64,000 nucleotides of DNA. Source: Primulina eburnea. Lineage: Eukaryota > Streptophyta > Magnoliopsida > Lamiales > Gesneriaceae. The position numbers were made by a program, and so were the translations under genes. The notes under the pieces were generated by a model. The model was not told the DNA's origin. It ran no database searches and was given only the letters and a program-made list of their open reading frames with translations. Numbering within the stretch: the stretch's first letter is position 1; every line of letters begins with the position of its first letter. The stretch is from the NCBI RefSeq assembly GCF_022965805.1, contig NC_133105.1, forward strand, positions 28,309,208-28,373,207, given 5' to 3'. Below are positions 1-64,000 of the stretch, one piece after another.

Positions 1-591
1 GAATCAAGACACAATCCAATTCATATCGACAATATCACGATATAATCCCAATCAATACTGAGTCTGATCAATATCAATTCACTGATGTTTTGACGGTATG
101 ACAATACAATTTCAGTAACCCCGTCAATCCCAACATCACAGATATAATACCAGAGCTCATAATCAATATCGATACTAGTCATAATCTCAATAACAATACA
201 TATCTAATATGAATTCTCAGTCACATCGACTCCGAAAATCATAACAATTACATAGACGGTCCGTTTCTCAATCTGACTTCGCTTCTATGATGTCTAGCAT
301 GACAAGAACATCATATATGAATCCTATTCAATTCTGACAATAGTCTAATTTCAAAACATGTCAAAACGTAGCAAAACTTACGTCCAGTTGTAGTCTACGT
401 TGATAGGAATACAGTACTGAAGTCGGATTCAAAATCTGACGGACGGATTGAAATAAAAAGGCGTATACATATATATTTATATATATATACCCATTGTTTG
501 TATACATATACATATATATTTTTCACAACTTCTCAGAGACTTTTCTCGATTCTACTCTCTCGTTTTTGAGGAATTCCATTGTTTGTATACA

Positions 592-612
592 TATATATTT
601 ATATATATATAC
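592..612 (-). promoter_or_regulatory. TATA box of EL1 LTR
   Basis: A TATATATATAAATATATA-like run read on the minus strand lies just downstream of the palindrome array at 662-839, which is the normal place for an LTR core promoter. A second similar run at 465-515 comes from a local duplication of the block containing TTTGTATACATATA. Which of the two is used cannot be decided from sequence. Confidence 0.5.
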
Positions 613-661
613 CCACGTACATGCAGCCACCCAAATTTCAAGTTTTCCTTTTGCATGGCTC

Positions 662-839
662 GCGCTCGGGCGGTAATAAATTACCGCTCGAGCGCGACAT
701 CTTCTGTCCAACGCTCGGCGTATCACACTTTGGCGCTCGGGCGGTTAAAAACTACCGCCCGGGCGCCACACATTCTGCCCGAACATTTTCCTTGCTATCC
801 ACTGGCGCTCGAGCGGTCATAAACTACCGCTCGGGCGCC
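662..839. repeat. Palindrome array in EL1 LTR (GCTCGGGCGGT type)
   Basis: There are three copies (662-695, 732-767, 803-839) of an inverted repeat with arms of the form GCGCTC(G/C)(G/A)GCGGT and ACCGC(C/T)CG(G/A)GCGC around a 6-10 nt AT-rich loop. Copies are spaced about 71 bp. The array sits upstream of the TATA box on the minus strand. It occupies the same place as the CGCGCATATGCGCG array of EL6, although the sequence is different. Confidence 0.8.
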
Positions 840-970
840 ACTCTTTCTGCCCAAGTTTTCCGAATTTCACATGTAGTCTCTTTTTCGTGTCCCGATTAAT
901 CCTCTCATAATCATATCACATTATATATAAATAATTATAGATTACTAGGATTAAATTTCCGGGCATTACA

Positions 971-1734
971 AAGATGTAGACCGAGTCCGATGTGCCATCT
1001 TCCTTCTAGCAGGAGATGCGAGACGTTGGTGGGACAGCACATCAGTGGCAGTTAATTTGCCGACATTGTCTTGGAATGGGTTCAAGGAGTTGTTTTACGC
1101 CAAGTACTTCACTGAAGAGGTACGTACCCGTTTGACTACAAAGTTCATGACGCTGCGACAGGGAGACAGCAGCGTGGCTGAGTTTGTGAGGAAGTTTGAG
1201 CAGGGTTGTTACTTTGTGCCACTCATAGCTAATGATGCCCAAGTAAAGCTGAGGCATTTCATGAGTGGTTTGCGGCCAGTCTTGCGCCGTGATGTGATGG
1301 TAGCTGGCCCTACTACGTACACAGTTGCCATTTCTAGAGCTCTGGCGGCGGAACAAGATCAGCGAGACATTGAGACTGACAGGTTGGGCAAGAGGCCCTA
1401 CCAGGCACCACCGCAGCCACAGCACCAGCAGCAGCGACCCCAGCACAAAAACCATATCAGGGGCCGCAAGGGAAGAAACCTTATCCAGGACCGCCGAGAG
1501 GCCAGGGTCCTATCCATCAGCAGGGGGCGTCTCAGAAGCCCGCTAATTTTCCACCGTGCCCCAAATGTAACCGTCAGCACCCGGGGCAATGTTAGTATGG
1601 GTCAGGCAAATGTTTTAAATGTGGAGCTACGGACCACATGCTGAAGCAGTGCCCTCAGTGGAAGCAGCTGACCCAAGGGAGAGTGTTTGCCATGCATGCT
1701 CAAGAGGCAGACCCAGACACTACTTTACTTACCG
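971..1734 (+). pseudogene. gag: EL2 gag, 5'-truncated and frameshifted
   Basis: Capsid-type Gag fragment. The reading frame opens inside the retrotransposon Gag domain (DVDRVRCAIF..., AGDARRWWDS, then the LRQGDSSVAEFVRKFE block) and matches EL4 Gag from about its residue 125 onward. Two zinc-knuckle motifs are present further on: a short CPKC-H-C motif near 1556 and CFKCG-H-C near 1611. The frame shifts by one base near 1440-1450, and a TAG at 1593-1595 lies between the two knuckles. Gag would form the particle and bind RNA; this copy cannot make a full one. The coding frame stops making sense at 1734, where a GT begins an intron-like gap. The N-terminus is missing because EL1 is inserted at 970. 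Confidence 0.85.
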
Positions 1735-1882
1735 GTAAACATTTCTACCTAAGCTCAGCATTATTTGACTTGCATGTGGAATTTTACTTGGGATTATTAG
1801 GTTGCTAGTATTGTTTGAGTATATTTGGGTTACTATCTTGTTAGTATTTTGGATATAAGTGTGTTGTGCTAACGCATCTCAA
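1735..1882 (+). other. Intron-like segment between gag and protease of EL2
   Basis: A 148-bp AT-rich segment with no conserved coding lies between Gag (ending ...TLLT) and protease (starting [16 protein letters not shown]). It begins with GTAAAC at 1735. In EL4 the matching segment is bounded by GT and CAG. Here the acceptor position reads CAA (1880-1882) where CAG would be expected; removing 1735-1882 would join Gag to protease in frame (phase 1). The inference is a real intron whose acceptor has been lost by G-to-A change in this copy. Confidence 0.6.
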
Positions 1883-4800
1883 GGAATATTTTCATAAAGA
1901 GATTGGCTACAACTGCACTGATAGATTCAGGAGCCACTCACTCTTTTATATCAGAGACCTTTGCTAATCATCTGGACATCAAGTCCGTCGGTCTAGACGT
2001 GAACTTCTCAGTGACAGTCCCATCAGGGGAAGAGCTGTTAGCTACCAGTGTGGTCAGAGATATCGATCTAGAACTGCAGGGCCACCTGGTGTATGCCGAT
2101 TTGATCCTATTACCGATGCCCGAATTCGACGTCATCTTGGGCATGGACTGGCTGACTAAGAACAGAGTTCTGATTGATTTTCAGAAAAGGTCAGTATTAG
2201 TCAGGCCGCTGGGCATGGAGCAATTTCTTTTCGAGCCAGCTAGATGGAGGAGTTTTCCTCGCATGATTTCGTGCATGCAGGCAAGGAGACTTATTTCCAA
2301 GGGGTGTCAGGCTTTCTTGGCCAGTGTTATTTCAGCGCCTGACGTGCCCACTCCTTCGATATCGGAAGTGCCAGTAGTCAGGGATTTCTCAGACGTCTTT
2401 CCTGAGGACGTCACAGGTCTTCCACCCGATAGAGAGGTGGAGTTCTCCATTGACCTCATGCCATGTACAGTGCCAATCTCTAAGGCACCGTACCGATTAG
2501 CTCCAGCAGAGATGTTAGAACTGAAGCAGCAGATTCAGGAACTTTTAGACAAAGAGTTCATCCGCCCGAGCTTCTCACCGTGGGGCACACCAGTACTCTT
2601 TGTGAAAAAGAAGGATGGGAGCATGAGGCTGTGCATCGATTACCGTGAGTTGAACAAGGTAACGATCAAGAATAAGTACCTGTTGCCTAGAATCGAAGAT
2701 TTGTTCGATCAGTTGCAGGGAGCTACCGTGTTCTCCAAGATAGATCTTCGATCAGGATATCACCAACTGAGAGTAAAGGATGCAGATGTGCATAAGACAG
2801 CTTTCAGGACCAGATACGGGCATTACGAGTTCTTAGTGATGCCGTTTGGATTGACCAATGCTCCAGCTATTTTCATGGATCTTATGAACCGAGTATTTCA
2901 GCTGTTCCTCGATCAGTTCGTCATAGTGTTCATTGACGATATCCTCATATACTCGAAGAGCCATGAGGAGCACGACCAGCACTTGAGGACTGCTTTGCAG
3001 ACTCTGCAGAACCGTAAGTTGTATGCAAAATTCAGTAAGTGCGAGTTTTGGTTGCAGAAAGTCGCGTTTTTGGGGCATATAGTGTCTAGTAGAGGGATTG
3101 AAGTGGATCCAGCCAAAGTGTCAGCTGTCAAGGAATGGGTAGAGCCAAAGAATGCATCAGAGATCCGCAGCTTTTTGGGTTTAGCAGGCTACTACCGTAA
3201 GTTTATTCAGGGGTTTTCGTCTATAGCAGTGCCACTCACTTCACTAACCAAGAAGAATGCAAAATTTGTGTGGAGTGATGAATGTAAAAAGGGCTTCGAC
3301 ACTTTGAAGCAAGCTCTCATTTCAGCACCGGTGTTAGCCATGCCATCAGGGCAAGGAGATTATGTGTTATACACCGATGCATCTAAGCTCGGTTTAGGAG
3401 CAGTGTTGATGCAACAGGGTCGAGTTATAGCTTATGCTTCCAGATAGTTAAAGTTGCATGAGAAGAACTACCCAACTCACGATTTGGAATTAGCCGCCGT
3501 TGTCTTTGCATTGAAGATTTGGAGACATTACTTATATGGCGAGAAGTGTCAGATTTTCACCGATCACAAAAGTCTCGAATACTTCTTCACGCAGAAAGAG
3601 CTGAATATGAGACAAAGACGGTGGTTAGAACTTGTGAAAGACTATGATTGCGAGATTAGCTACCATCTGAGAAAAGCTAACGTTGTGGCAGACGCTTTGA
3701 GCAGAAAAGTGGCAGTCATAGCACAATTGTCAGTTCAGAGACCGCTTCAGTATGAGATTCAGAGGTTTGGTCTAGAGATTTATCGTAAGGGCAGAGCTCC
3801 TAGACTGTCTAATCTGACAGTCAAGTTTGAATTACTAGACTGCATTCTAGCAGGACAGTCTTCAGATGGGCAACTACAGGAATGGAGACTGAAGGATGAA
3901 GCTATGGGCAGTGTTTTGTACACAGTGTCAGATGGTATCGTGAGATACAGAGACAGAATGTGGGTGCCTAGTGTTGATTCGATCAGACAGAATATTCTGA
4001 CAGAGGCACACGCATCTCCGTATTCTATTCACCCAGGAGGTACCAAGATGTACAAAGACCTGCAGATTTTGTATTGGTGGCCAGGGATGAAGAGAGACAT
4101 CCGCAGATTTGTATCTGAGTGCCTCACTTGTCAGCAGGTGAAGGCGGAGCATCAGAGGCCAGCAGGTATGCTTAAGCCACTCCCTATCCCAGAATGGAAA
4201 TGGGAGAACATCACGATGGATTTCGTCGTTGGATTACCTAAGTCAGTCAGAGGGTCTAATTCTATTTGGGTTATAGTGGACCGACTCACTAAGTCAGCGC
4301 ATTTTCTGCCAGTGAAGACGACTTTCTCCATAACGCAGTATGCGGAGCTTCATATTAGAGAGATAGTCCATTTGCATGGTTTCCCAGTTTCTATTTTGTT
4401 CGACAGGGACCCAAGGTTTATATCGTCTTTCTGGAAGAGCTTACATGCAGCTATGGGGACGAAGTTACTTTTTAGTGCAGCTTTTCACCCGCAGATAGAT
4501 GGCCAGTCTGAGCGAGTGATACAGATTTTAGAGGACTTGCTAAGAGCTTGCATGATTGATTTTCAGGGAACATGGGAGTCTAGACTACCTCTAGTGGAGT
4601 TCACATACAACAACAGTTTTCAAGCATCTATTGGTATGGCTTCCTATGAGGCGTTGTATGGTCGGAAGTGCAGATCACCAGTTCATTGGGATGAAGTTGG
4701 TGAGAGATCAGATCAAGGTCCCGAGATAGTGCAGCAGACTGCAGAAGTGGTGGTCAAGATTCGTGACAGAATGAAGACTGCCCAAAGCCGTCAGAAGAGC

Positions 4801-5262
4801 TACGCAGATAAGAGAAGGAGAGATCTCGAGTTTGCCGTTGGTGATCACATTTTCGTCAAGATAGCACCCATGAAGGGTGTTATGAGATTTGGGAAAAGAG
4901 GCAAGTTGAGTCCGAGGTTTATTGGACCGTTCGAGATCTTGGACAGAGTTGGGACATTAGCCTATCGTGTAGCCCTCCCGCCGAATCTGGTCGGGGTGCA
5001 CAATGTGTTCCACATCTCGATGCTGAGGAAATATTTGGCTAATCCTTCGCACATTCTAAGTTATGAGCCTTTGCAGCTTGCTCCAGATTTGTCTTATGAG
5101 GAAAGAACGACTCAAATTCTCGACAGACAGGAGCGCAGACTCCGGAACAAAGTGACTAAGCTAGTCAAAGTTCAGTGGCTGAACCAATCAGTGGAAGAGG
5201 CCACTTGGGAGTCAGAAGCAGATATGAGAATTCGCTACCCGGAGTTGTTCGGTAAGACTTAA
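1883..5262 (+). pseudogene. pol: EL2 pol: protease-RT-RNase H-integrase-chromodomain
   Basis: Ty3/gypsy Pol in one frame, interrupted by a single nonsense codon. Domains in order: aspartic protease with [13 protein letters not shown] (active site D-S-G near 1924); reverse transcriptase with [25 protein letters not shown] and the catalytic FIDDIL (about 2932); RNase H with [10 protein letters not shown] (about 3370) and TDHKSLEYF; integrase zinc finger ([11 protein letters not shown]...[11 protein letters not shown]), catalytic core with MDFV, FDRDPRF and SERVIQ; a GPFEIL motif near 4930; and a C-terminal chromodomain-like segment ([14 protein letters not shown]). The stop is TAG at 3445-3447 where relatives have CAG (Q), a C-to-T change. 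In the integrase, the conserved SDRD reads FDRD, and HPQTDGQ reads HPQIDGQ. This copy is unlikely to be functional. Confidence 0.93.
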
Positions 5263-5284
5263 TTTCTAGGACGAAATTTATATA

Positions 5285-5298
5285 AGTGGGGGAGGAAC
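5285..5298 (+). other. Polypurine tract of EL2
   Basis: AGTGGGGGAGGAAC lies directly before the LTR start TGTAGAACCC at 5299. It is the expected primer for plus-strand cDNA synthesis. Confidence 0.85.
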
Positions 5299-5527
5299 TG
5301 TAGAACCCAATTTCGTACTCGTAAAACCCATGCATTTAATTAAATTATTAAAGCATTTAAATTATTTTAAAGGAGTTTAGCCATGCATAATTTATTTAAA
5401 TGCACTATTTTTAATTAAATTATGTTACGTGATGCACGTTAAAATGATTTTCTAGTTTCATGTTTCAGGCGATTATTCGAAGCGGGATTGAGGAAAAGAC
5501 CCGGTGACGATTTTGGCAATTTAAAAC
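5299..5527 (+). repeat. EL2 3' LTR, first 229 bp
   Basis: Starts with TGTAGAACCC immediately after the polypurine tract and is AT-rich. It is broken off at 5527 by EL3. The remainder should lie beyond the right end of the window, after EL3. Confidence 0.8.
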
Positions 5528-6104
5528 TGTTAGAGTAGATGCCCTGCAAGCCAACGGTTGGCTAGGAAATTTATTGACTCAAGTGAAATAAACAATCTTT
5601 ATTTTAATATAATTTAATTTTTTATGGTCATGTTATACTTTATCTATATACCCATGCGAACAGCATAGATAAAGTCCTTGATTATTCTTTAATACAAATG
5701 AATCGTAATTCGATGTTGAAACTCATTTGTAAACACTGCATATTCTAAATTCGTTCCTATTCGATTCAGCCGCCTAAAACAGGGATAAAGGTCGCTTGAG
5801 CTCGAGACTAGCATCTGTGATGTTGTGTACTGCGTTTCTTGGTAAGGGCATAGAGATGTCCAAACATGCAGATGGGTAGTCATATGATGATTATACCGAA
5901 CAACCCTCCCTCTGATTTTCCAAGTGGTTATCATTCATCGAGAGGATAAGTCCGTGGTTATGATTGTACACCATTAGTCCTTACGACCCGAAACAACACT
6001 GAGGCTCTATATGCTAGGGCTATGCTTTGACTCGTTTACCGGCTCGAGGAGAGTCATCAGGTGGCGAGGTTGGGTACAGTTGCGACACATATAGGAGCCA
6101 GTGC
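5528..6104 (+). repeat. EL3 5' LTR, left part
   Basis: Begins TGTTAGAGTAGATGCC and lines up with the EL8 LTR start (TGTTAGAGTAGGTGCC, 44890). Interrupted after AGTGC (6100-6104) by EL4. No coding potential. Confidence 0.88.
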
Positions 6105-9002
6105 TGTAAAGGCCCGAAAATACTTGCTTGAAAATTTGCGGAAAATTAAAAATTTTCTTTTTAAAAGAACTTAAATGGCCTCATTCGTAAAATCGTCTGA
6201 TAAATCAAGTTCAAAGTTTAAAATAGTAGCAGCGGAAGAAAATAAAGTCTTGCCAAAAATAACAATTTAAAAATTATCCAACTACTGATAAAAATTGTTT
6301 GCGGAATAAAATAGCAATTGCTGCACTGAGGTCCTCGGGTGCCACTACTGCCGACCCAAGCTAGCTCACTGGTCCCCGCCCTCGGCTCTGACCTCATCAG
6401 TACCTACAACAATCAAGTCTAGTGAGCCTAAAGACTCAGCATGCATATATCGCAGGTAACGAATAAAATCTGAAGTAAAAAGTGCATGGGGTAAAATATC
6501 ATGTCGTGAGACATACTGAAAATGATCTGTAATCATGCTGAAAATAAACTGATCTGAGCAATTATAATACGTGCATAACTGAACTGATAATCATAGTAAA
6601 AATATTTGCTCCTTGGAGCCTGTACTGAAATAACTGGTAAAATTTTCTGTTGAGATTATGTTTTACGCCTGTGGCCACTGCACTAAGCTGAACTGATCGG
6701 TAACTGACTACCGGGGAGCCTGGAACTGAGCTGGCGGTCACTAAAGACCCGATGGTACCAACCTGAACTGAGCGGTCACTGGTGACCTGATGGTACCAAC
6801 CTGAACTGAGCGGTCACTGGCGACCGTAAAAATAATGCTCCCACATAGTGAATGAACCACAAGCCATATCGCATAAATCTCAAAAATAATCATTTTCTGT
6901 TTAATGCACGTAATATAATTAAATCGCATACTGAAATATCTTGTATTAAAATCATGTACTTGCGATATTTAAAAATATCTATATGGCTTGATTGAAGAGT
7001 GAAAGAAGATATAAACATGCCTTGGTTTGTTTTGACAGAAAACAAACGAAATAACGACGCGGCGCGGCGGAGACGGAGTGCTCTTCACTTTCACACTTAA
7101 TTCCTTTAAATTAAGCATGCACCATAATTACTAAAATAGCATAAAAATCGTAAACGTGATGCATGTTAAAAATATTAAGATTCGTGCTCAGGGCGCTGCT
7201 AGGACTAAAATCTCACCCCGGGTGCAAAATTACTATTTCGCCCCTGAAAACCCGAAAATTACCATTTTATCCCTGGACCTCTAAAATTGACCCGGAGCCT
7301 ACCAAACTCCTTAAAATGTCCCAAAATATTTTTAAAAGTATTCCTAGACGTAAACTCGAGCCCCTTATACAACTTAACCTTTTTGTTTTAAAACTTAAAT
7401 TGGGGTCCCGGTTTTCATCCGAATCAAATCAAAACTTAACCAAACTTTTTCCTACCCTTTTTACTTTATTTTACCAACATTTAAAAATCCTAAAACTATA
7501 TCATTGGACCCCTAAAACTCAACTGAAAGTTTCAGAATTAGGCCAAAACCTTCGGCCCTATCTCTATGTACCACCTCATGCACCACTATCTAACAAAATC
7601 TCCCATCTCGTGCTTACCCGATTTCCCAGCTATGAGCCAACCTACTAATGACCTCACTTAGACCCTAAAACACTTAACCAAACCGAGCCACTGATCCCAT
7701 GCACTCTCCTTACGCTAGGAACCAAGAAAACGCATCCCACTTCCTACCGAGACCCAAATCTCTTCTCTTTAATTGGATCGTTTGTTCCCTGGTTTTCCTC
7801 ACAGCTCGAGCCATTCTAGACCCTGACTCAGACCCACCAGGGTTTGGTCCAGGGCTGGAGTGGGCCTTCGCACGGCTGGTGTACAAGAAGCAAAAGATCG
7901 AAACACTACACAAAGTCCCGATCTGCATAGCCTTCACGGCTTTGAACAAAACTCGATAAAATTCCCATTCCTGCACCTAGTCACCATTATACACGACATG
8001 TGCAGCCCCTTAAATCATAATAATTAGCAGCCCCTTACACAAAAATACAAAAACGTGAATAACAACCATGGTTTGCAAGAAAAGCATTAAAAATCCGAAA
8101 CCTTTTAAGTACAAGACTAGATCGAAACTTTCATGCACCAAAACAAATAATCAGCAATATAAACGAGTATGATGCAGAAAGCATAGTAAAAGCGTGCCTT
8201 AGCTGAACGAAGCGAGATCGAGGGAACACCGGGAAAACTTTTCTTGCAAGCTTAAGTGAATAAACGAGGCCTTCAGCTAGGATTTTTCTGAAACCGAGAA
8301 GGGGAGGAGCTGAGGGGAGGTGTCGGCTGTTTAGTGGGATTAGGTTTAGGGTTAATGGTGTTTAGGTGCTAATTATATAGATACACAATTAGTTAATGGG
8401 CCCAAATTTTGTTTAATAAAAGATTAAAAGAGAATTAGGCCCAATAGACTTAAAATTGGGTTCATTTAATCCAAACACACTCCCGAAAAATATTTCGAGT
8501 TGAAAAGATTTTGAAAATATTAGCCGAATCAATAAAAAGTCCCCCGATTCGATAAAATTTGCGTACCGTTAAAAATAAAGTCCTACGGGTAAAAATACCC
8601 CAAAAATTCCCCTTTTTGTAAAATACAGTTAAAAATGCTTTAACTTAATTTATAAAAAACAAATCATGTAATAAAATAATTTTCTGAAAATTCTCCGGTC
8701 TCTGATCCTCGCTCGAACGTGAAATGCAACTTAAAATTCTAATGCACGAACTTTTAAAATTTCGTGAAGCAAATCCTATCATGCATGAATTATGCATAAA
8801 ATGCATAAAATAATTAAACATGACTTTATTAATTTATCTCAATACTCCATCTCCAGACCGGCCTCACTTATATACTGAAAAGATGACGATTAAACTACTG
8901 CGTAAAATAAATAAATTCAAAGAAAAGAATTTAAATACTCAAGCAATTAAATTACTAGGAATTATGCATGGTTTATACGCAGTCCAAATTACGGGTTCTA
9001 CA
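6105..9002 (-). repeat. EL4 3' LTR
   Basis: Left copy of the 2.9-kb direct repeat; ends TGTAAAGGCC... and ...GGGTTCTACA on the plus strand. The open frames inside it (for example 7163-7648 and 7699-7959) recur in the other LTR because the LTR is duplicated; they show no recognisable domain. A TATA-like CTATATAATT occurs near 8373-8383 on the minus strand. I see no palindrome array upstream of it, unlike the other families here. Confidence 0.93.
6735..6824. repeat. 38-bp tandem repeat in EL4 LTR
   Basis: About 2.4 copies of a 38-bp unit starting CGGTCACT at 6735, 6773 and 6811. Each contains a GGTCAC-TG-GTGACC type inverted repeat. The same repeat is in the other LTR (about 14611-14700). It lies on the far side of the TATA region from U3, so probably within the transcribed part. 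Confidence 0.75.
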
Positions 9003-9015
9003 ATCCTCCCCCCTT
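9003..9015 (-). other. Polypurine tract of EL4
   Basis: On the minus strand AAGGGGGGAGGAT directly precedes the LTR end at 9002. Confidence 0.85.
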
Positions 9016-9037
9016 AAAATAAATTTCGTCCTCGAAA

Positions 9038-12000
9038 TTAAAACTCACCAAATAATTCGGGATACCGACTCCTCATCTCTGGCTCAGACTCCCATGTAGC
9101 TTCCTCTTATGAATGGTTGAGCCATTTGACTTTGACTCGCTGTACCAATTTGTTACGAAGCTTCTTTTCCTGTCTGTCTAAGATCTGCACTGGTCTCTCC
9201 TCATAAGACAGGTTTGGAGTAAGCTGCAACGGCTCGAAGTTCAGAACATGCGAGGGATTTGCCATATACTTCCTCAGCATAGAGACGTGGAACACATTGT
9301 GTACTCCGGCCAGATTCGGCGGAAGAGCAACACGATAAGCTAGCGTCCCAAATCTGTCGAGGATCTCAAATGGTCCAATGAATCTCGGACTGAGCTTCCA
9401 TTTCTTCCCAAATCGCATGACACCCTTCATAGGTGCCACTTTCACGAAGACATGATCGCCCACTGCAAACTCTAAGTCTCTCCTCCGCTGATCGGCATAA
9501 CTCTTCAGTCGGCTCTGAGCAGTCATCATCCTATCACGGATCTTGACTACTACATCTGCTGCCTGCTGAACAATCTCTGGACCCAACTCTGCTCTCTCTC
9601 CTACTTCATCCCAATGAACAGGAGATCTGCACTTGCGACCATACAGTGCTTCATATGGAGCCATACCTATAGACGACTGGAAACTGTTGTTATAGGTGAA
9701 CTCTACCAATGGTAAGTTCGACTCCCAACTCCCTGAGAAATCAATGACGCAAGCGCGAAGAAGATCCTCCAAAATCTGAATAACTCGCTCCGACTGTCCA
9801 TCTGTCTGCGGATGGAAAGCTGTGCTAAACAGCAGCTTCGTACCCAAAGTCGAATGCAAGCTCTACCAAAATGAGAAAGTGAATCTGGGATCTCTGTCGG
9901 ATACGATCGAAACTGGAATACCATGAAGTCGGACTATCTCCCGGTTATACAACTCTGCACACTGAACCATGGTGAAAGTTGTCTTAATAGGCAAGAAGTG
10001 CGCTGATTTGGTAAGACGATCTACAATCACCCAAATGGCATTCGATCCTCTGGCTGACCTCGGCAATCCGGTCACAAAGTCCATGGTAATGTTCTCCCAC
10101 TTCCACTCGGGAATAGGAAGAGGCTTGAGCAAACCTGCTGGTCTCAGATGCTCGGCCTTCACCAACTGGCAAGTCAGGCACTCGGATACAAATCGTCTGA
10201 TGTGCTTCTTCATCCCTGGCCACCAATACAATAGCTGCAGATCTTTGTACATCTTCGTACTCCAAGGGTGAATAGAGTACGGGGACATGTGGGCCTCTGA
10301 TAAGATGTCTGCTCGGATAGAATCACTGCTAGGAACCCACATCCTGTCTCGGTATCGCACTATACCGTCGCTGACTGAATACAAGACACTGCCCTTGGCC
10401 TCATCTCTCTGCTTCCACTGAGTCAACTACTCATCTGCTGCCTGACCACTGCGAATACGGTCTAGAAGGGAGGACTGAATAGTCAAGGTAGATAGACGGG
10501 GAACTCTACCTCGAGGATAAGTCTCTAGACCAAACCTCTGCATCTCAGTCTGAAGAGGTCTCTGAATCGTCAAGTGAGCCATCACTGCGACTTTTCTGCT
10601 CAGTGCATCTGCAACTACATTAGCTTTACCTGGGTGGTAGCTAATGTCACAATCGTAGTCTTTCACAAGCTCCAACCAACGTCTCTGACGCATGTTCAGC
10701 TCCTTCTGCGTAAAGAAATACTTGAGGCTCTTGTGGTCGGTAAAGATCTGGCATTTCTCTCCATACAAATAGTGCCTCCAAATCTTCAAAGCAAAAACTA
10801 CGGCCGCTAACTCCAGATCATGGGTGGGGTAGTTCTTCTCGTGGATTTTCAACTGTCGAGAAGCATAAGCTATCACCTTTCCATGTTGCATCAATACTGC
10901 GCCCAAACCGAGCTTCGAAGCATCGGTATACAGAACAAACTCACCGGGCCCTGACGGCATGGCCAAAACTGGCACTGAGATAAGAGCTTGCTTCAAAGTA
11001 TCGAAGCTCTTCTGACACGCCTCGCTCCACACAAATCTCACATTCTTCTTGGTCAGTGTTGTGAGTGGAACTGCAATCGAGGAGAATCCCTTAATGAATT
11101 TCCGATAATATCCTGCTAGCCCAAGAAAACTGCGGATCTCAGATGCATTCTGCGGCACAACCCAATCTCTGACGGCTGCAACTTTTGCTGGGTCTACCTC
11201 AATGCCACTGCTAGAAACGATGTGGCCTAAGAACGCCACCTTCTCTAACCAGAATTCGCACTTACTGAACTTTGCGAATAATTTGTGCTTCTGCAAGGTC
11301 TGCAGCACTGTGGTGAGATGTCTGCTGTGATCCTCCCGACTCTTGGAGTAGACGAGAATGTCATCTATGAACACTATCACAAACTGGTCGAGGTACGGCT
11401 GAAATACGTGATTCATGAGATCCATGAAGATAGCCGGCGCATTCGTTAGACCGAAAGGCATCACAAGGAACTCGTAGTGACCATAACGAGTCCTGAAAGC
11501 TGTCTTCGAGACATCAACATCTCTCATTCTCAACTAATGATAACCGGAACGCAGATCAATCTTGGAGAAAATCGAAGCTCCCTGCAACTGGTCAAACAGA
11601 TCCTCTATCCTCGGAAGTGGGTATTTATTCTTCACTGTAACCTTGTTCAACTCCCGGTAGTCAATGCACAGTCTCATCGTGCCATCCTTCTTCTTCACAA
11701 ATAAGACTGGCGCGCCCCATGGTGAAAAACTCGGGCAAATGAACTCCTTGTCCAGAAGTTCCTGAATTTGCTTCTTAAGCTCAGCCATCTCTGTCGGCTC
11801 TAAACGGTACGGCGCTTTGGATATCGGCGTCGTACCTGGCATAAGCTCAATGGAAAATTCCACCTCTCTCTCGGGTGGCATACCAGAGACGTCTTCGGGA
11901 AAAACGTCTAAGAAATCTCTGACAATCGGAACATCTGAGGCTGACTGGCTGGGTTCCTCGGGAACAGCTAAAAAGGTTGCTAAAAATGCCCGGCACCCTC

Positions 12001-12417
12001 TATGCATGAGCTTCCTAGCCTGAACATATGGAATAATGCGCGGTAAAGGAAAGTACCTGTCAGGCTCGAATAAGAAATGCTCCATTCCAGGCGGTCGGAC
12101 AAGAACAGATCTCCGCTGGAAGTCTATCAACACTCTGTTCCGTAATAGCCAGTCCATCCCTAGGATGATTTCAAACTCTGGCATCGGTAGCACGATTAGA
12201 TCCGCATAAACAAGATTTCCATGCAGCTCGAGGTCTATATCACGGATAACATTGGTAGCTGCCATCTCCTCGCCTAAAGGCAACACTACTGAATAGGCTA
12301 TGTCTAGCCCAATGGTCTTGACCTTGAGAAAATTAGCGAAGGTCTCTGAAATGAAGGAATGAGTAGCCCCTGAATCTATCAGGGCTTTCGTAGCTGACCC
12401 CGCTATAAAAATTCTCC
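9038..12417 (-). pseudogene. pol: EL4 pol: protease to chromodomain, four nonsense codons
   Basis: Full-length Ty3 Pol on the minus strand, all in one frame, starting after the putative intron ([21 protein letters not shown]). Domains in order: protease (DSGA near 12380); RT ([12 protein letters not shown] near 11660, FIDDIL near 11360); RNase H ([10 protein letters not shown] near 10920, TDHKSLKYF); integrase (zinc finger HPWSTKMYKDL...CLTCQLVKAEH near 10230, core [24 protein letters not shown]); GPFEIL; chromodomain-like end (WLNHS...EEATWESE). Stops lie at 11534 (TAG for Q in GYHQLR), 10427 (TAG), 9863 (TAG, in FWKSLH) and 9107 (TAA). There is no frameshift, so decay here is by point change only. 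HPGG reads HPWS in the integrase finger. Confidence 0.93.
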
Positions 12418-12619
12418 CTGAAAGTTTGGAACATCAAGCTGAAACCAAAAATCTCAAGAACTATCCTATAGACATGCAGAGGCCAAAGTTTTTCTAACTT
12501 AAATTCCCAAAATAATACTGAGTAGAGCATGCAATCCTATAACAGTTTCTAAGTTCAAAATCTTAATTCCGGTTCCCAAAACGCTGAAATGTAAATATAA
12601 ACTTAAAGCTTAAAGGTAC
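12418..12619 (-). other. Putative intron between gag and protease of EL4
   Basis: A 202-bp minus-strand segment with donor GTACCT at 12619 and acceptor TTTCAG ending at 12418. Upstream Gag ends in phase 1 (one base of a codon), and the downstream frame needs exactly two bases, so splicing joins Gag to protease in frame. Unspliced RNA would end Gag at a stop at 12603-12605. A matching segment is in EL2 at 1735-1882. No transcript data are available here, so splicing is inferred. Confidence 0.65.
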
Positions 12620-13727
12620 ATGTCATCAACATGGTCTCCGGGTTTGTTTCAGCAGCATGGAGAGAATAAACTCTGCCTTGGGTAGGCAGATTCCGCTGAG
12701 GGCACTGCAGCAGTACGTGGTCTGGACTACCACACTTGAAACACTTTCTTGAGCCAGCCATACACGCTCCAGGATGGCGACGTGAGCACCTGGGACAGAG
12801 TGGGTGCTCAAAATTCCTCGTGGCTGGGCGCCCCCGCTGCTGCTGCTGTTGATGGTCATGGTTTCTAGGCGGCCCGTGGAAAGGCCGCTTGTGCTGATGC
12901 TGATGTTGTTGAGGAGGAGGGCGGTGCGGTACTTGGGCTGGGCACTTGCCCTGTCGGTCCCTCTCAATATCCTGCTGGTCCTGCTCGGCGGCAAGAGCTT
13001 TGGAGACCGCAATCTCATAGGTAGTAGGGTTAGACACCCTAACATCACGGCGCAAGATCGGCCGCAGACCCACCAGAAAGTGCATCAACTTAGCTCTGGC
13101 ATCATTCGCTATTAGGGGCACAAAGTGACAGCCCCTCTCAAACCTACGGATAAACTCCGTAACAGTTAGATCTCCCTGCCTCAGGCTCATGAACTCAGTA
13201 GTCAGCCTGGTGCGCACTTCCTCGGCGAAATACTTGGAGTAGAAAACCTCCGTAAAGCGGGTCCAAGAAAGTGTAGCCAAAGTCAAGGCTACCGAAGCTC
13301 CTTCCCACCATAAGCGGGCGTCTCCAGCGAACAGATATGTGGCGCATCTGACTCTGTCGGCATCTCCCAGCTCCATAAACTCGAAGATGACCTCGAGGGA
13401 TTTGATCCATCCCTCGGCAATCATGGGGTCAGAAGTCCCAGAAAACTCCTTCGGACGCATTTTCATAAACCTCTCATAAATAGCCTCTGGCCCTGTCGGC
13501 CTGGCTGCGGCTGCGGCTACGGCTGCGGCATTGTTCCCCGCAAACTGTGCGAAGAACTGCGTCATCCCAGCTAGCATCTGGGCATTCATGTCCGGCGGAG
13601 GTGGAGGTGGGGGAGGAGGAGGAGGAGGAGGAGGAGGTGCCTGCCTCTCCTGTCTCTGATCAAACTCGTTCACATGACGGTACCCACGGCCCCCTCGCGG
13701 GCGTCCTACCTGACGTCTAGGAGGCAT
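12603..13727 (-). CDS. gag: EL4 Gag
   Basis: Intact Gag of 374 residues counted from the second Met (MPPRRQVGRPRGG); the first in-frame Met lies 15 codons upstream in weakly conserved sequence, so I prefer the second. Order: basic N-terminus; a run of about 16 prolines encoded by a (GGA)n-like microsatellite at 13595-13637; an Ala-rich stretch; the Gag domain (PKEFSGTSDPMIAEGWIKSLE, AGDARLWWEG, LRQGDLTVTEFIRRFERGC); two zinc knuckles (CPRCSRRHPGAC and CFKCGSPDHVLLQC) near the C-terminus. Gag packages RNA and forms the particle. The stop at 12603 lies within the putative intron, so unspliced RNA makes Gag alone and spliced RNA would continue into Pol. Because Pol in this copy is broken, it might contribute only Gag. 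Confidence 0.9.
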   Translation of the reverse strand: MPPRRQVGRPRGGRGYRHVNEFDQRQERQAPPPPPPPPPPPPPPPDMNAQMLAGMTQFFAQFAGNNAAAVAAAAARPTGPEAIYERFMKMRPKEFSGTSDPMIAEGWIKSLEVIFEFMELGDADRVRCATYLFAGDARLWWEGASVALTLATLSWTRFTEVFYSKYFAEEVRTRLTTEFMSLRQGDLTVTEFIRRFERGCHFVPLIANDARAKLMHFLVGLRPILRRDVRVSNPTTYEIAVSKALAAEQDQQDIERDRQGKCPAQVPHRPPPQQHQHQHKRPFHGPPRNHDHQQQQQRGRPATRNFEHPLCPRCSRRHPGACMAGSRKCFKCGSPDHVLLQCPQRNLPTQGRVYSLHAAETNPETMLMTCTFKL

Positions 13728-13963
13728 ACTGTTCCAAAATAACCCGTACGTAACCAACATGCATAATTCCATAATTTATTTTAAATAAATACTGAAATAC
13801 TGAAAATCTGAAAAGATCTGACCATAAACTAATTCATGGGAGCATGCTGTCAAAATAATTCATGCTTTAAATGAAATGCTGAAATGTAAAACTTACAGAC
13901 CGAAGACGTGACTTCGTGAGCTTCTCGCAGTCAGTAGTAGTGTAACCCTTTACAAGAACATAG

Positions 13964-13975
13964 GCTCTGATACCA
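13964..13975 (-). other. Primer-binding site of EL4
   Basis: On the minus strand TGGTATCAGAGC, complementary to the 3' end of initiator tRNA-Met, 2 nt from the LTR. Confidence 0.9.
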
Positions 13976-13977
13976 AC

Positions 13978-16879
13978 TGTAAAGACCCGAAAATACTTGC
14001 TTGAAAATTTGCGGAAAATTAAAAATTTTCTTTTTAAAAGAACTTAAATGGCCTCATTCGTAATATCGTCTGATAAATCAAGTTCAAAGTTTAAAATAGT
14101 AGCAGCGGAAGAAAATAAAGTCTTGCCAAAAATAACAATTTAAAAATTATCCAACTACTGATAAAAATTGTTTGCGGAATAAAATAGCAACTGCTGCACT
14201 GAGGTCCTCGGGTGCCACTACTGCCGACCCAAGCTAGCTCACTGGTCCCCGCCCTCGGCCCTGACCTCATCAGTACCTACAACAATCAAGTCTAGTGAGC
14301 CTAAAGACTCAGCATGCATATATCGCAGGTAACGAATAAAATCTGAAGTAAAATATGCATGGGGTAAAATATCATGTCGTGAGACATACTGAAAATGATC
14401 TGTAATCATGCTGAAAATAAACTGATCTGAGCAATTATAATACGTGCATAACTGAACTGTTAATCATAGTAAAAATATTTGCTCCTTGGAGCCTGTACTG
14501 AAATAACTGGTAAAATTTTCTGTTGATATTATGTTTTACGCCTGTGGCCACTGCACTAAGCTGAACTGATCGGTAACTGACTACCGGGGAGCCTGGAACT
14601 GAGCTGGCGGTCACTGAAGACCCGATGGTACCAACCTGAACTGAGCGGTCACTGGTGACCTGATGGTACCAACCTGAACTGAGCGGTCACTAGCGACCGT
14701 AAAAATAATGCTCCCACATAGTGAATGAACCACAAGCCATATCGCATAAATCTCAAAAATAATCATTTTCTGTTTAATGCACGTAATATAATTAAATCGC
14801 ATACTGAAATATCTTGTATTAAAATCATGTACTTGCGATATTTAAAAATATCTATATGGCTTGATTGAAGAGTGAAAGAAGATATAAACATGCCTTGGTT
14901 TGTTTTGACAGAAAACAAACGAAATAACGACGCGGCGCGGCGGAGACGGAGTGCTCTTCACTTTCTCACTTAATTCCTTTAAATTAAGCATGCACCATAA
15001 TTATTAAAATAGCATAAAAATCATAAACGTGATGCATGAACATTTAAAAATATTAAGATTCGTGCTCAGGGCGCTGCTAGGACTAAAATCTCACCCCGGG
15101 TGCAAAATTACCATTTCGCCCCTGAAAACCCGAAAATTACCATTTTATCCCTGGACCTCTAAAATTGACCCGGAGCCTACCAAACTCCTTAAAATGTCCC
15201 AAAATATTTTTAAAAGTATTCCTAGACGTAAACTCGAGCCCGTTATACAACTTAACCTTTTTGTTTTAAAACTTAAACTGGGGTCCCGGTTTTCATCCGA
15301 ATCAAATCAAAACTTAACCAAACTTTTTCCTACCCTTTTTACTTTATTTTACCAACATTTAAAAATCCTAAAACTATATCATTGGACCCCTAAAACTCAA
15401 CTGAAAGTTTCAGAATTAGGCCAAAACCTTCGGCCCTATCTCTATGTACCGCCTCATGCACCACTATCTAACAAAATCTCCCATCTCGTGCTTACCCGAT
15501 TTCCCAGCTATGAGCCAACCTACTAATGACCTCACTTAGACCCTAAAACATTTAACCAAACCGAGCCACTGATCCCATGCACTCTCCTTACGCTAGGAAC
15601 CAAGAAAACGCATCCCACTTCCTACCGAGACCCAAATCTCTTCTCTTTAATTGGATCGTTTGTTCCCTGGTTTTCCTCACAGCTCGAGCCATTCTAGACC
15701 CTGACTCAGACCCACCAGGGTTTGGTCCAGGGCTGGAGTGGGCCTTCGCACGGCTGGTGTACAAGAAGCAAAAGATCGAAACACTACACAAAGTCCCGAT
15801 CTGCATAGCCTTCACGGCTTTGAACAAAACTCGATAAAATTCCCATTCCTGCACCTAGTCACCATTATACACGACATGTGCAGCCCCTTAAATCATAATA
15901 ATTAGCAGCCCCTTACACATAAATACAAAAACGTGAATAACAACCATGGTTTGCAAGAAAAGCATTAAAATCCGAAACCTTTTAAGTACAAGACTAGATC
16001 GAAACTTTCATGCACCAAAACAAATAATCAGCAATATAAACGAGTATGATGCAGAAAGCATATTAAAAGCGTGCCTTAGCTGAACGAAGCGAGATCGAGG
16101 GAACACCGGGAAAACTTTTCTTGCAAGCTTAAGTGAATAAACGAGGCCTTCAGCTAGGATTTTTCTGAAACCGAGAAGGGGAGGAGCTGAGGGGAGGTGT
16201 CGGCTGTTTAGTGGGATTAGGTTTAGGGTTAATGGTGTTTAGGTGCTAATTATATAGATACACAATTAGTTAATGGGCCCAAATTTTGTTTAATAAAAGA
16301 TTAAAAGAGAATTAGGCCCAATAGACTTAAAATTGGGTTCATTTAATCCAAACACACTCCCGAAAAATATTTCGAGTTGGAAAGATTTTGAAAATATTAG
16401 CCGAATCAATAAAAGGTCCCCCGATTCGATAAAATTTGCGTACCGTTAAAAATAAAGTCCTGCGGATAAAAATACCCCAAAAATTCCCTTTTTTGTAAAA
16501 TACAGTTAAAAATGCTTTAACTTAATTTATAAAAAACAAATCATGTAATAAAATAATTTTCTGAAAATTCTCCGGTCTCTGATCCTCGCTCGAACGTGAA
16601 ATGCAACTTAAAATTCTAATGCACGAACTTTTAAAATTTCGTGAAGCAAATCCTATCATGCATGAATTATGCATAAAATGCATAAAATAATTAAACATGT
16701 CTTTATTAATTTATCTCAATACTCCATCTCCAGACCGGCCTCACTTATATACTGAAAAGATGACGATTAAACTACTGCGTAAAATAAATAAATTCAAAAA
16801 AAAAAATTTAAATACTCAAGCAATTAAATTACTAGGAATTATGCATGGTTTATACGCAGTCCAAATTACGGGTTCTACA
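13978..16879 (-). repeat. EL4 5' LTR
   Basis: Right copy of the 2.9-kb direct repeat; same ends as the left copy. Small differences include an extra AACAT block near 15038 and an A-run at 16797-16807. Followed by target duplication AGTGC (16880-16884). The open frames at 15029-15526 and 15577-15837 mirror those in the other LTR and carry no known domain. Confidence 0.93.
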
Positions 16880-17404
16880 AGTGCATTGTAGTCGGGGATT
16901 CACCGCTCACCTGCGGGTGTGGATATCCTATGTGATCTGATATAATAATAGTGCATGGAATCTCTGGACAGAGTATGAGATGTACGTTGGAGAAGGAGTT
17001 CTCCATTAGTACACGCGATGCCACTATTATAGTTATCACATAGTTATCGAATTAATATGCAACCCTCGATGCACCAATGGTTGCAGATTCGATCGGGATA
17101 TATGAGATGACGGGACCGTACTGTACGTTAATCATAATCGACTGGTTCTTGCAGGCACTATCAGTGATACCTAGGGGATCATGGGGCGATGCTACTAGAC
17201 GCTCTTACCATGATCCGATGGGTGCAATCAGAAATGAGTTCTGACATTCTTGATCAAGGCGTTGATGAAAAGAATGGGGCTAACTAGGGTAAGCCCGAAT
17301 AAAGGATTATGTCCTGAATCACAAAGAATTGTGAACCCACGGCTAGCTGTATCCCTGAACCATTGAGGGTCACACAAGCACTGGATCGTTTGTTCCCGTT
17401 GAGA

Positions 17405-17790
17405 GAATAAATTCAAGGAGTTGAATTTATATTATGAGATAATAAATTCAAGGAGTTGAATTTATATAAAATATTGAGAGAATAAATTCAAGGAGTTGAA
17501 TTTATATTATAATATAGTAAATTCAAGGAGTTGAATTTATGATAATTAAATTTTGAGAAAATAAATTCAAGGAGTTGAATTTATGATATAGTAAATTCAA
17601 GAAGTTGAATTTATGAAATTTGAAGAGAATAAATTCAAGGAATTGAATTTATAAAATTTGATAATTTAATTTATTAAACTCAAAAGTTGGGTTTATTAAA
17701 TATTAAATTTTGGAGGTGATAAATTCAAGGAGTTGAATTTATAATTTAAATATTAAATTCAAATGTTGAATTTATAATTGATTTAATTTA
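17405..17790. repeat. Palindrome array in EL3 LTR (AAATTCAA-GGAG-TTGAATTT)
   Basis: Nine copies of an inverted repeat with 8-bp arms AAATTCAA and TTGAATTT around a GGAG (variants GAAG, GAAT, ATG) loop. Copies are 25-60 bp apart with AT-rich spacers. Two TTAAGCTCAAGAGTTGAG-type variants follow (near 17675 and 17791). The array ends about 200 bp upstream of the TATA box at 17994. Confidence 0.9.
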
Positions 17791-17993
17791 TTAAGCTCAA
17801 GAGTTGAGTTGATTAATTAATAAATTAAATATGGTGGGTAATATGTTTAATGGGCTTGTAGGAGTACAAGTCCAACATAATAAATAATTAAAGTTTTAAT
17901 GGACCTTGATTAAATTAATTGAATTAGTTGGACTAGCCCAGTTAATTAAATCAAGCCCATTAATGTTAATTATGTATAAGGTCATTGAACTAT

Positions 17994-18004
17994 TATATAA
18001 AAGG
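17994..18004 (+). promoter_or_regulatory. TATA box of EL3 LTR
   Basis: TATATAAAAGG, the best TATA match in the LTR, downstream of the palindrome array. It is followed about 30 nt later by a likely transcription start region. Confidence 0.65.
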
Positions 18005-18444
18005 GAGTTTGACCTAAAAGAAAAAGTCTCCAAGCCTCCACCATGGTGATCCACGTGAATGGCATAAAATTCTCCAAAATATTTTGACCAATTTTTCAAG
18101 AGAAATATTTGAGTCTTTCTCGAATTTTCGATCTCAACGCAAAATCTCTTCTAATTTTCTAGTGCAAATTAGAAGAGGAACAAATCATCTAGTCGTGGAC
18201 CTGATTAGAAGAAAGGAGTCCTTGAAGAAAGTTCGTAGGGATTCATCAAGAGCCAGATCTGTTATACCGGATCGGTTGGTGTCCAGTGATTAATTCACAG
18301 AGGTATAATTTCTAACATCCTATGCATGTTTAATTTGTTAAATCATACGAACGTCCAAAGCAATATTATTTTGTTTTTCAAAAATAAAATAAAAATTTTA
18401 AATCTTCCGCTGCGTTTGGGCGTGTAGAAAACCAGATCCAACAG

Positions 18445-18456
18445 TGGTATCAGAGC
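18445..18456 (+). other. Primer-binding site of EL3
   Basis: TGGTATCAGAGC one base after the LTR end; initiator tRNA-Met type. Confidence 0.9.
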
Positions 18457-18610
18457 CAGGTTTTTCTAAATCGTATGGTTTAATATTGAATAATTTATTT
18501 CTAACCACACAAGAAAATTTTTCAGAAAATTGATGTTGTAGTATCCCGATGCCTAAATTGAGTAATTATTGGATTAATTATATTCTGCGAGTTCGGAAGG
18601 AACGAACCAG

Positions 18611-18928
18611 GATCGGACCGTCCGAAGAGGTTCGGATCGTCCGAAGTGGGTTCGGATGGACCGTTCGGTTCGGTGTCAGACCGAGTCTTGTCAACAGTAG
18701 ACTGTGTCAGGGTTCGGATCGTCCGAAGAGGTTCGGATCGTCCGAAGACAGGTGGCTGGACACGTGGAAGACATGCAGAGTTCGGAACGTCCGAAGAGGT
18801 TCGGATCGTCCGAAGACAGGTGGCTGGACACGTGGAAGACATGCAGAGTTCGGAACGTCCGAAGTGGATCGGATCGTCCGAAGTGCACAGGATCGGATCT
18901 TCCGAAGTGGATCGGATCGTCCGATCGT
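18611..18928. repeat. Palindrome array in EL5 LTR (TTCGGA-N-CGTCCGAA)
   Basis: About ten copies of a 15-bp palindrome, consensus TTCGGATCGTCCGAA with A/T variation at the centre and GATCGGA variants, ending just 3 bp before the TATA box. Within it, 68 bp is duplicated in tandem (18728-18795 and 18796-18863), including ACAGGTGGCTGGACACGTGG, which holds a CACGTG core. The second copy of the array is at 24674-24991. Confidence 0.92.
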
Positions 18929-18931
18929 CGT

Positions 18932-18941
18932 CTATAAATAG
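18932..18941 (+). promoter_or_regulatory. TATA box of EL5 5' LTR
   Basis: CTATAAATAG, a near-ideal plant TATA box, right after the palindrome array. The same box in the 3' LTR is at 24995-25004. Confidence 0.85.
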
Positions 18942-19952
18942 AGGCGCGAGGCTTCACTTTTCAATTACCAATTCCGAGAGTTCCAGAGCGTTTTAGTCGT
19001 TTCTGATGGGTTTCTAGCTTTTCCCGAGGTTCGGGCACTAGCAGGGAGCTACTGGCTTTGTAGCGGAGCTGTGCTCTAGTTGGGAGCTAGCGGCATCAGT
19101 GGGCTGACTACGGACGCAGGTATGGTTCTAGGTTCCCTTGAGATTTGGAAGTATCTATTAGTCTAGTTAAGGCTTTTAGATGTGGTTTAGTGATATGGTA
19201 TCACTTGGATTGTAGGCTTGATTCTAGGGCTGATTACTAGGATCTACTGGTTTGAGGTACGGAAGTACTATCCGAGATATCCTGGTTGAGTATGCTTTAC
19301 TATGTGTTGCATGTTTATGTGTTGCATTATTATCTGACATATGATGCATGGTTTATTATGCGGCATTTGCATAATCATGTTGGGCCTGTTTATCTTTTGA
19401 GATAGCCTGTTCAGAGGGTGCTCAGCCCTCGGTTGTTGTGGATGGTTGGACCCCGTTGGCCGACGGTGGTCAGGATACCGGTATATCCACAGGTTTATGG
19501 TATGGGAGCCACCTCCTGGTGCGACGGCGCAGAGTGCTACATACCTTGACGTCATTTGCCTGAGCAGTTTTTCGTTATACCCAGACCCTGGTATCCAGTA
19601 CATTTTGCATACATGCATGTCATAGTCTTGTATACTCATTCTTTCGGTACTGAGCGTTTTATGCTCACGTCCTCGGTTTATCTCTGTTTTGGACACCCTA
19701 TTCGATGGGGCAGGTCTCAGGTTGGACGGTCCAGGAGGGAGAGGACAGGGAGCTAGCAGGGGTTGACCTGTAGTTGCTGGTATTTTATTCTTGGGATTTA
19801 GTTTGATTTGGTTGTTTTAGTATTCGTACTTACTGATTCGATCGGGCTGTATATGTTGTTTTTTCCGCTGTTTATCTGATTCAGTTTTATTAAGTTAATT
19901 GCATGCTTAAGTTCTGATTAGTAGGTGATTCTGGAACGGGTCACTACATTTA

Positions 19953-19964
19953 TGGTATCAGAGC
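19953..19964 (+). other. Primer-binding site of EL5
   Basis: TGGTATCAGAGC, 4 nt after the LTR end; initiator tRNA-Met type. Confidence 0.93.
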
Positions 19965-20030
19965 ATGCATTAAGATTTTGGGATTTAGAACTGTTCTTTT
20001 GGGTCTAATCTCTGGTGACTTTTTGTAGAG

Positions 20031-23000
20031 ATGTCTGGTTTTGACGACGATGCTAGTAGTCATGGCAGCGTGGGACGCTGGGGAGACCGCGACGATCGGG
20101 AGCGTCGTCGAGAGCATCGGGAACGTCGTCCACACCGACGAGATGAGCCTCGGAGTTTCAGTATGCATAGGTTCTTGCAGATGGGGCCGAAACCTCTTTC
20201 GGGCGGCGAGACTCCGGATGTTGCGGAGAACTGGCTTGAGAGGATGGAGAGCTGTTTCAAGTCTTTCCAGTGCTCGGCGGAGCAGCAGATGGATACCCTT
20301 GATTTCTTGCTGGAGGGCGGTGCACGTAAGTGGTGGAGGTCTACCTCTGCACCGATAGTTCAGCGTCAGGGCCGAGTTCTTTGGGCCGATTTCCGAGCTG
20401 CTTTCATGCTGCTTTACTTTCCGCCAGCTCTTCTGCAGACCAAGGCGATTGAGTTGATCAATCTGAAGCAGGGGAGTTTGTCTGTTGATGAGTATCAGCA
20501 GAAGTTCTTTGAGTTGCTCCCATATGTTCCGCACGTCAGTGACAATGCGGTGGCCAAGTATAATCATTTTCTTCAGGGCCTCAATCAGGAGATTTATGAT
20601 CGGGTCGTGGTCTGTGATGATCCGACGTCGTATGAGGGCCTTGTGAACCGTTGTCGCCAGGCAGAGGGCAGTTTGCTGAGGGGTCGAGCCATGCAGTCTG
20701 CTCGTCCTACTAGTTCTTTGGGTCCCCGTGCCCAATCATTTAAGAAGGCTGGATCTACTTCTTATTCCTCTGGATCTGGAGGAGTTCACCATTTTGGGAA
20801 GAAGAAGGGCCCGTGTCAGCATTGCGGGAAGGACCATCCGACAGAGCGTTGTCGCAGAGTTGCGGGTGCTTGTTTCAGGTGCGGTGAGATGGGCCACATG
20901 AAGAGAGATTGTCCACAGATGGGTGGAGGATCAGGATCTGGTTCTCAGGCTTCAGTTCATCAGAGGCCACAGCAGGGACAGTCTACTCAGGGCTCTAACC
21001 TCCGACCGCGTACTCAAGGGCAGGTCTTTGCTCTTAACCAGGATCAGGCTGCTGAGGAGAACGAGAGAGTTATTGCAGGTATTTGTAATTTATGTGGATT
21101 ACCTGCTTACGTTCTCATTGATACTGGTGCATCGCATTCATTTATATCTGCGAGGTTTGCTAAGCGTCATGCTTTACCTTTCACTTCTTTGGACATTGTG
21201 GTATCTGTTTCCACACCGATGGGTCATTCGGTGTTAGCTAAACGTCTAGTGATGGGTTGTCCTCTAGAGTTTGAGGGTAATATCTTAACTGCTAATTTGA
21301 TGATTCTTGCGATGGAGGATTTTGATTGCATTCTGGGAATAGATGTGCTGACTGTGTATAGAGCTACTGTGGACTGTTACCAGAAGTTCGTGCAGTTTCG
21401 TCCAGTGGAGGGCGACAGTTGGTTTTTCTATGGAGAGGGAGCGCGACCCCCGATGCCTGTGGTTTCTGCTCTGAAAGCCTGTCGTGCCTTAGAGTCAGGC
21501 GGGGAAGGCTACCTTATCTATGCTATTGATTCGTCCGCAGACAGTGTCGGGGTCAGTGACATTCCAGTGGTTTGCGATTTTCCGGATGTTTTTCCCGAGG
21601 AGATTCCTGGTTTTCCTCCAGTTCGGGAAGTGGATTTCAGCATTGATTTAGTGCCAGGCACGGCACCAATCTCCAGAGCTCCTTATCGTTTAGCTCCATC
21701 AGAGATGCAAGAATTGAAACAGCAGTTGCAGGATCTTCTTGACAAGGGGTATATTCGACCCAGTGTGTCCCCGTGGGGAGCACCAGTTCTTTTTGTCAAA
21801 AAGAAGGATGGTTCTATGCGGCTCTGCATAGATTATCGGCAGTTGAATCGTGCTACGATAAAGAATAAGTATCCGTTGCCACGGATTGATGATTTATTTG
21901 ATCAACTGCAAGGTACCTCTGTGTATTCCAAGATCGATTTAAGGTCTGGTTATCATCAACTTCGAGTTCATCAGGGAGATATATCAAAGACTGCATTCAG
22001 GACCCGGTATGGGCATTATGAGTTTCTGGTTATGCCTTTTGGGGTGACGAATGCACCAGCAGTTTTTATGGATCTGATGAATCGGGTATTTCGAGACTTC
22101 TTGGATAAATTTGTTGTGGTGTTCATAGATGATATCTTAATCTATTCGCGTGATCAGCGAGAACACGTACAACACTTGAGAATTATTTTACAGATACTTC
22201 GCGAGAATCAGCTTTATGCGAAGTTGAGTAAATGCGAGTTTTGGATTGACAGGATTGTATTCCTTGGTCATGTTATTTCTAGCGAGGGAGTTTCAGTTGA
22301 CCCGAGCAAGGTGGAGGCGGTATTGAACTGGTCGCGTCCGACGACAGTAGCCGAGATCCGCAGTTTTCTGGGATTGGCTGGGTATTATCGCCGCTTCATT
22401 GTCAACTTCTCTCAGATTGCTAAGCCACTTACTCAGCTCACTCGGAAAGATGTTTCATTTGAGTGGACATCAGAGTGCGAAGAGAGTTTCTTGGAACTTC
22501 GCAGACGGTTGACATCTGCGCCTGTTTTGGCCTTACCGGCTGGATCTGGTGGTTTTAGTGTTTACACCGACGCCTCTTTGCAGGGTCTAGGGTGTGTTTT
22601 GATGCAGAATGAGCATGTGATTGCTTATGCGTCGAGGCAGTTGAAGCCTCATGAGGAGAACTATCCTGTTCATGATCTGGAATTAGCAGCGATCGTTTTT
22701 GCTTTGAAAATCTGGCGCCATTATCTGTATGGTGAGCGATTTGAGATTTTCACCGATCATAAGAGTTTGAAGTATCTGTTCACTCAGGCAGAGTTGAACA
22801 TGCGTCAGCGTCGCTGGATGGATCTACTCAAGGATTATGATTGTGAGATCAAGTATCATCCAGGATCTGCGAATCTCACGGCTGATGCTCTTAGTCGCAA
22901 GGTGAGATTGTCTGCTCTTCAGACTTGTGCTGTATCTGGGATTATTCAGGATTTCTGTTCGATGGGATTCAATTATAAGCATCGGAAGGGATCAGAGAGT

Positions 23001-24458
23001 ATCCGTGTGGCTACTATTTTGTCTGAACCAGTGTTGTACTCTCGGATTAGAGATGCTCAGATGTCTGATTCTAAGGTTCAGAAATTAGCTCGGTTGGCTG
23101 ATGGAGATAATACTTCTGGTTTCCACTATCAGTCTCAGGGTCTTTTGTGCTTATCTGGTCGTGTTGTTGTACCGGAGGATGACACTTTGAGGGAGGAGAT
23201 TTTGTCCCAGGCTCATCGTAGCAAGTTGAGTGTTCATCCGGGGAGCAACAAGATGTATAAAGATTTAAGGACTCGATTTTGGTGGAAAGGTATGAAACGC
23301 AATGTTTATCAGTATGTCTCCAAGTGCCTGGTCTGTCAGCAGGTAAAGGCAGAGTATCGACGACCTGGAGGTTTGTTGCAGAATCTTCCTATTCCGGAGT
23401 GGAAGTGGGAGCATATCACGATGGACTTCGTGACTCACTTGCCTATGTCTGTGGGGAATAGAGATGCTATCTGGATTGTAGTAGATCGGCTTACCAAGTC
23501 TGCCCATTTTCTTCCGTATAACAGAGATTTCACTTTCGATCGGATGGCACGGTTGTACATTCAGGAGATTGTACGGTTTCATGGTGTGCCTGTGAGTATC
23601 GTTAGTGACAGAGATCCTCGATTTATGTCTAGATTTTGGGGTAGCTTTCAGCAAGCTTTGGGCACTACTTTGAGTTTGAGTACTGCGTATCACCCAGAGA
23701 CTGACGGACAGTCAGAGAGGACTATTCGTACGCTTGAGGATATGTTGAGGTCTTGTGTGATGGATTTCGGGCCAGCTTGGCAGGATCATTTGCCACTGAT
23801 AGAGTTTGCATACAACAACAGCTTTCATAGGAGTATTGGTATGTCTCCGTTTGAAGCGTTGTATGGTCGACGTTGTCGTACTCCTCTGTTCTGGGAGGAA
23901 GTCGGAGAACGACAGGTCGAGGGTCCAGAATTGATTCAGCAGGCCAAGGATAAAGTTCTTGTGATCAAGCAGCGGATTAAGACTGCTCAGGATCGACAAG
24001 CGAGTTATGCGAACACCAAGCGCAGGCCTCTTCATTTTGATGCAGGCGAGAAAGTGTTTCTCAAGGTATCACCTTTTCGGAGGATTCTGAGATTTGGACT
24101 CAAGGGTAAGCTATCTCCGAGATTCATTGGTCCTTTTGAGATCTTGGAATGTGTGGGAGATTTGGCCTACAGATTAGCCTTGCCACCGTATCTGTCTAGT
24201 GTTCACAATGTGTTTCATGTGTCCTTGTTGAGACGATACGTAGCGGATGAGTCTCATGTTTTGCATCCGACAGAAGTTCAGTTGAATCCGGATTTGTCTT
24301 TTGTAGAAAGACCGGTTTCGATCTTAGACCGGAAGGATAAGGTACTGCGGAATAAGACTATTCCTCTTGTCTTAGTGCAGTGGCAGCGCCGAGGTACTGA
24401 AGAAGCTACTTGGGAACTAGAGAGTCGCATGCGGTCAGAGCATCCTGAGTTGTTCTAG
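20031..24458 (+). CDS. gag-pol: EL5 Gag-Pol polyprotein, intact, 1475 residues
   Basis: Single uninterrupted frame starting at ATG 20031, 83 bp after the LTR. Order by residue: basic R/D/E-rich N-terminus (1-45); Gag domain (about 50-230; [24 protein letters not shown]); zinc knuckles at 262 ([13 protein letters not shown]) and 281 ([14 protein letters not shown]); protease DTGA at 364; RT (about 560-740) with FIDDIL, D700-D701; RNase H with YTDAS (D847) and TDHKSL (D909); integrase zinc finger H1062...CLVCQQ; integrase core with D1132, D1193 and E1229 (D,D-35-E spacing); GPFEIL at 1367; chromodomain-like C-terminus ([14 protein letters not shown]). This is a chromovirus; the chromodomain would steer integration to marked chromatin. 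All catalytic residues I can check are present. Unlike EL2/EL4, gag and pol are one frame without an intron. Confidence 0.97.
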
Positions 24459-24587
24459 TTGTAGCATTTTCAGTTATGATTGTAATTTCAGTTGGGCTTT
24501 CAATTTGTAATTCATTCTTGAGATGAATGTATTGATTGTTCAGAATTGTTATTTTTCAGACTCGATTTCGCGGACGAAATCCTTTTT

Positions 24588-24599
24588 AGAGGGGGAGAA
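24588..24599 (+). other. Polypurine tract of EL5
   Basis: AGAGGGGGAGAA directly before the 3' LTR. The upstream GATTTCGCGGACGAAATC inverted repeat (24562-24579) is shared with EL7, EL9, EL10 and, slightly changed, EL11. Confidence 0.92.
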
Positions 24600-26011
24600 T
24601 GTAGTATCCCGATGCCTAAATTGAGTAATTATTGGATTAATTATATTCTGCGAGTTCGGAAGGAACGAACCAGGATCGGACCGTCCGAAGAGGTTCGGAT
24701 CGTCCGAAGTGGGTTCGGATGGACCGTTCGGTTCGGTGTCAGACCGAGTCTTGTCAACAGTAGACTGTGTCAGGGTTCGGATCGTCCGAAGAGGTTCGGA
24801 TCGTCCGAAGACAGGTGGCTGGACACGTGGAAGACATGCAGAGTTCGGAACGTCCGAAGAGGTTCGGATCGTCCGAAGACAGGTGGCTGGACACGTGGAA
24901 GACATGCAGAGTTCGGAACGTCCGAAGTGGATCGGATCGTCCGAAGTGCACAGGATCGGATCTTCCGAAGTGGATCGGATCGTCCGATCGTCGTCTATAA
25001 ATAGAGGCGCGAGGCTTCACTTTTCAATTACCAATTCCGAGAGTTCCAGAGCGTTTTAGTCGTTTCTGATGGGTTTCTAGCTTTTCCCGAGGTTCGGGCA
25101 CTAGCAGGGAGCTACTGGCTTTGTAGCGGAGCTGTGCTCTAGTTGGGAGCTAGCGGCATCAGTGGGCTGACTACGGACGCAGGTATGGTTCTAGGTTCCC
25201 TTGAGATTTGGAAGTATCTATTAGTCTAGTTAAGGCTTTTAGATGTGGTTTAGTGATATGGTATCACTTGGATTGTAGGCTTGATTCTAGGGCTGATTAC
25301 TAGGATCTACTGGTTTGAGGTACGGAAGTACTATCCGAGATATCCTGGTTGAGTATGCTTTACTATGTGTTGCATGTTTATGTGTTGCATTATTATCTGA
25401 CATATGATGCATGGTTTATTATGCGGCATTTGCATAATCATGTTGGGCCTGTTTATCTTTTGAGATAGCCTGTTCAGAGGGTGCTCAGCCCTCGGTTGTT
25501 GTGGATGGTTGGACCCCGTTGGCCGACGGTGGTCAGGATACCGGTATATCCACAGGTTTATGGTATGGGAGCCACCTCCTGGTGCGACGGCGCAGAGTGC
25601 TACATACCTTGACGTCATTTGCCTGAGCAGTTTTTCGTTATACCCAGACCCTGGTATCCAGTACATTTTGCATACATGCATGTCATAGTCTTGTATACTC
25701 ATTCTTTCGGTACTGAGCGTTTTAAGCTCACGTCCTCGGTTTATCTCTGTTTTGGACACCCTATTCGATGGGGCAGGTCTCAGGTTGGACGGTCCAGGAG
25801 GGAGAGGACAGGGAGCTAGCAGGGGTTGACCTGTAGTTGCTGGTATTTTATTCTTGGGATTTAGTTTGATTTGGTTGTTTTAGTATTCGTACTTACTGAT
25901 TCGATCGGGCTGTATATGTTGTTTTTTCCGCTGTTTATCTGATTCAGTTTTATTAAGTTAATTGCATGCTTAAGTTCTGATTAGTAGGTGATTCTGGAAC
26001 GGGTCACTACA
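24600..26011 (+). repeat. EL5 3' LTR
   Basis: Same length and ends as the 5' LTR; offset 6063 bp throughout. One difference seen. Contains the array at 24674-24991 and the TATA box at 24995. Followed by target duplication GATGT. Confidence 0.97.
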
Positions 26012-26016
26012 GATGT

Positions 26017-27318
26017 ACCACGAAAATTTATTTTTCCAGATTTTCGAAATTAAAAAAAAAAAAATATATATTTAAATCTGCCCGGAACTGTTCCGGGCAG
26101 TCCGTGCGCGCAGGGCCGCGCACGGCAGCGCGCAGCGTGCGCGCAGGCGTCGGACGCATGCGGCACCGCGCGCGCGCAAGCGCCGGACGCCTGCGCGCAC
26201 CGCGCTAGCGCAGGCATGGGACGCCTGCGCGCCCAGCGCTAGCGCAGGCATGGGACGCCTGTGCGCAACGCGCCAGCGCAGGCGTCCGACGCCTGCGCGC
26301 GGCGCCGCGTGCGCCTGTGCGCCTGCGCGCACAGGAGTGCCGCCCCTGCCCGTAACGTTCGGGCAGCGGGCGGGCAGCGAGGGCGGCTGCCTGGGATCGT
26401 CTCGGGAACCGTGCTGGATGTTGGGCCTGAATTGTTTGGGCCCATGGTGCAATTTTCTGAATTTTAAAATTTTTGGGTAAAATTGACATTTTTGAAATTG
26501 GTTCAATTTTTATTTTGAAAAAATTGATTTTTTAGAAAATTAATAATTTTCTTGTGAAATAAATAATTAGAATATGATTTTAATTATTTATGGTAAAAAT
26601 GTGTTTTTACAAGAAATCAATTATTATTGATTTAATTGGAAATTAAATAAAAGAGTTTATTTAATTTATTAAATCTTTTAATAATTGTGGTGGTTAGTGC
26701 TAAAATTATTAGATATATGATTTATCAATTAATTAAATTGTTTAATTAAATTGATGTTAATATTTGATATTAAATGCATGAAGGATGATCGAGAGCCTTG
26801 ACCAATGTGTTAGGTGTATGTTAGGATATTTTACTGTTTTTATTCATTTTGTTAATATTTGATATTATTAAAGTGGGCCTGGTTTATGGCCCGTTCCCAC
26901 CCCCATGAGATGTATCCCTTATGTGCCATGGCTATTTAAATGTAATTATTAGAAATAGTGGGAGATCAAGACTAGAAGATGGTGGGCCCGATGAACGAGA
27001 TGAAGACATGTAAAATATTGGAAGCTTTTGTAATAGTTACATTTGCATCCCTGCATTCACCTAGGTTTGGACCTGGATCCATGTATGGCTCACATGGATC
27101 TAATAGTGTTGGCGATCGATCATCCTTATTTATTGTTGAATGTCATATTATGATATATGTGATATATAGTAGTATGCATGTATGTATATTATTATATAAT
27201 ATAGTTGCATGAATCCGGCAAACATACAAACTCGTGGCACGCGATTTTTAAATTAAAATGATGAGACAATTTTTAAAATTAAAATCCCTCATTTTGAATA
27301 AGATTCAAAATTTATATC
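26017..27318 (+). other. EL3 untranslated leader, first part, with GC-rich palindromes
   Basis: Non-coding leader of EL3 between EL5 and EL6. Segment 26098-26345 is very GC-rich and made of repeats of the type GCGCAGGC-N-GACGCCTGCGCGC, strongly self-complementary. It corresponds in position to the GGGCAGC/GCTGCCC block of EL8 (47190-47290). The rest is AT-rich and lines up with EL8 47440-48310 (for example GCATGAAGGATGATC near 26773 and GGTTTATGGCCCGTTCCCACC near 26881). Arg/Ala-rich open frames over the GC block are translations of the repeat. Confidence 0.75.
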
Positions 27319-28974
27319 TGTGGGGACCCGGACGCTAATCATCTTCTTAATCATAGTTGGGATTTAATAATCTGTTCTGATAAACAGGGTCTAAAAATTT
27401 TTCGTTTTAAATAAAAACTGCGGAAGGTAATGGAATCTAAACAATATACATCTCTGTATAAAAACTACAGTTCAGTAGAAAAGTACAATACTGTACAACC
27501 TAAATCTAAGGTTCAATTACTAAAATTCAAGTAATAAAGCAAGTCTGCTACAAGTCCGAAATCACCACGCTAACTCGTCTTCTCTCATCGTCATCTCGAC
27601 CCTGATCCAGCCCCACATGTTGTCATGCACACATACAAAACAAGACAACAGCCGGATAACTCCGGTGAGAATAAATCCCAGTATAAAACATGGTAAGCAT
27701 GTATATAAACAAACTAATTCATAAAACATGCCGCCAGGTATAAACACAATATATTTCATAATCTATGAAATTATGCATGCAACTCAAATCAGATAAACAT
27801 GCATATAAACAATCTAAATCATAAAACATGCTAGCACAACTGAAAGCAATAACGATGGGTCCCACGATCTAGGAGCCACATCCATATAAGCATGAAGTCC
27901 TAATCAAATCATGTCTAGACTTGACCCGATCTATAACTCTAGGGATCCCGGGGTGAATAAGACGTCACTGGCTGTCACCTACCCTACCAATCGAGGTGCT
28001 GTACGTCTTATTCCTAGACTTCGGCCTGATCTGTATCCACATCTACAAAGGGGCGGTGATCTTCCCCAGAGTTGAGATATCGCCGAACGTCTAGAGTCTG
28101 CCTGATCTCCAGACTGTCCTATCTTAATACATGAATAACAATCTATAATCATTGCATAATCATATAAACATAAACAAGAGTATAGTATGTGATTTATTGG
28201 GCAACTCAACGCGATCTCAATTGAGTTGTTCTTCCCGAATATCACATGAATTATACCTTTATCTTCCCCGTCTGAGGAAGAAGAAGTCTCGAAGTTCAGT
28301 CTGTCCATATCCGATCTGAAATGACAATAACAAATATACTGTATCAATGTATAATTCAATTCACAATCTGTTCTGGTCAATACTCGACTCAGTACATAAT
28401 CTGATCACTATCTGAACAAAATACCATCTGATTCATATCAACAATCTCTCGATATAATCGAAATCATTTCTGAATCTGATCAATCTAATTAAACTTATAT
28501 CTTGACGGCATAACAATACTGTCTCGTAACCCCGTCAGTCTCAATATCACAAATATAATACCAGAATTCATAATATATCTCAGTACAATCTATAACTCAA
28601 TATCTGTACACTCTGAATCAATAATAACTACAATTCTGATATCAAATCTAAATCAAATCATTTCTGAAAATCATACAAATTCCATAAACAGTCTGTTTCT
28701 AAATCTGACTTCAATTCTATAATATCTACGGTAGTATAAACACCATATCTGAATTCTATTCAATTCTGACAACATCATAAAATCAAATCTTATCTAAACG
28801 TAATAAAACTTACGTCCTTGCGTAGCCTGCTGTTGATAGTAACACAGTACCGAAGTCGGATTTCAATTCAAATAGACGGTTTACTCGCAAATCAATTTCG
28901 AAGAAAAAGAACAAAGCTTTCCCCCAAACTTGTCGATTTCCTTTGCTATTCTGAATGAGAGACGCTTGTTATAT

Positions 28975-28986
28975 GTATATATATAC
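28975..28986 (-). promoter_or_regulatory. TATA box of EL6 LTR
   Basis: GTATATATATAC on the minus strand, about 50 bp downstream of the palindrome array. The same run in the 5' LTR lies near 34850-34863. Confidence 0.6.
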
Positions 28987-29033
28987 TCCATGCATGTAGA
29001 AAAAACGTGGCATACTTCTTCACGCAGCACGTC

Positions 29034-29297
29034 TCGCGCATATGCGCGGCCACTACTCGCGCATATGCGCGAGACCTACTGTCTCGGCGAGAATGCTACT
29101 CGCGCATATGCGCCATTATTTCCGCGCATATGCGCCACCCCTTCTGGCCCTCCCGCGCATATGCGCCACTCAATTCGCGCATATGCGCCAAGGCTTCTGG
29201 AGGTGTCGCGCATATGCGCGCCTGTCTTTGCGCATGTGCGCCAACCCTACTGTGATTCTCGCACATGTGCGCCAATCTTGATCGCGCATGTGCGCCA
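29034..29297. repeat. Palindrome array in EL6 LTR (CGCGCATATGCGCG)
   Basis: Ten copies of a palindrome with core GCGCATATGCGC, the last three drifting to GCGCATGTGCGC or GCACATGTGCGC. Copies are separated by 6-25 bp of unlike spacer. The second array is at 34911-35173 in the 5' LTR. Each unit contains a CATATG E-box-like core. Confidence 0.92.
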
Positions 29298-29467
29298 ACA
29301 CATTAATTTGCACACACAATTTACACCTTTCACATGTGTTCTAATCCGATCCGTTCCGTCTATAATTATCTCAATTAATTCTATAAATCATTTCAGATTA
29401 ATCTCAATTTACAGTAATCATATCCAAATCATTTCAGATTACGGTAATTAAATTTCTGGGCATTACA

Positions 29468-31807
29468 TTTCTCCCCCTCTTAGATCTGAGTTCGTTCTCG
29501 AACTCACCAACAATCAATCCAACTCTATCAGAAGAAATGTATAACAGAGTTTAACATCCAAACTCGTTTCACTAACATCATTGTAAGGTGTATCTCTGAT
29601 TCCAATCTGAAATCAAAATTCAAGAATTATAATATCATAATCCTTTTCCAACTCGTTCTAGCCGAATGAATCCCGCATTACTGGCTATACAACATCCGTA
29701 TATGCCAATCTGCAGTCTATAACCAAACAATACCACCTGTAGTTGTTACTCCATCGGTTTATCTCAATTTAGGACATAATCAATCTTCATCTTCCAATAC
29801 CAATCGTCATCATCCGACATTGGTTTCTTAAATCTGTCCATTCTGAACTATCTCAATAACTATTGTCATACAGTAAGTCACACAATGACAATAATCTATA
29901 TAAACTAGTACTAACATCCAGTACTAAAGCTCTACAAATCTCTGTCAATATCTGGTAATACACTCAGACTACCTGTCAGTCTGTAATAATCTGTACAAGA
30001 GAGTTTATGATATAATCTATCACAAGTACAACTCCATCAAAATCCACCTAATATCATCTAATTCAACATTCTATCCAATCTGACTATTTCTTTGACAGCG
30101 ATATCCGTCATCTGATTTTGTTTGTACGTAATCTGGTACAAATTGATAGATATAGATTGAGTAATCTGTCAATCATAATCATATCATATCAAAATCTAAA
30201 GAAAATAGCGGTAATATCATTACGAAAGCCATAGAAATGTACTCCCATTTCTATTCAGAAATATACAAATTCTGTAATAATCTTCTGATTTATATCTTAC
30301 ATTCACAATCACCTGAATGAAAACTGAACTCACTACTGTGCATTTCTGACACTATCTGTGCTTCCAGATTCGAACTATTCTGTATAAACAATCAGTTAAT
30401 AATATAAAATAAAGAAGAAATACCTACCTGGTATTAGTCACTGACTACAGATATCAAATTCTGTTATATAATTCTGAAACATTCTGATATCATAAGATAA
30501 TCAATCTGATACAACACAAATCACATATCGGTTGCTCTGATCGAAACTCTGTTCTGATTATCGAAATACACACAACCTATACAGATCTAGTGAGTTTAAG
30601 AAAACTCATAAAACAACGATTGCTGGCAATACTGATAATTCTGACTACTGGTCAATCTTCACAGTGCCTAAATCATCTGCCATACCTCATCTGCAAATAG
30701 AATATGCTTCCAAACAGTATAAAATGTCTCAAATACTGATTTAGATCAATCACAATACGCAAGCAGATATAACATAATAAGGGAATAAGAGACTAAGAAA
30801 ATCTGTAAAACTCAGCAATTCTGACTTTCTGACATTTCTGCTAATTCTGATATATCCGATACCTGTGTATTTTACAGTCGCTGATTTTTGTCTCAACTGT
30901 GCAAATCAATTAGTATACAACTGCAGATGTCACATATTCTGAATATAATCTGTTTCAGTTATGATTCATACCTGACCAATTTCTGTATACAATAATCACG
31001 GTTATCTGAATATTCAATACAATCTTCAAATATTCAATTCAACCAATATGATGCTATTAACATATCAAATATCATAGATATAACAAGCATAAAATCATCA
31101 GAATATCTCTGAACATAAGAGTTAGCAATCTGTACCCTTCTATTAATCTTCAATATCATTCTGTACTGAATTCTAGTATATAACCATTACCTGGTATCGA
31201 TTCAATTCTGAAATCTACCTTTCTGAGATCAAACGCATCTGAAATCTTATCTAGGCAAACACCAGTCAACTAATACATTACGGCCGAATCTGTCACCGTT
31301 AGACTCGATTTCAGTATATCTACCAAACACATAAGGATACCATCTGTTCCTTTCTGTGATAATCGAGTCATAACAGTACAATGATTTAAGGAATTCTGGA
31401 TCTAGAATTCCTCATTTCTCAACTAGATCTGATTTTAATCTTACCATTTCTGGAACACATTCTACGATATTTCTGTACTTGTTTAGCATTACATGTCAAT
31501 AATGAAATCGAAATCATATAACACAAGTACATCAAAATCTAACCCAATCCCTGGGTTCATCTCACTGTAGTATATAACATGTCACAGAGATCTCTGATAT
31601 CAACATATTCCTCAACAACCAAGGAATCAATACTACAGTATACACAGACCCCACAAATATAGCATATCACCATGCTATTCAATCACAGATACTCATGAAG
31701 AATGCATTAGTACACATCAATACGTATGCAATATAATCATAAAAGAGTAGTACCTGTTGTAAATTCTGGGTCTGTTCTTCTGTCATTACCACCAATGACT
31801 TTGCTCT
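29468..31807 (-). other. EL6 non-coding interior with polypurine tract
   Basis: The polypurine tract is at 29468-29480 (AGAGGGGGAGAAA on the minus strand), next to the 3' LTR. The following 2.3 kb is AT-rich with many CTGATATC/TTCTGAAAT words and no coding frame longer than about 60 codons on either strand. I see no trace of pol motifs in it. It is the part of the genome that an autonomous element would use for pol. Confidence 0.75.
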
Positions 31808-32584
31808 TTAAGATCTTCGAAAATGTTTCTGAGGACAAACTTTAGCAAAGTGTCCCGTCTGCTTACAGATATTGCACTTCCCAAGCACTCCCTGACATTG
31901 TTATGTGGAATGTCTCCCTACACAAGTCCGGCAATATATTCTAGTATAGCTCGGGCTGGAACTACTAGAACTAGACGAGCCACTTCCTATTCTCTTGAAC
32001 TGCTTCTTCTGAATTTGCAAAAGTTCTTTCTTTTTACCACTACTACTACCAATCTCTACTCTAGAAGGCAGTTGCTGTGCAGTCCGTTCTGGAAGAACAT
32101 ACGATGCTCCCAGTTGTCCTATCAGAACCGTTTCTGCTCTTTTTGCTCTATTCAAGGTATCAGCAAAATTACTTGACTGCTTCACATTCACCAACGTACG
32201 TATTTCTGGATTTAAACCTTGAATAAATTGACTAGAAATAGCATGATCATTTCTAGCCACAAGAGGAGCAAAACGTAGAAGTGTGAAGAACTGTGCCAAG
32301 TACTCATCAATACTCATCTGGCCCTGTCTTAGGTTTGCAAACTCTGCACTTCTGTCCTCTCTATATGATACGGGGAAGAATCTTTGATAGAACTCAACCT
32401 TGAAAATCTTCCACGTAATCACTGAATGACTTTGCTCTAAACCTCCTTTGGTGAGTAACCACCATCTTCTGGCCGACTTTTGCAACTGGTTTTCAACAAT
32501 CCTAATTCTACACTCATCTATGAAATTCAGGAATTCAAATAACATTTCTGTCTCCTCAAGCCACTTCTCACAATCTACTGACAT
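31808..32584 (-). pseudogene. gag: EL6 Gag, one internal stop
   Basis: Gag-like frame of 259 codons from ATG 32584 to TAA 31808, with a single TAA at 31901-31903. Order: Gag domain (DCEKWLEETEMLFEFL, ARRWWLLTKGG, FYQRFFP, LRQGQMSIDEYLAQFF, FIQGLNPEIRTLV); Ser-rich linker; zinc knuckles CRTCVGRHST (just before the stop) and CNICKQTGHFAKVC (after it). The frame is open further upstream without a clear ATG, so the true start may be lost or changed. The domain resembles EL5 Gag in layout ([24 protein letters not shown]). The frame ends soon after the second knuckle, so there is no read-through into a pol. The role would be particle assembly, possibly sharing enzymes of a related element. Confidence 0.85.
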
Positions 32585-33190
32585 CTCTGTTCCCTTCAGA
32601 ATTGGCGGTTGAAACGACTGAAACCTCTGTAATTGTGTTTCATCTGACTCTCTGGCAAATCTATCTGAAGTTCTGACATACCTATCTGATGTTCTGATCT
32701 ATCTGTCTGAGCATACGAAGTAATGCCTCTTTCCGGAATTCTGCAGGGAAGGTACATCTGATTACCAAAAACGTTAGTAACCCTGTACTACAATCTGGGC
32801 CAATCTTTGCTGATCATGATCATTTTACTGCTGATCATGAATCCGATCTGATTCATATTTAAGAATACATAATACCAATTCAAGTCATATAATCAGGTAA
32901 GCATGTATCATAAAGCAGTAACATATAGTCTCATGCTAGCATCACAATGTCAATCAACATGAAAATTAATCTCATGCTAGCACAGACATGCAAGGAAAGA
33001 AAATTCATCTACCCCGCTCATTCTCTTTTATTTTAATCTAAGTCAGTCTAAAAGATCTATCAACTCTGACTAACTCAATCTAAAGGATCTATCGCTAACA
33101 GATCTATAGCTAAAAGATCTAACCTCTAAAGGAACTAACTTCTACGATATCCAGTGCTAAGGAATCTATAGCTCTAAAAGAACTATCCTC

Positions 33191-33202
33191 GCTCTGATAC
33201 CA
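33191..33202 (-). other. Primer-binding site of EL6
   Basis: TGGTATCAGAGC on the minus strand, 5 nt inside the 5' LTR. Confidence 0.9.
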
Positions 33203-33207
33203 CCTGT

Positions 33208-35344
33208 TGTGGGGACCCGGACGCTAATCATCTTCTTAATCATAGTTGGGATTTAATAATCTGTTCTGATAAACAGGGTCTAAAAATTTTTCGTTTTAAA
33301 TAAAAACTGCGGAAGGTAATGGAATCTAAACAATATACATCTCTGTATAAAAACTACAGTTCAGTAGAAAAGTACAATACTGTACAACCTAAATCTAAGG
33401 TTCAATTACTAAAATTCAAGTAATAAACCAAGTCTGCTACAAGTCCGAAATCACCACGCTAACTCGTCTTCTCTCATCGTCATCTCGACCCTGATCCAGC
33501 CCCACCTGTTGTCATGCACACATACAAAACAAGGACAACAGCCGGATAACTCCGGTGAGAATAAATCCCAGTATAAAACATGGTAAGCATGTATATAAAC
33601 AAACTAATTCATAAAACATGCCGCCAGGTATAAACACAATATATTTCATAATCTATGAAATTAAGCATGCAACTCAAATCAGATAAACATGCATATAAAC
33701 AATCTAAATCATAAAACATGCTAGCACAACTGAAAGCAATAACGATGGGTCCCACGATCTAGGAGCCACATCCATATAAGCATGAAGTCCTAATCAAATC
33801 ATGTCTAGACTTGACCCGATCTATAACTCTAGGGATCCCGGGGTGAATAAGACGTCACTGGCTGTCACCTACCCTACCAATCGAGGTGCTGTACGTCTTA
33901 TTCTTAGACTTCGGCCTGATCTGTATCCACATCTACAAAGGGGCGGTGATCTTCCCCAGAGCTGAGATATCGCCGAACGTCTAGAGTCTGCCTGATCTCC
34001 AGACTGCCCTATCTTAATGCATGAATAACAATCTATAATCATTGCATAATCATATAAACATAAACAAGAGTATAGTATGTGATTTATTGGGCAACTCAAC
34101 GCGATCTCAATTGAGTTGTTCTTCCCGAATATCACATGAATTATACCTTTATCTTCCCCGTCTGAGGAAGACGAAGTCTCGAAGTTCAGTCTGTCCATAT
34201 CCGATCTGAAATGACAATAACAAATATTCTGTATCAATGTATAATTCAATTCACAATCTGTTCTGGTCAATACTCGACTCAGTACATAATCTGATCACTA
34301 TCTGAACAAAATACCATCTGATTCATATCCACAATCTCTCGATATAATCGAAATCATTTCTGAATCTGATCAATCTAATTAAACTTATAACTTGACGGCA
34401 TAACAATACTGTCTCGTAACCCCGTCAGTCTCAATATCACAAATATAATACCAGAATTCATAATATATCTCAGTACAATCTATAACTCAATATCTGTACA
34501 CTTTGAATCAATAATAACACAATTCTGATATCAAATCTAAATCAAATCATTTCTGAAAATCATACAAATTCCATAAACAGTCTGTTTCTAAATCTGACTT
34601 CAATTCTATAATATCTACGGTAGTATAATCACCATATCTGAATTCTATTCAATTCTGACAACATCATAAAATCAAATCTTATCTAAACGTAATAAAACTT
34701 ACGTCCGTGCGTAGCCTGCGTTTACCGAAGTCGGATTTCAATTCAAATAGACGGTTTACTCGCAAATCAATTTCGAAGAAAAAGAACAAAGCTTTCCCCC
34801 AAACTTGTCGATTTCCTTTGCTATTCTGAATGAGAGACGCTTGTTATATGTATATATATATACTCCATGCATGTAGAAAAAACGTGGCATACTTCTTCAC
34901 GCAGCACGTCTCGCGCATATGCGCGGCCACTACTCGCGCATATGCGCGAGACCTACTGTCTCGGCGAGAATGCTACTCGCGCATATGCGCCATTATTTCC
35001 GCGCATATGCGCCACCCCTTCTGGCCCTCCCGCGCATATGCGCCACTCAATTCGCGCATATGCGCCAAGGCTTCTGGAGGTGTCGCGCATATGCGCGCCT
35101 GTCTTCGCGCATGTGCGCCAACCCTACTGTGATTCTCGCACATGTGCGCCAATCTTGATCGCGCATGTGCGCCAACACATTAATTTGCACACACAATTTA
35201 CACCTTTCACATGTGTTCTAATCCGATCCGTTCCGTCTATAATTATCTCAATTAATTCTATAAATCATTTCAGATTAATCTCAATTTACAGTAATCATAT
35301 CCAAATCATTTCAGATTACGGTAATTAAATTTCCGTGCATTACA
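33208..35344 (-). repeat. EL6 5' LTR
   Basis: Same ends as the 3' LTR. It lacks about 14 bp present in the other copy near 28831 (GTTGATAGTAACAC) and has the array at 34911-35173. Followed by target duplication ATATC. Confidence 0.93.
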
Positions 35345-35349
35345 ATATC

Positions 35350-35989
35350 AAACCGAAAAAGTAAAAATTAAAGGAGTTTAATTTTTCCTTGTCTTCCATC
35401 AACCGTGGTTGCATGTTGATCGCTACCCGCGGACAGTGTCTGGCTCATATTATTGGGGAGGCCTGTACGCCAGAAAGCTGTGACTTCCACCGGACATATG
35501 ATGTGAATTGAGTGGAACTCCCATGACTTCGGCTCATATTATTGGGGGAACTCATGGCGACCGTCTACTACAATTCAATATTGATGGGTTGGTTTGACAC
35601 GCGAAAATTAACGACGTCATATTATTGGGTCCTTATTAAACGTGAGGCAAAACACGCGGAGGTTGCATAGGGATGCAATTGGACTCTACCTTTTAGAAAT
35701 TATAATTGGCTGATATTATTCGGGATTATAATTGGCTAATTGGACTCTACGTGCCTACTAAGGAAATACGATTTCCCTTTTTCATCAGAGGGTGGTGAAA
35801 ATGTCAAAATAGTAGGAGGGAGATTTATAAAATAAAAATCCATATTTTATATCTTAAAATTATTTTAAAATAATCAGCAAACATTATTCTGTTTCCATAT
35901 CAGTATATTTTTCGATTTCGTCACATAATCCTTTTTTTTTATTAACAAGCTAACCAAATCTATTTTTCAAGACTGGTTGGGAAAATTGT
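35350..35989 (+). other. EL3 untranslated leader, second part, with fourfold ATATTATTGGG motif
   Basis: Non-coding leader collinear with EL8 48312-48890. It has CATATTATTGGG at about 35446, 35535 and 35619, and a fourth, GATATTATTCGGG, near 35712. Each copy has its own flanking words (for example GGCTC before, AACTCATGGCGACCGTC after the second), and order and spacing match EL8. Confidence 0.8.
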
Positions 35990-36678
35990 TCTGAATTCGG
36001 AGAAAATGACATACACACTATTGTCAGTCCTGCTGAACTGACAAAGCATGCAAGATGGTAGGACCATAGTATACATACTAAAGTGTAACATGCTCGCTTT
36101 TACGTCAAATGAACTGTAGAGACAGTTTGAGGAAATTTTGAATGCTGTTGAAATTCGAATGCACGTGCAAGAGTTGCATGGTGCATGAAACTATGCACAC
36201 CACTTTCAAGGAGCTCATGACTACACACATGCAAGACAGGGCTTTGGCCCATGAGCATGGTGTACATATGGCTGGTCTTATTAAGAATGTGATGGGCCTG
36301 GAATATGTGATTCCTAATGAGTTACTAGATAACATCAATTTGTTGTCTTTCTCTTCCTCATTTGACGGGGTTATGGTGAATTGAATAAGATAGATGATAG
36401 CCTTGAAGAGCTAGTCAATACGCTTATAATTTATGAGATCACCATAAAACATGGAATTGTTGTTTTTCCTTATGGCCCTCTCGTCAGACGAAAATGGCTC
36501 ACAAGGTAAGGGAAAGAAATGTTCTGCCCCTCACAAGAAAATTAGTCCCAATAAGAAGCAAACTCTGAAAGACACTTAAAAGGCCCACAAAGCTCGATAA
36601 GTTAGAACATATTTATTTCACTGCAAGAAGTCCGGACATAAGAAATTATATGTGCCAGAAATGTTCTGGAAATGATAA
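35990..36678 (+). pseudogene. gag: EL3 copia gag remnant
   Basis: Degenerate counterpart of EL8 Gag: fragments VLNSEKM-YT near 35995, then TTFKELMTTHMQDRALAHEHGVHMAGLIKNVMGLEYVIPNE and LLDNINLLSFSSSFDGVMVN at 36190-36384, matching EL8 VKELITLRMQDGASVHEHGLKV. Broken by several stops and frameshifts; no start recognised. A damaged CCHC-like FHCKKSGHKK segment follows near 36620. Confidence 0.8.
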
Positions 36679-36903
36679 GTGAATGTCCAAGTAAACATTA
36701 TTTCAACAAAAACCAAAAGAAAGTTAGATGATCCAAATCCCACACAAATATGGCACGCTAGACTAGGTCATATTTCCCAAAGAAGGATGCACAAGCTAGT
36801 GGGAGAATGCATGTTTGACTTGTCAGACATAAATTCTCTTCATACTTGCAAATCCTGTCTTAAAGGAAAATTGACCAAGACTCCATTCGATGGAAACGTG
36901 GAA
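36679..36903 (+). pseudogene. pol: EL3 pol remnant: GAG-pre-integrase domain
   Basis: Open frame ending at the EL7 insertion. Contains IWHARLGHISQRRMHKLVGECMF and CKSCLKGKLTKTPF, the H-H-C-C zinc-finger region found at the N-terminus of copia integrases. It continues after EL7 at 43855 (RAHGLLDLIHTDVCGPL). Confidence 0.88.
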
Positions 36904-38123
36904 TGTAGTGACTCGTTCCAGAATCACCAACTAATCAGAACTTAAGCATGCAAAATTAACATTTAAAACTGAATCAGGTAAACAGCGGAAAAACAGTAAT
37001 ACAACCCAATCGAATCTGTAAGTACAAAATACTTAAACAACCAGATCGAACTAAATTCCAAGAACAAATACCAACAACTACAGGTCAACCTCTGTCAGCT
37101 CCCTGTCCGCTCCCTCCTGGACCGTCCAACCTGAGACCTGCCCCATCGAATAGGGTGTCCAAAACAGAGATAAACCGAGGACGTGAGCATAAAACGCTCA
37201 GCACCGAAAGCATGAGTATACAAGACTATGACATGCATGTATGCAAAATGTAATGGATACCAGGATCTGGGTATAACGAAATACTGCTCAGGTAAATGAC
37301 GTCAAGGTATGTAGCACTCTGCGCCGTCGCACCAGGAGGTGGCTCCCATACCAAAATAAACCTGTGGATATACCGGTGACCTGACCACCGTCGGCCAACG
37401 GGGTCCAACCATCTACAACAAACGAGGGCTGAGCACCCTCTCAACAGGCTATCTCAAAGATAATCAGGCTCAACATGATTATGCAAATGCCGCATAATAA
37501 ACCATGCATCATATGACAGATAATAATGCAACATATAAACATGCAACACATAGTAAAGCATACTCAATCCTGCTATCTCGGATAGTACTTTCGTACCTCA
37601 AACCAGTAGATCCTAGCAATCAGCCCTAGAATCAAGCCTGCGTCCGTAGTCAGCCCACTGATGCCGCTAGCTCCCAACTAGAGCACAGCTCCGCTACAAA
37701 ACCAGTAGCTCTCTGCTAGTGCCTGAACCTCGGGAAAAGACTAGAAACCCATCAGAAACGACTAAAACGCTCTGGAACACTCGGAATTGGCGAGTAAAAA
37801 GTGAAGCCTCGCGCCTCTATTTATAGACAACGATCGGTAGATCCGATCCACTTCGGAAGATCCGATCCGGCACACTTCGGACGATCCGAACCCTGATCGG
37901 ACGGTCCGAATCCTGCATGTCTTCCACGTGTCCAGCCACCTGTCTCGGACGATCCGAACCCTGATCGGACGATCCGAATCCTGCATGTCTTCCACGTGTC
38001 CAGCCACTTGTCTCGGACGATCCGAACCCTGATCGGACGATCCGAACCCTGTTCGGTCCTTCCGATCTCACTGAAATATAATTAATCCAATAATTAACTC
38101 CAATTAGGCATCGGGATACTACA
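36904..38123 (-). repeat. EL7 3' LTR
   Basis: On the minus strand begins TGTAGTATCCCGATGCC and ends GAGTCACTACA. Palindrome array 37830-38070 and TATA box (CTATAAATAG) at 37817-37826. Two of the array units carry the same ACGTGG/ATGCAGG linker as in EL5. Confidence 0.94.
37830..38070. repeat. Palindrome array in EL7 3' LTR
   Basis: About ten TTCGGA/TCGGACGATCCGAA units immediately upstream (minus strand) of the TATA box at 37817-37826. The 5' LTR array (43536-43793) has one more 20-bp unit. Confidence 0.9.
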
Positions 38124-38136
38124 TTCTCCCCCTCTA
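38124..38136 (-). other. Polypurine tract of EL7
   Basis: TAGAGGGGGAGAA on the minus strand next to the 3' LTR, preceded by the GATTTCGCGGACGAAATC inverted repeat. Confidence 0.9.
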
Positions 38137-38262
38137 AAAAGGATTTCGTCCGCGAAATCGTGTCTGAAGAATGACAATTCTGAACAACAATACATTCAAC
38201 TTAAGAATGAATTACAACTGAAAGTACAACTGAAATTACAATCATAACTGAAAATACTACAA

Positions 38263-41200
38263 CTAGAACAGCTCTGGATGCTCTGACCGCATGCGACTCT
38301 CTAGTTCCCAAGTAGCTTCTTCAGCACCTCGGCGCTGCCACTGCACTAAGACAAGAGGAATAGTATTATTCCGCAGTACCTTATCCTTCCGGTCTAAGAT
38401 CGAAACCGGTCTTTCCACAAAAGAAAAATCCGGATTCAGCTGAACTTCTGTCGGATGCAAAACATGAGACTCATCCGCTACGTATCGTCTCAACAAGGAC
38501 ACATGAAACACATTGTGAACACTAGACAGATACGGTGACAAAGCTAATCTGTAGGCCAAATCTCCCACACATTCTAAGATCTCAAAAGGACCAATGAATC
38601 TCGGAGATAGCTTACCCTTGAGTCCAAATCTCAGAATCCTCCGAAAAGGTGATACCTTGAGAAACACTTTCTCGCCTGCATCAAAATGAAGAGGTCTGCG
38701 CTTGGTGTTCGCATACCAATACTCCTATGAAAACTGTTGTCGTATGCAAACTCTATCAGTGGCAGATGATCCTGCCAAGCTGGCCCGAAATCTAACACAC
38801 AAGATCTCAACATATCCTCAAGAGTACGAATAGTCCTCTCTGACTGACCGTCAGTCTCTGGGTGATATGCAGTACTCAAACTCAAGGTAGTGCCCAAAGC
38901 TTGCTGAAAGCTGCCCCAAAATCTAGATGTAAATCAAGGATCTCTGTTACTAACGATACTCACGGGCACACCATGAAACCGTACGATCTCCCGAATGTAC
39001 AACCGTGCCATCCGATCGAAAGTGAAATCTCTGTTATACGGAAGAAAATGGGCAGACTTAGTAAGCCGATCCACTACCACCCAGATAGCATCTCTATTCC
39101 CCACATACATAGGTAAGTGAGTCACGAATTCCATCGTGATATGCTCCCACTTCCACTCCGGAATAGGAAGATTCTGCAACAAACCTCCAGGTCGTCGATA
39201 CTCAGCCTTCACCTGCTGACAGACTAGGCACTTGGAGACATACTGATAAACATTACGTTTCATACCTTTCCACCAAAATCGAGTCCTCAAATCTTTATAC
39301 ATCTTGTTGCTCCCCGGATGAACACTCAACTTGCTACGATGAGCCTGGGACAAAATCTCCTCCCTCAAAGTGTCATCTTCCGGTACAACAACACGACCAG
39401 ATAAGCACAAAAGACCCTCGGACTGATAGTGGAATCCAGAAGTGTTATCTCCATCAGCCAACCGAGCTAATTTCTGAACCTTAGAATCAGACATCTGAGC
39501 ATCTCTAATCCGAGAATACAAAACCGGCTCAGACAAAATAGTAGCTACACGGATACTCTCTGTTCCCTTCCGATGCTTACAATTGAATCCCATCGAACAG
39601 AAATCCTGAATAATCCCAGATACAGCACAAGTCTGAAGAGCTGACAATCTCACCTTGCGACTAAGAGCATCGGCCGTGAGATTCGCAGATCCTGGATGAT
39701 ACTTGATCTCACAATCATAATCCTTGAGTAGATCCATCCAACGACGCTGACGCATGTTCAACTCAGCCTGAGTGAACAGATACTTCAAACTCTTATGATC
39801 AGTGAAAATCTCAAATCACTCACCATACAGATAATGGCGCCAGATTTTCAAAGCAAAAACGATCGCTGCTAATTCCAGATCATGAACAGGATAGTTTTCC
39901 TCATGAGGCTTCAACTGTCTCGACGCGTAAGCAATCACATGCTCATTCTGCATCAGAACACACCCTAGTCCCTGTAAAGAGGCATCGGTGTAAACATTGA
40001 AACCACCAGATCCAGACGGTAAAGCCAAAACAGGCGCAGATGTCAAACGTCTGCGAAGTTCCAAGAAACTCTCTTCGCACTCTGATGTCCACTCAAATGA
40101 AACATCTTTCCGAGTGAGCTGAGTGAGTGGCTTAGCAATCTGAGAGAAGTTGACAATGAAACGGCGATAATACCCAGCCAATCCCAGAAAACTGCGGATC
40201 TCGGCTACTGTCGTCGGACGCGACCAGTTCAATACCGCTTCCACCTTGCTCGGGTCAACTGAAATTCCCTTGCTAGAAATGACATGACCAAGGAATACAA
40301 CCCTGTCAATCCAAAACTCACATTTACTCAACTTCGCATAAAGCTGATTCTCGCGAAGTGTCTGTAAAATAATCCTTAAGTGTTGTACGTGTTCTTGCTG
40401 ATCATGCGAATAGATTAAGATATCATCTATAAACACCACAACAAACTTATCCAAGAAATCCCGAAATACCCGATTCATCAGATCCATAAAAACTGCTGGT
40501 GCATTCGTCACCCCAAAAGGCATAACCAGAAACTCATAATGCCCATACCGGGTCCTGAATGCAGTCTTCGATATATCTCCCTGATGAACTCGAAGCTGAT
40601 GATAACCAGACCTTAAATCAATTTTGGAATACACAGAGGTACCTTGCAGTTGATCAAATAAATCATCAATCCGTGGCAACAGATACTTATTCTTTATCGT
40701 AGCACGATTCAACTGCCGATAATCTATGCAGAGCCGCATAGAACCATCCTTCTTTTTGACAAAAAGAACTGGTGCTCCCCACGGGGACACACTGGGTCGA
40801 ATATACCCCTTGTCAAGAAGATCCTGCAACTGCTGTTTCAATTCTTGCATCTCCGATGGAGCTAAACGATAAGGAGCTCTAGAGATTGGTGCCGTGTCTG
40901 GCACTAAATCAATGCCGAAATCCACTTCCCGAACGGGAGGAAAACCAGGAATCTCCTCGGGAAAAACATCCGGAAAATCGCAAACCACTGGAATGTCACT
41001 GATACCGACACTATCTGCGGACGAATCAATAGCATAGATAAGGTAGCCTTCCCCGCCCGACTCTAAAGCACGACAGGCTTTCAGAGCAGAAACAACAGGC
41101 ATCGGGGGTCGCGCTCCCTCTCCATAGAAAAACCAACTGTCGCCCTCAACTGGACGAAACTGCACAAACTTCTGATAACAGTCCACAGTAGCTCTAAACA

Positions 41201-42524
41201 CAGTCAGCACATCTATTCCCAGAATGCAATCAAAATCCTCCATCGCAAGAATCATCAAATTAGCAGTTAAAACATTACCCTCAAACTCTAGAGGACAACC
41301 TAAAACTAGACGTTTAGCTAGCACCGAATGACCCATCGGTGTGGAAACAGATACCACAACGTCCAAAGAAGTGAAAGGTAACGCATGACGCTTAGCAAAT
41401 CTCGTAGATATGAATGAATGTGATGCACCAGTATCAATGAGAACGTAAGCAGGTAATCCACATAATAAAAAAACACCTGCGATAACTCTCTCGTTCTCCT
41501 CAGCAGCCTGATCCTGGTTAAGAGCAAAGACCTGCCCTTGAGTACGCGGTCGGAGGTTAGAACCCTGAGTAGACTGTCCCTGCTGTGGCCTCTGGTGAAC
41601 TGAAGCCTGAGAACCAGATCCTGATCCTCCGCCCATCTGTGGACAATCTCTCTTCATGTGGCCCATCTCACCGCACTTGTAACAAGCACCCGCAACCTTG
41701 CGACAACGCTCCGTCGGATGATCCTTCCCGCAATGCTGACACGGGCCCTTCTTCTTCCCAAAATGGTGAACTCCTCCAGATCCAGAGGAAGAAGAAGTAG
41801 ATCCAGCCTTCTTAAATGCTTGGGCGCGGGGACCCAAAGAACTAGTAGGACGAGCAGACTGCATGGCTCGACCTCTCAGCAAACTGCCCTCAGCCTGGCG
41901 ACAACGGTTCACAAGGCCCTCAAACGATGTCGGATCATCACAGACAACAACCCGATCATAAATCTCCTGATTGAGGCCCTGAAGAAAATGGTTATACTTG
42001 GCCCTAGCATTGTCACTGACATGTGGAACATACGGAAGCAACTCAAAGAACTTCTGCTGATACTCATCAACAGACAAACTTCCCTGCTTCAGATTGATCA
42101 ACTCAATCGCCTTGGTCTGCAGAAGAGCTGGCGGAAAGTAAAGCAGCATGAAAGCGGCTCGGAAATCGGCCCAAAGAACTCGACCCTGTCGCTGAACTAT
42201 CGGTGCAGAGGTAGACCTCCACCACTTACGCGCACCACCCTCCAGCAAGAAATCAAGGGTATCAATCTGCTGCTCCGCTGAGCACTGAAAAGTCTTGAAG
42301 CAGCTCTCCATCCTCTCAAGCCAGTTCTCCGCAACATCCGGAGTCTCACCGCCCGAAAGAGGTTTCGGCCCCATCTGCAAGAACCGATGCATACTAATAC
42401 TCCGAGGCTCATCACGACGGTGTTGACGACGTTCTCGATGCTCTCGGCGACGCTCCCGATCGTCGCGGTCTTCCCAGCGTCCAATGCTGCCATGACTACT
42501 AGCATCGTCGTTAAAACCAGACAT
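38263..42524 (-). pseudogene. gag-pol: EL7 gag-pol, two stops and one deletion
   Basis: Counterpart of EL5 Gag-Pol, starting [13 protein letters not shown] at 42524. Gag, both zinc knuckles ([27 protein letters not shown]), protease [12 protein letters not shown] with FIDDIL and the first part of RNase H form one open frame of 902 codons, ended by TGA at 39816 (CGA in EL5, in [10 protein letters not shown]). The frame is open again to TGA at 38934 (CGA in DPRF). A 166-bp deletion in the integrase joins GGTATG to CGAACACC at about 38712-38715; both edges carry TATG. It shifts the frame, and the tail 38667-38263 (GPFEIL, chromodomain-like) is in another frame. Not functional, although a Gag-PR-RT part could still be made. 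Confidence 0.95.
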
Positions 42525-42593
42525 CTCTAGCTACAAAAGTTACCAGAGATTAAACCCAAAAGAACAGTTCCAAATCCCAAAATCTTAATGCAT

Positions 42594-42605
42594 GCTTTGA
42601 TACCA
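42594..42605 (-). other. Primer-binding site of EL7, one mismatch
   Basis: Reads TGGTATCAAAGC on the minus strand, with A for G at position 9 of the usual TGGTATCAGAGC. Confidence 0.85.
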
Positions 42606-42609
42606 TAAA

Positions 42610-43849
42610 TGTAGTGACCCGTTCCAGAATCACCTACTAATCAGAACTTAAGCATGCAAAATTAACATTTAAAACTGAATCAGGTAAACAGCGGAAAAAT
42701 AGTAATACAACCCAATAGAATCTGTAAGTACAAAATACTTAAACAACCAGATCGAACTAAATTCCAAGAACAAATACCAACAACTACAGGTCAACCTCTG
42801 TCAGCTCCCTGTCCGCTCCCTCCTGGACCGTCCAACCTGAGACCTGCCCCATCGAATAGGGTGTCCAAAACAGAGATAAACCGAGGACGTGAGCATAAAA
42901 CGCTCAGCACCGAAAGCATGAGTATACAAGACTATGACATGCATGTATGCAAAATGTACTGGATACCAGGATCTGGGTATAACGAAATACTGCTCAGGTA
43001 AATGAAGTCAAGGTATGTAGCACTCTGCGCCGTCGCACCAGGAGGTGGCTCCCATACCAAAATAAACCTGTGGATATACCGGTGACCTGACCACCGTCGG
43101 CCAACGGGGTCCAACCATCCACAACAAACGAGGGCTGAGCACCCTCTCAACAGGCTATCTCAAAGATAATCAGGCTCAACATGATTATGCAAATGCCGCA
43201 TAATAAACCATGCATCATATGACAGATAATAATGCAACATATAAACATGCAACACATAGTAAAGCATACTCAATCCTGCTATCTCGGATAGTACTTTCGT
43301 ACCTCAAACCAGTAGATCCTAGCAATCAGCCCTAGAATCAAGCCTGCGTCTGTAGTCAGCCCACTGATGCCGCTAGCTCCCAACTAGAGCACAGCTCCAC
43401 TACAAAACCAGTAGCTCTCTGCTAGTGCCTGAACCTCGGGAAAAGACTAGAAACCCATCAGAAACGACTAAAACGCTCTGGAACACTCGGAATTGGCGAG
43501 TAAAAAGTGAAGCCTCGCGCCTCTATTTATAAACAACGATCGGTAGATCCGATCCACTTCGGAAGATCCGATCCGGCACACTTCGGACGATCCGAACCCT
43601 GATCGGACGGTCCGAATCCTGCATGTCTTCCACGTGTCCAGCCACCTGTCTCGGACGATCCGAACCCTGATCGGACGATCCGAATCCTGCATGTCTTCCA
43701 CGTGTCCAGCCACCTGTCTCGGACGATCCGAACCCTGATCGGACGATCCGAACCCTGATCGGACGATCCGAACCCTGTTCGGTCCTTCCGATCTCACTGA
43801 AATATAATTAATCCAATAATTAACTCCAATTAGGCATCGGGATACTACA
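42610..43849 (-). repeat. EL7 5' LTR
   Basis: 1240 bp; same ends as the 3' LTR except ACCCG for ACTCG near the terminus. TATA position at 43523-43532 reads TTATAAATAG on the minus strand (one change). Array 43536-43793. Confidence 0.94.
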
Positions 43850-43854
43850 TGGAA

Positions 43855-44889
43855 CGTGCTCATGGTCTACTGGATTTGATCCACACAGACGTTTGTGGCC
43901 CGCTAAGTGTTAGCACCAAATATGGGCAATCCTACTTCATTATCCTTGCTGATGACCATTCGAGGTATTGGTAATTTTATTTGATGAAACACTAATCTGA
44001 AGCATTTGAAAGGTTCAAATAATTCAGATCTGAAGTAGAAAAACAGCTAGAAAAGAAGTATTAAGACACTTCGATCTGATCAAGGTGGAGAATACTTAAG
44101 TGCTGAATTTTTGGGTTGTCTAAAAGAGAATGTGATTCTCTCATAGTGGACTCCACCAGCAACACCGCAATTGAATGGTGTTTCTGAACGTCGAAATCGA
44201 ACCTTGTTGTACATGGTTCGATCCATGATGGGATTCACTGAATGGCCTACATCGTTTTGGGGCTTTGCGCTTGAAACTGCGGCAATGTTGTTGAATAATG
44301 TCCAAACTAAAGCAGTGGATAAAACACCATATGAGATATGGATGGAGAAACCTCCCAAGTATTCTTACATGAGAATATGGGGATTTCCTGCTTATGTGAA
44401 GCAGACAGTGGGAGACAAATTGGATAGTAGATCCACTTTGTGCTACTTTGTAGGATATCCAAAGAATTCTGTTGGATATTATTTCTATCATCCTAGTGAA
44501 GCAAAAGTGTTTGTTTCAAAAATGCCACCTTTTTGGAAAGGGAGTTTCTATTAGATAGAAAAGGCAATATGATAGAACTTGAAGAAATTCAAGATAGTCC
44601 CTCAACTTTAGAAGTTGAACCTAATCCCCTAGAACCAGTAGTTAAAGTACAAGTTCCTAGAAAGTCTGATAGGGTTATTAGACCACCTGCTAGATATATG
44701 CTCCTTCATGAACAAGACCATGATGAGTCTTGTGTTGGATATGATCCAAAGAACTTTAAGGAAGCGATATCTGATACTGATTCAACCAAATGGTTTGAAG
44801 CCATGCAGTCAAAAATGGACTCTATATATTCAAACCAAGTCTGGACATTGGTGGATCAACCTAAGGGAATCGTTCCTATAGGGTGCAAA
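43855..44889 (+). pseudogene. pol: EL3 pol remnant: integrase core and start of RT
   Basis: Copia integrase core with HTDVCGPLS (first catalytic D, about 43889), SDQGGEYLS (second D, about 44075) and NGVSERRNRTLL (catalytic E, about 44185), then WGFALETAAMLLNNVQTKAV, KPPKYSYMRIWG and FVGYPKNSVGYYFY. Then a linker (SDRVIRPPARYMLL) and the beginning of RT (WFEAMQSKMDSIYSNQVWTLVDQPKGIVPIGCK). Stops and frameshifts lie at about 43976-44150 and 44554. Ends at GCAAA (44885-44889), where EL8 inserted. Confidence 0.9.
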
Positions 44890-47070
44890 TGTTAGAGTAG
44901 GTGCCTGTCGAGCCAAGTGTTGGCCGAGTGTTCACAATGAAACTCTATGTATAAGCAATCTTTATTTTAGTAATATTTGATATTATTATTTTGGCACATC
45001 TTTATCTGTATACCCATGCTAGTTGCATAGATAAAGCCCTTGAATATACAAATGGTAGAAAGAATATGAGATGCTCATATGATGAGTATCATGAAACTCA
45101 TATTTGGAATACTGTATATTCTAAACAGTTCCTAGTCGATTCAGCCGCCACAAAGAAGGATATAGGCCGCTCGAGTTAGAGACTAGTATCTGCGATGTGA
45201 GTACCATGTTTCATTGGTAGGGGACATTGTGATGTCCGAACATGCAGATAGGTGCTCCTTGTAGAGTGCACTGAACAACCCTCCATAAAAAGACTTTCCA
45301 AGTGGTTCTCACTTATCGAGTGGAAATGTCCTAGTTTATGGTTGTACAGAATTAGTCCTTATGACCCGGGACAACATTGAGACTCTATGTGCTAGAATTA
45401 CACTTTGACTTGTGACTTGTTTACCGACTCTCATGGGGTCATTAGGTGGCAAGGTTGGGTGTTCTGTCGAAACACATAGGAGTCGATGCATTGTAGTCGG
45501 GGATTCACCGCTTACCTTCGGGTATGGATATCCTATGTGTTATCATGTGTATGTAGATCGAAATCTCTGGCCAGAGTATGGTGGTAATTATGAAAGGGTT
45601 TCATAGATTACACCATCGATGCAACTACGACATGACACATAGTATCGATTCATTGACAACTCTCGATAAACCAATGGTTGTCGAATCGATCGGGATATAT
45701 GAGTTGAAGGGACCGTACTGTACGCTAACCATAATTGAATGGTTCTTGCAGGCACTATCATTTGATACCTAGGGAATCATGTAAGCGATGTTGCTAGGCG
45801 TTTAACATGGTTGGTTGGGTATTATCAGACTTGAGTTCTGACGTTCTTGTTATCAAGGGGTTGATAAGTAAGAATGGAGCAATTGGGGTATGCTCATATA
45901 AGGACATGTTTAGTCTGAATCACATGGAGATGTGAACCCACGGATAGTTGTATCAATGAACCATTGAGGGCCACACAAGTGCTGGCTTTCTAGAACCCGT
46001 TGAGAAGTAAAAATAGTTTAATGAGTTGATCGACTTATAAAGGAGTTTATAAGCGTAAGGAAAATTAGAATTATGACTTCTAGAAAGGAAAAATTAGTTC
46101 AATGTGTTGAACGGCTTATAAATGAGTTTATAAGCATAAGAAAAATAGAAGTATGACTTCTATGAGAGAAATGTAACTTTTAATTTATGAATGTGTTCTT
46201 AAATTAAAAGTTGGCCAAATAAATAATGTATTTGAAAATTGTGATTTTCATAAACATTATTATGGACTAAATTAAATTAATTCAAGTGTTGAATTAATTA
46301 AACACTAGTGGGCCTAGTAGAGTCCAAGTAATTAAATTAATTCAAGTGTTGGATTAAATAAATAACATTGGATCTAGTAGAGCCCAATTAAAAATAATTA
46401 TTAAACTAGTGGACTTGAGTAAAATCAAGTAAACTTTAAATGGGCTCAAATATGTTTGAGACATTTAAATAAAAGTCCATGGGCCTTTTAAATGTTACAA
46501 GCCGATATAGAATGTGCATGGGGAGATGAAAGGTTGGGAGACAACTTTTTCAAGGTTCTAGGCTTGGGATGCTAAAAAGTATTTTAGCTTTTCCCACAAC
46601 CAAGACTAGTCATCCTCACTCATTCAAGACTCAACTTTTTCGAAAATGTCTCTCCTTCTCTCCAAGGGATGAATAGTGCCGAAAATACTATTCATTTTTC
46701 TCTCATATTTTGTTCTTCAATTGTTGGAGAAACAATACACTTCTCAAACAAAAATGCTCTAATTTTTCTAGTGCAAAATTAGAGTGGTTCTAGCTAGTTG
46801 GTGGTGGGCTTAATATTTGAGCAAGGAGGGCTCAAAGGAAGCTTGAAGATTGTCTAGCCATTGAAAAGCTTAGTTGTATATCAACTAAGTTGGAGCCTTC
46901 ATCAATCTTTTAAGATTGATAGGTAAAATTCTAAACACACTAAGAATGTAATTTTTGTGTTTTATTGTATTTGCTACACATTCTCATGAGGTGGCCGAAA
47001 ATTTACATGAAAAATTTGATTTTTCTAAACTTCCGTTGCGCTTCCGGTCACCGTAACCGATCCCCTTTCA
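44890..47070 (+). repeat. EL8 5' LTR
   Basis: 2181 bp, TGTTAGAGTAGGTGCC...CCCCTTTCA. Lines up with the EL3 LTR over its first 1 kb (for example GCATTGTAGTCGGGGATTC at 45487), then diverges in the palindrome region. Short open frames within show no domain. Confidence 0.9.
46034..46300. repeat. Palindromes in EL8 LTR
   Basis: CTTATAAA-GGAG-TTTATAAG (46034-46053), GTTCAATG-TGTTGAAC (46097-46112), CTTATAAA-TGAG-TTTATAAG (46115-46134) and TTAATTCAA-GTG-TTGAATTAA (about 46276-46297). They occupy the same LTR region as the EL3 array and share its GGAG-type loop, but the arms differ. Confidence 0.8.
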
Positions 47071-47072
47071 AG

Positions 47073-47084
47073 TGGTATCAGAGC
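47073..47084 (+). other. Primer-binding site of EL8
   Basis: TGGTATCAGAGC, 2 nt after the LTR end. Confidence 0.9.
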
Positions 47085-48893
47085 TATGGTTACGATTTTG
47101 TGTAGCAACTACAAGATATTATGTTGAGATCGATTTCTAACCGCATGAGGTGAAGTTTTGCAACGATTCAAGGCCGGATTTGGGGCAGCTTTTGGGCAGC
47201 AAGTTGCTGCCCATTTCGGGCAGCTTGGGCTGCCCGAGGGGCCGCCCGAAACGGGCAGCAAGGGCAGCCCAAGGGGCTGCCCGAACAGCCCCCCTATTTT
47301 TAATAAAAAAAAAAATTTGACATGTTGGCCGGAATGTTGGCCGGAATCCGGCGACGGAGCTCCGGCGACGGCGATGACGGCTAGGGTTTCCAAAAGTGTT
47401 TTGGAATATCAAAGTGTCATGGGCCTTGAGTTGTTGGGCCATTTGATGGTCAACATATTTGTGAATTTTAAATGGGCCAAAATGTTTTTAGTAAAAAATA
47501 AAGTTTTGGGCCCTTAAATTTAAAATTACAAAAGTTGCAAATATTTTCTCATGAAATAAATAATTTAAGTTGGACTTTAATTATTTATAGTAAATGGTGA
47601 TTTACAAGAAATTCGGTTATAAATAAATTAATTTGAAAGTAGACAAAGGTGTTTGTATACTTTGTTAACTTAGTTTATAATCGTGGCGGTTAGTGATTGG
47701 ATCAAGATATATAATATTGGATCAATTAATTATTGTGATAATTAATTGATGGTGTATGATATGTGATATTATGCATGAAGGATGATCAAAAGCCCAAGCC
47801 CAATTTGCTAGGTGTATGCTAGGATATTTTGTGTTGAATGATTGTAATAATTATCTATTCATAAAGAGGGCTTGGTTTATGGCCCGTTCCCACCCCATGA
47901 GATGTATCCCTATTTGCCATGGATATTTATTTGTAAATATTAGTATAGTGGATGATCAAGATTGGAAGATGGTGGCCATGATGATTATGAAGATCGAAGA
48001 CATGTAAATATTGGAAGCTTATGTAATAGTTGCATTTGCATCCCGTGCATTTCCCTAGGATTGGACCTAGGCCCGTGTTTAGCTCACACGGTCCGTTAGT
48101 ATTGGGGCGATTGATCATCCTTGTTTGTTTACTGTTTATAATATATGCATGATATGTTATAAATAACGAGTATGTGCGTTATTATTATGATAATAACAAA
48201 GTTGCATGAATCCGGCAAACATACGATCAAACATGGCGAGCTTTTAAATAAAAAATTAATGATGAGACCTTTCAAAATTAAAAACCCTCATTTTGAATAA
48301 GATTCAAAATTAATATCAAGCCCGAAAAGGGGAATTATAAATTTGTTTATAATTTCCTTGTCTTCCATCGACAATGGGTGCATGATGAACGCTACCCGTA
48401 CTCGAGGCTCGGATCATATTATTGGGGGGGCCCTGGGTGCCGGAAAGCTGTGACATCCATTGACATAGTGATGTGAACTACGTGGAACTCCCATGATTTC
48501 GGCTCATATTATTGGGGGAACTCATGGCGACCGTCCATTAAGGTTCGACATCGATGGGTAAGGCTTGACACGTGAAGATGAACGACGTCATATTATTGGG
48601 TCCTAATCAAACGTGAGACAAACGTTTACGTAGAGGGTTGCATTGTGATGCAATTGGAAACTACCTTTTAGGAATTGTGATTGGCTGATATTATTCGGGA
48701 TCATAATTCGCTAATTGGACCTTACGTACCTACTGAGGAAAGGAGTTTCCCGCTTTCACTAGAGGGTAGTGAAAGATGTTAAAACAGTGGGAGCCAATAT
48801 TTATGAAGTAAAAGTCCAAACTTCATATCTTACTAAATATTTTAAAATAGTCATCAACATTTATCTGTTTTTACTTTTTAGTACAAATTGACA
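47085..48893 (+). other. EL8 untranslated leader
   Basis: 1.8-kb non-coding leader. GC-rich inverted repeats GGGCAGC...GCTGCCC at 47190-47290, followed by GTTGGCCGGAAT repeats near 47325. Four copies of the ATATTATT(G/C)GG motif near 48413, 48505, 48589 and 48688. The open frame at 47158-47517 covers the GC block and has no domain. Confidence 0.8.
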
Positions 48894-49593
48894 ATGTCAT
48901 CGCTTCGCAATCCAATATCCGTAATACTCGACAAAAACATATTAACTGGACCTAATTACCTCACTTGGCTAAGAAACCTAAAAATCGTCTTGAATTCGGA
49001 AAGGGTAGCATATACACTGACTGAGTTGCCCCCTGTTGAGGCTCCGACTCACTGCAATCCTGAGGAATTGCAGGCTTACAAGGAATGGTGTGACCATGAC
49101 TTGATAGCCAGGTGTTATATGCTGACTTCTATGAATGATGAGCTGCAGAGGCGTTTTGAGGGTGCAAAGAGTGCTGCTGACATTCATTTGCACCTCAAGG
49201 AGCTCTTTGGAGAGCAAACACGTCCTCTTAGGCATGCTACCGTCAAGGAGCTGATCACTTTACGCATGCAAGATGGGGCCTCGGTCCATGAGCATGGCCT
49301 AAAGGTGATCGGGCTCGTGGACAAGCTCGTTGGCATGGATCTGATCTTGCCTTCGGAGTTGACCACCGACGTGTTGCTCTTATCGCTGCCTAGCTCATTT
49401 GATCCTTTTGTGGTGAACTTCAACATAAACAAGATTGAACCGACCCTTGAGGAGTTGGTGAATATGCTTGTTACGTTTGAATCCACCATCAAGAAAGAGA
49501 AGTTGGTTCTTTATGTGGGTTCTTCATCTGGTACGAAGATTGATCCACATGGGAATGGAAAGAAGCGTTCTTTCCAATTTCCCAAGAAGAACG
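48894..49593 (+). CDS. gag: EL8 copia Gag, 3'-truncated
   Basis: Open frame of 233 codons from ATG 48894 (MSSLRNPISVILDKNILTGPNYLTWLRNL), cut by EL9 after ...FPKKNV. It has the layout of copia Gag proteins of the UBN2/Retrotran_gag family: NYLTWLRNLKIVL near the N-terminus, then ADIHLHLKELFGEQ, HATVKELITLRMQDGASVHEHGLKVIGLVDKL, LLLSLPSSFDPFVVNFNINKIEPTLEELVNMLVTFE. The CCHC knuckle and Pol would have followed. The part that remains has no stop, so EL8 was in good condition when EL9 arrived. An in-frame TTG lies two codons upstream, but ATG is the more likely start. Confidence 0.88.
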
Positions 49594-50797
49594 TGTAGTG
49601 ACCCGTTCCAGAATCACCTACTAATCAGAACTTAAGCATGCAAAATTAACATTTAAAACTGAATCAGGTAATACAGCGGAAAAACAGTAATACAATCCAA
49701 TCGAATCTGTAAGTACAAAATACTTAAACAACCAGATCGAACTAAATACCAAGAACGAATACCAATAACTACAAGTCAACCTCTGCCAGCTCCCTGTCCA
49801 CTCCCTCCTGGACCGTCCAACCTGAGACCTGCCCCATCGAATAGGGTGTCCAAAACAGAGATAAACCGAGGACGTGAGCATAAAACGCTCAGCACCGAAA
49901 GCATGAGTATAAAAGGCTATGACATGCATGTATGCAAAATGTACTGGATACCAGGATCTGGGTATAACGAAATACTGCTCAGGTAAAGGACGTCAAGGTA
50001 TGTAGCACTCTGCGCCGTCGCACCAGGAGGTGGCTCCCATACCAAAATAAACCTGTGGATATACCGGTGACCTGACCACCGTCGGCCAACGGGGTCCAAC
50101 CATCCACAACAAACGAGGGCTGAGCACCCTCTCAACAGGCTATCTCAAAGATAATCAGGCTCAACATGATTATGCAAATGCCGCATAATAAACCATGCAT
50201 CATATAACAGATAATAATGCAACATATAAACATGCAACACATAGCAAAGTATACTCAATCCTGCTATCTCGGATAGTACTTTCGTACCTCAAACCAGTAG
50301 ATCCTAGCAATCAGCCCTAGAATCAAGCCTGCGTCCGTAGTCAGCCCACTGATGCCGCTAGCTCCAAACTAGAGCACAACTCCGCTACAAAACCAGTAGC
50401 TCCCCGCTAGTACCTAAACCTCGGGAAAAGACTAGAAACCCATCAGAAACGACTAAAACGCTCTGGAACACTCGGAATTGGCGAGTAACAAATGAAGCCT
50501 CGCGCCTCTATTTATAGACAACGATCGGTAGATCCGATCCACTTCGGACGATTCGATCCGGCACACTTCGGACGATCCGAACCCTGATCGGACGATCCGA
50601 ATCCTGCATGTCTTCCACGTGTCCAGCCACCTGTCTTCGGACGATCCGAACCCTGATCGGACGATCCGAACCTTGCATGTCTTCCACGTGTCCAGCCACC
50701 TGTCTTCGGACGATCCGAACCCTGTTCGGTCCTTCCGATCCCACCGAAATAATATTTAATCCAATAATTAACTCAAATTAGGCATCGGGATACTACA
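49594..50797 (-). repeat. EL9 3' LTR
   Basis: 1204 bp, ends as in EL7. TATA box 50508-50517, palindrome array 50521-50740. Polypurine tract at 50798-50810 (TAGGGGGGGAGAA on the minus strand). Confidence 0.92.
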
Positions 50798-50936
50798 TTC
50801 TCCCCCCCTAAAAAGGATTTCGTCCGCGAAATCGAGTCTGAAAAATGACAATTCTGAACAACAATACATTCAACTTAAGAATGAAATGCAACTGAAAGTA
50901 CAACTGAAATTACAATCATAACTGAAAATACTACAA

Positions 50937-51656
50937 CTAGAACAACTCTGGATGCTCTGACCGCATGCGACTCTCTAGTTCCCAAGTAGCTTCTTCAGTA
51001 CCTCGGCGCTGCCACTGCACTAAGACAAGAGGAATAGTCTTATTCCGCAGTACCTTATCCTTCCGGTCTAAGATCGAAACCGGTCTTTCCACAAAAGAAA
51101 AATCCGGATTCAGCTGAACTTCTGTCGGATGCAAAACATGAGACTCATCAGCTACTTATCGTCTCAACAAAGACACATGAAACACATTGTGAACACTAGA
51201 CAGATACGGTGGCAAAGCTAATCTGTAGGCCAAATCTTCCACACATTCTAAGATCTCAAAAGGACCAATGAATCTCGGAGATAGCTTACCCTTGAGTCCA
51301 AATCTCAGAATCCTCCGAAAAGGTGATACCTTGAGAAACACTTTCTCGCCTGCATCAAAATGAAGAGGTCTGCGCTTGGTGTTCGCATAACTCACTTGTC
51401 GATCCTGAGCAGTCTTAATCCGCTGTTTGATCACAAGAACTTTGTCCATGGCCTGCTGAATCAATTCTGGACCCTCGACCTGTCGTTCTCCGACTTCCTC
51501 CCAGAACAGAGGAGTACGACAACGTCGACCATACAATGCTTCAAACGGAGACATACCAATACTCCTATGAAAACTGTTGTTGTATGCAAACTCTATCAGT
51601 GGCAGATGATCCTGCCAAGCTGGCCCGAAATCCATCACACAAGATCTCAACATATC
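50937..51656 (-). pseudogene. pol: EL9 integrase C-terminus and chromodomain
   Basis: Minus-strand frame with [77 protein letters not shown] and the chromodomain-like [17 protein letters not shown] at 51156 replaces TAC (Y in RRYVADE of EL5). Truncated at 51656 between LED and the rest of the integrase core. Confidence 0.92.
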
Positions 51657-51681
51657 AGAGAGGACTATTCGCACTCTTGAG
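51657..51681. other. Centre of a 2-kb inverted repeat (rearrangement junction)
   Basis: A 25-bp spacer separates two nearly identical arms: 49594-51656 read on the minus strand and 51682-53879 read on the plus strand. The spacer itself is EL10 integrase sequence (in frame, encoding ERTIRTLE). EL9 breaks after CATATC and EL10 starts before AGAGAGG; the two share TC at the edge. Confidence 0.92.
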
Positions 51682-52401
51682 GATATGTTGAGATCTTGTG
51701 TGATGGATTTCGGGCCAGCTTGGCAGGATCATCTGCCACTGATAGAGTTTGCATACAACAACAGTTTTCATAGGAGTATTGGTATGTCTCCGTTTGAAGC
51801 ATTGTATGGTCGACGTTGTCGTACTCCATTGTTATGGGAAGAAGTCGGAGAACGACAGGTCGAGGGTCCGGAATTGATTCAGCAGGCCATGGACAAAGTT
51901 CTTGTGATCAAACAGCGGATTAAGACTGCTCAGGATCGACAAGCAAGTTATGCGAACTCCAAGCGCAGACCTCTTCATTTTGATGCAGGCGAGAAAGTGT
52001 TTCTCAAGGTATCACCTTTTCGGAGGATTCTGAGATTTGGACTCAAGGGTAAGCTATCTCCGAGATTCATTGGTCCTTTTGAGATCTTAGAATGTGTGGG
52101 AGATTTGGCCTACAGATTAGCTTTGCCACCGTATCTGTCTAGTGTTCACAATGTGTTTCATGTGTCCTTGCTGAGACGATACGTAGCGGATGAGTCTCAT
52201 GTTTTGCATCCGACAGAAGTTCAGCTGAATCCGGATTTGTCTTTTGTGGAAAGACCGGTTTCGATCTTAGACCGGAAGGATAAGGTACTGCGGAATAAGA
52301 CTATTCCTCTTGTCTTAGTGCAGTGGCAGCGCCGAGGTACTGAAGAAGCTACTTGGGAACTAGAGAGTCGCATGCGGTCAGAGCATCCAGAATTGTTCTA
52401 G
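51658..52401 (+). pseudogene. pol: EL10 integrase C-terminus and chromodomain
   Basis: 248 codons in frame with EL5 Pol from [11 protein letters not shown] to the terminal HPELF, without stops. Contains [16 protein letters not shown] (EL5: LF), [12 protein letters not shown] and the chromodomain-like end. Truncated at the N side by the rearrangement, so it has no start of its own. Confidence 0.92.
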
Positions 52402-52539
52402 TTGTAGTATTTTCAGTTATGATTGTAATTTCAGTCGTACTTCAGTTGTAATTCATTCTTAAGTTGAATGTATTGTTGTTCAGAATTGTCATTCTTCAGA
52501 CCCGATTTCGCGGACGAAATCCTTTTTAGAGGGGGAGAA

Positions 52540-53879
52540 TGTAGTATCCCGATGCCTAATTTGAGTTAATTATTGGATTAATTGTATTTCGGTGGGATCG
52601 GAAGGACCGAACCGGGTTCGGATCGTCCGAAGTTGGTTCGGATCGTCCGAAGTGGGTTCGGATCGTCCGTTCTGTTCGGAGTCAGACGAGTCATGTCATG
52701 TCAGAGTTCGGATCGTCCGATCAGGGTTCGGATCGTCCGAAGACAGGTGGCTGGACACGTGGAAGACATGCAATGTTCGGATCGTCCGAAGTGGATCGGA
52801 TCGTCCGAAGTGTACCGGATCGGAGCGTCCGAAGTGGATCGGATCGTCCGATCGTTGTCTATAAATAAAAGCGCGAGGCTTCACTTTTCACTCGCCAATT
52901 CTGAGAGTTCCAGAGCGTTTTAGTCGTTTCTGATGGGTTTCTAGTCTTTTCCCGAGGTTCGGGCACTAGCGGGGAGCTACTGGTTTTGTAGCGGAGCTGT
53001 GCTCTAGTTGGGGGCTAGCGGCATCAGTGGGCTGACTACGGACGCAGGTATAGTTCTGTGTTCCCTTTGAGATTTGGGAGTATCTATTAGTCTAGTTAAG
53101 GCTTTTAGATGTGGTTTAGTGATATGGTATCACTTGGATTGTAGGCTTGATTCTAGGGCTGATTGCTAGGATCTACTGGTTTGAGGTACGAAAGTACTAT
53201 CCGAGATAGCAGGATTGAGTATGCTTTACTATGTGTTGCATGTTTATATGTTGCATTATTATCTGTCATAATGATGCATGGTTTATTATGCGGCATTTGC
53301 ATAATCATGTTGAGCCTGATTATCTTTGAGATAGCCTGTTGAGAGGGTGCTCAGCCCTCGTTTGTTGTGGATGGTTGGACCCCGTTGGCCGACGGTGGTC
53401 AGGTCACCGGTATATCCACAGGTTTATTTTGGTATGGGAGCCACCTCCTGGTGCGACGGCGCAGAGTGCTACATACCTTGACGTCATTTACCTGAGCAGT
53501 ATTTCGATATACCCAGATCCTGGTATCCAGTTCATTTTGCATACATGCATGTCATAGTCTTGTATACTCATGCTTTCGGTGCTGAGCGTTTTATGCTCAC
53601 GTCCTCGGTTTATCTCTGTTTTGGACACCCTATTCGATGGGGCAGGTCTCAGGTTGGGCGGTCCAGGAGGGAGTGGACAGGGAGCTGGCAGAGGTTGACC
53701 TGTAGTTGTTGGTATTTATTCTTGGTATTTAGTTCGATCTGGTTGTTTAAGTATTTTGTACTTACAGATTCGATTGGGTTGTATTACTGTTTTTCCGCTG
53801 TTTACCTGATTCAGTTTTAAATGTTAATTTTGCATGCTTAAGTTCTGATTAGTAGGTGATTCTGGAACGGGTCACTACA
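52540..53879 (+). repeat. EL10 3' LTR
   Basis: 1340 bp, TGTAGTATCCCGATGCC...GGGTCACTACA. Palindrome array 52595-52853, TATA (TATAAATAA) at 52860-52868. Array has fewer linker repeats than EL5. Confidence 0.93.
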
Positions 53880-53881
53880 CT

Positions 53882-56800
53882 GTCTGTGATAATCCTACTT
53901 CTTATGATGGGTTAGTGAACCGGTGTCGCCAGGCAGAGATCAGTCTCCAGCGTGGTAGGGCTATTCTTTCTTCTAGACCTCCAAGTACTTTGAGCCCTTG
54001 ATCTCAGTCTTTCAAGAAGTCAGGTTCTTCTTCTTCTGGATCTGGATCACGGTCTAGCGGTGTTTTTCGCTTTGGTAAGAAGAAGGTTTCTTGTGTGCAT
54101 TGTGGGAAGAACCATCCATCGGAGCAATGCCGATCAGCCGCGGGAGCTTGTTTTCAGTGCGGAGAGATGGGTCATATCAAGAAGAATTGTTCTCAGTTGC
54201 GAGGTGGAGCAGGATCTGGTTCCGGATCTCAGACGACTGTTCAGCAGAGGAGGCAGGGTCAGGCAGTGGGTAGTTCAAATCTTCGACCTCGTGCCCAAGG
54301 TCAGGTTTTTGCGCTGAACCAGGATCAGGCTGCAGATGAGACAGGGAGAGTCATAGCAGGTACTTTTTGTTTATGCGGTATTCCTGCTTTTGTTCTTATT
54401 GATACCGGAGCATCACATTCATTCATTTCTGCACGATTTGTTAAGCGTCATAAGTTACCGTATGTTTCTCTAGACGTCATTCTTTCCGTTTCTACTCCGA
54501 TGGGCCATTCGGTGTTAGCGAAGCGTCTAGTGATGGGTTGTCCCTTAGATTTTGAGGGTAACGAATTGATTGCGAATCTTATGATCCTGGAGATGGAAGA
54601 TTTTGATTGTATTCTAGGTATAGACCTTTTGACTACCTACCGAGCTACCGTGGATTGTTACCAGAAGCTTGTTCAGTTTCGTACGACTGAGAGCTCTAGT
54701 TGGTTTTTCTATGGTGAGGGAGCGCGACCTCCGATGCCAGTGGTATCTGCTCTGAAAGCCTGTCGTGCTTTAGAGGCGGGCGGGGAAGGCTACCTCATCT
54801 ATGCGATTGATTCCTCCACAGGTAGTGTTGGTATAGATGATATTCCAGTGGTTTGTGAATTTCCTGATGTTTTTCCAGATGAGATTCCTGGTTTTCCTCC
54901 GGTTAGAGAGGTGGAATTTGGCATTGAGTTAATGCCAGGGACTGCACCGATTTCTCGTGCCCCCTATCGTCTTGCTCCGTCAGAGATGAGAGAATTGAAG
55001 CAGCAATTGCAAGATCTTCTTGATAAAGGTTATATTCGCCCGAGTGTTTCACCTTGGGGAGCTCCAGTCTTGTTTGTCAAGAAAAAGGATGGATCGATGC
55101 GATTGTGTATTGATTATCGCCAGCTGAATCGTGTGACGATCAAAAACAAGTATCCATTACCTCGTATAGATGACTTGTTCGATCAGCTTCAGGGTACCTC
55201 TGTTTACTCCAAGATTGACTTGCGATCGGGTTATCATCAGATGAGAGTCAGAGATGATGATATTTCCAAGACTGCATTTCGTACTCGATATGGGCATTAC
55301 GAGTTTCTAGTTATGCCATTCGGATTGACAAATGCGCCAGCAGTGTTCATGGATCTGATGAACCGAGTCTTTCGGGATTTTCTAGATCAGTTTGTTGTGG
55401 TGTTCATCGACGATATCTTGATTTATTCTCATAGTGTGGAAGAGCATATCCAGCACTTGAGGATTGTGTTGCAGATTCTTCGCGAGAAGCAATTGTATGC
55501 TAAGCTGAGTAAGTGCGAGTTCTTGATTGATCATGTAGTATTTCTTGGTCATGTGATTTCCAAGGAAGGAATTTCTGTGGATCCCAGCAAGATTGAGGCA
55601 GTGCTGAATTGGTCACGTCCTACGACGGTGGCTGAGATCCGTAGTTTCCTAGGTCTGGCAGGGTATTATCGTCGCTTCATCGTGAATTTCTCTCAGGTAG
55701 CTAGACCATTGACGCAACTTACTCGGAAGGATGTTCCATTCGAGTGGTCATCTGAGTGCGAAGATAGTTTCAGAGAGCTTCGTCGACTTCTGACTTCTAC
55801 ACATGTTTTGGCGTTACCGTCAGGATCTGATGGTTTCAGTGTTTACACCGATGCCTCTTTTCAAGGCTTAGGGTGTGTGTTGACGCAGAATGGTCATGTG
55901 ATCGCTTATGCTTCTAGTCAGTTAAAGTCTCACGAGGAGAAGTACCCTATTCATGATCTAGAGTTGGCAGCTATTGTGTTTGCGCTGAAGATCTGGCGTC
56001 ATTACTTGTACGGGGTTAAGTTTGAAATTTTTACTGATCATAAGAGTCTGAAGTATCTGTTCACTCAGGCTGAGTTGAACATGAGGCAACGTCGTTGGAT
56101 GGATCTACTTAAAGATTATGACTGCGAGATTAAGTACCATCCAGGTTCTGCGAATCTCACAGCCGATGCTCTTAGTCGCAAGGTGAGAGCCTCTGCACTT
56201 CAGACCAGTGCTATGATTAGTACTATCCAGGATTGTTGTTCGTTGGGATTTAATTTCAAACATCGAAAAGGTATGGAGAGCATTCGTGTTGCTACCATTT
56301 TATCTGAGCCAAGTTTGTTCGCTCGGATTCGAGATGCTCAGATGTCTGACCTCAAGACTCAGAGATTAGCTCGGTTGGCTGGTGGAGATAGTAATTTCCA
56401 TTATCAGTCTAATGGTCTTCTGTGTTTGTCTAATCGGGTTGTAGTACCAGAGGATGATACTTTGAGGGAAGAGATCTTATCTCAGGCCCATCGAAGCAAG
56501 TTAAGTGTTCATCCGGGAAGCAATAAGATGTATAAAGATTTGAGAACACGATTTTGGTCGAAAGGGATGAAGCGCAGCGTTTATCAGTTTGTTTCCAAGT
56601 GTCTTGTTTGTCAGCAGGTTAAGGCAGAGCACCGTCGACCGGGAGGATTATTGCTGAACTTACCTATTCCCGAATGGAAGTGGGAGCATATCACGATGGA
56701 CTTCATTACTCACTTACCATTGTCTTCGAGGAATAGTGATGCTATTTGGGTAGTGGTGGATCGACTCACCAAGTCTGCTCATTTTCTGCCATATAACCGT

Positions 56801-57745
56801 GATTTCACTTTCGATCGTATGGCTCGCTTGTATATTCAAGAGATTTTACGTCTGCATGGAGTGCCAGTCAGTATTGTTAGTGACAGAGATCCTCGTTTTA
56901 CCTCACGATTTTGGGGTAGTTTCCAGTCAGCATTGGGCACTTCACTAAGTTTGAGTACGGCTTATCATCCAGAGACCGACGGTCAGACAGAGAGGACTAT
57001 CCGTACACTTGAGGATATGATGCGAGCTTGTGTTATGGATTTCGGACCCGCTTGGCAGGATCATTTGCCTTTGATTGAGTTCGCGTACAACAACAGCTAT
57101 CATCGTAGTATTGGTATGGCACCATTTGAGGCGTTGTATGGGCGACGTTGTCGTACTCCATTATTCTGGGACGAAGTTGGGGAACGACATGTTGAGGGAC
57201 CGGAGTTAGTCCAGCAGGCTATTGATAAGGTTGCAGTAATCAAGAAACGGATTAAGATCGCTCAGGATCGACAGACTAGTTATGCGAACACCAAGCGGCG
57301 ACCTCTTTATTTTCAGCCAGGTGAGAAAGTGTTTCTCCGAGTTTCGCCTTTTCGCAGGATTTTGAGATTTGGTCTCAAGGGTAAGCTGTCTCCGAGATTT
57401 ATTGGTCCATTTGAAATATTGGAAAGCGTGGGGGATTTGGCTTACAGACTTGCATTACCGCCGTACCTATCAAGTATTCATGATGTGTTCCACGTATCTT
57501 TGTTGAGACGATACGTAGCAGATGAGTCTCACATCTTGCATCCCTCTGAAGTTCAACTAGATTCGGATTTGTCTTACGTGGAACGACCAGTGCGGATTCT
57601 CGATCGCAAAGACAAGGTATTGCGGAATAAGATCATTCCTCTTGTCTTAGTTCAGTGGCAGCGCAGAGGCACTGAAGAAGCCACTTGGGAGCTAGAGAGT
57701 CGTATGCGTTCGGAGCATCCAGAGCTCTTTAGAGTTGTACTGTAG
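53882..57745 (+). pseudogene. gag-pol: EL11 gag-pol, 5'-truncated, one stop in gag
   Basis: Starts in Gag ([19 protein letters not shown]) at the EL10 insertion. TGA at 53999-54001 stands where EL5 has CGT/CGA-type Arg ([10 protein letters not shown]). From there to 57745 the frame is open for more than 1240 codons: knuckles [13 protein letters not shown] and [14 protein letters not shown], protease [10 protein letters not shown] (about 54400), [15 protein letters not shown] and FIDDIL (about 55407), RNase [11 protein letters not shown] (about 55845) and TDHKSL, integrase [44 protein letters not shown] and a chromodomain-like [14 protein letters not shown], with the extra tail RVVL. Integrase finger has FWSKGMKR where EL5 has FWWKGMKR. 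Apart from gag, Pol looks complete. Confidence 0.94.
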
Positions 57746-57884
57746 TTGTACTATGGATGTGTGTGTGTGTTTTCCGCCGTAATCCAAAGATCAGTTGTGT
57801 TCAACAACAATTGAGATATTATAACAATGTTGTTACTCCTTTTTGTTCATCCTATAAACCTGATTTCGAGGACGAAATCTTTTT

Positions 57885-57897
57885 AAGGGGGGGAGAA
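57885..57897 (+). other. Polypurine tract of EL11
   Basis: AAGGGGGGGAGAA directly before the LTR; upstream GATTTCGAGGACGAAATC replaces GATTTCGCGGACGAAATC of EL5. Confidence 0.9.
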
Positions 57898-59349
57898 TGT
57901 AGTATCCCGATTCCTAATTTGAGTTAATTATTGGATTAATTATTTTCGGTGGGATCGGAAGGACCGAACCGGGTTCGGATCGTCCGATCATGGTTCGGAT
58001 CGTCCGAGCCAGATGTCGGATCGTCCGAGCCAGGTGGCTGGACCCGTGGCAGACATGCAGAATTCGGATCGTCCGAGCAAGGGTTCGGATCGTCCGAGAC
58101 AGGTGGCTGGACACGTAGAACGCATGCAAGGTTCGGATCGTCCGAAGTGGGTTCGGAGCGTCCGAAGTGTACCGGATCGGAGCTTCCGAAGTGGATCGGA
58201 TCGTCCGAACATTGGCTATAAATAGAGGTGCGAGGCTTCATTTCTTACTCGCCATTTCAGAGCGTTCCAGAGCGTTTTAGTCGTTTCTGAGAGGTTTCTA
58301 GTCTTTCCCGAGGTTCAGGCACTAGCAGGGAGCTACTGGCTTTGTAGCGGAGCTGTGCTCTAGTTGGGAGCTAGCGGCATCAGCGGGCTAGCGACGGACG
58401 AAGGTTTGGAATTATATCATTATTATTTCAGGATTATCTAGTTAAGTCTGGTAGATAAGTTTTAGTGATGGTTTTCACTTGATGAATAGGCTTGGAATAG
58501 ACCTGTTTGTCTGGTTTTCCAGTGGATTAGGATTGCAGTGATAGAGGTACGAAAGTACTATCCAAGATATCCTGGTCGAGTATACATTCTTATATGTGTT
58601 GCATGATTATGTGGTGCATTGATATATGTCATATGATGCATGCTATTATGTCACGCTGTATGATGCATGTTGCATTTCATGTTGAGCCGTATCTCCTTCG
58701 AGATAGCCTTTACTGTTGAGCTGTATCTCTTTCGAGATAAGCTATATCTTGTGGGGCCGCTCAGCCCTGTCTTGTCTTGTGGACGCATGGACACCGAGAG
58801 TACACAGTGGCCGACGGGTCGGGAGGGCTTCGGTGATCCGGGACATTTTTGGTCCACGTCTGTTCTTGTAGTGGATGCAGTGACCCAGAGGAGTACCGCG
58901 CGGCACTATCCACTTGGCGCCTCTAGACTGAGCATATTGAGATCCTTTGTTACTCCTGTTTCTTGACTACCCTGGTATCATATCATAGCATGTGCATTTC
59001 ATATAGGTTTGTATACTCATGCTTTTGTACTGGGCGTTCTTATCGCTCATGTCCTCGGTTTTGTTTATCTTGGACACCCCATTCCCACGGGGCAGGCCTC
59101 AGGTTGGACAGCTCAGGAGGAGGAGGAGGAGGACGTTGAGTAGCTGGTTGGTTTAGTTCTTCGGTATCTTTTTGATTCGATATGGTTGTACCGTATATTT
59201 CATTTTAGTTGAGTTGTCCTGGATTTTCGATTGGGTTGTATAACTATCTTTTGGTGACAGTTTTCCGCCTTTATTTCTGATTGTTTTTAATTAAGTTAAT
59301 CGCATGCTTAGTTCTTGATTAGTAGGTGATTCTGGAACGGGTCACTACA
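57898..59349 (+). repeat. EL11 3' LTR
   Basis: 1452 bp. Array of TTCGGATCGTCCGA(A/G) units at 57953-58213, then TATA box CTATAAATAG at 58216-58225. The array here has CCGAGCCAGGTGGCTGG linkers in place of CCGAAGACAGGTGG. The downstream half is rather different from the EL5 LTR. Confidence 0.93.
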
Positions 59350-60012
59350 CTTAAATCAATCTTGGAATACACAGAGGTACCTTGCAGTTGATCAAATAAA
59401 TCATCAATCCGTGGCAACGGATACTTATTCTTTATCGTAGCACGATTCAACTGCCGATAATCTATGCAGAGCCGCATAGAACCATCCTTCTTTTTGACAA
59501 AAAGAACTGGTGCTCCCCACGGGGACACACTGGGTCGAATATACCCCTTGTCAAGAAGATCCTGCAACTGCTGTTTCAATTCTTGCATCTCTGATGGAGC
59601 TAAACGATAAGGAGCTCTAGAGATTGGTGCCGTGCCTGGCACTAAATCAATGCCGAAATCCACTTCCCGAACGGGAGGAAAACCAGGAATCTCCTCGGGA
59701 AAAACATCCGGAAAATCGCAAACCACTGGAATGTCGCTGATACCGACACTATCTGCGGACGAATCAATAGCATATATAAGGTAGCCTTCCCCGCCCGACT
59801 CTAAAGCACGACAGGCTTTCAGAGCAGAAACCACAGGCATCGGGGGTCGCGCTCCCTCTCCATATAAAAACCAACTGTCGCCCTCAACTGGACGAAACTG
59901 CACAAACTTCTGATAAGAGTCCACAGTAGCTCTAAACACAGTCAGCACATCTATTCCCAGAATGCAATCAAAATCCTCCATCGCAAGAATCATCAAATTA
60001 GCAGTTAAAACA
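59350..60012 (-). pseudogene. pol: EL12: protease-RT fragment, probably the continuation of EL9
   Basis: Minus-strand frame without stops from [34 protein letters not shown] (end of protease) through [36 protein letters not shown] to the RT start ([41 protein letters not shown]), where EL11 ends. It is nearly identical to EL7 over this part. The right side is cut by EL13 at 60013 (left duplication candidate AAACA). Orientation and family match EL9, and the gap between EL9 and EL12 is filled by EL10/EL11. Confidence 0.9.
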
Positions 60013-60503
60013 TGAAGAACCTAAAGGGGGGGTGAATAGGTTCTTTTAGGCCCTTTAGCGTTTTTAAAACGAGTTTGCAAAAATTGCAAGCGGAAGACTT
60101 GAGGGACAATCACAAATAAAATGAATGCGTAAAGTAAGTGCGTAAAATAAATGCGTAGTAAAGTAAATGCGTAAAGTAAAGAGGGATAGAGATGTTTATG
60201 GAAGTTCGACGAAGAATCGTCTACGTCTCCCCTTCTCGATGAGGATCGAGGTATCACTATATCGACTTGGCTTTAGGAGCTCCAAGCTAGCTTTTACAAC
60301 CACGCCTCGATGCGTCTACTTGGCCTTGAGGGCTCCAAGGATAGCCACGAACTTTACAACCCACTCGAGAGTATTACTTTCACTCTTTTTCTACAACTCT
60401 TTTGATATTACAACTCTTTTAATCAACGCACACAAGAGATAGTAGAAAGCTTTGTAAGAGACAAGAGAGTGGAGTGGGATGATTGAAAATGCATCCTCAA
60501 AGG

Positions 60504-60515
60504 CCTATTTATACT
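60504..60515 (-). promoter_or_regulatory. TATA box of EL13 LTR
   Basis: AGTATAAATAGG on the minus strand, about 15 bp past the palindrome array. Confidence 0.8.
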
Positions 60516-60529
60516 AGTCTTGGACGCCA

Positions 60530-61010
60530 AGGTTCGGATCTTCTGTTTATGCTTCGGAACGTCCGATGTGATTGAAATCAATTTCCGTAATTTTGGGATG
60601 ACTTCGGATCGTCCGTTCTTGACTTCGTAGGGTCCGAACATATGCTTCGGAGGGACCGATCCAGCTTCGTATCTTCCGAACAGTTCTTTCAGACAGTGTG
60701 TGAACAGCTTCGGAAGGTCCGAACTCCAGTTCGTACCGTCCGAACATTCCCGCGTTTCCGGAGATTTGAAATCTTCAACACTTCGTAGCGTCCGAAATGT
60801 CTTCGTAGCGTCCGAAATCTTACTCGATCAATCAGTCATATCAATTTGTCTCCGCATTGAAGTGATTTGATTGCTTGTGTTCGGAACGTCCGATCACGTC
60901 TTCGGAACGTCCGAACGCTCTCCTCGCAGCTTCCGAACAGCTTCTATTTTGCTTCTGAATTGCAAAATTTCGGACCGTCCGAACCGAATGTCGGATCTTC
61001 CGAACGTAAC
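60530..61010. repeat. Palindrome array in EL13 LTR
   Basis: About fifteen units of the kind CTTCGGAACGTCCGAAC, CTTCGTAGCGTCCGAAA and CTTCGGATCGTCCGTT, spaced 15-50 bp. The consensus core TTCGGA/TTCGTA-N-CGTCCGAA is the same as in the EL5 family, but spacers are unrelated. Confidence 0.88.
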
Positions 61011-61161
61011 CTGTTCTTAATTTCCTGCATGCCTCAATATAAAACATTAGTACATTTTTAATCCAAGTTTTGGTATCATCAAAACAAAAACTTTGGGATA
61101 TGTTACAGCATTAAAAACATTAATCTCATCCTCGAGATTTGTATGCGTTTAAGGCGTAACA

Positions 61162-61469
61162 ATCTCCCCCTTTTTGATGATCACAAAACTTGGTTAAAAA
61201 TTGAGATAACAATAATCAACATAATCGAAATGGTTATTAAATAACTCCCCCTTAATCAAATAACAAGTCTAAGAGGTTGAATTAAGGCGAATTTAATAAC
61301 CAATTAATAGCAATTTTAACCAAATAAATTCTCCCCCTTTTTGTGATAAGCAAAAAGACATAAGCATAAAGAGAGACAAATAAACAGGTAAAATATCCAC
61401 TAATAAATGCAAGTCTTTTATACAATGATGCATAAAGATAAAATAAACAAAAATAACAAAAAACATAAT
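61162..61469 (-). other. Multiple polypurine tracts of EL13
   Basis: On the minus strand, three purine tracts: AAAAAGGGGGAGAT next to the LTR (61163-61176), TTAAGGGGGAGT near 61245-61256, and AAAAAGGGGGAGAA near 61330-61343. Another GAGGGGGAGTA lies near 63289-63299, before the RNase H gene end. Multiple tracts are a Sirevirus hallmark. Confidence 0.8.
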
Positions 61470-62741
61470 CTAAGAATCCGCATCCCGCGACTCTCTATGT
61501 CTCCTCATCTCAGCCTCGATGGAATCCAGACGCGAAGAAGTCTCGGTATGATGGCGCTCTAAGGTAGACTCTAAAAGAGAAAAACGAGTGTCGAAACGAG
61601 TCTCCAATCGCTCGAGATACTCGAAAATCCGATCGTAGGGTCCAGAGGGAGCAGGCGGAGTGAAGCCATGAGTAAGGTCATCCATGGTCATCAAAGGAGT
61701 GCTAATAGGGTCGGGAACACGCTGATGGGATGAAGAGGGAATATCAACCGAAGGGGTAGGAGTGGTACCCGTAGTAGGGGGACCAGCGGGAAATCCTCTC
61801 GTCTGAACGTGAGGAGGAAGGAGACCGAAGGGAACATGAAAGTGTTCGGTCGGACGATAGGACGCAAAGATGCGATCCTTGTCGATGACCCAAGAGGATA
61901 AGACGGGATTCCAAGAGAGTCCCATCTTAACAACAGTATCATGGTCGATAGTCTCGCGAGGAGAAATAGATAAGGATTCTTCATCTGTAAAGTCAATGCC
62001 CAAATGGGCTAGAATCCGGTTAATGAACCGGCCAAATGGAAAAGAGACGCGAGTAGAAGAAGCCGCGTACTCCATGGCGTACATAAGAAAACGGGGAAGG
62101 TTAAAAGGACGCTGGGAGACTAAATAATAGAGAATGTACAGATCGAGATATTTGCAAGTGGAGAGGTCTCCACTGCGAGGAACAATAGAAGAAGTGATGA
62201 GCTTCAGAACAAGCTGAAGCTGAGGAGGAAGGTCCTTCGCATGAGGACGGTCATCGGCAGGAGTAGGCGGACGACCGAAGATGGTGGTCAAGGCAGTGAC
62301 TCGATCAAAAGTAGGGTCATTCTCAGTCCAAGACTGAGAAAAGAACTCACTCGGTCCGTCTCGAGGAAGATCGAACCAAGTGGAGAGGTCGGCGGTAGAA
62401 AAAGAAATGAACCGACCCTGAACAATGGTAACAACACGAGTGTCATCACCACCAAGAACTAAGGAAAAGTTCGCATAGAACTGATGTATGAGAGAGGGGT
62501 AGATGAGATCGGGTACGGAAGGTAGAAAGAAGTTTCCCCAACGTTGAGACTCAATAAGAGTAATCAACGTAAAGAAATTTGCACGAAGATAATCGGTGTG
62601 AAGGGTACGACCAGGCAGAATGTTACGGGTTTCGAATTCAGGTGGGGTAGGACGAGGGTTGGGTGGTTGGGTAAGATCATGGTGAAAGGCACCGTGACGA
62701 GGGCGAACATTTCGGCCAGCTACGTTACGGCGCGGAGGCAT
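61470..62741 (-). CDS. EL13 extra ORF (env-position protein, plant TE-specific domain)
   Basis: Intact 423-residue protein from ATG 62741. N-terminus basic (MPPRRNVAGRNVRPRHG), then a central region of about 200 residues (NFFTLITLIESQRWGNFF, IHQFYANFSLV, TVVQGRFISFSTADL-like stretch, LSTWFDLPRDG, VPRSGDLSTCKYLDLYILYYLV, LPRFLMYAMEYA) resembling the domain that Pfam calls putative plant transposon protein; this is from memory, not searched. A Pro/Thr-rich linker follows, then a C-terminal coiled coil (about residues 365-415: YLERLETRFDTRFSLLESTLERHH...). I see no signal peptide and no clear membrane segment, so an envelope role is not supported by sequence. In Sireviruses an ORF at this place is called env-like. 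It has its own array and TATA box upstream (62816-63165). Function unknown. Confidence 0.85.
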   Translation of the reverse strand: MPPRRNVAGRNVRPRHGAFHHDLTQPPNPRPTPPEFETRNILPGRTLHTDYLRANFFTLITLIESQRWGNFFLPSVPDLIYPSLIHQFYANFSLVLGGDDTRVVTIVQGRFISFSTADLSTWFDLPRDGPSEFFSQSWTENDPTFDRVTALTTIFGRPPTPADDRPHAKDLPPQLQLVLKLITSSIVPRSGDLSTCKYLDLYILYYLVSQRPFNLPRFLMYAMEYAASSTRVSFPFGRFINRILAHLGIDFTDEESLSISPRETIDHDTVVKMGLSWNPVLSSWVIDKDRIFASYRPTEHFHVPFGLLPPHVQTRGFPAGPPTTGTTPTPSVDIPSSSHQRVPDPISTPLMTMDDLTHGFTPPAPSGPYDRIFEYLERLETRFDTRFSLLESTLERHHTETSSRLDSIEAEMRRHRESRDADS

Positions 62742-62815
62742 AGTGAGTAGTGAGTGTTTTGTGTGGGGAAAGAAAGAAGGAGTGAATGAGCAAATAAATC
62801 AGAGGATCCGAACGC

Positions 62816-62825
62816 CTATTTATAG
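62816..62825 (-). promoter_or_regulatory. Internal TATA box before the EL13 extra ORF
   Basis: CTATAAATAG on the minus strand, identical to the TATA box of EL5, EL7 and EL11 LTRs, 75 bp upstream of ATG 62741. Flanked by GGC and GCC as in the EL13 LTR (GTATAAATAGGCC). Expected start about 30 bp downstream, giving a leader of about 45 nt. Confidence 0.7.
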
Positions 62826-62827
62826 GC

Positions 62828-63165
62828 CATGTTCGGACGGTCCGAACAAGAGTTCGGAAGGTCCGGAATTTGAACGGAACGGTTAGCTGGCAGGAGGTTC
62901 GGACGATCCGATTAATACTCGGACGATCCGATCCTAGAACGGAGGCTACGAAGCGTAAACGGAGGGTCCGAAGTCTGACAATCAGGCATGGGAAGGCGCG
63001 AACATTAAATGACATCGGAAGGAGTTCGGACGATCCGATGTTTGTTCGGATGGTCCGAAGAAGGAATCGGAGGTTCTGGAACCTATGGTCAGGTTCGGAC
63101 GATCCGAACACGTTCGGTGGATCCGAAGTGAAACGAAGCATCCGAAAAAGAACGGTGATTCCGAA
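62828..63165. repeat. Internal palindrome array of EL13
   Basis: About ten to twelve units such as TTCGGACGGTCCGAA, TTCGGACGATCCGAT, TTCGGATGGTCCGAA and TTCGGACGATCCGAA between the end of Pol and the extra ORF. It is the same class as the LTR array, but not a copy of it: the spacers are different. Confidence 0.88.
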
Positions 63166-63335
63166 GTGGCCAAGATGAGGAACACCTAAAATTTAAAATA
63201 TTTAGCACATAAATGAATGTTGAGCCATAATTATGGATAAATACAATTAATTTGTATTATCCGACATTATAATGCTCACATTAATAATACTCCCCCTCAA
63301 TTTAACAAATATGTACGAGAGTATTCGACTAGTGT
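63166..63335 (-). other. EL13 spacer between pol and the internal array
   Basis: AT-rich; contains a GAGGGGGAGTA purine tract at about 63289-63299. No gene. Confidence 0.7.
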
Positions 63336-64000
63336 TTACAACTCAATCATGCCAAGTTCACCACGCAAACGAATAAAAGTAGATTCATCTAGTGGTTTTG
63401 TAAAAATATCAGCAATTTGATTCTTGGTGTCAACATAGTGAAGTTCAACATCATTTTGCTCAATGTGATCACGAATGAAATGATGTCGAATGTCAATATG
63501 TTTAGTACGAGAATGTTGAACTGGATTCTTTGTTAGACATATGGTGCTTGTATTATCACAAAAGATTGGAATTTTTGAAAAAGTAACACCATAGTCGAGT
63601 AATTGATACTTCATCCAAAGAATTTGTGCACAACAACTACCGGCAGCCATATACTCGGCCTCGGTCGTTGAAAGTGCAACACAGTTTTGCTTTTTAGAAA
63701 ACCATGACACCAAGCAATTTCCCAAAAAGAAACAAGTTCCACTAGTGCTCTTTCTATCCACCTTATATCCTCCAAAGTCGGCATCACAGTAAGCTTTTAA
63801 ATCGAAAAATGAGTTCTTAGAATACCATAATCCGAGATTTGGAGTATTTGAAAGATATTTGAAAATGCGTTTTAAGGCGAATAAGTGTGATTCCTTTGGA
63901 CATGATTGAAATCGTGCACACAAGCAAACACTAAACATAATGTCAGGTCTACTAGCAGTCGCATAGAGTAGGGAGCCAATCATGCTACGAAATAACTTTT
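63336..64000 (-). CDS. pol: EL13 pol, C-terminal part: RT end and RNase H (partial)
   Basis: Open frame entering from the right edge and ending at TAA 63336. Contains SMIGSLLYATASRPDIMFSVCLCARFQ (end of copia RT), LKRIFKYLSNTPNLGLWY, RNase H YCDADFGGYKVDRKSTSGTCFFLG (D), SWFSKKQNCVALSTTEAEYMAA (E), FCDNTSTICLTKNPVQHSRTKHIDIRHHFIRD (D), and the end DIFTKPLDESTFIRLRGELGMI. All are typical of Ty1/copia. No defects in the visible part. Confidence 0.95.
   Translation of the reverse strand, partial: KLFRSMIGSLLYATASRPDIMFSVCLCARFQSCPKESHLFALKRIFKYLSNTPNLGLWYSKNSFFDLKAYCDADFGGYKVDRKSTSGTCFFLGNCLVSWFSKKQNCVALSTTEAEYMAAGSCCAQILWMKYQLLDYGVTFSKIPIFCDNTSTICLTKNPVQHSRTKHIDIRHHFIRDHIEQNDVELHYVDTKNQIADIFTKPLDESTFIRLRGELGMIEL

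What the first reader, a model, noticed from the sequence alone, without database searches (positions are those of the whole stretch)
61470..63165. Extra ORF of EL13 appears to have its own promoter built like the LTR U3
Upstream of ATG 62741 lie CTATAAATAG (62816-62825) and an array of 10-12 palindromes (62828-63165), in the same order and spacing as in the EL13 LTR (array, TATA). Sequence outside the motifs is not copied from the LTR. This suggests that the ORF is transcribed separately under the same control as the genomic RNA. I do not know of this having been described for the Sirevirus env-like ORF.
Basis: partly seen in the sequence, partly recalled or inferred. Interest (0 to 1): 0.88.

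Follow-up and report, generated by a model that had tools for sequence, protein, structure and literature searches.

The report
Built-in promoter of retrotransposon's third gene
A plant jumping gene of the Sirevirus type carries, in front of its third (envelope-like) gene, a row of DNA palindromes and a TATA box arranged as in its main promoter; these motifs vary much less among copies than the DNA between them, which suggests that the gene has its own switch.

Summary
On the minus strand, 83 nt before ATG 62741, lies a TATA box (CTATAAATAG), and upstream of it 13 near-palindromes TCGGANNNTCCGA, as in the LTR of the same element. It is not a quirk of one copy: 50 of 50 examined genomic copies keep 8-11 boxes and 49 of 50 keep TATAAATAG. 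Box cores show five to ten times less diversity than the spacers between them, and no rotation of the box mask is as low. The leader has no ATG in 50 of 50. Outside the motifs the block is not copied from the element's own LTR; its proximal 70 bp resemble Ty3 LTRs of the same genome more closely.

The core idea is not new. Bousios et al. 2010 (PMC2829016) described CGG-CCG palindromes in Sirevirus LTRs and upstream of ENV in nine elements, and argued for an internal promoter without finding one. Added here: a TATA box with an AUG-free leader, evidence of constraint among copies, a negative control, and the same motif in Ty3 LTRs. No RNA evidence was available: an internal promoter is likely (about 0.7), not shown.

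The parts
61470..62741 (-). Third ORF, 423 aa, Pfam PF20167 (Transposase_32)
   Evidence: ORF list; Pfam E=3.2e-17; piN/piS 0.098 among 30 copies chosen by protein similarity
62742..62815 (-). Short CT-rich leader between TATA and ATG; no ATG (50 of 50 copies), no AG (window copy)
62786..62796 (-). Expected transcription start zone, about 30 nt below the TATA box (inference, not observed)
   Evidence: distance rule recalled; no RNA data
62816..62825 (-). TATA box CTATAAATAG
   Evidence: TATAAATAG kept in 49 of 50 copies
62799..62811 (-). One 1-mismatch box downstream of the TATA box
62833..63164 (-). Array of 13 near-palindromes TCGGANNNTCCGA, many 19-21 bp apart
   Evidence: constraint
63290..63296 (-). 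Extra polypurine tract core GGGGGAG upstream of the block
63336..64000 (-). 3' end of pol; stop 594 nt before the ORF start
61164..61337 (-). Three polypurine tract cores GGGGGAG downstream of the ORF (first G at 61337, 61251, 61170)
60013..61161 (-). 3' LTR of the element, 99.9% identical over 1148 bp to the 5' LTR at L009:3911-5059; TSD TGTTT
60534..61003 (-). Palindrome array in the LTR U3
60505..60513 (-). LTR TATA box TATAAATAG
   Evidence: kept in 30 of 30 copies
57955..58225 (+). Same type of array plus CTATAAATAG in the LTR of a Ty3 element next door

Best explanation
The block 62742-63165 is an internal RNA polymerase II promoter of a Sirevirus-type (Ty1/copia) element. A host factor that binds the palindrome TCGGANNNTCCGA, probably as dimers set about two helical turns apart, activates both the LTR and this internal TATA box. 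The internal promoter makes a short separate mRNA with an AUG-free leader for the 423-aa ORF; the 3' LTR would end the mRNA. Shown: the motifs, their order, their presence in 50 of 50 copies, and the conservation of boxes and TATA against spacers. Inferred: factor binding, start of transcription, separate mRNA, shared regulation.
For: Motifs far above chance. 30 of 30 copies and 20 of 20 further copies keep 8-11 boxes; TATAAATAG in 49 of 50. Diversity in 50 copies: cores 0.0076, spacers 0.0740, 0 of 302 mask rotations as low, CTATAAATAGG 0.0036. In the LTR array of 30 copies: 0.0005 against 0.0573, 0 of 449 rotations. Box steps of 19-21 bp make 211 of 406 gaps in 50 copies; box to TATAAA is 8 bp in 48 of 50. 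Leader: 0 of 50 copies with an ATG, whereas an mRNA from an acceptor-like site upstream would carry 5-8 upstream ATGs in the 45 of 50 copies where the site was found. No read-through: 3, 9 and 11 stops in the three frames of the 594 nt after pol. ORF under constraint: piN/piS 0.098. Another PF20167 family lacks the block: 0 of 30 with boxes. 269 genomic matches of the 33-nt core with up to 3 mismatches, reversed control 0.
Against: No RNA, CAGE or reporter data. The copies are young and similar (about 92-100% identical over the block), so this is not deep conservation. The 30 copies were the best by ORF protein score and the 20 others come from hits to P0001, so ORF constraint is over-stated. 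By segregating sites alone the contrast in the ORF array is modest: 9/110 against 47/237 in 30 copies (Fisher p=0.007), 17/90 against 83/213 in 50. The lowest rotations come close to the observed value (0.0100 against 0.0095; 0.0099 against 0.0076). The start zone 25-45 nt below the TATA is variable (0.130). Lack of ATG in the leader is expected in 92% of shuffles. The array could also be an enhancer or a silencing target.
Confidence: 0.7

Rival explanations
1. The ORF is expressed from a spliced genomic RNA, as reported for Bagy2 and predicted for Athila; the array is an enhancer or epigenetic element for the element as a whole.
For: A U-rich TTTTAG|GTG acceptor-like site lies about 445 nt upstream of the ATG; it was found in 45 of 50 copies. 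Splicing is reported or predicted for other plant env-like ORFs (PMC2829016 section 20; passage in PMC7264820).
Against: A leader from that site would carry 5-8 upstream ATGs. There is no AG between TATA and ATG in the window copy. It does not explain a near-invariant TATA box 8 bp from the last box.
Confidence: 0.15
2. The block is a relic of an LTR U3, from its own or another element, brought in when the ORF was acquired; it has no present function.
For: A PPT core precedes the block as in an LTR. The proximal 71 bp align with Ty3-like LTR L090 with score 77 (L092 71, L091 58), against 37 with the own LTR; TCCGAACATGGCCTATAAATAG is shared exactly with L090-L092.
Against: A dead relic would not keep its boxes and TATA far less variable than the spacers between them. 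Extra PPTs are a normal Sirevirus trait (PMC2829016). No shuffle null was run for the L090-L092 scores.
Confidence: 0.1
3. Boxes are kept for silencing or chromatin reasons (CpG island, small-RNA target), not to drive the ORF.
For: Both arrays have raised CpG ratios (1.65 and 1.64). In maize, LTR palindromes are small-RNA hotspots (passage in PMC5311732).
Against: An element gains nothing obvious from keeping a silencing target; a precisely placed TATA plus leader is not predicted. Non-CpG core positions are conserved too.
Confidence: 0.05

Closest known systems
Repeated motifs (RM) of Sireviruses, Bousios et al. 2010, PMC2829016 (passages seen; sections 9 and 20 read)
   Same: Palindromes with CGG-CCG core in the LTR upstream of TATA and again upstream of ENV; HOPIE's RM is CGGACCGTCCG, Osr9's TTTTCGGACWTRTCCGAAAA; internal promoter hypothesis supported
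   Different: The passages and sections seen report no TATA box before ENV and no test of box against spacer conservation between copies, and call the RM Sirevirus specific (against classic Ty1/copia); here it also sits in Ty3 LTRs
Grande gene 23 own promoter (Gomez-Orte 2013, as cited in PMC7264820; original not read)
   Same: Accessory gene between pol and 3' LTR with its own promoter
   Different: Antisense; another element type; nothing seen here on its resemblance to the LTR promoter
Foamy virus internal promoter (recalled; search listing only)
   Same: Second promoter inside an LTR retroelement for 3' genes
   Different: Animal retrovirus, promoter inside env, responds to a viral transactivator (recalled)
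SIRE1 env expression by stop codon suppression (as cited in PMC2829016)
   Same: Env-like ORF 3' of pol in a Sirevirus
   Different: Here pol and ORF are 594 nt apart with stops in all frames, so read-through cannot serve

Membership tests
Sirevirus (Ty1/copia) | Copia order: integrase before RT (rve, then RVT_2), copia gag | tested here: met
Sirevirus (Ty1/copia) | PBS TGGTATCAGAGC (initiator Met tRNA; assignment recalled) | tested here: met
Sirevirus (Ty1/copia) | Multiple PPT copies upstream of the 3' LTR | tested here: met
   4 GGGGGAG cores
Sirevirus (Ty1/copia) | PolyC-rich signal and conserved 5' LTR/internal junction | tested here: inconclusive
   CACCCCCCC near the LTR end seen; not compared with the published alignment
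Sirevirus (Ty1/copia) | CGG-CCG palindromes upstream of TATA in the LTR | tested here: met
   but not exclusive, since Ty3 LTRs have them too
Sirevirus (Ty1/copia) | Place of RT in a Sirevirus clade | not tested
   no tree built
Envelope-like ORF | Position 3' of pol, sense strand | tested here: met
Envelope-like ORF | Transmembrane segment | tested here: not met
   best 19-residue Kyte-Doolittle mean 1.02; crude test
Envelope-like ORF | Coiled coil | tested here: inconclusive
   C-terminal helix 367-421 in a low-confidence model (mean pLDDT 38.7)
Internal Pol II promoter | TATA box and upstream sites kept among copies | tested here: met
Internal Pol II promoter | Capped transcript starting there | not testable with these tools
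   no RNA data held

The most novel reading that the evidence does not exclude
One palindrome code, paired boxes about 20 bp apart before CTATAAATAG, is shared across two retrotransposon superfamilies in this genome. The Sirevirus ORF promoter is a module related to Ty3 LTR promoters rather than to its own LTR, so that Ty3 LTR, Ty1 LTR and the internal ORF promoter answer to a single host factor and promoter modules pass between superfamilies.
Probability: 0.3. Interest if true: 0.72.

Novelty: new member of a known kind. Interest (0 to 1): 0.52.

Why it matters
How plant env-like ORFs are expressed is still unsettled; for Sireviruses other than SIRE1 the papers seen here offer only a hypothesis of an internal promoter. 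Here is a defined candidate (TATA, leader, boxes) with conservation between copies, in a young family where the promoter core has 269 genomic matches, so one RNA dataset or reporter test would settle it. The same palindrome in Ty3 LTRs also bears on what reads these motifs: a common host factor rather than a Sirevirus speciality.

Tried and rejected
LTR duplication as origin of the block: rejected, no similarity to the own LTR outside boxes and TATA. Pol read-through or frameshift into the ORF: rejected, stops in every frame. ATGA stop/start coupling at the gag/pol junction: looked real, rejected, since the pol frame is open upstream in a 64-nt overlap and reads WYLDSGCSRH. Structure of the ORF protein: model too poor to use; no fold search made. 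Homologs elsewhere: two proteins at E<=0.001 among 5027 candidates, P0001 from an unnamed source contig and P0002 from Henckelia pumila. An ORF set from copies found by the promoter block: not obtained. Other families of Sirevirus in this genome and other plant genomes: not tested.

Full report
WHAT IS THERE. The window (C5:28309208-28373207 of an 812-Mb genome of an unnamed host) ends inside a young Ty1/copia element on the minus strand. Its 3' LTR is 60013-61161; the 5' LTR lies outside the window at L009:3911-5059 and is 99.9% identical over 1148 bp; the target-site duplication is TGTTT and the primer site TGGTATCAGAGC. Gag and pol carry copia domains in copia order. Between pol (stop at 63336) and the LTR lies a sense ORF of 423 aa (62741-61470) with Pfam PF20167. 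Four GGGGGAG polypurine cores, one before and three after the ORF, fit the multiple-PPT trait of Sireviruses (PMC2829016). No RT tree was built, so 'Sirevirus' rests on these traits.

THE OBSERVATION. CTATAAATAG is at 62816-62825 on the minus strand. Upstream lie 13 boxes matching TCGGANNNTCCGA with up to 2 mismatches; 62742-63335 holds 15 in all, and Markov shuffles give 0.57 on average, at most 5. The LTR has 15 such boxes in the same order before its own TATAAATAG. Box steps of 19-22 bp are the commonest in both. The array-to-TATA distance differs (8 bp against about 20-40 bp). With the boxes masked, the best match of the block to the own LTR is the TATA (score 22; null maximum 29).

OTHER COPIES. 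The ORF protein gave 99 scored hits of 2415 candidates, all 98-100% identical and full length; 3 of the 99 carry a stop. I fetched the best 30, which include the window's own copy: 30 of 30 have 9-11 boxes (at most 1 mismatch) and TATAAATAG at -83 or -84. To reach more diverged copies I searched with P0001, a 52% identical protein of unnamed origin (123 scored of 835), and took 20 of the 123: 20 of 20 have 8-11 boxes; 19 of 20 have TATAAATAGG and one TATAAACAGG. Their identity to the window stretch is about 92-97%. The 33-nt promoter core has 269 genomic matches with up to 3 mismatches, its reversed control 0.

CONSTRAINT. In the 30 copies the box cores of the ORF array have diversity 0.0095 against 0.0505 in the spacers (0 of 346 mask rotations as low, though the lowest is 0.0100; by segregating sites 9/110 against 47/237, p=0.007). 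The LTR array has 0.0005 against 0.0573 (0 of 449; 1/130 against 65/320, p=8e-10). In all 50 copies the ORF array has 0.0076 against 0.0740 (0 of 302, lowest 0.0099; sites 17/90 against 83/213), CTATAAATAGG 0.0036, the first 60 nt of the ORF 0.032, and the 214 nt upstream of the array 0.026. The contrast holds for CpG and non-CpG positions apart. The zone 25-45 nt below the TATA is variable (0.130), so the start zone itself is not conserved. The ORF has piN/piS 0.098 in 30 copies, all open; this overstates constraint because the copies were ranked by protein score.

LEADER AND ALTERNATIVES. From TATA to ATG there is no ATG in 50 of 50 copies, though a leader of this composition lacks one in 92% of shuffles, and no AG in the window copy. 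A splice acceptor-like TTTTAG|GTG upstream would leave 5-8 upstream ATGs in 45 of 50 copies; it was not found in 5. Read-through from pol is excluded by stops in every frame.

NEGATIVE CONTROL. The best 30 of 150 scored PF20167 hits (3949 candidates) belong to another family; 0 of 30 have a box or CGG-CCG palindrome in 700 bp upstream of the ATG, and 2 of 30 have a TATA-like match. In 6 of the 30 the first in-frame ATG lies inside the frame (9 or 39 nt before the domain), so their 700 bp start later. The element type of these ORFs was not established; they may lie just downstream of an LTR, so they are an imperfect control.

A WIDER CODE. All nine arrays of at least four boxes in the window have a TATAAATA beside them: two in this element and seven in stretches alike to the LTRs of one Ty3 family. 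I call that family chromovirus-like because of SH3_Tf2-1 matches and, in one of its pieces (51685-52401), a Chromo match below Pfam's cut-off. Genome-wide there are 24,364 exact paired boxes, reversed control 0; of the first 50 distinct places, many of them copies of one another, 40 are 19-22 bp apart (counted by hand). Three further LTRs (L090-L092), partly similar to that Ty3 LTR, share TCCGAACATGGCCTATAAATAG exactly with the ORF promoter; they align over about 71-76 bp with scores 77, 58 and 71, while the window's Ty3 LTR gives 54 and the own LTR 37. The shared ACATGGC spacer lies outside box and TATA. No shuffle null was run for these three; with boxes masked, the window's Ty3 LTR is no closer than shuffles. 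Chance or convergence is not excluded.

KNOWN OR NEW. I saw passages of Bousios et al. 2010 (PMC2829016) and read its sections 9 and 20. [quoted passage not shown] The 2016 Genome Research paper on maize LTR palindromes is not held. Apart from PMC2829016 itself, the searches for Sirevirus with internal promoter (4 papers), Sirevirus with TATA and env, env-like with subgenomic and promoter, envelope-like with own promoter (20 of 25 listed) and chromovirus with palindrome and TATA listed no title or start of abstract that describes such a promoter. Of these papers I saw passages of PMC3414828, PMC6696364, PMC11728184, PMC7264820, PMC11963269, PMC3599292 and PMC3485330, none of which described one for Sireviruses; MASiVEdb names an internal promoter as one proposed mode. 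Only open-licence papers are held. Grande gene 23 has its own promoter, antisense (passage in PMC7264820).

VERDICT. A likely internal promoter (0.7), well conserved among copies of a young family; the concept is from 2010 or before, and the TATA box, leader, constraint and Ty3 link are the additions. RNA evidence is missing.

Noticed in passing
window 18593-18924, 24656-24987, 37781-38065, 43487-43791, 50472-50738, 52598-52851, 57955-58208: The same palindrome arrays with a TATAAATA beside them sit in stretches alike to LTRs of one Ty3 family; PMC2829016 calls the motif Sirevirus specific (its comparison was with other Ty1/copia elements).
   Followed up: partly
L009:2323-2386 (minus strand): Gag and pol are in different frames with a 64-nt overlap, the pol frame reading WYLDSGCSRH across it; the junction is the same in 15 of 18 copies checked, and was not found at the expected place in 3. 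Possible programmed frameshift.
   Followed up: partly
L090-L092: Ty3-like LTRs share 22 nt of core promoter exactly with the Sirevirus ORF promoter.
   Followed up: partly
L040-L069: A second PF20167 family without palindromes upstream; its element type was not worked out.
   Followed up: partly
window 62742-62790: The leader comes in at least two forms among copies (GCTCATTCACTCC and GCCAATTCACATC), suggesting subfamilies.
   Followed up: no
window 59350-60008: The element is nested in a Ty3 pol gene, 97-99% identical to two others in the window.
   Followed up: no
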